Part shown: positions 1 to 42,283 of the stretch, piece by piece
Position numbering within the stretch: the first letter of the stretch is position 1
How the letters are laid out: the number at the start of each line of letters is the position of its first letter
Assembly (NCBI GenBank): GCA_002774425.1
Contig: PEYJ01000029.1
Span: 1 to 42,283, forward strand
Direction: 5' to 3'
DNA length: 42,283 nucleotides
Origin: Parcubacteria group bacterium CG08_land_8_20_14_0_20_48_21
Lineage (GTDB): Bacteria; Patescibacteriota; Patescibacteriia; UBA1544
Notes under the pieces: generated by a model
The model's input: the letters and a program-made list of their open reading frames with translations, nothing else
Told to the model about the DNA's origin: nothing
Database searches by the model: none
Position numbers and translations under genes: made by a program

Positions 1-221
1 TGGGAACTGTGCCAGGTGTATTCCAACAGCACAATGCCGAAGCCATCCAATGCCAACTTTGCACCAATGAGTTCCGCAATACCCCATTGGGCAACATAAG
101 GCATGAGGAACCGATTACTCTCCCGTACGCAGTCGACGGAGATGCCGGCGCAGGTGAGCAGTAAACCGCCCAAGCACAACGTGGCAAGGTACGTCGCATA
201 GGGTGACGGTGAGCGGGTCAT
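1..221 (-). CDS. Partial membrane-protein-like gene, N-terminus only
   Basis: An open frame starts at an ATG read leftwards from 221 and runs off the left edge without a stop, giving about 73 residues. The start is supported by a strong Shine-Dalgarno (AAAGGAGG, five to six bases upstream on the minus strand, about 228-235). The visible protein begins MTRSPSPYATYL and has a hydrophobic stretch at about residues 9-27, which suggests a signal anchor or first membrane helix. A second apolar segment follows near residues 42-66. I recognise no family. It is divergent from the nuclease gene to its right. The function is unknown and the rest of the gene is outside the window. Confidence 0.55.
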   Translation of the reverse strand, partial: MTRSPSPYATYLATLCLGGLLLTCAGISVDCVRESNRFLMPYVAQWGIAELIGAKLALDGFGIVLLEYTWHSS

Positions 222-341
222 GCAAACCTCCTTTGCGCGGAACCTGGTGTGCAAGAGTGCGTAAGTCTATCGTAGAATGTATGGGCGCAGATGTCAATCG
301 GAGGGTGTTTTTCGCAGGGTATCCAACACCACACACATTCG

Positions 342-350
342 TGGTATACT
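342..350 (+). promoter_or_regulatory. Extended -10 promoter candidate for the nuclease gene
   Basis: A TGG followed by TATACT (345-350) forms an extended -10. No convincing -35 is present at 16-18 bp, as is common for extended -10 promoters. It would start RNA near 357, about 70 bases before the chosen start of the next gene and 10 bases before an alternative in-frame ATG at 367. Confidence 0.35.
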
Positions 351-426
351 GCATGGGTCCGGTTGCATGCGCCGCTACCCCGTGCTTTTTATAGAGCGGA
401 GTGTCAACATCGCACTGTACAAAAGT

Positions 427-1188
427 ATGAGTAAGTACTATCAACCGCAACGATCAAAAAACATATTTAATCCTGATAGTTCGGAACCCTTTAAGTTAAG
501 TCGGTCAAAAATCGATCTTTTTTTGGAATGCCCGCGGTGTTTTTATCTTGATCGGCGCTTGGGTATTGGGCGGCCTCCAGGCTATCCCTTCACTTTGAAT
601 TCTGCCGTGGATAAACTCCTGAAGAAAGAATTTGATTTGCATCGCGCGGGAAAGACAGCGCATCCGCTCATGCAGGTCTATGGTATTGACGCGGTGCCGT
701 TTCAAGACCTGCGCATGGAGCAATGGCGTGAAAATTTTGTAGGCGTACAGCATCTGCATGCACCGACCAACTTTCTCGTATTTGGCGCCATTGACGATCT
801 CTGGGTTAATGCGCAAGGAGAGCTGCACGTGGTGGATTATAAAGCAACCAGCAAAGAAGGAGAAGTTACGCTGGATGCAGAATGGCAAATCGGCTATAAG
901 CGGCAGATGGAGGTATACCAGTGGCTCTTGCGCCATCAGCAGGATAATTTTACGGTTTCTGATACAGGATATTTTGTGTATTGCAACGGTAAATCAGACG
1001 CGGAAGCATTTGATGGAAAATTGGAATTTGAGGTAGTGGTTATTCCCTATACAGGCAATGATGGCTGGATTGAAGAGACGCTCGTGCAAGCACACGTATG
1101 CTTGCACGCGCATACCCTTCCGGATGCTCACGTAGATTGTGACTACTGCCGCTACCGAGAAGCCGTGCGCGAAAGGAGTATTGTATAG
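427..1188 (+). CDS. PD-(D/E)XK superfamily nuclease, RecB/Cas4-like
   Basis: This 253-residue protein looks like a stand-alone RecB-family nuclease domain. Visible active-site elements are the acidic pair in AIDDLW (D123/D124), the VDYKAT motif (D137-x-K139) and a QxxxY helix motif (Q160, Y164), in the expected order for PD-(D/E)XK exonucleases. Two CxxC pairs, CPRC (C35, C38) near the N-terminus and CDYC (C238, C241) near the C-terminus, could bind a metal or an iron-sulphur cluster, as the four cysteines of Cas4 and AddB do. The start at 427 was chosen because the domain begins there; in-frame ATGs at 277 and 367 would add residues without homology signal. There is no CRISPR array nearby, so a role in general DNA repair or degradation is more likely than adaptation. 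The exact substrate is unknown. Confidence 0.8.
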   Translation: MSKYYQPQRSKNIFNPDSSEPFKLSRSKIDLFLECPRCFYLDRRLGIGRPPGYPFTLNSAVDKLLKKEFDLHRAGKTAHPLMQVYGIDAVPFQDLRMEQWRENFVGVQHLHAPTNFLVFGAIDDLWVNAQGELHVVDYKATSKEGEVTLDAEWQIGYKRQMEVYQWLLRHQQDNFTVSDTGYFVYCNGKSDAEAFDGKLEFEVVVIPYTGNDGWIEETLVQAHVCLHAHTLPDAHVDCDYCRYREAVRERSIV

Positions 1189-1208
1189 GAAAATATAAGG
1201 TGTATACT
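1181..1208 (+). promoter_or_regulatory. Sigma-70-type promoter, likely leaderless start
   Basis: TTGTAT (1181-1186), a 16-bp spacer and TATACT (1203-1208). The predicted RNA start is near 1215, only about four bases before the ATG at 1219, and no Shine-Dalgarno fits between them. The downstream mRNA is therefore probably leaderless. Confidence 0.6.
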
Positions 1209-1218
1209 GCAACTATCT

Positions 1219-1590
1219 ATGGTTACGAAAAAAGTTAAAAGCCCGAATGGCAATGAGTTGATGTGCGACGGGAACATACTTTACTATACCATCAGCAAAC
1301 CGGTTGATGCCGAAGACGCGATGTGCTTGCACAATGTGGGCACGGACTACATCAACAAAGAGCATGTTTCGCTGGCACTCATTGACATTCAGCGGTCAAC
1401 GCAATTCTCTTCGGCTGCGCGGAAAATTTGGGCGGATTTTTTAAAAAATCCGCGCATTAAAAAAGCGGCAATATTCGGCGGTAATATTTTTGTACGTACT
1501 CTAGCCTCGTTTGTTATTGCGGCAGTAGGTAAAAAGAACATCAAGTTTTTTTCAACAGAGAGGGAAGCGTTTGATTGGTTGCACGCATAA
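1219..1590 (+). CDS. SpoIIAA-like (STAS-fold) protein
   Basis: The 123-residue protein resembles the SpoIIAA-like/STAS family (PF11964 type). It has a beta-rich N-terminus, the ALIDI strand near residue 53, a charged helix, the KKAAIFGGN strand (about residues 81-89), and the typical ending KFFSTEREAFDWL, in which a strand leads into the last helix. STAS-fold proteins usually act as small binding or regulatory modules, sometimes phosphorylated by kinases. It sits directly upstream of a DUF1059 protein, a histidine kinase and a response regulator, so a link to that signalling pathway is possible but not shown. The promoter is 11 bp upstream, with a probable leaderless start. Confidence 0.65.
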   Translation: MVTKKVKSPNGNELMCDGNILYYTISKPVDAEDAMCLHNVGTDYINKEHVSLALIDIQRSTQFSSAARKIWADFLKNPRIKKAAIFGGNIFVRTLASFVIAAVGKKNIKFFSTEREAFDWLHA

Positions 1591-1612
1591 TGCAATACCA
1601 ATCTTTGTATTC
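1573..1612 (+). terminator. Weak hairpin over the end of the SpoIIAA-like gene
   Basis: GATTGGT (1573-1579) pairs with ACCAATC (1597-1603), with an inner GCA/TGC pairing. The loop contains the stop codon of the upstream gene and a broken T-rich tract follows. It may attenuate rather than stop transcription into the DUF1059 gene. Confidence 0.35.
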
Positions 1613-1627
1613 ATTTTTTATGTACCT

Positions 1628-1807
1628 ATGAAACAACTCACCTGCAAAGATGTCGGTGTTGACTGCGATGTTATTTTTACCGCAGAAACCGATGAAGAGG
1701 TTATGCAACGGGCGGCGGAGCATGCGGCCATGGAACACAATCTTCCGCAAATACCTCCGGTGTTGCAACAAAAATGTCTTGCCGCAATCAAAGATATTGA
1801 TGGCTAG
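1628..1807 (+). CDS. DUF1059 family small protein
   Basis: A 59-residue protein starting MKQLTCKDVG. The pattern of an early TCKDVGVDCD segment (C6, C13) followed by a TDEEVMQRAAEHA helix matches the small DUF1059 family, proteins of about 60 residues with conserved N-terminal cysteines and an EEV...H helix. The biochemical role of the family is not established; metal binding has been suggested from the Cys and His residues. The ATG at 1628 begins the conserved domain exactly, while upstream in-frame starts overlap the preceding gene. It ends 15 bp before the histidine kinase start. Confidence 0.75.
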   Translation: MKQLTCKDVGVDCDVIFTAETDEEVMQRAAEHAAMEHNLPQIPPVLQQKCLAAIKDIDG

Positions 1808-1822
1808 TTTAATTTTTCCACA

Positions 1823-3652
1823 ATGCAGCGCGCTTCCAGCAACGATCTTGACTCACTCTTTTCCTTCATCGCCGAAGGGCTTATTGTCTTTGATGCGAGT
1901 GGGAGAATTACCGCGGTGAATCCGCATGCTACCTTGCTTTTGGATTACACGAGTAAAGAACTTATGGGAAAAGAATTGGATCGCGCGTTTCGTGTATATG
2001 AAGGGAAAAAATTGCTGCCGCTAACACGTCGTATCGGTGCAACTGTTTTACAAAAAAAGCGTATTTTTACAACGCCAAAATGGAAAACCATATATTTTGC
2101 TTCGCAGAGCAAAAGAATATTTCCGGTCTTTGTTTCCGCAAAGCCTATGCGCATGGGCGGGCATGACGGCGGAGTGGTAGTCTTTCGGGATATAACCACG
2201 GAAAAAGAGCTTACCAATTACCGGCTTACCACGGCAAGAAAGCTTGCGAAGCTTACCCCACTCTTGCAGAAAACCGCAATGGGAGATTTTTCAAAACGTG
2301 TCAGCATATCGCGGAATGAGGATGAATTTACGGAATTGTTTGTAGGGCTCAATCTGATGATTGATGACCTTGAAGAGCTGGAAAAGACGCGCAAAGAGGA
2401 AGAGCAGAAACGTCTTAGTGCCGTTAAAAAAGTCGCGCAAGAAAAGAGGCGTTTAACCGAGCGTTATTCGCATGATTTGGAGAAGAAGGTTCGGCAGCAA
2501 ACCGAGGAAATTCGCCGTTCCAAAGCGCACACGGAAACCATCATTGAAAATTTGACGGTTGGGCTTATTGAGTACGATGCGCAGCATCGGGTTGTACGCA
2601 TGAATCGCGCAGCGGAAAATATTCTGGGCATCGGACGCAAAAGTGTTATCGGTAAAGCAGTGCATCCGCAAGATGCCCAAAAAAAATACTGGCAGTCTTT
2701 GGTTGCGGTTACGCATCCCTTAAGCGCTGACAAAGCTCGTGTGATAGATAAAAAATTGTTGGGTCTTGCAAAATCCGGCGTACGGGCCATGGAGGTGGTG
2801 ATTCAATATCCGATAGACCGTGAATTACAAGTCATTACCGTACCGCTAACTGCCGAAGGCACGGGCAAACGTATACGAGGCAGTGTAAAGGTGCTGCGCG
2901 ATGTAACACGGGAAAGAGTGATTGCGCGGAGCAAGAGCGAGTTTATTTCCATTGCGGCACACCAGTTGCGTACACCGCTATCCGCGGTCAAGTGGGCCAT
3001 GAGCATGATAGCGGAAGGTGATATGGGCGCGCTCAACGATGATCAACGAAAATTGTTGCAGCGTGGTTATGATACGAATGAAAAAATGATTGCACTGGTG
3101 AACGATCTGTTGAATGTCGCGCGCATTGAGGACGGGCGCTTCGGCTACGCATTTTCAAAAAATGATTTCGGGAAAACCATTGAAGCGGTGGCGGCAACAT
3201 CCCAACTTGCGGCAAAAGAAAAAAACGTTTTGCTGCGGTTGGTTAAACCAAGGGAGGCCATGCCTCCTTTTGTCTATGATCCGGATAAAATAGCGCTCGC
3301 GCTCCAAAATCTTGTAGACAATGCGATTAAATATACATCCTCGGGCAAAACTATTACCATCACCATAAAGAAAAATGGAGTTTCTGCGGAGGTAGCGGTG
3401 CAAGATGAAGGTGTGGGCATTCCCCAGAATCAAATTGAGCGGTTGTTTACCAAATTCTTTCGCGCAAGCAATGTCATACATATGCAAACGTCCGGGTCGG
3501 GACTCGGATTATTCATTGTCAAAAATATAGCCAAACGGCATGGCGGATCCGTTCACGTTGTCTCAAAAGAAAACGAAGGTTCAATCTTTACGCTCATCCT
3601 GCCTTTACAGGCGGGTCGCATACCAAAAGAAGATACGCTCTCTGACTATTGA
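1823..3652 (+). CDS. Soluble PAS-domain sensor histidine kinase
   Basis: The 609-residue protein autophosphorylates a histidine and passes the phosphate to a response regulator. Domains in order: PAS (about 8-115), a HAMP-like helical segment (about 140-195), a charged coiled coil (about 190-235, EELEKTRKEEEQKRL onward), a second PAS (about 236-360), HisKA with the phospho-acceptor in AAHQLRTPL (H380), and a HATPase domain with N box NLVDNAIKYT, G1 box DEGVGIP, F box FFRAS and G2 box GSGLGLFIVK. No transmembrane helix or signal peptide is visible, so it should sense a cytoplasmic cue through the PAS domains. It ends seven bases before the double-receiver regulator, its obvious partner. Confidence 0.93.
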   Translation: MQRASSNDLDSLFSFIAEGLIVFDASGRITAVNPHATLLLDYTSKELMGKELDRAFRVYEGKKLLPLTRRIGATVLQKKRIFTTPKWKTIYFASQSKRIFPVFVSAKPMRMGGHDGGVVVFRDITTEKELTNYRLTTARKLAKLTPLLQKTAMGDFSKRVSISRNEDEFTELFVGLNLMIDDLEELEKTRKEEEQKRLSAVKKVAQEKRRLTERYSHDLEKKVRQQTEEIRRSKAHTETIIENLTVGLIEYDAQHRVVRMNRAAENILGIGRKSVIGKAVHPQDAQKKYWQSLVAVTHPLSADKARVIDKKLLGLAKSGVRAMEVVIQYPIDRELQVITVPLTAEGTGKRIRGSVKVLRDVTRERVIARSKSEFISIAAHQLRTPLSAVKWAMSMIAEGDMGALNDDQRKLLQRGYDTNEKMIALVNDLLNVARIEDGRFGYAFSKNDFGKTIEAVAATSQLAAKEKNVLLRLVKPREAMPPFVYDPDKIALALQNLVDNAIKYTSSGKTITITIKKNGVSAEVAVQDEGVGIPQNQIERLFTKFFRASNVIHMQTSGSGLGLFIVKNIAKRHGGSVHVVSKENEGSIFTLILPLQAGRIPKEDTLSDY

Positions 3653-3658
3653 AGCACT

Positions 3659-4450
3659 ATGCAAAAATCCATGATTCTTGTCATTGAAGATGACGTCGCT
3701 TTGCGGGAAATGCTTGTGGAGAAGCTGCGCAAAGCCGGTTATGCCGCGCAAAGTGCGGAAGATGGCGTTGTGGGTTTGGAAAAAATGAGAAATACACTGC
3801 CCGATCTCGTGCTCTTGGATATTCTCATGCCGAGAAAAGACGGCATGCAGGTACTGGAGGAAAAAGCAAAAGATACCGCGATTAAAAATTTGCCGGTAAT
3901 AATCATTTCAAATTCCGGTCAACCGGTGGAGATTGAACGTGCAAAGAAACTTGGCGCGAAAGATTTTCTCATTAAAGCCATATTTAATCCCAGCGAGGTA
4001 CTTGAAAAAGTTGCGCATGTGCTTGAAGTTCTTCCCAACAAAACCGATGCCGCGCAAGGAACGGCGCGGGTAAAAGCACAACTGGTCAGTATTTTGATCG
4101 TAGAAGATGATCAGTTTCTTCGTGAGCTCATTGCGCAAAAATTACTGGGGGAAGGGTATAATGTAGAAAGCGTGATTGATGCACATGCGGCATACGCCGC
4201 ACTGGAGCAACACGTACCCGACGCCATACTTTTGGATATCATCCTGCCGGGGGAAAGCGGATTTGTCATCCTTGAAAAATTAAAAGGCGACACGCGTTTT
4301 GCCTCTATTCCGGTTTTGGTGTTGAGTAATCTTGGACAACGGGAAGATATGGAAAAAGCAATGCGGCTTGGTGCAAAAGATTTTCTCATAAAAGCGAATT
4401 TTACGCCGGAAGAAATCGTGCGGCATATTCAACAAGCCGTTAAAGACTAA
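3659..4450 (+). CDS. Response regulator with two receiver domains and no output domain
   Basis: The 263-residue protein is two tandem CheY-like receivers. The first (about 1-125) has the acidic pair E10/D11/D12, phospho-acceptor D54 in LLDILMP and conserved K106. The second (about 143-263) has E149/D150/D151, D193 in LLDIILP and the equivalent lysine in the repeated AKDFLIKA motif. There is no DNA-binding or enzymatic domain, so output must pass through protein contacts or phosphotransfer. The gene follows the histidine kinase by six bases and is probably cotranscribed with it. The similarity between the halves suggests internal duplication. Confidence 0.92.
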   Translation: MQKSMILVIEDDVALREMLVEKLRKAGYAAQSAEDGVVGLEKMRNTLPDLVLLDILMPRKDGMQVLEEKAKDTAIKNLPVIIISNSGQPVEIERAKKLGAKDFLIKAIFNPSEVLEKVAHVLEVLPNKTDAAQGTARVKAQLVSILIVEDDQFLRELIAQKLLGEGYNVESVIDAHAAYAALEQHVPDAILLDIILPGESGFVILEKLKGDTRFASIPVLVLSNLGQREDMEKAMRLGAKDFLIKANFTPEEIVRHIQQAVKD

Positions 4451-4473
4451 GTGCATACAATCGTTCCAAAGAC

Positions 4474-4510
4474 CACAACCGCCTTTACGGCGGTTGTGTC
4501 GGTTTATGTT
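4474..4510 (+). terminator. Probable terminator after the two-component operon
   Basis: A 10-bp perfect stem, CACAACCGCC (4474-4483) with GGCGGTTGTG (4489-4498), and a five-base loop, followed by a short T-rich stretch. The T tract is weak but the hairpin sits 24 bp after the response regulator stop. Confidence 0.6.
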
Positions 4511-4528
4511 CTGCGCTAGAATGAGTGA

Positions 4529-4556
4529 TTGACATTTTTCGCCGTTGTGGTATACT
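4529..4556 (+). promoter_or_regulatory. Consensus sigma-70 promoter of the 3D-domain gene
   Basis: A perfect TTGACA (4529-4534), 16-bp spacer and TATACT (4551-4556), with TG upstream of the -10. RNA should start near 4563, about 97 bases before the ATG of the secreted 3D-domain protein. Confidence 0.75.
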
Positions 4557-4565
4557 ATTTCTCTC

Positions 4566-4595
4566 ACCATGCTCAACTTGCATGGTTTTTCTTTT
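4566..4595 (+). promoter_or_regulatory. Hairpin plus T tract at the very 5' end of the leader
   Basis: ACCATGC (4566-4572) pairs perfectly with GCATGGT (4580-4586) around a seven-base loop, then TTTTCTTTT follows. The structure starts a few bases after the predicted transcription start, so it could release RNA of about 30 nt (attenuation) or protect the 5' end. No recognisable riboswitch follows it before the gene. Confidence 0.45.
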
Positions 4596-4659
4596 GCCCC
4601 GGCAAATAGGCAAATCGCCGTATTTACCTGAAAATACGAGAGAAAAACCGTATGAACCA

Positions 4660-5169
4660 ATGTACCAACATTCATATGTCTATCCCATGCCCCAATCCTA
4701 TTTCATAATACTTGTCTTAGCCATGGTTGTGTCTCCCTTGCTGTTTCCACAGTATGTGGTACACGCTGCCGTGGTGCTACCCGTCCATTCTGGGGAGATG
4801 CGTGAGGTGAAGCTCACGCAGGCGCAGGGACCGTATGGCGTTGTCTTTACGGCACCGCATGAAGTTGAAACGCCAAAACCGAAATGGACCATTCACATGC
4901 CGATAACCGCCTATTCATCAACGCTGGATCAGACGGATGATACACCGTTCATTACGGCATCCGGTACGCACGTCCGCGATGGCATCATCGCGGCAAACTT
5001 CCTGCCGATAGGTACGGTGGTAAAGATTCCCAAACTCTACGGCGACAAAGAATTTGTGGTGGAAGACCGCATGAATAAGCGCTACTTCTACCATGCGGAT
5101 ATCTGGATGGAAACGCGCCGTGAGGCGGTGGTCTTCGGTCTCAAGTTCGCGGACGTAGAAGTGTACTAA
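4660..5169 (+). CDS. Secreted 3D-domain (RlpA-like barrel) cell-wall protein
   Basis: The 169-residue protein has an N-terminal hydrophobic segment (about 13-37, ending VVHAA), which fits a signal peptide or anchor. From about residue 80 it carries a 3D domain of the double-psi beta-barrel type: ITAYSST, then TASGTHVRDG, AANFLPIGTVVKIP, VVEDRMNK and HADIWM. The aspartates in VEDR and ADIW correspond to the conserved acids of the family. Such domains occur in peptidoglycan-active proteins (lytic transglycosylase-like barrels, as in RpfB and MltA relatives), so an outer-envelope role in wall remodelling is likely. The ATG at 4660 was chosen because earlier in-frame codons overlap the leader hairpin; an ATG at 4687 is also possible. 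Confidence 0.8.
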   Translation: MYQHSYVYPMPQSYFIILVLAMVVSPLLFPQYVVHAAVVLPVHSGEMREVKLTQAQGPYGVVFTAPHEVETPKPKWTIHMPITAYSSTLDQTDDTPFITASGTHVRDGIIAANFLPIGTVVKIPKLYGDKEFVVEDRMNKRYFYHADIWMETRREAVVFGLKFADVEVY

Positions 5170-5190
5170 CCTATTTCCCACGCATTACCT

Positions 5191-5229
5191 AAAAATATAC
5201 GACGCGCGATGTCGTATATTTTTTGTAGG
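5191..5229. terminator. Strong, near-symmetric terminator
   Basis: A 13-bp perfect stem, AAAAATATACGAC (5191-5203) with GTCGTATATTTTT (5211-5223), and a seven-base loop. Outer TTACCT/AGGTAA pairing extends it with one mismatch. Because A and T tracts flank it symmetrically it could stop transcription in both directions. Confidence 0.8.
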
Positions 5230-5271
5230 TAAAAAAAAGAGCATGAGAGTTCAAGGGTTCACACCCATACA

Positions 5272-5300
5272 TTGCCAGCAGGTCTTTTTTTTGCTACTGT
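5272..5300 (+). promoter_or_regulatory. Promoter of tRNA-Cys
   Basis: TTGCCA (5272-5277), a 17-bp spacer and TACTGT (5295-5300), with an extended TGC before the -10. The predicted start is near 5307, about 18 bases before the mature tRNA. Confidence 0.6.
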
Positions 5301-5314
5301 TGAGGAGCTTTTTG

Positions 5315-5406
5315 CTGCCGGTGTGGTGACGTACCCAAGTGGCTAAGGGAGGGGTCTGCAAAACCTCTATTCGCGGGTTCGATTCCCGCCGTCACCTCAC
5401 CGGCAG
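5315..5406 (+). repeat. Inverted repeat extending the tRNA-Cys acceptor stem
   Basis: CTGCCGGTG (5315-5323) is the exact reverse complement of CACCGGCAG (5398-5406). Stacked on the acceptor stem with a single T/T mismatch (5324/5397), it makes a 16-bp helix in the precursor. Confidence 0.8.
5325..5397 (+). tRNA. tRNA-Cys (GCA)
   Basis: A full cloverleaf can be drawn: acceptor GGTGACG/CGTCACC, D-arm with a CCC/GGG stem, anticodon loop CTGCAAA with anticodon GCA, T-arm GCGGG/CCCGC with loop TTCGATT, and discriminator T73, the base typical of tRNA-Cys. CCA is not encoded. The precursor is flanked by a perfect 9-bp inverted repeat (5315-5323 and 5398-5406) that would lengthen the acceptor helix. 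Confidence 0.95.
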
Positions 5407-5415
5407 GAAAACAAT

Positions 5416-5450
5416 AACCGTTCGCTGATGTAGCGCGCGGTTTTGTTGTT
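5416..5450 (+). terminator. Terminator of the tRNA-Cys transcript
   Basis: AACCG (5416-5420) pairs with CGGTT (5438-5442), with inner CGCT/AGCG pairing, followed by TTTGTTGTT. The T tract overlaps the -35 of the next promoter. Confidence 0.6.
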
Positions 5451-5470
5451 CAGCAGAAAAATGGTACAAT
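5443..5470 (+). promoter_or_regulatory. Extended -10 promoter, likely leaderless
   Basis: TTGTTG (5443-5448), a 16-bp spacer and TACAAT (5465-5470) preceded by TGG. RNA should start at about 5477, directly before the ATG at 5479, leaving no room for a ribosome binding site. Confidence 0.6.
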
Positions 5471-5478
5471 AAAGGCGT

Positions 5479-6696
5479 ATGCAAAAAGAAATTTCACAAT
5501 CTGAAAATCAAAAACTGCAAGAGGCGAAAAATAATGGCGTGCAGACTCAACCAATGTTAGACGGGCGGGCGTGGCGGGAGACGAGTTTTCTCTTAGCGGC
5601 GCTACTTTTTCTTACAAGTAGCGTTTTGAGTTTTTTCTTTTTTGAAACAAAACTGCAGAATTTAACTGGATTCCCTTTCTCTTTTTATGGAAAGGGTATT
5701 TTCCCGTGGTTGGGTAACTTTGAAACTAGAGCGGTATTTTTTTTGGATAAACTTTTGTATGATGTTCTGTTCTGGATTTTGTTTGCTCTTGGTGCAATAT
5801 GGATCGCGCAACACTTTTTCCCATCTTTATTACTGAAACGTAAAAATAGAATCATTTTTATAACGAGTATTGTTGGTGGTATCGCGCTCGGCCTCACCGC
5901 GTTGTTTCTTATCATCTCACACCTGGACGTTGACAGTGTGCAAAGTAGCCAAGAAGACTCTGTAACATTTTATGGCACGGTAATTTTTCCGAAAATAGCC
6001 GATGATAAAGGATATGCAATAATTACGGTCAAAAAAGACGATGGAGACGATGTGAATGTTTTAATACCGCGCGAACGCGGGAAGTGTCCGGCAAATACAC
6101 CACAATCCTTGATGGAAGCATCAAAGGCGACGGCGTTTCCCGGTATGCGCGTTCAAGTTCGTGGAACGTTATGGTCTGACCACATGACGGTGATCGTCTG
6201 TAATGCACCGGATGACATGGTCATATGGCTTACCGAAAGCTCACTTCCTGAAATTGATCAACCGGACACCGCTACCAGCGCCGCCGCTTGGCAGATCTAT
6301 AGAAATGAGGAGTTAGGGTTTGCGATGCAGTATCCTCCCTACACAGTTGTTGACGCATCTTTTAACGATGCATACAACCAAGTGATAGCGTTTAAGAAAT
6401 CAGGAGATGAAACCGCTTTTGAAATACGGATAAGAAAGAGCATACAACCTTTTGACCAGTATTTTTATTTGGACAAACCACTTGCCGCAACCACAACCAT
6501 AGCAGGAAAAGAAGCGCGCGTTTTTGAAGCGCCGAACGGCTACTGCGACGGTCCCGGGTGTAGTGCTCCTTACAGAGCTTATGCGATGCAAGGGAAAGAG
6601 GGGGCACCCGATGTCTACAACATCGTCTTTTTTGGTGATGGAAAACTTTCAGTGGACGAACAAAAAATTCTTAATTCCTTTTCGTTAACGCACTAA
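5479..6696 (+). CDS. Membrane protein with exported C-terminal domains, function unknown
   Basis: The 405-residue protein has three predicted membrane helices (about 34-55, 88-110 and 125-147), preceded by a polar tail. After the last helix comes a region of about 90 residues with a beta-rich, OB-like look (VTFYGTVIF, YAIITVKK, GMRVQVRGTLW). A C-terminal domain from about 268 begins WQIYRNEELGFAMQYPP, a pattern seen in PsbP-like extracytoplasmic domains. Cysteines near the end (CDGPGC) may form a disulphide outside the cell. I know no function for this combination. It is followed two bases later by the ROK gene, so the two are probably cotranscribed. Confidence 0.7.
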   Translation: MQKEISQSENQKLQEAKNNGVQTQPMLDGRAWRETSFLLAALLFLTSSVLSFFFFETKLQNLTGFPFSFYGKGIFPWLGNFETRAVFFLDKLLYDVLFWILFALGAIWIAQHFFPSLLLKRKNRIIFITSIVGGIALGLTALFLIISHLDVDSVQSSQEDSVTFYGTVIFPKIADDKGYAIITVKKDDGDDVNVLIPRERGKCPANTPQSLMEASKATAFPGMRVQVRGTLWSDHMTVIVCNAPDDMVIWLTESSLPEIDQPDTATSAAAWQIYRNEELGFAMQYPPYTVVDASFNDAYNQVIAFKKSGDETAFEIRIRKSIQPFDQYFYLDKPLAATTTIAGKEARVFEAPNGYCDGPGCSAPYRAYAMQGKEGAPDVYNIVFFGDGKLSVDEQKILNSFSLTH

Positions 6697-6698
6697 GT

Positions 6699-7532
6699 AT
6701 GTATCTCCTTTTTGATGTCGGGGGGACAAAAATGCGCATGGCGGCATCCCAGGATTTGGAATCGTTTACGAATCCGATTATCATGCCTACGCCAAAGAAC
6801 TATAAAATGGGTATCGCAGCTATAAGAGATGCCGCCCAACAATACTGCGGTACGCAAAAGATCATTGCGGTTGCAGGAAGCGCAGCGGCATCTCCCAATC
6901 GAGAGCGCACGAAATTAGTGGGCGGTGGAACGCATATCAATGATTGGATAAGCAAACCTATAAAAAAAGATTTGGAAAAGCTACTCAAAGCGCCGGTACA
7001 TATTGAAAACGACACCACTATGAGTGGTTTGGCGCAGGTCGTATATGGTCCGGCAAAAGGGTATAATATTGCCGCCTATGTGACGGTCAGTACGGGTGTG
7101 GGTGGTTGCCGTTTTGTGGAGGGCAAGATAGATCAAAGCGCCTTTGGATTCGAGCCAGGACATCAATTTGTATCCATTCCTCACTTAGCTGTCGGACAGC
7201 TAAGTCGCGACCTTGAATATTTTATCGGTGGCGCGTCTATTTACAAGCAGAAGGGTCAAGATCCTTCAGCAATTAAAGATAGAAAATTTTGGGATGAAAA
7301 GGCAAAAATACTAGCCAGAGGTTTGCACAATATTTCAGTGATGTGGTCCCCTGATATTATGGTTGTTGGCGGATCGGTCATGCAGAGTTTGTCACTTGAT
7401 CGTACAAAGCGCTATCTTGTACAAACATTATCTAAGATATTTCCTAAAATGCCTCGCATCGTTAAAGCAAAATTCGGTGGTGAAATGGGACTCTATGGTG
7501 CAATGGCGTACTTGAGGCGAGAAGGCAGATAG
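6699..7532 (+). CDS. ROK-family (glucokinase-like) protein
   Basis: The 277-residue protein begins with the ATP phosphate-binding motif FDVGGTKMRMA. It has the catalytic-site sequence IENDTT (D about 107), a second phosphate loop STGVGG, and FEPGHQ where ROK kinases usually place a sugar-contacting Glu and His. It ends with the adenosine-region GGSVM and GAMAYL. The zinc-binding CxCGxxGCxE motif of most bacterial ROK kinases is absent, so the substrate may not be glucose. No helix-turn-helix is fused, so it is not a ROK repressor. It most likely phosphorylates a sugar in the cytoplasm; the substrate is unknown. Confidence 0.8.
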   Translation: MYLLFDVGGTKMRMAASQDLESFTNPIIMPTPKNYKMGIAAIRDAAQQYCGTQKIIAVAGSAAASPNRERTKLVGGGTHINDWISKPIKKDLEKLLKAPVHIENDTTMSGLAQVVYGPAKGYNIAAYVTVSTGVGGCRFVEGKIDQSAFGFEPGHQFVSIPHLAVGQLSRDLEYFIGGASIYKQKGQDPSAIKDRKFWDEKAKILARGLHNISVMWSPDIMVVGGSVMQSLSLDRTKRYLVQTLSKIFPKMPRIVKAKFGGEMGLYGAMAYLRREGR

Positions 7533-7588
7533 AAGAAAACTGCAAGATACATCTACAAGCTAATTTCATCAAGCTACTTATTTCCCCC

Positions 7589-8872
7589 ATGTTTCACGAA
7601 ACAAATAAAAAACACGTGGTGATTCTTGGCGCAGGATTTGGCGGTGTGCGCGTCGCGCTGAAGCTTGCCAAACAAAAAACAGTTGCTTTGGATATTGCAC
7701 TCGTTGATAAAAACGACTACCACGAGTTTCACGCAGATTTATATGAAGTGGCATCCGCAATTTTTTCCGATGGCAAAGAAGCTCCTAATGAAAAAACCGC
7801 GTTCCACAATTTACGTTCTACAGCCGTTATTCCGCTGCAAGAAATTTTTCGTGATATGGGCGTTCGGTTGGTCAAAGGCGAAGTAACGGATGTCGCGGTA
7901 AAGAATCATGCCGTAAGCGTGCGTAATGCCGCCACACGTTCCGAAGAAACACTTGCTTATGACATTCTGGTTATTGCTTTGGGAAGTTGTACGAACTACT
8001 ATGGCATACCGCATCTCAAGGAGTTCGCGCTGCCGTTTAAAAATACGGATGACGCGCTGAATATTCGTAATCGCATAGAAGAATCCTACATCTACAAACG
8101 TTGGAACGAACGGTTGCGCATCGTGGTTGCGGGGGGCGGACTCACCGGCTGCGAATTAGTGGGAGAACTTGTGGGCTATGTGCGTAAACTTGAGCAAACT
8201 TACGGGCGTCTGCCGGAATATACCGAACTGATTATCATAGAGAAAGAGAACGAACTACTTGGTCAAGTGCCCGTGTGGATGCGGAAAGTCGCATACGAAC
8301 GTTTACGAAACTTGGGAGTATTGGTGCAATGCGCAATGGAAATTAGCGAGGTTACCGCACAACAACTCGTGCTGCGTAACGGCAAAACAGTTTCCTATGA
8401 TGTGCTGGTATGGACGGCGGGTATTGTGGCACAGCCCGTTATCCAATCACTGCGCGGGCTTGCGCATAACCACCACCAATGTCTGACGGTTACCAAAACC
8501 TTGCGCGTGGCAAACTACACGGATATTTTTGCTTTGGGAGATGCCAGCTACTGCTATGATGCAACCACTAATTATGCAATGCCAGCAACCGCGCAAACCG
8601 CAGTAAGCCAGGCAGACGTTGTTGCGGAGAACGTTCTGTGTACGTTGCGGAAAAAAAATCTCCTCCCGTACCGCCCCATCAAAACAATGTGGCTCATTTC
8701 GTTAGGGGGTAAGTTTGCACTTGCGTCGCTGTATGGCTTTCGCGTTTGGGGTATGGCGGGGTGGCTGCTCAAAAGAAGATTTTCCTACAGTTATTTCAAC
8801 AGCATAGTACCAAAAGCGCGAGCCTGGAGGATGTGGTTCCGTTCATTGCAGATATACGGGCGCAATGACTAA
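7589..8872 (+). CDS. ndh: Type II NADH dehydrogenase-like FAD oxidoreductase
   Basis: The 427-residue protein has an N-terminal FAD-binding GAGFGG motif (14-19), a second dinucleotide fold with GGGLTGCE (182-189) for NAD(P)H, and the second FAD motif TDIFALGDAS (about 311-320). This is the arrangement of single-subunit, non-proton-pumping NADH:quinone oxidoreductases. The C-terminal stretch (about 380-420, SLYGFRVWGMAGWLL) is amphipathic and could attach the enzyme to the membrane. It sits 56 bp after the ROK gene. No quinone biosynthesis or terminal oxidase gene is in the window, so the electron acceptor is unclear and a soluble NADH-oxidising role remains possible. Confidence 0.85.
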   Translation: MFHETNKKHVVILGAGFGGVRVALKLAKQKTVALDIALVDKNDYHEFHADLYEVASAIFSDGKEAPNEKTAFHNLRSTAVIPLQEIFRDMGVRLVKGEVTDVAVKNHAVSVRNAATRSEETLAYDILVIALGSCTNYYGIPHLKEFALPFKNTDDALNIRNRIEESYIYKRWNERLRIVVAGGGLTGCELVGELVGYVRKLEQTYGRLPEYTELIIIEKENELLGQVPVWMRKVAYERLRNLGVLVQCAMEISEVTAQQLVLRNGKTVSYDVLVWTAGIVAQPVIQSLRGLAHNHHQCLTVTKTLRVANYTDIFALGDASYCYDATTNYAMPATAQTAVSQADVVAENVLCTLRKKNLLPYRPIKTMWLISLGGKFALASLYGFRVWGMAGWLLKRRFSYSYFNSIVPKARAWRMWFRSLQIYGRND

Positions 8873-8914
8873 AACCCATCTCAAAAATGCTCATACCCTT
8901 CCCTATTCTCGGGA

Positions 8915-8943
8915 TTGACACAACCTCTATTTTCTCATAGTAT
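8915..8943 (+). promoter_or_regulatory. Consensus promoter of a small transcription unit
   Basis: A perfect TTGACA (8915-8920), a 17-bp spacer and TAGTAT (8938-8943), just after the ndh gene. It drives a region with no long gene that ends at the strong terminator at 9178, giving an RNA of roughly 250 nt. Confidence 0.65.
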
Positions 8944-8979
8944 ACGGTAGCCGGCATGGAGCCGAGATAAGGAGAAGGC

Positions 8980-9072
8980 ATGCGCGTGCAAAAAGCTATC
9001 AGAAAATTTGTGGTGCTCTGTCGCAGGAAAAAGGAGGGAGATGACCCTCTCATAGAGTACAACGGTATCTAG
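8980..9072 (+). CDS. Possible 30-residue basic peptide
   Basis: A short frame (ATG 8980, TAG 9070-9072) begins MRVQKAIRKFVVLCRRKK and ends with an acidic half containing EGDDPLIEY. It is preceded by AAGGAGAAGGC, a good Shine-Dalgarno (AGGAG) seven bases before the ATG. It lies inside a transcription unit with its own consensus promoter (8915) and terminator (9178). I recognise no homologue, and coding is not proven. The same RNA contains near-identical tandem units of 14 bases (GAGTACA-CGGTAT, 9055-9068 and 9072-9085), so it could instead be a regulatory RNA or both. Confidence 0.4.
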   Translation: MRVQKAIRKFVVLCRRKKEGDDPLIEYNGI

Positions 9073-9177
9073 AGTACAGCGGTATTGGTGACGGTATCGG
9101 TGTGTGCGTTGCGCTCAAAAACCTAGTTTCTTTACGCGCTTCTTGGGGCGCGCATGATCTTTTTTCTACCGACTTAC

Positions 9178-9209
9178 GGTACGAGGTTCTGCCTCGTACC
9201 TTTTTATTT
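9178..9209 (+). terminator. Strong intrinsic terminator before polA
   Basis: A perfect 9-bp stem, GGTACGAGG (9178-9186) with CCTCGTACC (9192-9200), a five-base loop, then TTTTTATTT. It ends exactly where the polA promoter begins, insulating polA from upstream transcription. Confidence 0.9.
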
Positions 9210-9236
9210 GCCCGTACTGCCAGGGAGTGCTACTAT
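9208..9236 (+). promoter_or_regulatory. polA promoter
   Basis: TTGCCC (9208-9213), a 17-bp spacer and TACTAT (9231-9236) with extended TGC. The predicted start is near 9243, about 19 bases before the favoured ATG at 9262. The other in-frame ATG at 9241 would lie at or upstream of the RNA start. Confidence 0.6.
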
Positions 9237-9261
9237 AAGCATGCTTGTTCCGCGTACTGCT

Positions 9262-11985
9262 ATGGCATCCAAAAGAAAAACTTTTATTATCATTGACGGT
9301 CATGCATTGCTGCACCGCGCTTGGCATGCGCTGCCGCCTCTCACCACAAAAAAAGGCGTGGTGGTCAATGCGGTGTACGGTTTTACCACGGTGCTGCTCA
9401 AAATTTTCAAAGACCTGCACCCCGACTATTCGGCTGTTGCTTTTGACGTTGCCGCGCCGACCTTTCGCCATAAACGCTTTGCCGCGTACAAAGCGCATCG
9501 GGAGAAACAGCCTCAAGAACTTTATGACCAGCTGCCGATTCTCAAGGATGTTTTGAGAGCTTTTCGGGTGGCGATATTTGAGAAAAAAGGATATGAAGCA
9601 GATGATGTGATCGGGACGCTCACCGCATTGGCCGGTTCAACTGACAATATTATTGTGACGGGCGATCAGGATACACTGCAGCTCATTGACGCGCATACGT
9701 GGGTGTACGCCATGCAAAAAGGCATAAGTGAATTCGCTATTTATGATGCGCAGGCGGTACAAGACCGGTATGCTTTGGACGTGGCGCAGCTTATTGATTA
9801 CAAAGCGCTGCGCGGCGATCCTTCCGACAATATTCCGGGTGTGCAGGGAGTGGGCGAAAAAACCGCAACTGATCTTTTGCAGCAATTCGGCAGCCTTGAA
9901 GAGCTCTATCGTCATCTGGAAACGGCAACTTCCAAGGCGCGGAAATTGAAGCCTGCGGTACGGGAGAAACTGCTCACCCATCAACATGATGCGTTCCAGA
10001 GCAAAGAACTTGCGACCATTGTGCGCGACGTGGCAATTCCCTTTAACCTTGATGACTGCGCAGTGCAGCCCCCCGATAGGGAGCGTGCGGTAGCGTTGTT
10101 TCAAGAGTTGTCATTTGCATCGCTTATGAAAAATATTCCGCATAGCGGCGACGCAACATCGCATGTGCGGAAAAACGCCAAACTTCCCCGCGGGTATCGG
10201 CTCATTACCAAGCGCGCCGATTTTGAGGAGTTGCTCAAACTGCTTGCGGCGGCTCCTGCATTTGCCTTGGATACGGAAACAACCTCGCTCAACACGCTTG
10301 ACGCAAAAGTTTTAGGTATCAGCGTATCTACAAAAGTTGGTGAAGCGGCATACTGCGCATTGCCTGATGCAGCCGGGGAGAGACAAAAGTGGCTTGCCGC
10401 CGCAAAACTGGTTTTAGAAAATCGGCACATTGTAAAAATAGGACACAACCTGAAATATGACATGGAAGTTTTGGCAAACGACGGAATTCGGGTTGCAGAA
10501 CCTCTCTTTGACACCATGGTCGCTTCGTATCTACTGAACACGCAATCACGCGGCAACGATCTGGATACGCTGACGCTTCTTGAATACGGACATACGATGA
10601 TACCCCTTGAACGGCTTTTGGGTCCGAAAGGGAAGGATCAAAAAACCATGGATGAGATTCCTCCGACGGAAGTGGCGGAATATGCGTGCGAAGACGCGGA
10701 TTACGCGTGGCGGCTCTATGAGAAGTTTTTACCTCGTCTCAAAAAAGAGCGCATGGAGACGCTATTTACTGATATGGAGATGCAGCTTATTCCCGTGCTG
10801 GTTGCCATGGAGCGAGAAGGTATAGCTGTTGATATGAGCTTTCTTCGGGAGATGAGCATGCATCTCAAAAAACGTATTACATCGCTTGAGCGGAATATCT
10901 ATGCGCTTGCAGGTTCCGAATTTAATATCGCCTCGCCCCTCCAATTAAAAAAAATACTTTTTACAGATCTAGGGATTGACCCGAAAGGTCTTGCGAAAAT
11001 CAAGACTGGCATTTCCACTGCTGCGAGTGAATTGGAGAAGTTGAAAGGGATCCATGCCATAATTCCGCTCATCAGTGATTTTCGCGAAGTGACGAAATTG
11101 TTGTCAACCTATGTGGATGCCTTGCCGAAACTCGTGCGCAAGGACACCGGTCGCGTGCATACGAGTTACAATCAAACGGTTGCCGCAACAGGTCGCCTAT
11201 CATCATCAGATCCGAATTTACAGAATATACCCATACGTACAGAGATCGGCAAGAAGATCAGAAAGAGCTTTATTGCAAAAAAAGGATCGGAGCTTTTAGC
11301 TGCGGACTACTCGCAAATTGAGTTGCGCATCGTTGCCTCGCTCGCTCATGACCGCAAAATGCTTGCCGCATTCCACAAGGATCAAGACATTCATGCAACG
11401 ACTGCTGCGGAGATCGCCGGATGTTCCTTAGAAGAGGTTACACCGGAAATGCGCCGCAAAGCAAAAACCGTGAATTTCGGCGTGCTCTATGGCATGGGTG
11501 CGCACGGACTTGCGGCTTCCGCCGATATCACCTATGCTGAAGCACGGGAATTCATCGGCGCCTACTTTACGCTCTATAAGGGCGTTGCGAAGTACATGGA
11601 AGATACCAAAGCGTTCGCGCGCACACACGGATATGTCAAAACGCTTTTCGGACGTGTACGATATTTTCCGGACATTCTCTCGGGTCTGCCACAGGTGCGC
11701 GCCCAAGCGGAGCGCATGGCCATCAATATGCCAGTGCAGGGGACCGCAGCCGATATCATGAAATACGCCATGATCAAACTCCATCGTCTGCTTGATCCGG
11801 ATGAAGCGAAAATTCTGCTCCAAGTGCATGATGAATTGGTGCTTGAAGTGCGGAAAGGATTTGCAGAGAAAACGGCAAAGACGGTTCGGGTGTGCATGGA
11901 AGGTGTGCACCAACTGGCCGCGCCACTCAAGGTCAATATCACAGTAGGGAGGAATTGGGGGGAAATGAAGGAGTTCACATCATAA
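9262..11985 (+). CDS. polA: DNA polymerase I
   Basis: The 907-residue enzyme carries all three domains of full-length Pol I. The 5' nuclease domain (about 1-290) has IIDGHALLHRA, YEADDVIGTL, TGDQDTLQL and the helix-hairpin-helix NIPGVQGVGEKTA. The proofreading 3'-5' exonuclease domain (about 310-495) keeps its catalytic residues: DTE (D337, E339), NLKYD (D400) and YACED (Y474, D478). The polymerase domain has motif A ADYSQIELR (D682), motif B RRKAKTVNFGVLYG (731-744) and motif C QVHDELV (H856, D857). The start at 9262 begins the conserved domain and fits the promoter at 9208. Retained proofreading is notable because many bacteria have lost it in Pol I. It fills gaps and removes RNA primers. 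Confidence 0.97.
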   Translation: MASKRKTFIIIDGHALLHRAWHALPPLTTKKGVVVNAVYGFTTVLLKIFKDLHPDYSAVAFDVAAPTFRHKRFAAYKAHREKQPQELYDQLPILKDVLRAFRVAIFEKKGYEADDVIGTLTALAGSTDNIIVTGDQDTLQLIDAHTWVYAMQKGISEFAIYDAQAVQDRYALDVAQLIDYKALRGDPSDNIPGVQGVGEKTATDLLQQFGSLEELYRHLETATSKARKLKPAVREKLLTHQHDAFQSKELATIVRDVAIPFNLDDCAVQPPDRERAVALFQELSFASLMKNIPHSGDATSHVRKNAKLPRGYRLITKRADFEELLKLLAAAPAFALDTETTSLNTLDAKVLGISVSTKVGEAAYCALPDAAGERQKWLAAAKLVLENRHIVKIGHNLKYDMEVLANDGIRVAEPLFDTMVASYLLNTQSRGNDLDTLTLLEYGHTMIPLERLLGPKGKDQKTMDEIPPTEVAEYACEDADYAWRLYEKFLPRLKKERMETLFTDMEMQLIPVLVAMEREGIAVDMSFLREMSMHLKKRITSLERNIYALAGSEFNIASPLQLKKILFTDLGIDPKGLAKIKTGISTAASELEKLKGIHAIIPLISDFREVTKLLSTYVDALPKLVRKDTGRVHTSYNQTVAATGRLSSSDPNLQNIPIRTEIGKKIRKSFIAKKGSELLAADYSQIELRIVASLAHDRKMLAAFHKDQDIHATTAAEIAGCSLEEVTPEMRRKAKTVNFGVLYGMGAHGLAASADITYAEAREFIGAYFTLYKGVAKYMEDTKAFARTHGYVKTLFGRVRYFPDILSGLPQVRAQAERMAINMPVQGTAADIMKYAMIKLHRLLDPDEAKILLQVHDELVLEVRKGFAEKTAKTVRVCMEGVHQLAAPLKVNITVGRNWGEMKEFTS

Positions 11986-12080
11986 GACATGCAAGGTACA
12001 ACATACAATAAAAAACGTAAAACAAGCAACGTAGTTTACCCCGTGTTTCATGCCCCAAGTTGTATATTTTAAGATATAGT

Positions 12081-13112
12081 ATGCTTTTTTTCTTACACGG
12101 TGAAGACACCTATCGTTCGCGAAAAAAAATGGAAGAGGTACGGGAAAAATTTTCCCGAGAGCGTGATGCGACAGGACTCAATAGCGAAGTGCTGCAGGGA
12201 GGGGAACTCACCGCCGATGTGTTTGCGCGGGCATGTACCACCGCACCGTTCATGGCGGTACGGCGTATGGTCATTGTGGAGAATGTGCTCACCGAGGGAT
12301 CTGATGCCGCATTACATCAAGCGGTATTCCATACCCTATCGGCGCACAATATGGAAGTAGCGCAGTCAACAGCGGATACGCCCATACTTGTTTTCTGGGA
12401 AGGCACGCGCATTACGCCACCACGGGTAACAGGCAAAACGCGTACAAAGCCGCGCTCGCTCAAGGAGCTGCTTTTTATCTGCGACTACGTACAGGAGTTT
12501 GTACAACTGGAGGGGCAAGCACTCGCCTCGTGGCTGTCACAGGAAGCGGCCAACAACGGATTGGCCGTTACCGCACAAGCGCGGACGCTCCTGTGCACCT
12601 GGTACGGCGCGTCCACCTGGAAGCTGGCAAATGAACTTGAGAAAATAAGCGCGTATGTCTTGGGTTCGGGAGCGACCACGATTGACGAGATGGCTGTACG
12701 CTCCGTAAGTGAATTTATGGAAGAAGCGCGTGCGTTTGCATTTGGCAATGCCATCGCAGAGCGCAATCATGAAGCTGCCCTCGCATTATTTTGGGAACAT
12801 GTGCGGGACGGCGATAGTCCGTTTAAGCTCTTTGGCATGATTGCGCTGCAGTTTCGGCTACTTATCGCGCTTGCACAACAAACCGGAGGGGCATCTCTTG
12901 CAGAGCTTGCCAAAACGCTCGGCGTGCATCCTTTCGCGCTCCAAAAAACAGCCCTTGGCACGCAGCGCTATACGCGCGGCGAGCTACAACAAAACTACCG
13001 CCGGTTGGTGGCGGTAGAAAGAGAATTACGTTCAGGCAATCGGGATCAGGCACTTACGCTTGCGAGGTTTTTGCATCAGACGCTTTCGCGGCGGCATGCA
13101 AGCGTTGCATGA
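12081..13112 (+). CDS. holA: DNA polymerase III delta subunit
   Basis: The 343-residue protein matches the clamp-loader delta subunit. It starts MLFFLHGEDTYRSRKK, the hallmark N-terminus (Y/F-G-x-D/E-x-Y/F), followed by the AAA-like region with the strand PILVFWEG. The C-terminal collar helices include REL-like segments such as LFGMIALQFRLLIAL. Delta opens the beta clamp during DNA loading. The ATG at 12081 was chosen since the conserved start lies immediately after it. TATA-rich sequence directly upstream (12063-12080) could be a -10. The 3' end overlaps convergent rpsT by 59 bp. Confidence 0.9.
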   Translation: MLFFLHGEDTYRSRKKMEEVREKFSRERDATGLNSEVLQGGELTADVFARACTTAPFMAVRRMVIVENVLTEGSDAALHQAVFHTLSAHNMEVAQSTADTPILVFWEGTRITPPRVTGKTRTKPRSLKELLFICDYVQEFVQLEGQALASWLSQEAANNGLAVTAQARTLLCTWYGASTWKLANELEKISAYVLGSGATTIDEMAVRSVSEFMEEARAFAFGNAIAERNHEAALALFWEHVRDGDSPFKLFGMIALQFRLLIALAQQTGGASLAELAKTLGVHPFALQKTALGTQRYTRGELQQNYRRLVAVERELRSGNRDQALTLARFLHQTLSRRHASVA

Positions 13113-13344
13113 GGCGCGATTTTTTTCGTGCCGCGGTGTTTTTCTTGATAATACCTTTTTTTACAGCCTTGTCCAGCAGCTTAATAGTGTCGGCAACCTT
13201 GGTTTTTACGCCGTCTTTTTTTGCATCAATAAACTGACGACTCTTTTTGAGTGTCATTTTTAATTCGGTCTGAATTTTTTGATTGCGCGTCGCATGTTTT
13301 AGGCTCTGGCGCAGGGCTTTTTTTGCCGCGTTCTTTTGAGGCAT
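13054..13344 (-). CDS. rpsT: 30S ribosomal protein S20
   Basis: The 96-residue, highly basic protein begins MPQKNAAKKALRQSLK and contains the helical S20 pattern with TELKMTLKKSRQFID, LLDKAVKKGIIKKNTAARKKSRL and a C-terminal AAAKASDAKTSQA tail. S20 binds 16S rRNA at the 5' and 3' minor domains early in assembly. It is convergent with holA and the two coding regions overlap by 59 bp, an arrangement related to the holA-rpsT neighbourhood known from Firmicutes. It has its own promoter at 13395-13423. Confidence 0.95.
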   Translation of the reverse strand: MPQKNAAKKALRQSLKHATRNQKIQTELKMTLKKSRQFIDAKKDGVKTKVADTIKLLDKAVKKGIIKKNTAARKKSRLMQRLHAAAKASDAKTSQA

Positions 13345-13394
13345 AATCCAACCAATGACGTGTTAAGAATAAAGTAGCATGCATGGTGAAATGG

Positions 13395-13423
13395 AGTGTA
13401 GCATGCAAATATACGGGCGTCAA
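13395..13423 (-). promoter_or_regulatory. rpsT promoter
   Basis: On the minus strand TTGACG (13423-13418), a 17-bp spacer and TACACT (13400-13395). The leader is about 45 nt before the S20 ATG at 13344. Confidence 0.7.
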
Positions 13424-13503
13424 CCCTATACAATATCTTATCAATATGGCTGCGCTGTACGCTTATCGCTATCGCAGCAATGGCAAAAAATATCTCACGA
13501 GCA

Positions 13504-14802
13504 TTATCCTGATAGGTATGTTGTAATATTTTCGGCAATGGCGCTGACGGTTTTTTTGAACACGGCTTCATCCGGTTCTAAAAGCGTCATGCGAAATCCT
13601 TGCAGATCGGAATTGAAGCCGGAGAGCGGTACAACGCAGATACCGGTAGCTGCCATGAGGTAATAGACGAAACGCTTGTCCGGGGGTAGGGCGGGGAGCA
13701 ATGGCTCAAGCAACGCGCGCGCTTGTGTATTGGCGATCGGCAACGCATGCGTGTTGTTGAGTGCCCCGTCTTTAAAAACCACCGAATAGTAGAATGCGCC
13801 TTTTGGTTCCGGAGCGGTAATACCCGGTATGTCGCGCAACAACGCATGGGCAAGTGCGGCTTTTTTTGCATAACCCAGCGCCCTTTCGCGAACGTGAGTG
13901 GCGTACCGTACGTCTCCCAAGATAGCGGGCAGAACCTGCTGCGGCAGTGTGGTTGAGCAAACTTCCAACATCTTGGCATCTACCAAGGTTTTCGCATAGC
14001 GCGCGAATTGTGCGTCGTTGCGTTTGTTGTAAAACTCTATCCACCCGCATCGGGATCCCGGCCACGGGACCTCTTTTGACAGACCGCGCATGACGAGCGC
14101 GGGGACATCGTCCAGCAGTGTATACAGTGGAATCATTGCGGATTTGTCATATGCAAGATGCGCATAAATTTCATCAGATATGAGAAACAGGTCGTGGGTA
14201 CGGGCGATTGCGACAATTTCTTCCAGTGTCTCCCGCGGATACACGAGACCGGTAGGATTGTCAGGATTGATGATGAGTATGCCAGTGATTGTCGGATTAT
14301 TTTGCACTTTATTGCGTAGATCGGCAAGATCGGGAAGCCAGCCCTTTGAGGGATCCAGACGATAGGTCAGATTTTTTCCACCCGCGTGTGCACCTTCCGC
14401 TGATGAATGGGTTGGGTAGGCGGGATTCGGACCGATAACGCGCGCACACCGGTTGAGATAGGTGTACACATTGGCTATGGCATCTCCCAGTCCGTTAAAA
14501 AATAGTATATCCTCCGGATCAAGAGGGATGCCACATTCTTTCCTGCGCTCATTCGTGATAAAATCGCGCGCAGTCTGCAGCCCTTTGGTCGGTGAATAGC
14601 CGAAACTGGCATCTTGCCGAACTTCGCCTGCAACAATGTCTTTGATCCACCCGGGGACGCACTCGCCCTTGGCAACCGGATCACCGATATTTTCCCACGT
14701 GATCACAACGCCGCATTGCTCAAGTTTTTTTGCGACTGCTACAATTTCGCGAATTTCGTAGGTGAGCTCATCAGCTCCTGGGTAAACGATAGGCGATCTC
14801 AT
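13504..14802 (-). CDS. Class I/II pyridoxal-phosphate aminotransferase
   Basis: The 432-residue protein is a fold-type I aminotransferase. Visible motifs are SFGYSPTKGLQTAR, the INPDNPTGLVY motif (N182-P183-T184-G185), SDEIYAH with D210 that binds the pyridine nitrogen, the PLP lysine in RGLSKEVPWPGSR (K243) and the phosphate-binding arginine R251. It is like the AlaC/AspC-type alanine or aspartate aminotransferases; the exact amino acid cannot be read from sequence. It lies 69 bp downstream of truB on the same strand and may share its transcript. In a genome with sparse amino-acid metabolism it may interconvert pyruvate and alanine. Confidence 0.88.
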   Translation of the reverse strand: MRSPIVYPGADELTYEIREIVAVAKKLEQCGVVITWENIGDPVAKGECVPGWIKDIVAGEVRQDASFGYSPTKGLQTARDFITNERRKECGIPLDPEDILFFNGLGDAIANVYTYLNRCARVIGPNPAYPTHSSAEGAHAGGKNLTYRLDPSKGWLPDLADLRNKVQNNPTITGILIINPDNPTGLVYPRETLEEIVAIARTHDLFLISDEIYAHLAYDKSAMIPLYTLLDDVPALVMRGLSKEVPWPGSRCGWIEFYNKRNDAQFARYAKTLVDAKMLEVCSTTLPQQVLPAILGDVRYATHVRERALGYAKKAALAHALLRDIPGITAPEPKGAFYYSVVFKDGALNNTHALPIANTQARALLEPLLPALPPDKRFVYYLMAATGICVVPLSGFNSDLQGFRMTLLEPDEAVFKKTVSAIAENITTYLSG

Positions 14803-14871
14803 AGAAAGAGAGTACGAAATGAGGCATGCACCATACGGGGGAGGTTAAAAAATGATTTTTTTTCATCCGCA

Positions 14872-15603
14872 TTACAGGTGTTGCTGCGTAACCCGATGCT
14901 GTATTTCTTCATACGTCTTAAGATATGCCATCCAGTTTTTCGGCGTGAGTTTATCAAGCGTCACGCTTTCTGTAACGTTAAATGAGCCGATTGTCGTGCG
15001 CCGCAACGTTTGCGCATACGCGCCGCAGCCAAGCCGATGTCCAATATCGTGGATGAGCGTGCGGATATAGGTTCCGGTTGACACGTGACAGGAAAAGGAA
15101 AGATGGGGATAGTCGTAAGTGGCGGGTGAAATTGCAAAAATGGTTATGCGGTTCGGTGTTCGTTCTATTATACACCCCTTGCGTGCCAGTTCATACATTT
15201 TCTTACCATGGACTTTTTTTGCGGAGTAGGCTGGCGGAAGCTGCTCCTGTTCTCCAACGAAACCACGGAGCATGCATTCAATCGTTTTCTTTTCGGGCGC
15301 AATGACCTGTGAGGTTACGGTTATTTTGCCTTCACGGTCGTAGGTATCTGCGATTGCGCCTAAATATGCCTCTGCCACATATTCTTTGGACATCCCGATA
15401 AAGCGTGAAAGGTGTTTCGTAGCTTTTCTGCCAACAGCGCACAGCAAGAGACCGGTGGCAAACGGGTCTAGCGTACCTGCGTGTCCGATGGTACGTATGC
15501 CGGTTGTGCGCCGCAGCGCGTCAATGACGTCATGCGATGTCAGCCCATCCGGCTTGTCAATCAATAAGAACCCTGCTAGCTCCAACGTGTTTACATTTGA
15601 CAT
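14872..15603 (-). CDS. truB: tRNA pseudouridine-55 synthase
   Basis: The 243-residue protein isomerises U55 in the T-loop of tRNAs. It opens with GFLLIDKPDGLTSHDV and has the catalytic motif GHAGTLDPFATG, with nucleophile D46, followed by SKEYVAEAYLG. LPPAYSAKKVHGKKMYELARKG and the GTYIRTLIHDIG motif (in two stretches) complete the family pattern. The C-terminal PUA domain is absent or very short compared with the E. coli enzyme. The ATG at 15603 begins the conserved region. It is divergent from infB across a compact double promoter. truB lies beside infB and rbfA in many bacteria. Confidence 0.95.
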   Translation of the reverse strand: MSNVNTLELAGFLLIDKPDGLTSHDVIDALRRTTGIRTIGHAGTLDPFATGLLLCAVGRKATKHLSRFIGMSKEYVAEAYLGAIADTYDREGKITVTSQVIAPEKKTIECMLRGFVGEQEQLPPAYSAKKVHGKKMYELARKGCIIERTPNRITIFAISPATYDYPHLSFSCHVSTGTYIRTLIHDIGHRLGCGAYAQTLRRTTIGSFNVTESVTLDKLTPKNWMAYLKTYEEIQHRVTQQHL

Positions 15604-15633
15604 GATGATTTGGTCATTTGAAAATTTGACTCT

Positions 15634-15663
15634 GTTATACCACGTTTGATTGACAAGTGTCAA
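15634..15663 (-). promoter_or_regulatory. truB promoter
   Basis: On the minus strand TTGACA (15663-15658), an 18-bp spacer and TATAAC (15639-15634). The predicted leader is about 25 nt. Confidence 0.6.
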
Positions 15664-15678
15664 AAAACACGCTAAGGT
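15650..15678 (+). promoter_or_regulatory. infB promoter candidate
   Basis: TTGACA (15650-15655), a 17-bp spacer and a weak TAAGGT (15673-15678). The -35 is the mirror arm of the truB -35: TTGACA-AG-TGTCAA (15650-15663) is an inverted repeat shared by both directions. The -10 overlaps the infB ribosome binding site (AAGGTGG), so this call is uncertain. Confidence 0.4.
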
Positions 15679-15686
15679 GGGTTAAT

Positions 15687-17696
15687 ATGAATGTTTCAGA
15701 ACTTGCGCGACAACTACATATCTCTATACAAGAACTGCGGGATGTATTCTCGCTTATCGGTTTGCATATAGGCTACCGTGCCATCAAGGTTGATGCGAAA
15801 GTTGCAAAAAAAGTCATTGCCAACTGGCCGGAATATCAAAAGATTTGGGAGGCGCATAAGCGCAAACTCGTTGAAGAAGAAGAGCAAAAGAAAAAGGAGC
15901 AGAAAGCCGTACAGCACGATCCCGTGGCGTTGCCACCGGTGATTACGGTTAAAATATTCGCCGAACGTATCGGTGTGCCGCTCACGCGCGTAATAGGAGA
16001 ACTCATGAAAAACGGCGTTCTCGCATCGCTCAACGAACGCATTGATTTTGATACCGCCGCTATTGTTGCGGCGGAGTTTGGTATTGAAACATTTTCCGAT
16101 AAGAGTGAGACGGATCGCGCGCATGAAGTAACAACGCAGGAAAAACTCTCCGCACTCTTGCAAGAACATGACGCGCAAGCGTTGGCACACCGACCTCCGG
16201 TGGTTGTGGTTATGGGGCATGTGGATCATGGGAAAACGAAGCTGCTGGACGCCATTCGGAAAACGGACGTTGTTGCAGGTGAGTCGGGCGGTATTACACA
16301 GCATATTGGCGCGTATCAAATAGAGCGCGCAGGAAGGCGAATTACCTTTATTGATACGCCCGGGCATGAAGCGTTTACCTCCATGCGCTCGCGCGGCGCA
16401 CGCATAGCCGACCTTGCCATTTTGGTCGTGGCGGCCGATGATGGGGTGATGCCGCAGACCGAAGAAGCCATACGTATTATCAATCAGGCGCACATTCCTT
16501 TGGTCGTAGCGGTGAATAAGATGGATAAGCCGGAAGCAAATTTGGAAAAAACTAAAACCATGCTCGCGCAATTCGATCTTCTACCCGAGGATTGGGGAGG
16601 CAAAATTCCCGTTGTGCCCATATCCGCACTCAAAGGGGATGGGTTGGATAAACTTTTGGAAATGGTATTCCTCGTTGCTGATGTGGAGGGCGATCGTCTG
16701 CGCGCAAATCCGCATAAACCCGCGGTTGCAACGGTTGTGGAGGCTCACGTGGATAAGGGCGAGGGTCCAGTCGCAACGCTATTGGTGCAGGCGGGTACGT
16801 TGCATCAGGGTGATTATCTTAATGTGGACGGTGTGACTCTCGGACGCGCGCGGATGCTACGGAACGATCAAGGAACGGTGGTTGTGGCAGCTGACCCGTC
16901 AACGCCGGTGCAGGTTTTGGGATTTAAGCAAGCGGCAACGATAGGCGATATTGTGGAGGCATCCGCAAAAGCACTGACAAAAATCAGCAAAGCGCGTGTG
17001 CGCGCAGCCGAGAGCGCACAAGCATTTACCGCAACTACCTCAAACGCTCAAGAAGAGCAGAGCAGAAAAAAACACATTATTCCGGTGGTGCTGAAGGCCG
17101 ATGTGCTGGGATCGCTGGAAGCCATTATTGCGCAGATAGAAAAAATGGAACATCCGGAAGTCGGCATTAAAATTATCGCGAAAGGGCTTGGTAATGTTAC
17201 GGAAAGCGATCTGCAGCAGGCGCAGGCGGCGAACGCGCGTATTATCGGTTTTCATGTACACGCACTTCCGGAAATCGCTTTGCGTGCAAAAGATGGCGGC
17301 ATCGCTATTACATACTACGACGTTATCTACGAATTGACGAAGCAGTTGAAAAAGGATTTGGCTGATCTATTGCCCCTGATCGTTGAGCGCAAGTTGCTGG
17401 GTACCGCACAAATTATCGCGCTTTTTCGTGAAGCGGAAAAACTGCAGGTTGCGGGTTGCCGTGTTACCGGAGGTACGCTTACGGCTGATGCTCATGTGAC
17501 GATTTTGCGAAACGGCGAGGTGTTGGGTGTTGTGCGTATCGTTCGGCTGCAAATCGGCAAACAGGCAGTCGTGGAGGTCCCACAAGGGTCCGAATGTGGC
17601 ATAGCACTTGAGGGCAAGCTGCGCGTGCAAGAGCAGGATGTTTTGGAGGTGTTTGCCGAACAAACTAAGAAGAGAACGCTTGAATTTACCTTATAA
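15687..17696 (+). CDS. infB: Translation initiation factor IF-2
   Basis: The 669-residue GTPase brings initiator tRNA to the 30S subunit. The N-terminal module (about 1-70) starts [13 protein letters not shown] and a second IF2-N-like segment lies at about 84-135; the long linker found in many bacteria is missing. GTPase motifs: G1 GHVDHGKT (177-184), G2 around [12 protein letters not shown]3 DTPGHE (223-228), G4 NKMD (277-280) and G5 SALKG. Domains II to IV follow, with the C-terminal fMet-tRNA binding region ending [22 protein letters not shown] seven bases before the ATG supports the start at 15687. Confidence 0.97.
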
Positions 17697-17740
17697 AGCG
17701 TGTTACATGCTTTGGCGAACGCGCGTGAGTATCAGCATTT

Positions 17741-18082
17741 ATGAGTAGGAGTCGCATGCAGCAGGCGGATAGTATATTGCGGGAGGCAGTTTCCCGCGTA
17801 CTCTCTCGAATGCTGAACATGCCCGAGGGAACACTCATAACCGTTTCCCATATCCGCACGGCGCCCGACCTGCATTCCGCGCGTGTTTTTTTTACCGTAT
17901 TTCCTGGTGAACGCACGGCAGAGGTGCATGCCGCCCTTCGGCGCGCGCAGCCCGATATCCAAAAATCTCTCGCGGAACAGGTGCAGCTCAAATACCTGCC
18001 GCGGCTGCATTTCGTTGCAGATGTGAATGCGCAGAAGACGAGGGAAATAGAAAATCTTCTTGATGAGCTTTCGCGCACGTAG
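17741..18082 (+). CDS. rbfA: Ribosome-binding factor A
   Basis: The 113-residue protein has the KH-like RbfA fold: an N-terminal QQADSILREAVSRVLSR helix, the strand ITVSHIRTAPDLHSARVFFTV (in two overlapping stretches) and the C-terminal LKYLPRLHFVADV strand. It binds the 30S subunit during 16S maturation. It lies 44 bp after infB, the classical infB-rbfA order, and its stop codon directly abuts the ATG of the DHH phosphoesterase. Confidence 0.92.
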   Translation: MSRSRMQQADSILREAVSRVLSRMLNMPEGTLITVSHIRTAPDLHSARVFFTVFPGERTAEVHAALRRAQPDIQKSLAEQVQLKYLPRLHFVADVNAQKTREIENLLDELSRT

Positions 18083-19078
18083 ATGCCTTCTCCTATGGAC
18101 GCAGTACATCCTCCCTTGCATAAAGATATCTATAGCCATATCGCAGACGTGCTTACCCGTGCGCAACACGTGCTGGTGCTTACGCATAAAAAACCCGATG
18201 GCGATACCCTGGGAGCCGCAGCCGCATTTGCAAAATATCTCAAAAATCAAGGAACGCGCTTGACGCTCTTTTGTCTGGACGGTCCGGGAAGTGATTTGGA
18301 TTTTCTGCCGCTTCGCGATCAGATACTGACTGATCCCCGTAAACTTTCCATTGAGCTTTTTGACGTGATAGCCGGTTTTGATTTTAGTACACTGTCGCAT
18401 ACGGGGATTGAGGCTCTGCTCGCGCACCGCGCGCAGGGCAGTACGCTCATAAACTTTGACCACCATTTTTCCAATATGCGTTTTGGTGATATCAACCTGG
18501 TTGATGAAACGGCACCCTCAACAACCGCGGTGTTGCATGCGTATTTCAAATTCGTTGGCGCAAAAATTGATGCCGATATGGCAACCGCGCTACTCACCGG
18601 TCTCGTGACGGATACGGGAAGTTTTACCAACGCCGCTACGAATATAGAGGCTTTTACCATTGCATCCGAACTCTTGAACAGTGGAGCGAAAATTCAGCGT
18701 ATTCTCCAGTCCACATTTCACAACAAATCTCTCGGCGCACTCAAAGTTTGGGGTATTGCGTTTTCGCGGCTTGTGAGGGATAGCAGGAGCGGTCTTGCCG
18801 TAACGATACTCACCAGGGAAGACCTTGCGCTGTGTGGGGTAGATACCGCAGCGGCTGACGGCATAGCTAATTTCTTAAACATCTTGGGCGATGTTGATGC
18901 CGTTCTGGTGCTGCGAGATGATGACTCTGGTTTTATTAGAGGAAGTTTACGTACCACCAAAGAACTTGATGTATCGGTTTTGGCGCGCTATTTCGGCGGC
19001 GGCGGCCATAAAAAAGCCGCGGGATTCACCTTGCAGGGGATCCTCAAGCGAACAAATGATACGTGGCGTGTAGTGTAA
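18083..19078 (+). CDS. nrnA: DHH-family phosphoesterase, NrnA-like
   Basis: The 331-residue protein is of the DHH/DHHA1 type that degrades nano-RNAs and, in some members, pAp or cyclic dinucleotides. Metal-binding motifs are THKKPDGDTLG (H35, D39, D41), D100 in GFDFS, the eponymous DHH (D126-H127-H128), and D in LVTDTGSF. The C-terminal DHHA1 domain ends in the substrate-binding GGGGHKKAAGF. The gene starts on the base after the rbfA stop, so it is translated from the infB-rbfA transcript. Oligoribonuclease (Orn) is not seen in the window, consistent with NrnA doing this job. Confidence 0.92.
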   Translation: MPSPMDAVHPPLHKDIYSHIADVLTRAQHVLVLTHKKPDGDTLGAAAAFAKYLKNQGTRLTLFCLDGPGSDLDFLPLRDQILTDPRKLSIELFDVIAGFDFSTLSHTGIEALLAHRAQGSTLINFDHHFSNMRFGDINLVDETAPSTTAVLHAYFKFVGAKIDADMATALLTGLVTDTGSFTNAATNIEAFTIASELLNSGAKIQRILQSTFHNKSLGALKVWGIAFSRLVRDSRSGLAVTILTREDLALCGVDTAAADGIANFLNILGDVDAVLVLRDDDSGFIRGSLRTTKELDVSVLARYFGGGGHKKAAGFTLQGILKRTNDTWRVV

Positions 19079-19513
19079 TTTTTTCATTTTGCATCGGCGG
19101 TATAAAACCTGTACTGCAAGGAGCATGCGACTCCCATGACCGGCTCACGGACCCCCTGACTATTGGGGGTTGCATGCAAAAAACATTTGTGGTATGGTAG
19201 TAGCATAACTACTTTATCAATTTCAACGGTCAAGCATATCGTTACGTTACCACCTATCTGCTTGCAGCGACCGCTATAGATGAAGTTATGCCGTGTAGCA
19301 ACGGAATACGCATATATGCAAGACGTACGTGAGTTTCTTCTGCCTACAACTATTCTCCAGTGCTTACGCGGAAAAGCAATTTCCACGTCTTTTTGTGGAC
19401 CCGTTTCGCTCTCGCTACGCCAAAACTGCCTGCGGGAACTCGTGGTATAATTTTCTCATCATAAGTTTGTCGGATGATCCGATAACGTACCGAGTGCTGG
19501 CAGTTCTACCTAT
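19079..19513. other. Intergenic region with hairpin and rny promoter
   Basis: No convincing gene lies in these 435 bp. ACCCCC (19151-19156) pairs with GGGGGT (19165-19170), a possible end for the nrnA transcript though without a T tract. TTGCAT (19170-19175), a 17-bp spacer and TATGGT (19193-19198) make a weak internal promoter. Near the right end TGG-TATAAT (19443-19451) is a good extended -10, the likely rny promoter, giving a leader of about 55 nt. That leader contains a small TCGGA-TCCGA hairpin (about 19470-19482). The long gap could hide a small RNA. Confidence 0.5.
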
Positions 19514-21034
19514 ATGCCGGCTACGTTTGTTTTTTTGATTGGGGGGATCACCATTGGTCTTCTTTTCGGATTTTTGCTGCGCAAGATGATTGTGCAGAAC
19601 AAGATTGAAACTGCGGCCAACAAAGCGGAGCAGATTCTTATTGATGCAAAAAACAGGGAAAAGGACCTGCTCTTAAAAGCTAAAGAAAGAGCGCTTGCAT
19701 TTATTGATGAAGCAAAACAAGAAGAAGCTGCGCGCAGAAAGGAACTTCGCGTCTTGCAGCAGCGTCTTGAGCAGCGGGAAGGCGCGTTCAGCAAAAAACT
19801 GCTGGAGCTGCAGGACAAACAGCAAAAACTGTATGATAAGGTGCAGCAAGTGGAGCAAATCAAAGGGGATATTGAAGATGTTAAAAATCAGACAGTGAAA
19901 AAATTGGAAGAAGTTGCGCATTTGACTCGTGAAGAAGCCGAGCAACGTCTGCTCGTCCAAGTTGAGGAAAGCGCGCAAGAGAACCTCTTGACGCGCATGC
20001 GCAAGCTGGAAGCGCAGAGTCAGGAAGAGCTCCAGCACAAGGGGCTTGAGATACTCGTCAATGTCATTGAGCGGTGCGCGACTAATCACGTGTCCGAATT
20101 TACCACGACGGTCGTGGATTTGCCGAACGATGAAATGAAGGGGCGCATTATCGGGCGCGAAGGGCGTAATATTCGCGCTATTGAGCACTTGACGGGCGTG
20201 GAGCTGATTGTTGACGATACCCCGGGGGTCATTACTGTTTCCGGATTTTCTCCCATACGCCGACAAATCGCTAAGCGCGCATTGGATTCTTTGATTAAGG
20301 ACGGTCGCATTCATCCGGGGCGTATTGAAGAGGCGATAGAGACTGCAAAAAAAGAAATTGCGCTTGATGTCAAGAAAGCGGGTGAGGACGCGCTCTACAA
20401 ACTGGGCATTCCGCCGCAAGATCCGAAACTCACGCAGATTCTCGGGCGGCTCAAGTACCGCACCAGCTACGGACAGAACCAGCTGAAGCATTCCATGGAA
20501 GTGGCAATGCTTGCCGAGATGCTCGCAAAAGAAGTTGGCGCCAATGTGCAGGTGTGCAAAAAAGGAGGTCTCTTCCATGATATCGGCAAAGCGATTGACC
20601 ACGAAGTGCAAGGAGGACACCCCGAAATCGGCTACGACCTGATGAAAAAATTCGGCATGCCGGAAGAGATCGCCTATCAATCCATCGCGCACCACGAGGA
20701 TCATCCAAAAACACTTGAGGGTATTGTGGTGAAAATTGCCGATGCAATTTCCGGATCGCGTCCGGGCGCGCGCCGCGATTCGCAAGAGCAGTACATTCAG
20801 CGTCTGGAAGAGCTGGAGGGTATTGCCCAAGGATTTACTGGTGTAGAAAAAGTGTATGCGATCCAGGCGGGTCGTGAGGTAAGGGTCTTTGTAACGCCGC
20901 AGCAGGTGACCGATATGCAGGCGCAGCAGCTTGCTAAAAATATTGCAACACAAATAGAAAAAGACATGCAGTATCCCGGGGAAATTAAGGTGAATGTGAT
21001 ACGCGAAACGCGGGTTATTGAATATGCGCGATAA
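19514..21034 (+). CDS. rny: Ribonuclease Y
   Basis: The 506-residue membrane-anchored endoribonuclease starts mRNA decay. Order: one N-terminal membrane helix (about 3-22), a long charged coiled coil (about 28-185, AANKAEQILIDAKNREKD onward), a KH domain with MKGRIIGREGRNIRAIE (about 213-280), and an HD domain with LKHSMEVAMLAEML and the metal-binding FHDIGKAIDHE (H355-D356). It ends with the family sequence RETRVIEYAR. The start at 19514 gives the usual short periplasmic tail before the anchor. No Shine-Dalgarno is visible. It precedes the ymdB-like gene as in many Firmicutes. Confidence 0.96.
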   Translation: MPATFVFLIGGITIGLLFGFLLRKMIVQNKIETAANKAEQILIDAKNREKDLLLKAKERALAFIDEAKQEEAARRKELRVLQQRLEQREGAFSKKLLELQDKQQKLYDKVQQVEQIKGDIEDVKNQTVKKLEEVAHLTREEAEQRLLVQVEESAQENLLTRMRKLEAQSQEELQHKGLEILVNVIERCATNHVSEFTTTVVDLPNDEMKGRIIGREGRNIRAIEHLTGVELIVDDTPGVITVSGFSPIRRQIAKRALDSLIKDGRIHPGRIEEAIETAKKEIALDVKKAGEDALYKLGIPPQDPKLTQILGRLKYRTSYGQNQLKHSMEVAMLAEMLAKEVGANVQVCKKGGLFHDIGKAIDHEVQGGHPEIGYDLMKKFGMPEEIAYQSIAHHEDHPKTLEGIVVKIADAISGSRPGARRDSQEQYIQRLEELEGIAQGFTGVEKVYAIQAGREVRVFVTPQQVTDMQAQQLAKNIATQIEKDMQYPGEIKVNVIRETRVIEYAR

Positions 21035-21063
21035 TAATCAACCGATAAACCCATAAACTGTAA

Positions 21064-21102
21064 TACCACATACAATTTGCACAGTATGGGCGGTATGTGG
21101 TA
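21064..21102. repeat. 10-bp perfect inverted repeat between rny and ymdB
   Basis: TACCACATAC (21064-21073) is the exact reverse complement of GTATGTGGTA (21093-21102), separated by 19 bases and ending 11 bases before the ymdB-like ATG. It may be a leader hairpin that hides the start region, an operator, or an RNA-processing site. A weak promoter (TTGCAC 21077, TAACTT 21101, 18-bp spacer) overlaps it. Confidence 0.6.
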
Positions 21103-21113
21103 ACTTACGCAGT

Positions 21114-21908
21114 ATGACCATCTTATTCTTAGGAGATGTAGTAGCCAGAATCGGACGCCGTGCGGTCGCGCGAGGTTTGCCCAAGTGGAAGAAAACCTAC
21201 AAACCGGATCTCATTATTGCGAATGTGGAGAACTTGGCACACGGCAAGGGGGTAACGGAAAAAACGCTCAAAGAAATGAGCGACTTGGGTATAGGTGTCT
21301 TCACCTCCGGAAACCACATTTGGTCTAATAAAGAGGTTTTTGCGTTGTACGCAAAAAAAACACATGCTATGCTCTTGCGACCCGAAAACTATCCTCCGGA
21401 ATTGCCGGGAAGCGGCTTATGGCAAGGCGTAGTCGGTAAAAAATACGTCGCGGTAGTCAATCTCATCGGACGCGGTTTTATGCCGGGAAGCTACGATTGT
21501 CCGTTTCGCGCATTTGACCGCTTATGGCAACAGGTGAAAAAAGATGCCATCGTGTTTGTTGATTTTCACGCCGAAACAACTTCCGAAAAGGCGGCATTTG
21601 CGTGGTACGTTGACGGCCGTGCGACCGCAGTCGTCGGGACGCATACCCATGTGCCGACCGCAGACGCCAGAAAACTCGCCAAAGGAACCTTTTTTATCAC
21701 CGATGTAGGCATGTGCGGCTATCACGACGGCGTTATTGGCGTGCAAAAAGAAGGGATTATGGAGAGTATGATGTTGCAGTACCGGCAGCATAAAATTTGG
21801 CCCGAAAAAGGCAATGCCGCAGTGAATGGCATTGTATTAACCTTTCCGGAACGCAAGGGAAGCAAGCCAACCTTTACGCACATCCATGATGAAGTGCGCA
21901 TTGAGTAA
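21114..21908 (+). CDS. ymdB: YmdB-like metallophosphoesterase (TIGR00282)
   Basis: The 264-residue protein matches the YmdB family of calcineurin-like phosphoesterases with 2',3'-cyclic nucleotide phosphodiesterase activity. Metal-binding motifs: LFLGDVVARIGR (D8), ANVENLAHGKG (N and E), TSGNHIWSNKE (N, H), DFHAETTSEK and the C-terminal VGTHTHVPTADAR followed by FITDVGMCG. In Bacillus, ymdB lies next to rny and affects RNA turnover and development; the same order here suggests cotranscription or joint control. The start at 21114 begins the conserved first strand. Confidence 0.93.
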   Translation: MTILFLGDVVARIGRRAVARGLPKWKKTYKPDLIIANVENLAHGKGVTEKTLKEMSDLGIGVFTSGNHIWSNKEVFALYAKKTHAMLLRPENYPPELPGSGLWQGVVGKKYVAVVNLIGRGFMPGSYDCPFRAFDRLWQQVKKDAIVFVDFHAETTSEKAAFAWYVDGRATAVVGTHTHVPTADARKLAKGTFFITDVGMCGYHDGVIGVQKEGIMESMMLQYRQHKIWPEKGNAAVNGIVLTFPERKGSKPTFTHIHDEVRIE

Positions 21909-22018
21909 CCGAGTACGTATATCGGTAGCGAGCAGTTTTGCAGAGTGGAGCAATGCGAAAATTGAGCAGAAACGCGTAGCCGCAGTATTCCTTTGTTATG
22001 TACTTTACCTACCTATAC

Positions 22019-22032
22019 GAAAGGAGGTGATC
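22019..22032 (+). promoter_or_regulatory. Very strong ribosome binding site of the HU gene
   Basis: GAAAGGAGGTGATC is complementary over 14 bases to the usual 3' tail of bacterial 16S rRNA (GATCACCTCCTTTC), two bases before the HU ATG. It fixes the start at 22035 and predicts high translation. Confidence 0.85.
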
Positions 22033-22034
22033 GT

Positions 22035-22331
22035 ATGAATAAAGCGGAACTTATTACCGCTGTTGCCGAAAAAACTTCACTACCGCGCAAGCAGGTTGAA
22101 GAAGTGGTGGAATCAATGCTGGAGATGATTGTACGCACGCTCAAAAAAGGAGGTAGCGTGCACTTAACGAGCTTTGGTACGTTTTTGGCGCGCAGGCGCG
22201 AAGCGCGCATGGGAGTGCATCCACGAAATCCGCAACAGCGCATCCACATGCCTGCGGTAACCGTGGCAAAATTTCAAACAGGCAAGGGACTGAAAGATGC
22301 GCTGAAACACCATGACGCTACTTCCCTATAA
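22035..22331 (+). CDS. hup: HU/IHF-family DNA-binding protein
   Basis: The 98-residue protein has the HU fold: the helical N-terminus MNKAELITAVAEKTSLPRK, the second helix EEVVESMLEMIVRTLKKG, the core strand GSVHLTSFGTFLARRREAR, and the beta-arm with RNPQQRIHMPA, whose proline inserts into the DNA minor groove. It ends with AVTVAKFQTGKGLKDAL. The dimer bends and compacts DNA. The start is set by the exceptionally strong Shine-Dalgarno; upstream in-frame codons are untranslated. It is transcribed towards tRNA-Arg. Confidence 0.95.
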   Translation: MNKAELITAVAEKTSLPRKQVEEVVESMLEMIVRTLKKGGSVHLTSFGTFLARRREARMGVHPRNPQQRIHMPAVTVAKFQTGKGLKDALKHHDATSL

Positions 22332-22343
22332 ATAACAATCATC

Positions 22344-22372
22344 TTGCATGTGAGCGAGAAAGCGCCTATACT
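22344..22372 (+). promoter_or_regulatory. Promoter of the tRNA-Arg/tRNA-Lys unit
   Basis: TTGCAT (22344-22349), a 17-bp spacer and TATACT (22367-22372), about 65 bp before tRNA-Arg. Confidence 0.65.
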
Positions 22373-22436
22373 GTTTTGCGTTGTGTTCGGTAACGTGCAG
22401 GGTGTCGGCTATGAGCTTGTCCGTAGCAGCATGAGA

Positions 22437-22513
22437 GCTCTCGTAGCTCAACTGGATAGAGCGCTTGGCTTCGGACCAAGAGGTTGCAGGTTCAAATCCT
22501 GCCGAGAGCACCA
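22437..22513 (+). tRNA. tRNA-Arg (TCG)
   Basis: Acceptor GCTCTCG/CGAGAGC, D-arm GCTC...GAGC, anticodon stem CTTGG/CCAAG with loop CTTCGGA (anticodon TCG, reads CGA), T-arm GCAGG/CCTGC with TTCAAAT, discriminator A and an encoded CCA (22511-22513). Confidence 0.95.
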
Positions 22514-22516
22514 TCC

Positions 22517-22591
22517 GGGCGCATAGCTCAATGGTAGAGCAGTTGCCTCTTAAGCAATTGGTTGGGGGTTCGAGTCCCTCTGCGCCCACCA
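22517..22591 (+). tRNA. tRNA-Lys (CTT)
   Basis: Acceptor GGGCGCA/TGCGCCC, D-arm GCTC...GAGC, anticodon stem GTTGC/GCAAT with loop CTCTTAA (anticodon CTT, reads AAG), T-arm GGGGG/CCCTC with TTCGAGT, discriminator A and encoded CCA. It is three bases after tRNA-Arg, so the pair is cotranscribed. Confidence 0.95.
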
Positions 22592-22626
22592 ATAAAAAAC
22601 AACTTTCATAGAAGTTGTTTTTTATT
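22591..22626 (+). terminator. Terminator of the tRNA pair
   Basis: A 15-bp perfect stem, AATAAAAAACAACTT (22591-22605) with its complement at 22612-22626, and a six-base loop. The T tract is the outer part of the 3' arm. The first A is the last base of the tRNA-Lys CCA. Confidence 0.85.
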
Positions 22627-22640
22627 GAAAATATGTGAAG

Positions 22641-23332
22641 ATGCAAAGAGGATCGTTATCTTACCCTCAATCTTATATATCTACCAAATTGACCACTTTG
22701 ATCTTGTTGTTGCTGGTTGGCGCGGCGTTTTGTGCCGGGTTTGTCGTTTATCCGCAACTGCCCGAGCGCATCGCGTCTCATTGGAATGTGGAAGGTCAGG
22801 CTGATGCTACGCTGTCCAAAACATGGGGCATATTTCTCTTTCCGCTCATCATGGCTTTGTTGTTCGCCTTGTATGCCGCAATTCCCTACCTTGATCCGCT
22901 CAAAAAAAATATTCAATCATTCCGCCGGCAGTACAATCTATTTTGGTTGATCTTCAGCATTTTTATGGCGTATGTGTATGCGCTTTCTCTTTTGTGGAAT
23001 ATCGGCAGCCGGTTTGATATTAGTCGTATGCTCATGCCCGCGATAGCGGTGTTATGGTACGTACTTGGCAGCGTGCTGCAACAATCCAAGCGCAACTGGT
23101 TTATGGGCATTCGCACGCCGTGGACACTCTCAAACGATGTTGTGTGGCACAAGACGCATCAGCTTGGAGGAAAACTATTTAAACTGTCCGCGCTCATTGT
23201 GCTCGTAAGTATTTTCGTGCCATCAACCGCGTGGCATTTTTTGCCATCATCATTCCCGCGTTTGGCACAGCGCTTATAATGGTCGTGCACTCGTTTTTTG
23301 CATACCAAAAGGAAACATCTCGCCAAAAATAA
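22641..23332 (+). pseudogene. SdpI-like membrane protein with a C-terminal frameshift
   Basis: The frame from ATG 22641 (GTG 22635 also possible) encodes 212 residues and stops at 23279. It matches the SdpI/DUF1648 family: a first helix (about 12-30), the conserved PERIASHWNVEGQAD, then helices around FPLIMALLFALYAAI, NLFWLIFSIFMAYVY and MLMPAIAVLWYVLGSV, and the typical GIRTPWTLSNDVVWHKTH motif. After VSIFV the reading becomes non-family (STAWHFLPSS). The next frame, read from 23216 to a TAA at 23330, gives a hydrophobic family-like end (RVAFFAIIIPAFGTALIM, then AYQKE). A single missing T in TTTT (23212-23215) or a -1 shift would restore the full protein. SdpI proteins act in toxin immunity and signalling. 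Confidence 0.7.
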
Positions 23333-23384
23333 AAAATTCCCGAAAACTGCTTCAGGAGTATCAGGAAAAAACGGGTTGCCGCTT

Positions 23385-23992
23385 TCAGTAGAGCGGTTTA
23401 ATTTCGGTAGCGAGTCCGACGTTGCTTTCTCGAACGCTGTCTTTGATCGGCCAGACGGTATAGGTTTTACCTGCGAGAAGGCCTAAAGTCGCCCGCACAT
23501 TACAGAAAAGCATGTCAGTGCAGCGCAGCTTAATATTTTCGGGTACAAGATGCGTTCGGGTTGAGCCATGATATAGCAGAGAGGTGATCGCGTACACGCG
23601 CAGTAGTGCGCACCGATCTCTCCAGAACAAATTCGTGAATTTTTCGGTGCAGTCTATGCACGTGAGGTGCCATCCTACGAGATCTTTTTTCTTGAACGCC
23701 TAATGATCTCTGTAGAAATCTCCTTCCGGAAACACGTCCTCCCCAAGCATTTTGCACAAAGAGAGTAGCGACACGGGCGGTATGGCAACTACATGCAGTG
23801 CTGTCGGTATGTTTTCAGCTGCGCGCATGTAAAAGGCACGGTCGTAAATTTTTGCACATGCGGCTGTATCTGCTGCGGCGGAGTGCGTAAATAGCTTGCA
23901 CACTGGGTAAGGGAAAGTACGCGGTCTTTTCCCATGATATCCCAAGCGTCCTGTGCTGGCATTGGTCTGAGAGACGATGTTTTCGTTTGCAT
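23385..23992 (-). pseudogene. Decayed gene of unknown family
   Basis: One minus-strand frame from 23945 to 23385 is open except for a single in-frame TAG at 23700-23702. Before the stop it reads CKMLGEDVFPEGDFYRDH. After it the sequence continues AFKKKDLVGWHLTCIDCTEKF and ends GLATEIKPLY. The second half holds a CxxC motif (CIDC) and protein-like text, so it does not look random. Upstream, plausible coding (AQDAWDIMGKDRVLSL) is in another frame from 23992, suggesting an additional frameshift near 23900-23940. I recognise no family. The whole gap 23333-24277 otherwise holds only a weak GCCG-AGAA-CGGC hairpin with T tract (24209-24231). Confidence 0.4.
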
Positions 23993-24277
23993 GCCGCTAC
24001 TCCCAAAGAAAAGAATTTGATGCCCGAACCTATTTCGGACAATGAGATACCGCGTGCTACGCAGAATTATCTTACCAGATCAACAGATCATATCTTGTTA
24101 TAGCATATTGCGCGCGCGTGTCAATCAAGGACTTTTGCATAAGCTCATCAATGACCACTATCCCGCCTAATCTGCGTTCCTTATACTTACCCCCTTCAGA
24201 GCACGTTTGCCGAGAACGGCTTTTTATTTTTCCGGATACTTGCCTCCCCGCAAAAAAAGCGGTAAGGTACACCCACT

Positions 24278-26065
24278 ATGGCAGATGTTGATGACATAAA
24301 ACAGCGCATAGATATTGTAGAATTGGTGCGTGAGTACGTTCCGGGTTTGGCGCGTGCGGGGACGAACAACTGGAAGGCGCGCTGCCCCTTTCATACTGAA
24401 AAATCACCCTCATTCATGGTGAGCGCGGACAAGCAAATTTTTCACTGTTTCGGCTGCGGCGAAGGAGGAGATATTTTTACCTTTGTCATGAAGCAGGAGA
24501 ACGTGGAATTTCCCGAAGCACTGCGCACACTCGCGCAGCGCGCTGGGGTGGAGCTGACTCCCGAAAATCCCCAACGCAGAAGTGAAAAAACACGCTTGTT
24601 GGATCTACTCGCACACGCCGCAAAATTTTTTGAAGCGGTGTTGGCGCATCGGCAAACGGGTGTCAAAGCGCGATCCTATCTTGACCAGCGCGATGTGCCG
24701 GAAGAGTTGCGCATGACTTACCGGCTTGGCTACGCTCCGGATCAATGGAACGGACTTTCGCTGGCACTCAAGAAAAAAGGTTATACCGAGAGCGAACTGC
24801 AGCGTGCCGGACTCTCCATGATCTCGCCAAAAGGCGGGGTGTATGACCGCTTTCGCGATCGGCTGATATTTCCCATAAAAAATACCAATGGCGATATAGT
24901 TGGTTTTGGCGGACGCGCACTGGGTACGGATGATGAGCCTTCCCACACGGATGCACAAGGTCCCAAGTATCTCAATTCTCCGCAAACGCCCGTGTATGAC
25001 AAAGGGCGAACGATCTACGGTTTGTATGAGGCCAAGCAGGCGATACGGGATACCAAAGCGGCGGTGCTCGTGGAAGGATATATGGACGTGCTTGCGTCTG
25101 TCAAAGCCGGAGTCGCCCATGCGGTTGCCGTATCGGGGACGGCATTGACTCCGGATGCCGTCCGCCAGCTCAAGCGCTTTGCGCCTATGCTCATTTTTTC
25201 CCTTGACACTGATGCTGCGGGTGCGGCAGCAACCGATCGCGGTGTACGCATAGCGCTTGCGCATGGTGCGGAAGTGCGTGTGGCTCCGGTGCCGTTCGGC
25301 AAGGATCCTGACGAGTGCGTACGGCATGATCCTGAACTGTGGCGGAAAACAATCACCGATGCGCGGCCTTTTATGGCGTATGCGTTTGATCGCGCGACGC
25401 ACGATAGAGATGTATCGCAGGTGGCGCATAAGCAACAGATTACCAATGAACTCTTGCCCTACATGGCCGTTCTTACAGATGATGTTGAACGTGAACACTG
25501 GTTGCAGAAACTCTCCGTTTTGGTTGGTGTTGCGCACGAGGCACTGCGCGATCGCTTGCGCAAGGAAAAATCTGCAGGAACGTACCCGGAAAAAGGAGGT
25601 GAAATTGCCGTTGTACAGCAACAACTCTCTCGCGCACACGTATTGCTGGGACTCGCGCTTGCCTATCCGTTCGTTTTAGATTTTGTCGCCGATCACCTGG
25701 ATCCGGAAACGATTGTGGAAAACTCGGTACGAGATATTTACAAGAAATTGCTTTTCACCTATACTACATCTATTGGTTCCAATCCCTCGAAATTTTTGCA
25801 GGAGGATTTTTTTCGTTCGCTTGATACTCAAGTGGATGACTTGAAACAACTTACCCTCCGTATAGAAAAGGATTTTGCCACTTTCACTCCCGATGCTATC
25901 CACCAAACGGCCGTGCAGCTTGCCGCAGACCTTGCGAAAGAGTGGATCGTGGAGCGCAAAGCCGAACTTATCCGCAAGCTGGCAAGCACGCCTCCTGCTC
26001 AACAGGAGGAAGAAATTTATAAAGAACTCAATCGTCTCAACCGTGAGCTGGCACATCTACCGTAA
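24278..26065 (+). CDS. dnaG: DNA primase
   Basis: The 595-residue protein makes RNA primers at the replication fork. The N-terminal CHC2-type zinc domain has C36-P-F-H39 and C57-F-G-C60. The catalytic core has the RNA-polymerase-like RDRLIFPI region (194-201), the TOPRIM glutamate in VEGYMD (E266) and the DTD aspartates in FSLDTDAAG (D310, D312). A C-terminal helicase-binding region (about 440-595) is present but diverged. It begins MADVDDIKQRIDIVELV, the usual primase start. It is followed by rpoD, the classic dnaG-rpoD order; rpsU, normally first in that operon, is not adjacent. Confidence 0.96.
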   Translation: MADVDDIKQRIDIVELVREYVPGLARAGTNNWKARCPFHTEKSPSFMVSADKQIFHCFGCGEGGDIFTFVMKQENVEFPEALRTLAQRAGVELTPENPQRRSEKTRLLDLLAHAAKFFEAVLAHRQTGVKARSYLDQRDVPEELRMTYRLGYAPDQWNGLSLALKKKGYTESELQRAGLSMISPKGGVYDRFRDRLIFPIKNTNGDIVGFGGRALGTDDEPSHTDAQGPKYLNSPQTPVYDKGRTIYGLYEAKQAIRDTKAAVLVEGYMDVLASVKAGVAHAVAVSGTALTPDAVRQLKRFAPMLIFSLDTDAAGAAATDRGVRIALAHGAEVRVAPVPFGKDPDECVRHDPELWRKTITDARPFMAYAFDRATHDRDVSQVAHKQQITNELLPYMAVLTDDVEREHWLQKLSVLVGVAHEALRDRLRKEKSAGTYPEKGGEIAVVQQQLSRAHVLLGLALAYPFVLDFVADHLDPETIVENSVRDIYKKLLFTYTTSIGSNPSKFLQEDFFRSLDTQVDDLKQLTLRIEKDFATFTPDAIHQTAVQLAADLAKEWIVERKAELIRKLASTPPAQQEEEIYKELNRLNRELAHLP

Positions 26066-26149
26066 GCACACGCATGATGCGCTCCACTGCCTTTCTGGAT
26101 GGATCCAACAGAGAGGTGGGGTGGTGCTGTGCCATTTTGCATACTTCCT

Positions 26150-27445
26150 ATGACATCTCGTACCAAAAAAATCGCAACTGACGCGAGAAATAAAACCCAC
26201 GCGGCAACCCGGAAGAAAAAACAGGGGGTGCAGAAAAACCCGATGCGCGGAGCGCGTCCGAAGAAACGGTCAAGCAGGCATGCTGCAGGCAGAGGCGGTG
26301 TAAAAAAGACCGCGCCTAAAACCGCGCGCGCCGCGGCAACTCCTCCGGCTAGCTCACCGGTAGCCGTTGCCGCGCTCCTCCAAAAAGGGCGTTCACGCGG
26401 ATTTATAACCGAGACAGAAATTCTTTACGTCTTTCCCAACCTTGAGTACTACACGGATACATTTGAAGATTTCCTCCTTGACATTGAAGAGCAGGGTATT
26501 CGGTTGGTAGAACAGGCTGCGGGATTTTTGGGCACCACATCTGAAACGCCGTCCACCGGGCCAGCGTCGCACAAAGAGGAGAAGATCTCACCTCTTTTAC
26601 ATACAGATCTTTCCGACATTTCAACCGATTCTATTCAAATGTATCTGCGGGAGATTGGAAAGGTACCGCTCTTGACCGCAGAAGAAGAAGTGGCGCTCTC
26701 CAAGCGTAAGGATCAGAATGATGAGGAGGCGAAGCAGCGGTTAATTGAAGCGAACCTGCGCCTTGTTGTTTCCATAGCAAAAAAATTCACGGGTAAATCA
26801 CTCTCGTTATTAGATCTCATTCAAGAGGGGAATATCGGACTCTTCCGCGCGGTGGAAAAATTTGAGTACAAAAAAGGATATAAATTTTCCACGTACGCGA
26901 CCTGGTGGATTCGCCAGGCTATTACGCGCGCGCTCGCCGACCAATCTCGCACCATACGTATTCCTGTACACATGGTGGAAACGATCAATAAATTTCAGCA
27001 AATTGAGCGGCAGCTGATTCAGGATTTGGGTCGCGAGCCTTTGCCTGAAGAAATTGCGGCGGAAATGGGGGAAGACGTGGAAAAAGTGCGGCATATTATT
27101 AAAATATCACAGGATACGGTATCGCTGGAAACCACGGTCGGCGAAGACGAAGAAGATTCCACGCTTGAGGACTTTATTGAAGACATTAAAAATGTTACGC
27201 CGGATCGTGCGGCCGCATTGCAGCTGTTGCGCGGTTATGTGCGCGAAACGATTGAGGAATTAAGTCCTCGTGAAAAAAAGATTCTGGAAATGCGCTTCGG
27301 ACTGTTGGATGGCGTTGCGCATACACTGGAGGAAGTGGGGCAGGAATTTGAGGTAACGCGCGAACGCATCCGTCAGATTGAAGCGAAGGCGCTGGAGAAA
27401 ATTCAGAAGCACACGGGGGTGCGCAAGCTCAAGGATTATTACTAA
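26150..27445 (+). CDS. rpoD: Primary RNA polymerase sigma factor
   Basis: The 431-residue sigma-70 protein directs RNA polymerase to promoters of the kind seen throughout the window. Region 1.2 begins [18 protein letters not shown] (159-176). Region 2 contains [33 protein letters not shown] and the -10-binding helix [19 protein letters not shown] (244-262). Region 3 begins IRIPVHMVE and region 4 has the -35-binding helix-turn-helix [20 protein letters not shown] (392-411). A weak region 1.1-like segment lies at about 72-125. The first 70 residues are an unusual Lys/Arg/Ala-rich tail. The start at 26150 gives that tail; no clear ribosome binding site is seen. Confidence 0.96.
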
Positions 27446-27503
27446 CTTTTCTTTCCGCCTACATGCAGCACATTCATGTTATTTATATTTTCATCTCTTT
27501 TCT

Positions 27504-28610
27504 ATGGACACAGCAAAATTAGCGGCGTACGTTGGTGAGCAGCTGCGCAACCGCGTAGCGCCAAAAGATATCAAAGAGCAGCTTGCGGCGGTTGGCTGGT
27601 TGGAAGACGAAGCCGATGCGGCCTTAGCACGCGGACTTGCGGAAGCGGGTGTGCCGGTTCCCGAAGGCAAGGAAGTCGGCGGGAAAAAAGCATCGGTTGC
27701 TGAAATTGCGGTCAATTTTTTCTCGTTCGTGCTCTTGGGCGCGGTGGCGTTTGCGCTGGGCGCGCTATACTTCGGCATCATCAATCGGTATTTCCCCGAC
27801 CCGCTGGTTGACCGCACGCTGTATTATCAAACCAACACTTTGGCGAAAGTCATCCACTACGCGATTGCGACACTCATTATCGCGTATCCCTTGTACTATG
27901 CCGCAGTGCGTATTTGGTTTCGCCGCTTTCATGCGGAGGTGAAAAAGACTGAATCCCGCCTGACCAAATGGCTTACCTACATCGTGCTGATTGCTGCTGC
28001 CGGAACGGTGGTGGGCGATCTCATCACCGCGCTGTTTACTTTTTTCCAGGGGGAGATCACGGTACGCTTTTTTCTGAAAGCGGTAACAGTGCTCATCATT
28101 GGTGCCATGATTTTCATCTTCTACTTCCTTGAGCGCAGAAAAATCCAGTACGGACAGGCTATTGAGCGCACGGTCTTTGCCTCACTGGGGAGCGCGGTGA
28201 GCGCGCTGATCGTAGTAGGTATTATACTTGGCTTTGTTGCCACAGGATCTCCGACGACCGCGCGCATGGTAGGATTTGATATGCAGCGTTCACAGGATCT
28301 ACAGAGTATATCGTATGCCGTCCAGTCATTTACGCGCCGCTTTGAACGCTTACCCGAATCGCTGGATGAGCTGATGCAGGCGAATGGCTCTTACGGACCT
28401 ATAACCGCGCTTGATCCCGAAACCGGCACGCCCTACGAATACCGCGTAGTGGCGCAGCCGCTTGGTACCAGCGCCATTCGTGAAGGTACTTACGAACTGT
28501 GCGCGATTTTTTCGCTTGTAGCGGAAAGGGGAGTGACGGCATATGGTACGAAATATGACGCACACGATGCGGGGCGAAGCTGCTTTACTGAAATTACATC
28601 CGCAAAATAG
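27504..28610 (+). CDS. DUF5671 membrane protein
   Basis: The 368-residue protein has a small N-terminal helical domain (about 1-50, LAAYVGEQLRNRV onward), then a DUF5671-type block of membrane helices beginning NFFSFVLLGAVAFALGALYFGIINRYFPDPL (about 69-100, as two stretches). Further helices lie near 115-135, 152-175, 188-208 and 222-250. The soluble end (about 260-368) contains QDLQSISYAVQSF and RFERLPESLDEL, resembling the helix and loop of pilin-like or type II secretion pseudopilin domains, with ALDPETGTPYEY. The function is unknown. The start at 27504 removes a long antisense-like extension overlapping rpoD. Confidence 0.75.
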   Translation: MDTAKLAAYVGEQLRNRVAPKDIKEQLAAVGWLEDEADAALARGLAEAGVPVPEGKEVGGKKASVAEIAVNFFSFVLLGAVAFALGALYFGIINRYFPDPLVDRTLYYQTNTLAKVIHYAIATLIIAYPLYYAAVRIWFRRFHAEVKKTESRLTKWLTYIVLIAAAGTVVGDLITALFTFFQGEITVRFFLKAVTVLIIGAMIFIFYFLERRKIQYGQAIERTVFASLGSAVSALIVVGIILGFVATGSPTTARMVGFDMQRSQDLQSISYAVQSFTRRFERLPESLDELMQANGSYGPITALDPETGTPYEYRVVAQPLGTSAIREGTYELCAIFSLVAERGVTAYGTKYDAHDAGRSCFTEITSAK

Positions 28611-28623
28611 GTAAAAATTTCAC

Positions 28624-28670
28624 GCAAAACCGCTCCACCCTCTCACGGGGGTGGAGTTTTGCATAAAAAA
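28624..28670. terminator. Bidirectional terminator between convergent genes
   Basis: GCAAAAC (28624-28630) and CTCCACCC (28633-28640) pair with GGGTGGAG (28649-28656) and the following TTTTGC (28657-28662). The upper strand ends in TTTTGCAT and the lower in GGTTTTGC. It separates DUF5671 (plus) from the hydrolase-glycosyltransferase gene (minus). Its 3' arm is repeated at 30957. Confidence 0.75.
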
Positions 28671-28671
28671 C
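28642..28671 (+). repeat. 30-bp direct repeat, left copy
   Basis: The loop, 3' arm and tail of the terminator (starting CTCACGGGGGTGGAG and ending ATAAAAAAC) occur again without mismatch at 30957-30986 in the same orientation, 2,315 bp away. Confidence 0.9.
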
Positions 28672-28691
28672 ATCATTAAGATGTAACATAC

Positions 28692-28827
28692 TAGGACTTA
28701 TGCGCTTGCCCGTCTCCACGGTCATTCTCGTGTAAACGGGAATCTATATAAAATCCTTGGATTCCACAGCCCGCATATCCGGTAGGCAGGCCTCTCGCGG
28801 GAATGACAATCAAATGCGTAAGTCCTA
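28692..28827. mobile_element. MITE-like palindromic element, 136 bp
   Basis: Ends are TAGGACTTATGCG (28692-28704) and TGCGTAAGTCCTA (28815-28827), terminal inverted repeats matching at 11 of 13 positions and starting at a TA dinucleotide on both sides, as expected if the target is TA. A nested inverted repeat lies inside: GTCATTCTCG (28721-28730) against CGGGAATGAC (28798-28807). There is no coding capacity. The layout fits a miniature inverted-repeat element mobilised by a Tc1/mariner/IS630-like transposase elsewhere. Confidence 0.65.
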
Positions 28828-28837
28828 TATAAACTAA

Positions 28838-30298
28838 CTAACTCAATTCCCGCCAAAAATCATATAAAGCGATACGCAGCCAAGCAGGTCCAATTTCATA
28901 TACCATTCGCCCCCTTTCCTTCATACCTGTCCAAAATCCGTATTTTTTCTCTTTGATCGTTTGACGATAGGGGAAAACTTCATAACCAAACTTTCCCCCT
29001 CTTTTTTTGACGAAGAAGTTAAGTCCGGTTTCAACACGAAAACCTTTTTTATAAAAAGCTGGAAGCGTTTCCCAATCTTCTCGTAGGACGCAGCGTTCCC
29101 CAGTATTGATGGCAAAAAGCGGTACTACTTGCTGCTCGGCATTGCTCCGTATGCCAAGATACGTTCGATAGTGCCCTGATGTTACGGGATGAATGATCCC
29201 GTGCGCGTGCTCGGGCAAGAATCCGGATAGATCGGCATCACAGAAAAAAAGATACCTGTCCTTGGTCGCACGCACGCCCGTTTCCATAGCAGCTCCCTTG
29301 CCTTGATTTTGCTTATGGAGGATGAGGTGAACGCTGGGGAATGTTTTGCGTATCCAAAGAGGAGGATCTTTTGAGCCATCGTCAACGACGATTATTTCTG
29401 ATACATCACGACAGGCGGTAAGCGCCCGTAGCACCGGTTCAATGCGCTGCCCTTCGTTATATGCTGGCACAATAGCCGTGACCAATTTAGTATCTTTCGA
29501 GTACTGCTTTGAGTTTTTGGTTTCATAAGAGATAAAAGCACGAGAGAAAAATTTAGTTACTTCTTCAGTAACGCGATCACGTGTTTTATAGGAAAGAAAG
29601 ATATTATGCCACCCGCCGTGAAGAATAAGAGGTATTTGCTCAACGCTTTTTGTGCAGGCCATGCTTTGCGCAGCACTTTTCTCATAGGCAAACGTATCAT
29701 GCGGATCATGTATGGAAAGCAAAGGGCAGAAAATATTATTTCCCGTTCGTTGCAGAAGTTTTTTTGCCTCGATTATGATACGCAGACCTTTACCGGGCAT
29801 GGAGGGGTAAAAAAATATTTTTGATCTTTCAACGTATTCTTGCCTAGTAAAATATTTTGGCCATAACTTTTTACGCCGGGTAAGTAAGCGGGCGCACGGC
29901 AGGCTATAAGGATAACGCAACGTAAAGGGGATCAGTGTAGTAAATAGGGCAACAGGAACATGTGTTCGAGCGGACAGCATGGCAATATACGCGCCAAAGC
30001 TATGCCCTCCAACAGCAATAGGATAACCGAGTTGAGCAGCAAGAAGTACCTCATCCTCCGCCCATTGGATGTAATCGTTGAGTTCCAGCGACAGCATATT
30101 CTCAACGCGCGTTCCGTGTCCTGGCAGAATAGGAACTAAAACGCGGGCGTTGAGAGAATGGGCTAGGCACTTTGGAAGTTCACCAAAATCTGCCGTTCCT
30201 CCCGTATAGCCATGGAAGAGGATAATCGTTCTCCGAGCGTTCTTGTTGCCGTAATAAAGTGTTAGCCTTCCTTTTCTATTATCTTCCGATTGAGCCAT
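28838..30298 (-). CDS. Fusion of an alpha/beta hydrolase and a family-2 glycosyltransferase
   Basis: The 486-residue protein joins two enzymes. Residues about 22-255 are an alpha/beta hydrolase: oxyanion region LFHGYTGGTADF, nucleophile elbow GGHSFGAY (S100), an acid near HDPHD (D198 or D201) and the catalytic histidine in GGWHN (H231), like carboxylesterases or monoacylglycerol lipases. Residues about 271-486 are a GT-A glycosyltransferase of the dolichol-phosphate-mannose-synthase style: IVPAYNEGQRI, VVDDGSKD (D306, D307) and the metal-binding FCDADLSG (D354, D356). The ATG at 30298 overlaps the end of the DedA gene by 37 bp, suggesting translational coupling. It could remodel lipid-linked or surface sugars; the coupling of the two activities is unusual. 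Confidence 0.85.
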   Translation of the reverse strand: MAQSEDNRKGRLTLYYGNKNARRTIILFHGYTGGTADFGELPKCLAHSLNARVLVPILPGHGTRVENMLSLELNDYIQWAEDEVLLAAQLGYPIAVGGHSFGAYIAMLSARTHVPVALFTTLIPFTLRYPYSLPCARLLTRRKKLWPKYFTRQEYVERSKIFFYPSMPGKGLRIIIEAKKLLQRTGNNIFCPLLSIHDPHDTFAYEKSAAQSMACTKSVEQIPLILHGGWHNIFLSYKTRDRVTEEVTKFFSRAFISYETKNSKQYSKDTKLVTAIVPAYNEGQRIEPVLRALTACRDVSEIIVVDDGSKDPPLWIRKTFPSVHLILHKQNQGKGAAMETGVRATKDRYLFFCDADLSGFLPEHAHGIIHPVTSGHYRTYLGIRSNAEQQVVPLFAINTGERCVLREDWETLPAFYKKGFRVETGLNFFVKKRGGKFGYEVFPYRQTIKEKKYGFWTGMKERGRMVYEIGPAWLRIALYDFWRELS

Positions 30299-30861
30299 AT
30301 GCGCAGTGCATAAAGGGCAACGGCAGTGAGAGCAATTATGCCGATGCCATAAGTAATATTATCAAATATTTTTGCAAGGTTTGTAATACCGCGCCCTGTT
30401 AGCCACCCTACAATGCAAATGGCCGTTGCCCAAAGCAGTGTTACGACCATGTTGTACAAGGTAAAGATCAGAAAAGGTATGGGTTTGCGCGCAAGATAAA
30501 ATATGGTCACAATACGTGTGCCGTAGAGAAACTTTGTCGTGAGCAATATAAGGAAGATGTTATTCTTAGCTATGCGCGTTGCAAATCCGGTAATTTGAGA
30601 AAATCCTTTGCGTATTTTTTCCCGCTTGTCGATCCACTTGGAAAAACGGCCGCCTACCCAGTACCAAAGTGAATCCGAAAGCAAGGTTCCAATGTAAGAA
30701 AAAATAAGAACTGTGGAAAATGGTATAAAATCTGTTGCTGAAAGTATGGCAATGAGGATAATGGTTTCTTCACCACCAAAAAAAGAGCCGATCAGCGGCA
30801 ACAAAAACAGGTAGGGAAATTGTGCGCTTGCTGCGACGAGAAACGCCTCAAAACTGCTCAT
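30262..30861 (-). CDS. DedA/VTT-family membrane protein
   Basis: The 199-residue protein has the DedA pattern: an N-terminal re-entrant region GSFFGGEETIILIAILSA, the SYIGTLLSDSLWYWVGGRFS segment, then the LLTTKFLYGTRIVTIFYLA motif (R in the family position) and C-terminal membrane helices (about 130-155 and 170-190). DedA proteins move phospholipids such as undecaprenyl phosphate across the membrane. An ATG at 30861 is preferred over the upstream in-frame TTG at 30885, which sits in a GCCATC/GATGGC hairpin. It lies upstream of and overlaps the hydrolase-glycosyltransferase gene, consistent with a joint role in lipid-linked glycan handling. Confidence 0.85.
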   Translation of the reverse strand: MSSFEAFLVAASAQFPYLFLLPLIGSFFGGEETIILIAILSATDFIPFSTVLIFSYIGTLLSDSLWYWVGGRFSKWIDKREKIRKGFSQITGFATRIAKNNIFLILLTTKFLYGTRIVTIFYLARKPIPFLIFTLYNMVVTLLWATAICIVGWLTGRGITNLAKIFDNITYGIGIIALTAVALYALRIWLNRKIIEKEG

Positions 30862-30921
30862 AGATGAGATGCCATCGGATGGCAAAGATGTGTTTGCGAA
30901 TATATATCAAACCACCTCATC

Positions 30922-30930
30922 AGTATAGCA
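30922..30930 (-). promoter_or_regulatory. Extended -10 promoter of the DedA gene
   Basis: On the minus strand TGC followed by TATACT (30927-30922). No good -35 is seen at 17 bp. The leader would be about 55 nt. Confidence 0.45.
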
Positions 30931-30956
30931 AATAAACAGGCTAACAAAAACATTCC

Positions 30957-30986
30957 CTCACGGGGGTGGAGTTTTGCATAAAAAAA
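30957..30986 (+). repeat. 30-bp direct repeat, right copy
   Basis: Identical to 28642-28671. The matching 5' arm of the original hairpin is missing, so this copy cannot fold the same way. Its A tract instead serves as the T tail of the minus-strand terminator next to it. Confidence 0.9.
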
Positions 30987-31006
30987 CCGCCATGGAACAA
31001 TTGGCG
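30977..31006 (-). terminator. Terminator of the 107-residue hypothetical gene
   Basis: On the minus strand CCGCCA (31006-31001) pairs with TGGCGG (30991-30986) around a nine-base loop, then TTTTTTATG. It lies 23 bp after the stop of the minus-strand gene at 31029. Confidence 0.7.
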
Positions 31007-31028
31007 GCTTTGTGCGGAGAGTATTTTG

Positions 31029-31352
31029 TCATGATGATGCCTCTTGCAAGGAGTTTTGATATGCGGGCTTGATCCACAAGAGTTCAGAGTCTGCTGTAAT
31101 GTAACAAATTTGCAGCGGAAGAAAGGTAAAAAACTCCTCGCGCGATCCTGCGAAGAAAGCGAATCCGCCCAATGGACTGTACGTGATCCTACCTTCTATA
31201 ACGGTAATAATGTTGTCAATCACGTTCACCCTTTTTGGCACATCATGAGTAGCCACACCATCCATAAGTTCAATCAAGTAAGGTCCGCGATGCATCCAAA
31301 AACCGCACCGGTTGGTAAATGTACTCCATGTACTGCGGCTGTTTTCCGGCAT
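31029..31352 (-). CDS. Hypothetical protein, 107 residues
   Basis: I recognise no family. The gene is supported by its signals: a promoter (31401-31429), AAAAGGA seven bases before the ATG at 31352, and a terminator right after the stop. The protein has no membrane helix; the middle reads VNVIDNIITVIEGRITYSPL, likely beta strands, and aromatic residues are frequent (FAFFAGSREEFFTFLPL). An internal ATG at 31295 would remove the first 19 residues. It stands alone between the RRM gene and the inserted block. Confidence 0.6.
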   Translation of the reverse strand: MPENSRSTWSTFTNRCGFWMHRGPYLIELMDGVATHDVPKRVNVIDNIITVIEGRITYSPLGGFAFFAGSREEFFTFLPLQICYITADSELLWIKPAYQNSLQEASS

Positions 31353-31400
31353 GGCACGTTCCTTTTAGCGTGGGGGGTGGTAAGAGCGTATGTACGAAAT

Positions 31401-31429
31401 ATACTAGCACCATTTTATGCAGTTGTACA
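31401..31429 (-). promoter_or_regulatory. Promoter of the 107-residue gene
   Basis: On the minus strand TGTACA (31429-31424), a 17-bp spacer and TAGTAT (31406-31401). The leader is about 40 nt. Confidence 0.55.
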
Positions 31430-31480
31430 GAGCCACATAAGCATCCATGGTACTATAGATCAACGGTTTCTTACTCCATA

Positions 31481-31514
31481 CGTAAAACACCCTCGGTTAC
31501 TGCCGAGGGTGTTT
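31481..31514 (-). terminator. Terminator of the RRM gene
   Basis: A 12-bp perfect stem, AAACACCCTCGG (31485-31496) with CCGAGGGTGTTT (31503-31514) around a six-base loop, followed on the minus strand by a T run. Confidence 0.85.
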
Positions 31515-31530
31515 AGAGAAGTTGATGTGA

Positions 31531-31833
31531 TTACCACTTGGAACCGCCGCCGCGATTGAATCCGCCGCCAGATCTGGGGCGCTCTTCTTGCGGGCGCGCT
31601 TCATTAACCGTAATGGTTCTACCGTCAAGCTCTTTTCCGTTGAACATGTCAATCGCTTTAGTGGCATCACCTTCCGTGGCAAATTCCACGAAGCCGAATC
31701 CCTTGGAGCGATTGGTCATCCTATCCATAATGATGGTAGCGGATGCCACTTCCCCCGCCTGGGAGAAATAGTCGCGCAGACCGTCTTCTGAAGTGTTGTA
31801 GGATAAACCGCCAACGTATAACTTTTTTGACAT
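31531..31833 (-). CDS. RRM-domain RNA-binding protein
   Basis: The 100-residue protein is a single RNA recognition motif with RNP2 LYVGGL (residues 5-10) and RNP1 KGFGFVEF (about 44-51), followed by a short Gly/Arg-rich tail (RSGGGFNRGGGSKW). This is the form of cyanobacterial Rbp and other bacterial cold-induced RNA-binding proteins. It likely binds single-stranded RNA as a chaperone. AAGGAAAG precedes the ATG. The leader is about 110 nt and contains a GTAAG/CTTAC hairpin; a long structured leader is typical of cold-regulated or self-regulated genes of this type. Confidence 0.92.
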   Translation of the reverse strand: MSKKLYVGGLSYNTSEDGLRDYFSQAGEVASATIIMDRMTNRSKGFGFVEFATEGDATKAIDMFNGKELDGRTITVNEARPQEERPRSGGGFNRGGGSKW

Positions 31834-31951
31834 ACTTTCCTTACAAAATCTTTGACTGAATAAAACGTAAGCCGACCTGCCTTAGGCACTCTCTTTGAAC
31901 CTGACACAAAAATAATGTAAGGAGAGAAAGCGTAAGTTACTTACAGAACAT

Positions 31952-31980
31952 AGCATACAGCATTTACGAATTATTGTCAA
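31952..31980 (-). promoter_or_regulatory. Promoter of the RRM gene
   Basis: On the minus strand TTGACA (31980-31975), a 17-bp spacer and TATGCT (31957-31952). Confidence 0.75.
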
Positions 31981-31987
31981 CACCTTA

Positions 31988-32016
31988 TTGACGTAAAATA
32001 ATGGTTATGCTACATC
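31988..32016 (+). promoter_or_regulatory. Promoter of the glycosyltransferase gene
   Basis: TTGACG (31988-31993), a 17-bp spacer and TACATC (32011-32016), back to back with the RRM promoter. Confidence 0.5.
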
Positions 32017-32087
32017 TATGCATTCATCTTCCCCATGCGCCGTACATGAGAAAATAATTGCGGCTATGGAAAACAACAACACCTATC

Positions 32088-33716
32088 ATGTCAAAAAAGA
32101 GAGTGTTTTTGAGGCGCGGTGGGATACGTATATTACCTATGTTCGTTGGTGCGGGGTTCGTGTGGGTTGGCATTTTCGGGCTATGGTGGTTTCAGTCTCG
32201 GCATGTGCCATCAAATTATAGCGGCATGTGGCACGGCATAGATGTCTTGCTATTTGGTTTGCTGACGCTGGTTGTATGGTATCAGATGGTGAGTGAAATG
32301 CTGACCTGGGAAGTCGCGCTGTTTATGAAAAAACCAAAGCATACCGCACCTCCTGGTGGGCTGAAAGTCGCGTTATGCACCACATTTGTTCCCGGAAAAG
32401 AACCCTATGACCTGCTTGAAACAACGCTCAAAAAAATGGCTGCGGTCGCGTATCCGCATGACACGTGGCTTTTGGATGAGGGTGATGACCCGTGCGCAAA
32501 AAAATTATGCAAGCGGTACGGGGTGCTGCACTATACGCGATGGGGCAAGTCGGAATATAATACCGAAGATGGCGCCTACAAAAAGAAAACCAAAGCAGGA
32601 AACTACAATGCATGGTTTACCGTACATGGTGCCGCATACGATATTGTGGCACAGCACGACGTTGATTTCATGCCGAGACAAATGTACCTTCACCGGATAC
32701 TCGGCTATTTTAAGGACCCCGATATCGCGTTTGTCGGAACTCCGCAACTCTACGGGAATGAAGAAGATTCCTGGATTGCCAAAGGTGCCGCAGAACAGGC
32801 ATACGGATTTTACGGTCCTACGCAGAAAGGTCTCTTCGGGCATGACATGCAATTATTTATTGGCGCAAACCATGCGATACGCGTTGCGGCGCACAATGAT
32901 ATTACGGGCTACTCGGGACACATTGTGGAAGACCATTTGACCGGCATGAGAATCTACGCCAATCGCTGGAAGAGTGTCTATGTGCCGGAGGCGCTTTTGA
33001 TAGGTGAAGGTCCCGCAACGTGGGATGCGTACTTCAGCCAGCAGATGCGCTGGGCATTTGGGCTCATGGACATACTCTTTCGGCACAGTCCGAAACTCAT
33101 TCCCCGAATGCGCGCACACCACGGACTGCATTACTTTTTGTTGCAGCACTACTATTTCTATGGCATGGTGCAAGCGATCGGGTTGTTGCTACTTTCCCTT
33201 TATTTCTTTTTTGGCATGCAATCTACCTCCATGGAAGGGTACACGTGGCTTCTCTTCTATTCGGTATTTCTCATACTACAAATTGTTATTTTTCTTTGGC
33301 TGCAGCGTTATTACATCAGGCCGCAGCACGAGTCCGGATTTCACCTTCGCGGGAAATTGCTGAATGTGGCAGTTTGGCCGGTGTATATGGTGGCGTTTTT
33401 CGGGGCGTTGGTCGGCAAGAAATTGCCCTATCGCGTAACACCCAAAGGATCGGCGCAAGCCATGGATACTCCTCCCGCCCTTTCACTTTTTATTCCGCAC
33501 CTGCTTCTCGGCCCTATAAGTTTTGTAGGCAGCATGGTTGGATACGTCAAGGGTAATGCCGCGCCGCAACTCATGTTTTGGGCAATGCTCAATACGGTAT
33601 GCATGTACGGTTTTGTTTTGCTTGCTGCGTATACTACCGTCAAACATACCATACAAAAACGCAACAAGAAGCATCTTACGGAAACCGTTTTGCACTACAA
33701 AGAAGAAGCTCCGTAG
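32088..33716 (+). CDS. Cellulose-synthase-like processive glycosyltransferase (GT2)
   Basis: The 542-residue membrane enzyme has two N-terminal helices (about 13-35 and 50-70) and a cytoplasmic GT-A domain. Its motifs are the first acidic site LLDEGDD (D130, D133, D134), the metal-binding DVD (D191, D193), catalytic EDH (E281, D282) and QQMRW (Q318, R321, W322), all diagnostic of processive GT2 enzymes such as BcsA and hyaluronan synthase. Four or five C-terminal helices (about 345-375, 385-405, 430-455, 485-530) would form a translocation channel. No PilZ domain is visible. It likely makes and exports a surface polysaccharide. ATG 32088 is preferred over the in-frame TTG at 32058. Confidence 0.9.
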   Translation: MSKKRVFLRRGGIRILPMFVGAGFVWVGIFGLWWFQSRHVPSNYSGMWHGIDVLLFGLLTLVVWYQMVSEMLTWEVALFMKKPKHTAPPGGLKVALCTTFVPGKEPYDLLETTLKKMAAVAYPHDTWLLDEGDDPCAKKLCKRYGVLHYTRWGKSEYNTEDGAYKKKTKAGNYNAWFTVHGAAYDIVAQHDVDFMPRQMYLHRILGYFKDPDIAFVGTPQLYGNEEDSWIAKGAAEQAYGFYGPTQKGLFGHDMQLFIGANHAIRVAAHNDITGYSGHIVEDHLTGMRIYANRWKSVYVPEALLIGEGPATWDAYFSQQMRWAFGLMDILFRHSPKLIPRMRAHHGLHYFLLQHYYFYGMVQAIGLLLLSLYFFFGMQSTSMEGYTWLLFYSVFLILQIVIFLWLQRYYIRPQHESGFHLRGKLLNVAVWPVYMVAFFGALVGKKLPYRVTPKGSAQAMDTPPALSLFIPHLLLGPISFVGSMVGYVKGNAAPQLMFWAMLNTVCMYGFVLLAAYTTVKHTIQKRNKKHLTETVLHYKEEAP

Positions 33717-33730
33717 GAGGAGCTTCTTCT
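33701..33730. terminator. Hairpin around the glycosyltransferase stop codon
   Basis: AGAAGAAGCTCC (33701-33712) and GGAGCTTCTTCT (33719-33730) form a 12-bp perfect stem with the TAG stop in the loop. No T tract follows. It lies between convergent genes and may end or stabilise both mRNAs. Confidence 0.6.
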
Positions 33731-33761
33731 CATGTTCACGGTATTGCTTGTGGGTGTGTGG

Positions 33762-34640
33762 TTACTCAACATTAATGGCAGCATCTACGGTTGTTTCAGT
33801 ATTTACCGCAAGGGACGTGACGAGCGTTTTGAGCACCAAACCGAATCTTGCCGCCGTGGAGAGTTCAGCGGATGTTTCTGCGGACGTAACCGCATCTGCA
33901 ACCGCTGCATGTAATGCTGTCTCATTGAGTTCGGCATCAACTTTATACAAAAATCGGTACCAAGGGAAGCGCACCTTCACCTGCTGCGGCATGCGCCCGC
34001 GTATCCCGTCGCCAAACGTAACTTCAGTTTCACTCTTGATGGTTGTGGCGAACATACCTAAGAACTTCGCGGGTACTTTATAGGAAATATGTTCGCTGTC
34101 CGTATCGGCTTCAACTGATGCGACTTTCGGATCGCGCAGCAGAATCCCGGTGGCAAAATTTTCCAAATCCTGCTCCGATTGGAGTTGCGCATGCGCTTTT
34201 ACCGTTTGCATAAACGCCGCTTTCTTTTCCGCGTCCCATCCGCGTACGAGTACCGCGCTTACCGCAACATTGTTGCCGGATGACAGAAAACCGTTAGGGG
34301 TAGTGGTAGCGGTTTCAGTATCCTTGCCCGCGCGATCCTGCGCGTTAGCGCGCATTTCTCTACCCGCGCCACCACGGTCATTATCGGTATCTTCCTCATC
34401 ATATTCCGTCGCACCATCATCGGATGCGGAAGCACCTATTTCCAGAGCCTCGGTTGCATAAATGGCAGGTTTGTCATATTTTTCGTACAGATCAGCCGTG
34501 GCCGTGGCATTGATTGCAGCTTCCATGACCTCCGTTTGTACGCCAACAGTAAGCTGCGCGTTGCCTTGCCGCGCAGCCTGCGCGCTTGCAACAAAGGGGA
34601 AAATAACCATGAGGAGAAAAGACACAAGAGTAGCCTGCAT
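33762..34640 (-). CDS. Secreted hypothetical protein, Ala/acid-rich
   Basis: The 292-residue protein has a clear signal peptide (LVSFLLMVIFPFVASAQA, cleavage near residue 20). A low-complexity acidic stretch follows (about 70-115, DDGATEYDEEDTDNDRGG). A folded-looking region (about 120-245) contains VAVSAVLVRGWDAEKK and WYRFLYKVDAELNE. The end is alanine- and threonine-rich. I know no family with a function. No good ribosome binding site precedes the ATG. Its convergent neighbour is the surface glycosyltransferase, so an envelope role is plausible but not shown. Confidence 0.7.
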   Translation of the reverse strand: MQATLVSFLLMVIFPFVASAQAARQGNAQLTVGVQTEVMEAAINATATADLYEKYDKPAIYATEALEIGASASDDGATEYDEEDTDNDRGGAGREMRANAQDRAGKDTETATTTPNGFLSSGNNVAVSAVLVRGWDAEKKAAFMQTVKAHAQLQSEQDLENFATGILLRDPKVASVEADTDSEHISYKVPAKFLGMFATTIKSETEVTFGDGIRGRMPQQVKVRFPWYRFLYKVDAELNETALHAAVADAVTSAETSAELSTAARFGLVLKTLVTSLAVNTETTVDAAINVE

Positions 34641-34724
34641 AGAAAAGTTCGTATGTAAGATAAATATAATGTAGGTAGTGCGATAGGTACATGGCTATTA
34701 TGCGGAAAAAAGTTACAACCTGAT

Positions 34725-34767
34725 CCATCCTACAGATGTGCATTGGACATCGGCAGGATGGTTTTTT
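34725..34767 (+). terminator. Strong plus-strand terminator without an assigned gene
   Basis: CCATCCT (34725-34731) pairs with AGGATGG (34755-34761), an inner GATGT/ACATC stem stacks above a symmetric internal loop, and TTTTTT follows. No plus-strand gene ends here; a TATAAT at 34665-34670 could start an RNA of about 90 nt that ends at this hairpin. It may also shield the tRNA-Asn promoter. Confidence 0.75.
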
Positions 34768-34923
34768 GAGGGTAGAAAACCTTGTAAAAACCTGTCTGTT
34801 CCAGTATAAAACTGGAAACGATAACTCACCATACCGTACTATTGTCAAATATATGGCGTTCGTTTGGTATTGTGGTTGTGGGTGCGGCGTGGTTTTACCG
34901 ATATACTAGGTCAAGAAAACCGG

Positions 34924-34952
34924 TTGACATACCTATCGTGCTACGCTACACT
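34924..34952 (+). promoter_or_regulatory. tRNA-Asn promoter
   Basis: A perfect TTGACA (34924-34929), a 17-bp spacer and TACACT (34947-34952), about 27 bp before the tRNA. Confidence 0.75.
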
Positions 34953-34979
34953 ATTTTTGTTCTTTTCATAAAGAAATAT

Positions 34980-35054
34980 TCCGGGGTAGCTCAGCGGTAG
35001 AGCAGTTGACTGTTAATCAATTGGTCGTGGGTTCGAATCCCACCCCCGGAGCCA
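34980..35054 (+). tRNA. tRNA-Asn (GTT), integration target
   Basis: Acceptor TCCGGGG/CCCCGGA, D-arm GCTC...GAGC, anticodon stem with loop CTGTTAA (anticodon GTT), T-arm GTGGG/CCCAC with TTCGAAT, discriminator G and encoded CCA (35052-35054). The serine recombinase gene on the opposite strand ends inside it, so its 3' half is probably the attachment core. Confidence 0.95.
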
Positions 35055-36656
35055 TATGGGATGAGCAGAGCCAAAAGCTCTGCTTTTCTCTTTATTTACG
35101 GGCTTATTCAGATGTTCGAATATTTTATTTTGGTCTATTTTCTCTCCCATAAGCTCGCCGACTCGGTCAAAGATGATTTTAAACGCTTTGTGAAGGGAAA
35201 CCTCGACTTTTTTGCCGTTTAGCGTAGTGTTCGAAAAAATCAGGGACAAAAGTAGTTTTTTATCGTCCACCATCTCCACTTTGTTCCGGTTGATGTAAAT
35301 TTTCCATGCTTGCTTGGCCACTTGGAGGACCGTCACGCCCATTTCGAAGTATTTCAGGTTGGCATCCTTGTGCTTGTTGAGGTTGTCCAGTATCTGCTCC
35401 TGCTCAATTTTGTATTGCTCAAATTTCTTTTTATAAAAATCCTCGCTGATTTTCTCGTCGATCTTGTTATCGTATATCTTGTCCAGCCGTTGCGTGGCCA
35501 CTTCATACCGGCGGTTGAGCTCGGCCGTTGATTTGTTGCGGAATTCTATTTCCTCGCTATGGCTTTCCTTGAGAGCTTCCTGGACCCAGGAGAGCATACT
35601 TTCCACGGCCTGTTCGCCTTTGGGGTTCAGCGAGTTCATGGTTTCTATCAGTTGTGTGTCCAAGACTTCCTGCCGGACAAACTCCCTTTGTTGGCAGTTT
35701 TTATAATGGTTGCAGTGGCCGTACCAGTGGCCTCGTTGTATTTCCCATGTTATCCGGCCTTTGCATTCGTTACAGCGGAAGACGTTTTTAAAGAGCGGAT
35801 TATGCTTGAAATATCTCGGCGTGCCGTTGGTATGCATGATTTCCTGGCACCGGTCATATAGCTCTTTGGTGATGAGCGGTTCGTGTTCACCTTTGGTCAG
35901 CCGGCCGTCCCAGCGGTTCGTGCCGAAGTAGAACGGATCGCCGAGAAGTTGATGGACTCTTGAATGGCTTACTTTATTTCCTCCACGGGACCGCAAGCCT
36001 TCAGCATAGATGACTTCGGACAGTTTTTTGGTTGAGTAGCGGTTAGTGGCGTATAAGTCAAACATTTTTTTAATGAGCGGCGACTTGTCCGGATCAATCA
36101 CATGGATTTTATGTCCTTTTTCGCCAATGGTTTTATATCCAAGCGGCGGTTTGGCCGGAAGCCAGCCTTGGGACAGTTTTTCTTTTTGTCCTTTCCTGAC
36201 GTTTTCAGAAAGCAGTCGGATATAATACTCGGCTGTGGCGACTTTAACTCGCCACATAAACCATTCGTGCGACTTGGAGTCTTTGTGAAGAGTACAGCCT
36301 TCTTTCACCAGATGAATGGTATGTTTTTCATCGGCCAGTATCCATTCGTCGATCACCGGCACATCCGCGAAGTTACGGGTCAGACGATCGGTTGTTTCCA
36401 CGAAGACCGTGTTGATCTTGGTTTTGGTTACATATTCCAGCATCTCATGGAATATTTTTCGCTGGATTTTTCCGGCGGCCGATTCCTGAATAGCAAAAAC
36501 CTTCGTGAGCTCAAAGCCGTTCCGGTCGGCATAGTCATGAAGGAGTTTTTCTTGAGCCGGCAAAGAGTAGCCGGAGTCCTCTTGATCCTTTGAGGAGACA
36601 CGGGCGTATCCCACGGCTCGCATTGATTCATTTTCGTTTTGCATTGTCATAGTCAT
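35013..36656 (-). CDS. Large serine recombinase (integrase) overlapping tRNA-Asn
   Basis: The 547-residue protein has the resolvase catalytic domain with GYARVSS (nucleophile S21), LPAQEKLLHDYA and the ETTDRLTRNF active-site helix. A Recombinase domain follows (about 160-270, GWLPAKPPLGYK and RVHQLLGDPFYFG), then a zinc ribbon (FRCNECKG then CNHYKNC), a coiled coil and a C-terminal DNA-binding part. This is the architecture of phage-type large serine integrases. ATG 36656 is preferred; an upstream in-frame start at 36701 lacks family sequence. The last residues (WLRGWDSNPRPID) are encoded by the strand opposite the 3' half of tRNA-Asn, the mark of an element inserted with its integrase next to the attachment site. 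Confidence 0.92.
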   Translation of the reverse strand: MTMTMQNENESMRAVGYARVSSKDQEDSGYSLPAQEKLLHDYADRNGFELTKVFAIQESAAGKIQRKIFHEMLEYVTKTKINTVFVETTDRLTRNFADVPVIDEWILADEKHTIHLVKEGCTLHKDSKSHEWFMWRVKVATAEYYIRLLSENVRKGQKEKLSQGWLPAKPPLGYKTIGEKGHKIHVIDPDKSPLIKKMFDLYATNRYSTKKLSEVIYAEGLRSRGGNKVSHSRVHQLLGDPFYFGTNRWDGRLTKGEHEPLITKELYDRCQEIMHTNGTPRYFKHNPLFKNVFRCNECKGRITWEIQRGHWYGHCNHYKNCQQREFVRQEVLDTQLIETMNSLNPKGEQAVESMLSWVQEALKESHSEEIEFRNKSTAELNRRYEVATQRLDKIYDNKIDEKISEDFYKKKFEQYKIEQEQILDNLNKHKDANLKYFEMGVTVLQVAKQAWKIYINRNKVEMVDDKKLLLSLIFSNTTLNGKKVEVSLHKAFKIIFDRVGELMGEKIDQNKIFEHLNKPVNKEKSRAFGSAHPIWLRGWDSNPRPID

Positions 36657-36802
36657 TTTTTTGTTAATAATTATTTGTTCGAATGCGACCTTTGGTACCA
36701 AGACACACCATACGCTAATTTTTAGAACAAGCTAAGCTCGAGTTGCCCACATGCTTGGATTTTTCTCAAAATGTTGTAATTTCCTGTAATTTGTTGCATT
36801 TA

Positions 36803-36933
36803 AGTGTATTTATCCTTGTGTAAATTTTTACCAGATTTGTTGGCTTATGTTGGGTTTTGCCGGGTTTTAGTGTATTTATTTTTGTTCGATTCATTGCCGT
36901 TTACTGCTGATTGTTGCCGTTAAGTGTATTTAT
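36803..36933. repeat. Three iterated AGTGTATTTAT repeats
   Basis: The 11-mer occurs at 36803-36813, 36869-36879 and 36923-36933 in one orientation, spaced 66 and 54 bp apart, with similar surroundings (TTGC and TTAA or TTTT before it). The gap 36657-36900 otherwise holds no convincing gene. They may be binding sites for the recombinase, an excision factor or a replication protein. Confidence 0.6.
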
Positions 36934-37146
36934 CATTTCCTGTTTTTCCTGAAGTTTCCGGATCAGAATTTGATCCTCGGCATATCGGCTATAAGCTTCT
37001 CTTAAGAATCCTTTCGCTCTGAACCACGACTTGACTGTATCGAGAGTCACTCCCACTTCACTGGCGATTTTCTCATAAGGGACACTAAGCCACCGCATCT
37101 CGATTGCTCGTTTGTGCCACGGTCTTAAGTAAGTGAGCTTGGGCAT
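36901..37146 (-). CDS. Small helix-turn-helix protein
   Basis: The 81-residue protein has a clear helix-turn-helix, PYEKIASEVGVTLDTVKSWF (about 23-42), in the style of homeodomain-like, sigma-region-4 or phage terminase small subunit DNA-binding modules. A C-terminal charged helix (EDQILIRKLQEKQEMI) may dimerise. It starts one base after the stop of the preceding gene and lies upstream of the recombinase on the same strand, so a recombination directionality factor or element regulator is a reasonable guess. Its 3' end contains the third copy of the AGTGTATTTAT repeat. Confidence 0.65.
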   Translation of the reverse strand: MPKLTYLRPWHKRAIEMRWLSVPYEKIASEVGVTLDTVKSWFRAKGFLREAYSRYAEDQILIRKLQEKQEMINTLNGNNQQ

Positions 37147-37147
37147 A

Positions 37148-37708
37148 TTACTTGATGGACATCTTGCGAAGTAATTCCGCTCTGGCTTCGGCGATGCTTT
37201 TTAATTTCTCGGACCGGCCGTTAACTTCTTTATAATTTTCTTTAATTTCTTTTAAATCCTTAACTTCTATATCATCGCCGTCCCATGCGGTCTGCTTGTC
37301 ATGCCGTCCGGTTTTACATGCTGATTGGTTTCCACCCTGCGTCAGATGTAGGACGGAGAGCAAGGTAATACTCCGGGGCTTGAACTTGGCATCTTCGCCC
37401 CGGGTTTTTGTGATTGCGATAAAACTCCACTCCTCGAGCTTGGCCAAACACTTCTTAATCGTTCGCCAGTCTTTTAAGCCGGAATAAATTAGAAGCGTTT
37501 TATTTGATGCTTCTACGGTCTGGCTTGCTTTGTTGGAGGCGATCTCGGTCAAGGCACAGTACACATTGCATAAGTTGCGAAACGCATCCACGCCGATGTG
37601 CTTATCAAGCCATTGCTGTCGCATGTATCGCAAAGCCGGCTTATCCTGATAAGCAAATGGAGCTTCGCGGTAATCCCTGACTTTATGATTTTTATTTTGC
37701 TGGTTCAT
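37148..37708 (-). CDS. Element protein, possible winged-helix replication-type factor
   Basis: The 186-residue protein is not a family I can name. The central region (about 40-120: NLCNVYCALTEIASNKAS, then KTLLIYSGLKDWRTIKKCLAKLEEWSFI) looks like a winged helix in which a recognition helix precedes a beta wing, as in DnaD-, RepA- or phage-replication proteins. The C-terminal part is charged and low in complexity. Its ATG overlaps the end of the upstream small gene by 17 bp, and it is followed by the helix-turn-helix gene after one base, so this is a compact operon. Confidence 0.55.
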   Translation of the reverse strand: MNQQNKNHKVRDYREAPFAYQDKPALRYMRQQWLDKHIGVDAFRNLCNVYCALTEIASNKASQTVEASNKTLLIYSGLKDWRTIKKCLAKLEEWSFIAITKTRGEDAKFKPRSITLLSVLHLTQGGNQSACKTGRHDKQTAWDGDDIEVKDLKEIKENYKEVNGRSEKLKSIAEARAELLRKMSIK

Positions 37709-37892
37709 TGTCGTATGGCACTAAGAGCTCACGGCCGCTTGTGATATCCTCGCAATAAAAACGCATCAGAGCGTCGTAATAGCCCACGAGGTTGAAAGCG
37801 ATATCATGCAAGTCCTGGTCATTCACTTCTTGGCCAAAGTCTTTTTTAAGAATCGCGCGGAGCTTTTCCAGCGTTTCCGGTTTTAATTTCAC
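37692..37892 (-). CDS. Small hypothetical element protein, GTG start
   Basis: A 66-residue protein starting at GTG 37892, five bases after the stop of the DUF5659 gene. It reads KLKPETLEKLRAILKKDFG at the start, then DQDLHDIAFNLVGYYDALMRF. Two amphipathic helices are likely. The GTG is preferred because codons further upstream lie inside the preceding gene in another frame. Short proteins of this look occur in mobile elements of candidate-phyla bacteria; the function is unknown. Confidence 0.6.
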   Translation of the reverse strand: MKLKPETLEKLRAILKKDFGQEVNDQDLHDIAFNLVGYYDALMRFYCEDITSGRELLVPYDNEPAK

Positions 37893-37897
37893 AGGTC

Positions 37898-38140
37898 TTA
37901 GTCCTCGGCATAAATCCGCACTTTGACCTGTTTGAGCTCGTTGAAGAACGCCTGCGGCTCGACTTGAAGCTCGCGGCTCCAATATCGCTTCACCAGAGAA
38001 TCCAAGTCCGGGCTCTTGCCGAAGCAAAAGAGCACCTTGCGCGGATTTCCCCGATCCACGACCTCAAGAGAATCAGGAATAAATAATAAAAGCGCCGCGA
38101 CCAATGCCAGATCGGCGGTTTTGTAATAATTGTTTTCCAT
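37898..38140 (-). CDS. DUF5659 domain protein
   Basis: The 80-residue protein fits the DUF5659 pattern: an opening YKTADLALVAALL helix, a middle DRGNPRKVLFCF strand pair, an SLVKRYWSRELQVEP segment and a final FNELKQVKVRIY. The family is common on mobile elements and has no known activity. It is the first gene of the minus-strand cluster that ends with the recombinase. Confidence 0.75.
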   Translation of the reverse strand: MENNYYKTADLALVAALLLFIPDSLEVVDRGNPRKVLFCFGKSPDLDSLVKRYWSRELQVEPQAFFNELKQVKVRIYAED

Positions 38141-38243
38141 ATTGTGGCATTTTCATCGTCATTAATTTTTTCCTCTCACACGTATTAATTATTGCAATCG
38201 GGCCGCTATGCCTTAAATAGTCCGCAAAGAAATTTTTGCAAAC

Positions 38244-38266
38244 AAAAAACGCCTGTTCTGCAGGCG
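38244..38266 (-). terminator. Terminator of the regulator-like gene
   Basis: On the minus strand CGCCTG (38266-38261) pairs with CAGGCG (38255-38250) around a five-base loop, then TTTTTTG. Confidence 0.8.
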
Positions 38267-38306
38267 CATCACCAAGGTTATTAACACTACTTGAGGAATA
38301 CGAGCG

Positions 38307-38987
38307 TCACCGCAAGAAAATTCTGTACTTCGGATTGATCCGGTAACCGTCGGTTCGACGGCCTTCGATGAGTCTTGTGATTTTCAAATCATTCTTTGCC
38401 TTGGCATTAATTTTCATAATGGCCGAACGGACAGAGTAATCACTCCCGGCGTTCGTAGCCATACAGATATCCGGTGTCGGCTGATAAGTTTTGCCGATCA
38501 GATATTTTACGATCCGATGACGCAGATCCTCTTTGCCCATTGGATAACAGTATTTGTTTTTGGGATCGCGGTATAAATCAGCCTCGGCCGATAAATGAAG
38601 AATGGTCTGTTTTAACTCCGGCTTGGTTTTTCCTTGGGCAAAATATTCGGCAAAAGCGACAGCCGCCTCCCGGGTGAATGTTTTTATAAACTGCTGGTCA
38701 TATTCGGTCAGCCCCTCAAACTTGCTTGTCCGGCGTTCCAAGAGGGATCGGATGCTTTTCACTTCGAGTTTAGTTTCGATGAGCTCCTTGGTCAGCGTAC
38801 CGATTGCCGGCCGGTTTGTCCTTATAATTTTTTCACTATCGGCAATACCGGCAGTTTTCATTGAAGACCGAAGTATCTTTTCAGTCGTGGCAATCGAAAG
38901 CCGGTACGTCGTGATCTTTGCGACATTTTTCCGGATATTGAATTTGTATCTGGTGGCCAGCGTGGCCTTTTTCATTTTCATAATCAT
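38307..38987 (-). CDS. Unknown protein with a possible winged-helix C-terminus
   Basis: The 226-residue protein is basic and mostly helical. The N-terminal third has MKKATLATRYKFNIRK and a helix TLTKELIETKLEVKSIRSLL. The C-terminus, RLIEGRRTDGYRINPKYRI, resembles the wing of OmpR-type winged helices (GRGYRL-like). I cannot name a family. ATG 38987 is chosen since an in-frame ATG at 39035 lies inside an inverted repeat that more likely serves as promoter or operator; ATGs at 38981 and 38975 are also possible. It is divergent from the AbiE operon and has its own terminator, so it may be a regulator acting on the shared control region. Confidence 0.55.
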   Translation of the reverse strand: MIMKMKKATLATRYKFNIRKNVAKITTYRLSIATTEKILRSSMKTAGIADSEKIIRTNRPAIGTLTKELIETKLEVKSIRSLLERRTSKFEGLTEYDQQFIKTFTREAAVAFAEYFAQGKTKPELKQTILHLSAEADLYRDPKNKYCYPMGKEDLRHRIVKYLIGKTYQPTPDICMATNAGSDYSVRSAIMKINAKAKNDLKITRLIEGRRTDGYRINPKYRIFLR

Positions 38988-39011
38988 TTTTAAACTGGTC
39001 AGAATATCCCG

Positions 39012-39046
39012 ATTTTGTCCACTATAGTGATTCAACTGGACAAAAT
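39012..39046. promoter_or_regulatory. Operator-like inverted repeat 1
   Basis: ATTTTGTCC (39012-39020) and GGACAAAAT (39038-39046) are perfect complements 17 bp apart. Inside lies the palindrome CACTATAGTG (39020-39029), whose TATAGT can serve as a minus-strand -10 for the gene starting at 38987. Confidence 0.6.
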
Positions 39047-39084
39047 TAGTGAATCAGATCCATTTTATGCCTCCCATTCACTAA
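39046..39084. promoter_or_regulatory. Operator-like inverted repeat 2
   Basis: TTAGTGAAT (39046-39054) and ATTCACTAA (39076-39084) are perfect complements 21 bp apart, directly adjoining repeat 1. A related half site, AGTGATTC, is at 39026-39033. Confidence 0.6.
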
Positions 39085-39115
39085 AGTTAAGCACATTTAC
39101 TTATCCCTCCAGCAC

Positions 39116-39144
39116 TTGCGCTTATTTGCATTATAGCATAAAAT
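39116..39144 (+). promoter_or_regulatory. Promoter of the AbiE defence operon
   Basis: TTGCGC (39116-39121), a 17-bp spacer and TAAAAT (39139-39144), about 36 bp before the AbiEi ATG. It is flanked by TTACTTA (39097-39103) and TAAGTAA (39153-39159), a third inverted repeat. Confidence 0.55.
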
Positions 39145-39186
39145 AGATACTGTAAGTAAGGTTTAAACTAACATACAGACTATATT

Positions 39187-39777
39187 ATGGAAAAAGGCGA
39201 TTATATCTCAACAATTTTGCGATCAAAACAAACGGTTTTATCGGCCAAAGACATAATGTTGCTTTGGAGCGAAGCCAGTTCTGATGCGGCCAGAGTAAGG
39301 ATCAACTACTACGCCAAAAGCGGAGCTCTTTATCGTATTCGCAGAGGTTTTTATGCCAAGGATAAAGATTACAACAAATTCGAGTTGGCGACCAAAATAT
39401 TTACGCCCTCCTATATCAGCTTTGAGACCGTCCTCGGTCAGGCCGGCATAACCTTTCAGCACTACAATCAAATATTTATCGCATCTTATACCAAGCGAGA
39501 AATCACTGCCGATGGTCAGACATATTCCTATAAGCGAATCAAAGATGCCATTCTCACTAATCCGGCCGGTATTGAGAGCAAGGATAATTATTCTATCGCA
39601 ACTCCCGAGCGCGCGTTTTTAGATGTGGTTTATTTAAACAAGGATTATCACTTTGACAATCTCGGTCCTTTGAATTGGGACAAAGTATTCGAGATACTTT
39701 CTATTTATGGCGGCAACAAACGCATGGAAAAAATGGTCAAGAAATATCGCGAAGCATTAAATACAGAGACAAAATAA
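39187..39777 (+). CDS. AbiEi-like antitoxin / transcriptional regulator
   Basis: The 196-residue protein matches the AbiEi family of type IV toxin-antitoxin antitoxins. It has an N-terminal winged helix (about 8-60: SKQTVLSAKDIMLLWS in part, then ARVRINYYAKSGALYRIRRGFY), with the typical GxLxRIRRGxY wing. The core (about 70-190) has SYISFETVLGQAGI and the conserved ATPERAFLDVVYL motif. AbiEi represses its own operon by binding inverted repeats and counters AbiEii by an indirect route. It is the first gene of a tight plus-strand operon, five bases from the toxin. No Shine-Dalgarno is evident. Confidence 0.85.
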   Translation: MEKGDYISTILRSKQTVLSAKDIMLLWSEASSDAARVRINYYAKSGALYRIRRGFYAKDKDYNKFELATKIFTPSYISFETVLGQAGITFQHYNQIFIASYTKREITADGQTYSYKRIKDAILTNPAGIESKDNYSIATPERAFLDVVYLNKDYHFDNLGPLNWDKVFEILSIYGGNKRMEKMVKKYREALNTETK

Positions 39778-39782
39778 ATTTT

Positions 39783-40487
39783 ATGACGCTCAACACCACA
39801 ACACACAAAAATATCCTCATCAAAATCCTTAAGGATATCTATACCGATTCAACAATCGGGCCGCTTTTGGGATTTAAGGGCGGTACGGCCGTCTATCTTT
39901 TTTATAATTTGAACCGCTTTTCAGTGGACTTGGATTTTGATTTACTCGATGCCGAAAAAGAGGACTATGTTTTCGAGCAAATAAAAAAGATTTTAGAGAA
40001 TTACGGCACAATAAAAGAAGCGGAAAAGAAACGTTTTAATCTGTTTTATGTTTTGGCTTATGACGACAAGGTTCCGGGTGCCCAGAATATCAAGGTGGAA
40101 ATTAATCGCCGGGAATTCGGCTCGAAGTATGAAGTAAAGTCATATCTCGGCATTTCCATGAAAGTTATGGTGCAGGAGGATATGTTCGCTCACAAGCTTT
40201 GTGCTATGTATGAGCGGATTGGTAAAACCAACCGCGACATTTTTGATGTCTGGTATTTTTTGCAGAATGAATGGCCGGTTAATAAGAAAATTGTCGAGGA
40301 ACGCACCAGTATGATTTTCAAGGAATTCTTACAGAAGTGTGTCGATTCACTGGAAAAAATGACCGACCAAAATATTCTTTCCGGCATGGGCGAACTATTG
40401 GACGCCAAGCAGAAAGATTGGGTAAAAGCCAAACTCCGCACCGAGACGATATTCTTGCTGAAGCTTAAATTACAAAACGAAAAATAA
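39783..40487 (+). CDS. AbiEii-like nucleotidyltransferase toxin
   Basis: The 234-residue protein is a DNA-polymerase-beta-fold nucleotidyltransferase of the AbiEii family. Signature motifs: FKGGTAVYLFY (G33, G34), SVDLDFDLL (D49, D51) and, downstream, KVEINRREFG. The C-terminal EDMFAHKLCAMYER and GKTNRDIFDVWYFL segments are the other conserved family blocks. Relatives transfer nucleotides and halt growth, giving abortive phage resistance. ATG 39783 lies five bases after the antitoxin stop. All catalytic motifs look intact, so the toxin is probably functional. Confidence 0.88.
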   Translation: MTLNTTTHKNILIKILKDIYTDSTIGPLLGFKGGTAVYLFYNLNRFSVDLDFDLLDAEKEDYVFEQIKKILENYGTIKEAEKKRFNLFYVLAYDDKVPGAQNIKVEINRREFGSKYEVKSYLGISMKVMVQEDMFAHKLCAMYERIGKTNRDIFDVWYFLQNEWPVNKKIVEERTSMIFKEFLQKCVDSLEKMTDQNILSGMGELLDAKQKDWVKAKLRTETIFLLKLKLQNEK

Positions 40488-40488
40488 T

Positions 40489-41403
40489 ATGGCCCTATTC
40501 AAAATCAACGGCTCGGCCGTCAAGAAAATAACCGCCAAAGAGCTTGATCTGGAGAAAAACCTACAGACACTTTTTGAGAGCAATCTTGAAGAATTGTTAA
40601 ACATTATTTTTCTGGCTCATGAATATCCGACCAGTTTCGGCGGCCGGATTGATACCCTTGGTATTGATAAAGACGGCGCGCCTTGCATCATTGAATACAA
40701 GAAAAACCAAAACGATAATGTGATCAATCAAGGGCTTTCATATCTATACTGGCTTTTGGATCACAAGGCTGATTTTGAAAAAGTCTGTCAAAACAAAAAG
40801 ATTGAAATAGAGATTGACTGGGATTCTCCCCGGGTCATTTGCGTTGCTGAAAGCTACAATAAATTTGATCTGGATACGGTGAATGTTTTGCCGATTAATG
40901 TTGAGCTCTGGCGGTACCGCATCTATGACGAAAACATTCTCTTTTTGGAGCCGGAAAATTTTCAGAAAGTACGGGTATCAACGGCAAGTATTGTGCGGAA
41001 AACAAAACACGACAAAGAAAAACAAGAAATAATACAGAAGAATTATTCGGTGGACGAACATCTTGAGAAAGCTGGAGAGGATATCAAATCGTTATTTTTA
41101 AAGTTACGCGAAAAAATCATCTCGCTTGATACGGAAATTAAAGAAGATCCGCAAAAACACTATGTGGCTTATAAGCTATCGACCAACTTTGCCGATGTAG
41201 AGGTATATCGCAATCAGCTTAAAATTTTCTTGAACGTAAAAAGCGGACAACTTAACGATCCTGATTCCATTGCTCGGGATATGGAAAAACCAAAGCACAT
41301 CGGCCACCACGGCAATGGCGATTACGAGGTTAAGCTCGAAAGCGAAGCCGACATAGACAAGGTATTTTCGCTTATAAAGCAAAGCTACGATCTGAATAAA
41401 TAA
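40489..41403 (+). CDS. PD-(D/E)XK nuclease-like protein with a C-terminal DUF5655 domain
   Basis: The 304-residue protein has an N-terminal nuclease fold: a helical SNLEELLNIIF, then GGRIDTLGID (D55), CIIEYKK (E69, K71) and INQGLSYLYWLL (Q81, Y85). This is the D...ExK...QxxxY layout of RecB/NucS/DUF91-like nucleases. The end (about 195-304, SLFLKLREKIISLD through NFADVEVYRNQLKIFLN and HHGNGDYEVKLE) fits DUF5655. It starts one base after the toxin stop and two bases before RadC, so it belongs to the same operon. A DNA-targeting defence effector or accessory nuclease is likely; its substrate is unknown. Confidence 0.8.
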   Translation: MALFKINGSAVKKITAKELDLEKNLQTLFESNLEELLNIIFLAHEYPTSFGGRIDTLGIDKDGAPCIIEYKKNQNDNVINQGLSYLYWLLDHKADFEKVCQNKKIEIEIDWDSPRVICVAESYNKFDLDTVNVLPINVELWRYRIYDENILFLEPENFQKVRVSTASIVRKTKHDKEKQEIIQKNYSVDEHLEKAGEDIKSLFLKLREKIISLDTEIKEDPQKHYVAYKLSTNFADVEVYRNQLKIFLNVKSGQLNDPDSIARDMEKPKHIGHHGNGDYEVKLESEADIDKVFSLIKQSYDLNK

Positions 41404-41405
41404 GT

Positions 41406-42068
41406 ATGAAAATAAAAGATTTGCCAAAAGTTGATAGACCGCGAGAAAAACTGGAGAAATACGGCCCCGAGCGACTTTCTGATTCGGAACTTTTGGCTAT
41501 TCTTTTACGAACCGGAAGCGAAGGCATAAATGTAGTGGAATTATCCAGTAAGATTTTAAGGAAATTCAGTGGCGCTGGATTGGCCAAAGCGTCGGCCAAA
41601 GAATTGAAAAATACATTTGGTCTTGGAAGCGCGAAAGCGTGCGAAATCGTCGCCTGCTATGAACTTGGTCGTCGGCATTTACACGATAAGCAATCGGTTC
41701 TGCTTTTATCGCCAAAAGATGTTTGGGACGAACTCAAGGATATTCGGGATCATAAAAAAGAACACTTCGTGATTTTCTTTTTGGATTCCAGAAATCAGGA
41801 AATCAAGCGTGAAATCGTTTCAGTCGGTTCACTTAATGCAAATCTCGTTCATCCGCGCGAAGTATTTGAGCCGGCTGTCCGGCATTTGGCCGCGCAGGTT
41901 ATTATTGCTCACAATCACCCAGCCGGCGATCCAACACCATCGCAAGAAGATTCAGATATAACTAAGCAATTAGTTGATGCGGGCAAGCTTCTCGGTATCG
42001 ATATAAGCGACCACGTGATCGTCAGTAAAACAAATTTTTTCAGCTTCAAAGAGCATAAATTGATTTAA
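41406..42068 (+). CDS. radC: RadC family JAMM-domain protein
   Basis: The 220-residue protein has an N-terminal helix-hairpin-helix part (about 20-90, PERLSDSELLAILLRTGS and LKNTFGLGSAKACEI) and a C-terminal JAB1/MPN (JAMM) domain. The metal ligands are complete: HNHPAGDPTPSQED gives H169-x-H171-x7-S179-x2-D182. RadC proteins are frequent on mobile elements near restriction systems, and their exact role is still debated despite the old DNA-repair label. It lies two bases after the DUF5655 gene and six before hsdR. Confidence 0.93.
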   Translation: MKIKDLPKVDRPREKLEKYGPERLSDSELLAILLRTGSEGINVVELSSKILRKFSGAGLAKASAKELKNTFGLGSAKACEIVACYELGRRHLHDKQSVLLLSPKDVWDELKDIRDHKKEHFVIFFLDSRNQEIKREIVSVGSLNANLVHPREVFEPAVRHLAAQVIIAHNHPAGDPTPSQEDSDITKQLVDAGKLLGIDISDHVIVSKTNFFSFKEHKLI

Positions 42069-42073
42069 ATATT

Positions 42074-42283
42074 ATGGCTACTCAAGATACAACCGGAAAA
42101 AAGTTCATGCGCGAAACAGACGCGCGTATTCTCATTGACCGCAGACTCCGCGAAGCCGATTGGGATATCGAAAACAAGAATCAGGTCTCAACCGAAGAGA
42201 CTTCACAGAACGGCCGCGCTGATTATATTCTTAAAGACTCAAGGGGTCGCGCCATAGCCGTTATTGAGGCAAAGCGTTTTGCT
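42074..42283 (+). CDS. hsdR: Type I restriction endonuclease R subunit, N-terminal fragment
   Basis: The frame opens at ATG 42074 and runs off the right edge after 70 residues. It has the N-terminal nuclease signature of HsdR: helix DARILIDRRLREADWD, then GRADYILKD (D50) and AVIEAKRFA (E65, K67), a D...ExK motif, in the order expected. The helicase part is outside the window, so an SNF2- or DEAD-type restriction helicase relative is still possible. It follows RadC by five bases in the defence operon. HsdM and HsdS would be expected further right. Confidence 0.75.
   Translation, partial: MATQDTTGKKFMRETDARILIDRRLREADWDIENKNQVSTEETSQNGRADYILKDSRGRAIAVIEAKRFA

Follow-up and report, generated by a model that had tools for sequence, protein, structure and literature searches.

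What is very probably a real, autonomous transcription unit (8915-9208, Table 1) occupies the gap that separates polA from an NDH-2-like oxidoreductase gene (stop at 8872). The unit looks like a real gene of an ordinary kind, namely a small gene specific to its lineage, and the reading towards which we lean is a small messenger RNA in which a Shine-Dalgarno (SD) sequence leads translation of a 30-residue peptide. The window (the whole stretch of 42,283 nt that was analysed) belongs to a genome of 876 kb in 41 contigs from the Patescibacteria (CPR), and the nearest matches to its polA are also from this group. Genome statistics given below rest on about 320 kb, made up of the window and fourteen 20-kb stretches of the same genome. 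The start of polA is most likely at 9262, because relatives start with the equivalent of MASKRKTF and because the longer listed frame crosses the terminator.

Table 1. Features of the locus between the oxidoreductase gene and polA (window coordinates).
Feature	Position	Strand	Remark
NDH-2-like FAD/NAD oxidoreductase gene	7589-8872		upstream neighbour
Promoter TTGACA-17-TAGTAT	8915-8943	+	TTGACA 8915-8920, 17-bp spacer, TAGTAT 8938-8943
Predicted transcript, ~258 nt	8950-9208	+	deduced from promoter and terminator; 5' end placed ~7 nt past the -10
Shine-Dalgarno AAGGAG	8969-8974	+	5 nt before ATG 8980
Predicted long-range helix, 5' arm	8970-8996	+	covers SD and start codon; fold prediction
ORF, 30 aa + stop, MRVQKAIRKFVVLCRRKKEGDDPLIEYNGI	8980-9072	+	SD-led; codon score in real-gene range
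Tandem repeat copy 1, TAGAGTACAACGGTAT	9053-9068	+	overlaps ORF end
Tandem repeat copy 2, TAGAGTACAGCGGTAT	9070-9085	+	begins with the TAG stop codon
Predicted long-range helix, 3' arm	9130-9167	+	overlaps alternative local hairpin 9135-9152
Intrinsic terminator	9178-9205	+	stem-loop 9178-9200, 10-pair stem, 3-nt loop, TTTTT
Likely separate polA promoter TTGCCC-17-TACTAT	9208-9236	+	candidate read from sequence; extended -10 (TGC before TACTAT)

A self-contained transcription unit with a consensus promoter and a terminator had been proposed in the first-pass annotation, and this proposal is well supported. The promoter is of a class found 28 times as an exact TTGACA-17-TAnnnT match in the ~320 kb of its own genome, versus 3.6 expected, and 17 bp is clearly the best spacing for TTGACA/TAnnnT pairs in the same sample. 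In a promoter scan with loose criteria, the region showed no excess over shuffles (3 versus 2.3). The stem-loop of the terminator has a fold z-score of -5.9; it precedes the next gene, 60 bp 5' of the likely polA start. For a region of such length, an SD ahead of an ORF of 30 codons or more has a p of about 0.03, and the combination of promoter, SD and ORF of at least 20 codons is found in seven distinct units (the present locus being one of them) in ~320 kb, versus 0.2 expected. With a terminator added, the combination never appeared in shuffles (0 cases), while a strong terminator is present at this locus. The strength of this terminator and the separate candidate promoter downstream of it, which has 8 of 12 consensus matches and falls under the threshold of the promoter scan, argue for independence of the unit from polA.

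What gives the SD its weight is the genome in which it is found. The 16S rRNA of this genome keeps its anti-SD at the 3' end (...GGATCACCTCCTTT), to which the AAGGAG of the locus is complementary (anti-SD pairing against ACCTCCTTT). In a sample of 209 ORFs (150 aa or longer), seven first ATGs (3.3%) follow an SD motif, versus 3.7% of internal ATGs, and since the frequency at starts equals this background, ordinary genes here start without an SD. A T at position -1 is seen at 65% of these gene starts versus 27% of internal ATGs. Leaderless initiation was rejected as a general explanation of the genes lacking an SD, as no clear -10 spacing peak was found. For the IF-2 gene the probable start is ATG 15687 (+), 8 nt past the -10 of a TTGACA-17-TAAGGT promoter (15650-15678), which would make the gene nearly leaderless; the alternative GTG start at 15657, which gives a longer frame, would fall inside this promoter. 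Because SD motifs are not a background feature of starts in this genome and the anti-SD is intact, the perfect and well-spaced SD before 8980 is meaningful.

Genes that do carry an SD form a minority. Of the ORFs of 70 aa or more, 14 have a strong SD and stand apart from the 289 that lack one. The 14 include a 98-aa protein at 22035 (+) in the window, HU-like by appearance, whose perfect AAGGAGGTGAT SD is exceptional in this genome. Seven of eight scanned proteins from promoter+SD units have no Pfam family and the eighth is a NUDIX protein, whereas size-matched controls without an SD resemble L10, L7/L12, SmpB and similar core proteins (recognised by eye). Members of the minority set have a TTGACA-17-TAnnnT promoter, a leader of ~30-80 nt and AAGGAG or AGGAGG, and encode mostly small orphan proteins; besides the present locus, one is located at 297-3 (-) in the window and others on six of the fourteen further stretches, with several grouped on one contig (C39). 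The 8915-9208 locus fits this set of promoter+SD units, and it is mainly for this reason that we prefer a translated small gene.

The frame itself, which had been announced as 31 codons behind a good SD and indeed comprises 30 residues and a stop, has a codon score of 0.10 bits per codon; this exceeds the score of 28% of real gene pieces and is reached by 4 to 9% of spurious ORFs. As a six-frame scan gave positive scores in the same frame 5' of the ATG too, this codon evidence is weak. The peptide has no match in Pfam or NCBIfam, and a search of 381 genomes of the same class gave no homolog above chance level (best other E 0.016 per genome, a value expected about six times by chance). It is basic, with 8 Arg/Lys among 30 residues, FVVLC is its only hydrophobic run, and its mean hydrophobicity is negative in every 18-residue window. 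A cationic amphipathic helix is conceivable for its N-terminal half, with an amphipathic moment not above that of shuffles of the same residues (p 0.17). Judging from charge alone, our guess is that the peptide is lineage-specific and contacts membranes or RNA.

No relatives of the unit were found. Rfam gave no match at gathering score, in agreement with the initial statement that no known RNA family is involved, and the matches up to E = 10 were at chance level. Searches of the 381 same-class genomes with blastn (locus DNA) or with a single-sequence covariance model returned the locus itself only, and plasmid and phage searches returned nothing similar. The genomes searched (56 nearest and 380 class genomes) are all class-level relatives, none of them from the same order or family. 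Their polA genes are at most 56% identical and have other upstream neighbours, gene order around polA is not conserved, and the regions upstream of polA contain nothing similar to the unit. The lack of any homolog of DNA, peptide or structure means that evolutionary evidence of coding is missing, which we counted against the coding reading; it is not discriminating, because missing relatives are expected at class-level distance for any fast-evolving intergenic gene.

Other identities were considered and rejected: a repeated element (there is no paralog in the genome) and a misplaced tmRNA or RNase P RNA (both are found on other contigs). Neither the 6S model nor the small SRP RNA model of Rfam matches the genome. 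Under stricter filters, the latter also matched none of 76 class genomes, versus 12 of 14 control genomes; judged by this small model only, these genomes may have lost their SRP RNA, or it may have diverged past recognition. Since the model misses all 76 genomes, its silence is uninformative for the locus.

The unit also contains a tandem repeat. Its two copies had been described as 14-base units at 17-bp spacing with one mismatch; spacing and mismatch stand, while the length does not, as the copies extend to 16 nt. The 16-nt tandem repeat is beyond chance, with no direct repeat of 15/16 within 60 bp in 1000 shuffles. Only one other short-range repeat pair, a weaker one, exists in the window, and no further copy of the repeat unit (at most one mismatch) was found anywhere in the genome.

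The tandem repeat and the predicted fold bear on the first alternative, a non-coding or dual-function small RNA acting by base pairing or protein binding, in which the frame would be incidental or secondary and the RNA would be closed by a 5'-3' helix, with hairpins and the repeats inside. We consider this alternative rather doubtful. The whole transcript (8950-9208) has a fold z-score of -2.6 and its middle part (9009-9105) one of -2.8, the closing helix is predicted at -30.4 kcal/mol (p 0.007 with arms shuffled, 0.044 for the 5' arm against any downstream partner), and both repeat copies could expose an identical AGAGUAC.CGGUAU face. However, the fold is unexceptional once the terminator is removed (z = -1.4), as is that of 9073-9177 (z = -0.15), family and covariance searches were silent, and a non-coding RNA would have no need of an ATG with a perfect SD before it, a combination seldom seen in this genome. 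Of the products initially left open (small protein, regulatory RNA, dual-function RNA), the first is favoured by genome context and, weakly, by codon use, while the RNA options received no support from conservation.

The helix that would hide the SD and start codon is of modest significance; because of it, the unit may instead be a structured or dual-function RNA. In the predicted folds, the SD is largely open in transcripts ending at 9125 or earlier, and in the full-length RNA nearly all of the SD and AUG is paired; the latter was counted against the coding reading as well. Modelled on this one sequence, the two states would fit a gate over the translation start, shutting upon completion of the RNA. 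Under the preferred reading of a translated small gene, the vegetative-type promoter would yield a transcript ending at the terminator, and the strong SD would recruit a ribosome to the 30-codon frame, producing the basic peptide. The 105-nt 3' untranslated part may then fold back onto the SD and start codon; such an autoregulatory fold would lower translation from the completed RNA and leave the nascent transcript open. The unit would belong to the promoter+SD minority of mostly orphan small genes in a genome otherwise without SD. A bolder version, to which we give a low probability, is that the locus represents a hidden class of dual-function RNA, i.e. SD-led orphan mini-genes in an SD-less genome, where use of an SD would mark separately controlled accessory genes and where, at this locus, the SD would be further gated by the 5'-3' helix.

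It is improbable that the unit is a regulated leader of polA, in which transcripts from 8915 would either stop at 9178-9205 or read through, with hairpins at about 9135-9165 as the switch. Leader and gene would be on the same strand with the terminator shortly ahead of the likely polA start, and CGCG-rich segments (8979-8990, 9133-9142 and 9147-9157) can form mutually exclusive pairings. Yet the candidate polA promoter past the terminator is better placed, the predicted folds show no antiterminator that would open the terminator stem, the relatives have nothing similar upstream of polA, and the peptide contains no single-amino-acid run typical of amino-acid attenuators. Equally improbable is a degenerating relic, or a long gap in which promoter and terminator go unused, the frame is due to chance and no functional product is made: in favour of this are the failure to find relatives among the searched genomes and the unconserved gene order around polA, but promoter, SD, frame and terminator are intact, co-linear and jointly far from chance.

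Among known systems, the unit shares with bacterial orphan genes for small proteins, whose single-gene mRNAs have fewer than 50 codons, its own promoter, an SD, a short frame, an intrinsic terminator and the lack of homologs; unlike such genes elsewhere, it lies in a genome that starts most genes without an SD, and its translation is a prediction. With type I toxin mRNAs such as hok, in which 5'-3' pairing hides the SD, it has in common a small frame and a predicted long-range pairing over the SD and start codon, but its peptide has no membrane-spanning hydrophobic segment and its fold is modestly significant. No promoter-like site for an antisense RNA was found on the minus strand of 8000-10000 at the scan threshold either; the peptide and this result speak against a type I toxin-antitoxin system. 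Dual-function sRNAs such as SgrS likewise combine a short frame with a structured, terminator-ended RNA; unlike SgrS, the unit has no target, Hfq-type evidence, homolog or regulatory context. Finally, Spot 42 RNA of enterobacteria is encoded by a small RNA gene adjoining polA, but the Spot 42 gene sits downstream of polA, whereas the present unit lies upstream of polA and has no Rfam match.

Taken singly, the locus is one more orphan mini-gene, and the SD context of its genome matters more. If SD sequences are confined almost wholly to a few promoter-proximal, mostly orphan genes, this genome would provide a clean natural test of the role of the SD in reduced cells.

Follow-up and report, generated by a model that had tools for sequence, protein, structure and literature searches.

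The PDC-S18 nuclease and RadC encoded at the end of the contig analysed here are recurrent companions of restriction operons, and it is these two genes, rather than the adjacent AbiE toxin-antitoxin (TA) pair, that make the cluster most interesting. The stretch of DNA under study, hereafter referred to as the window, comprises 42,283 nucleotides and is a complete contig (C14) of a Parcubacteria group bacterium. Sequence comparison does not favour a composite module with a guarding toxin. The best reading, to which we assign a probability of roughly 0.6, is that of a mobile type I restriction-modification (RM) operon, situated on a serine-recombinase island by tRNA-Asn, which would have collected stacked, interchangeable leader cassettes (AbiE, PDC-S18 and RadC). 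As a set, the five genes probably do not form a fixed machine. A testable pattern is nevertheless apparent, in which PDC-S18, a conserved nuclease, and RadC, a protein of disputed role, repeatedly lead restriction operons of every type and swap partners near gene borders. This pattern suggests that cleavage by the restriction enzyme may often not be the last step of the attack, and it offers a way into the functions of DUF5655 and of RadC.

Gene arrangement and island context

Five plus-strand genes follow each other in a row and code for AbiEi, AbiEii, a DUF5655 nuclease, RadC and the start of HsdR, with gaps of 5, 1, 2 and 5 bases, respectively (Table 1). Coordinates and profile matches thus bear out the cluster with gaps of 1-5 bases described in an earlier note on this DNA, and the gene spacing, a feature of the sequence only, agrees with its proposal of one apparent operon. 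The visible catalytic motifs, which the same note had called intact, are indeed present in the nuclease (PD-(D/E)XK residues) and in AbiEii. Matches to Pfam CC_BshC, NCBIfam RpoS and PADLOC Csm2 fell under the cut-off or at chance level and were disregarded.

Table 1. Features of the gene cluster and of the island in which it lies (window positions).
Feature	Position	Strand	Details
tRNA-Asn(gtt), probable attachment site / left island edge	34980..35054	+	ARAGORN
Large serine recombinase (phage-type integrase)	35013..36701	-	Pfam Resolvase + Recombinase; PHROG integrase E 8e-70
Short island ORFs without family match	36901..38981	-	one with weak DNA-binding / terminase-small-subunit similarity
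Predicted promoter before AbiEi	39116..39144	+	TTGCGC-17-TAAAAT; loose pattern common to AbiE upstream regions
Imperfect 29-bp palindrome between -10 and ATG, candidate AbiEi operator	39150..39178	+	11/14 pairs
AbiEi antitoxin / repressor	39187..39777	+	196 aa; PADLOC PDLC02255 E 1.4e-57
AbiEii nucleotidyltransferase toxin	39783..40487	+	234 aa; PADLOC PDLC02324 E 4.3e-83; Pfam AbiEii 1.8e-21
PDC-S18 / DUF5655 protein	40489..41403	+	304 aa; PADLOC PDC-S18 E 1.3e-100; Pfam DUF5655 E 1.3e-14
Full-length RadC	41406..42068	+	220 aa; Pfam 2.9e-41; NCBIfam 2.7e-70
Type I (EcoEI-like) HsdR N-terminus	42074..42283	+	70 codons, open at contig end; HSDR_N weak, E 1e-4

As the window is the whole contig, HsdR is cut off after 70 codons. 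This N-terminal nuclease region is 72-75% identical to a 779-aa HsdR of the EcoEI/EcoAI type in another genome of the phylum (L063), which makes it very probable that the last gene codes for a type I HsdR and, as had been assumed, belongs to a restriction system. The L063 protein has HSDR_N, ResIII, helicase and EcoEI_R_C domains; its gene is succeeded by hsdM, with an hsdS-like gene farther downstream, but AbiE, PDC-S18 and RadC, which stand in front of the 70 codons visible in the window, are absent before it. Neither the rest of HsdR nor any HsdS was found elsewhere in the 876-kb assembly, the contig ending inside hsdR. A search of the assembly with PF02384 gave one match at the cut-off (20.6 bits), which was rejected as HsdM because its frame reads like a PrmC-type methyltransferase. 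The absence of hsdM, hsdS and most of hsdR from the assembly counts against the preferred reading.

The serine recombinase ORF extends into the antisense strand of the tRNA-Asn gene, and GC content drops to about 41% in the final 4 kb, compared with 45-53% elsewhere in the window, so that the region looks like a genomic island whose right edge lies beyond the contig. A genome search for a duplicate of the tRNA end yielded weak matches only, apparently to other tRNA genes, and did not reveal a right island end, which is a further point against the preferred reading. Serine recombinases also lie beside seven loci of other genomes (L022, L023, L025, L028, L029, L142 and L158), several DUF5655-RM and RadC-methylase loci among them; L158 carries a cassette of the order PDC-S18-hsdM-hsdS-hsdR.

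The pair of AbiEi, a winged HTH antitoxin, and adjoining AbiEii, a nucleotidyltransferase, identifies the first two genes as an AbiE type IV TA system. Compared with the published motifs (PMC3985639), the AbiEii translation contains motifs I-IV (GG-x14-DLD; R in motif II; KLCAMYER in motif III; RDIFD in motif IV), with M at a usually aromatic position of motif III. The promoter predicted before AbiEi is absent from the list that a generic promoter scanner produced for the window, and the loose pattern to which it conforms lies 52-82 bases ahead of the start in 26 of the 29 AbiE upstream regions examined. The palindrome downstream of it was not detected by a generic inverted-repeat finder and is weak when taken alone, as 11 of 60 shuffles were equally good; it recurs at the same position and with partly the same sequence in L035, L040 and L046, and stands out in relatives such as L035 and L046. 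In one characterised AbiE system, a promoter of this kind is repressed by AbiEi via inverted repeats (PMC3985639). The window shares with that system the bicistronic order and motifs I-IV, and its predicted -35/-10 elements with the candidate inverted repeat after them resemble the layout described there before AbiEi (Dy et al. 2014, PMC3985639), but its AbiE does not stand alone, being followed after 1 base by the nuclease and then by RadC and hsdR.

Restriction partners of the nuclease and of RadC

A scan of 84,980 genomes for the DUF5655 protein returned 27 loci, most of them at 65-89% identity, in Patescibacteria and apparently also in Zixibacteria, Elusimicrobia, Omnitrophota and Phycisphaerae; within the phylum, the family is present in 18 of 380 genomes. 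An RM gene was found immediately downstream of the nuclease in 18 of the 26 loci with a readable downstream gene (one ORF further in L029), about ten of these RM genes having been tested directly with Pfam and the rest assigned by BLAST to tested ones (L027 at 24% identity). Some calls rest on similarity to tested neighbours or on sequence reading. The partners cover RM types I to IV and comprise type III systems (L004, L027), type I or IIG-like systems (L005, L006, L028, L029), EcoRV (L008, L030), EcoRI methylase (L011, L015, L017, L021), DpnII/MutH-type enzymes (L012, L016, L022, L023), a RadC-D12 methylase with AlwI (L014) and Mrr (L024). Three more loci have an ORF without known family downstream and a methylase nearby. 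No RM gene was seen near the nuclease in the remaining five readable loci (L007, L013, L019, L020 and L026), and L007, L013 and L019 speak against the preferred reading. On viral or prophage-like contigs (L106, L108 and L109), distant relatives of the nuclease lie within runs of the order hsdM-hsdS-[nuclease]-hsdR, as read from the sequence.

Partners are switched even among close relatives. The nucleases of L008 and L016 are 96% identical, but one is followed by EcoRV and the other by a different methylase. The nearest relative of the window nuclease (L004, 89% identity) leads a type III system, and L004 and L006 share an upstream Fic gene at 99% identity and nucleases at 78% identity while their RM types differ. 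On the nuclease tree, the partner type changes 14 times across 23 labelled rows with 10 states, for which the minimum is 9.

The window RadC, the sole RadC of the genome assembly, is assigned to its family by a UPF0758_N domain and a RadC JAB domain with the HNHPAGDPTPSQED motif (HxH...D). Among the 29 relatives read, RadC stands directly before hsdM (L133), a type III mod gene (L138) and MutH-type enzymes (L127, L128), two genes ahead of hsdM in L134 and after Vsr in L145, and it is fused to a C5-methylase in L142. In L014, the single other instance seen of PDC-S18 followed by RadC, the latter is fused to a D12 methylase, with the nuclease before and AlwI after it. Judged from these arrangements, RadC is a recurrent head gene of restriction genes or is fused with them.

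Fold and possible role of the nuclease

The PDC-S18 protein consists of an N-terminal PD-(D/E)XK (NucS/Shedu-like) domain and a C-terminal DUF5655 domain. Across 33 sequences, down to 29% identity, D55, K71 and Q81 never vary, and E69 is retained by at least 90%; this pattern confirms the earlier assignment to the PD-(D/E)XK nucleases and, together with the full-length profile match, places the protein in PDC-S18. PADLOC catalogues this family (Pfam DUF5655) merely as a candidate for phage defence, whereas in the window and in most close relatives it is the leader gene of a restriction operon. Neither DUF5655 nor PDC-S18 is named in the literature searched. COG3586 and DUF5655 are presumably the same family. 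A putative COG3586 nuclease of Methanosarcina acetivorans, also of predicted PD-(D/E)XK type, adjoins a type I RM system and a YhcG protein (PMC1189080), and a YhcG protein likewise precedes the PDC-S18 nuclease in L024.

A first AlphaFold model of the nuclease built from close homologues only (pLDDT 71) was replaced by a second model with distant relatives added (pLDDT 84.5, pTM 0.51). Foldseek searches with the latter ranked EndoMS/NucS best (E 1.6e-4), followed nearly as well by Shedu SduA (E about 0.01, probability 0.99-1.00), the structures matched by the nuclease domain being 8ps5, 8ti9, 5gke and 2vld; TM-scores stay low (below 0.42), since no more than one domain is aligned. A profile of the nuclease found nothing credible among PDB sequences, the best match being troponin T (E about 0.05). 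Membership in Shedu was rejected, as the nuclease domain matches at fold level only and no Shedu (SduA / DUF4263) profile match was obtained in Pfam or PADLOC. Thus, the window protein resembles both Shedu and NucS/EndoMS in the predicted fold of its nuclease domain but differs from them in the C-terminal DUF5655 domain and in its RM association.

Shedu SduA binds DNA ends and nicks nearby (PMC12904381), and by analogy the PDC-S18 nuclease probably attacks cut DNA. In the preferred reading, HsdR-HsdM-HsdS would cut unmethylated DNA, PDC-S18 would attack the DNA opened in this way, as Shedu does at DNA ends, and RadC would help to process or tolerate the damage that this causes. Such an action on restriction-opened DNA would explain why the nuclease is independent of RM type. 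More tentatively, PDC-S18 might be a general, partner-independent accessory nuclease of all four RM types, with a NucS/Shedu fold, that destroys DNA after its opening by any restriction enzyme and is traded as a one-gene cassette on serine-recombinase islands, with the AbiEi promoter putting the RM operon of the window under TA control.

The main alternative to an attack on DNA ends is a NucS-like repair function, and this variant of the preferred reading, though unlikely, would turn PDC-S18 into the repair enzyme of an RM system, that is, a Vsr/NucS-like nickase of mismatches or damage which protects the host. It is consistent with EndoMS/NucS being the best fold match and with the Vsr gene beside a RadC relative, but SduA matches the structure almost equally well and the partners belong mostly to adenine or N4 methylase families. 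Methylases of these kinds do not give rise to T:G mismatches, the substrate of Vsr repair, and for this reason a Vsr-like role was rejected as first choice.

AbiE, gene order and the remaining readings

AbiEi adjoins AbiEii in the AbiE loci read (with one small ORF in between in L154). Among the other AbiE loci examined, the pair directly heads RM genes in two, which were named by reading the sequence without a profile search: in L153, Mod-Res-like type III genes follow after 4 bases, and in L154, a 326-aa ORF and a C5-methylase (type II-like system) follow. At most AbiE loci, the neighbours are unrelated and include no RM gene. With just these two other loci, chance stacking on the island is possible for AbiE, which weighs against the preferred reading as far as this pair is concerned.

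The five-gene order was found nowhere else among the 27 nuclease loci, the 18 phylum genomes with the nuclease and the 29 other AbiE loci read from 49 genomes. AbiE lies near none of the 27 nucleases, and no AbiE relative examined is followed by the nuclease. DNA matches of the window to AbiE, nuclease and RadC loci mostly stop within about 15 bases of gene borders: those to AbiE loci span about 39140-40490, those to nuclease loci cover the gene and about 10 bases on each side (in a few cases up to 40 bases into RadC), and those to RadC loci start at 41406. By these matches, the cluster is a mosaic of cassettes. The proposal of a single composite module is supported in part. A fixed five-gene unit was rejected, the order being unique in the loci searched and the DNA matches mostly breaking at gene borders, but all three leaders (AbiE, RadC and the nuclease) are found repeatedly at the head of restriction operons.

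The preferred reading, that of collected leaders on a mobile type I RM operon, is favoured by the nuclease beside RM genes, partner switching, border-bound DNA matches, recurrent RadC and AbiE leaders, recombinases, low GC content and the shared layout of AbiEi promoters. Its three leader cassettes, namely AbiEi-AbiEii with its own promoter, the PDC-S18/DUF5655 nuclease and RadC, would each have been joined near a gene border. A single transcript would start at the AbiEi promoter and be autorepressed by AbiEi, which, if there is no internal promoter, would control the restriction genes too. AbiE would provide an addiction and abortive-infection layer for the island, to which it probably addicts the cell.

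Ordinary stacking in a defence island, where independent genes lie side by side with no functional or regulatory link, would fit the fact that AbiE, RM and RadC are all common (AbiEii occurs in 49 and RadC in 109 of the 380 phylum genomes). This explanation is improbable, as PDC-S18 and RadC often occupy the same position, with only a few bases between them and the restriction genes that follow, and some RadC proteins are even fusions with methylases; an RM gene next to the nuclease in 18 of 26 loci is not expected from chance stacking.

An even slimmer prospect is a true composite module in which AbiE monitors or guards the restriction enzyme as PrrC guards EcoprrI, so that AbiEii would halt growth once a phage has disabled restriction or AbiEi has been lost. 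In its favour, the genes are contiguous with gaps of 1-5 bases, AbiE heads type III and C5-methylase operons as well, and prrC, a toxin gene joined to a type IC restriction operon, sets a precedent (PMC3874165). Against it, the order is unique among the searched loci, RM genes are missing from the neighbourhood of most AbiE relatives, and AbiE, which brings its own antitoxin and promoter, already forms a complete unit. Simple addiction to the island would fit the same gene layout. The toxins also differ: the RM complex holds PrrC, an anticodon nuclease, in check (PMC3874165), whereas AbiEii has its own antitoxin.

In the literature searched, AbiE, Fic, RadC, operon and RM are not treated together. 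The statement that few defence systems have been studied in candidate phyla is dated, as AbiE and RM were among the common first-line systems in a groundwater survey that included about 3,000 CPR genomes (PMC12259885).

Neighbours of the nuclease and RadC relatives

Fic-domain and RadC fusion genes at loci of relatives in other genomes
Locus	Coordinates	Feature
L004	2-970	Fic-domain gene, 4 bases upstream of nuclease
L006	6932-7996	Fic-domain gene, 4 bases upstream of nuclease
L071	432-1496	Fic-domain gene, 4 bases upstream of nuclease
L142	1495-3168	RadC + C5-cytosine methylase fusion
L014	1236-3062	RadC + D12 adenine methylase fusion, separate from the C5-methylase one

Between L004 and L006 the Fic proteins share 99% identity, although the two loci carry restriction-modification (RM) systems of different type downstream. 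At three further loci (L013, L019 and L070), close relatives of the nuclease adjoin what reads in sequence as a PilB-like ATPase gene, in L013 also as a LysM/M23 peptidase gene, without an RM gene; this setting represents either a non-defence context or an insertion. The nuclease of L016, a Phycisphaerae record, is 96% identical to that of a Peregrinibacteria contig, which reflects either recent transfer between phyla or mis-binning of a short contig. At the RadC locus L145, a Vsr-DUF559 protein (2159-2671) is encoded immediately upstream of RadC.

Recombinase terminus and translation starts

The reading frame of the large serine recombinase (window 35013-36701, minus strand) terminates within the tRNA-Asn gene (34980-35054), in antisense. 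Its C-terminus, WLRGWDSNPRPID, is thus tRNA-derived, a feature that integration at a tRNA commonly leaves behind. In the AbiEi-to-HsdR array (window 39160-42080), all five genes lack a clear Shine-Dalgarno sequence; A/T-rich bases precede their starts.
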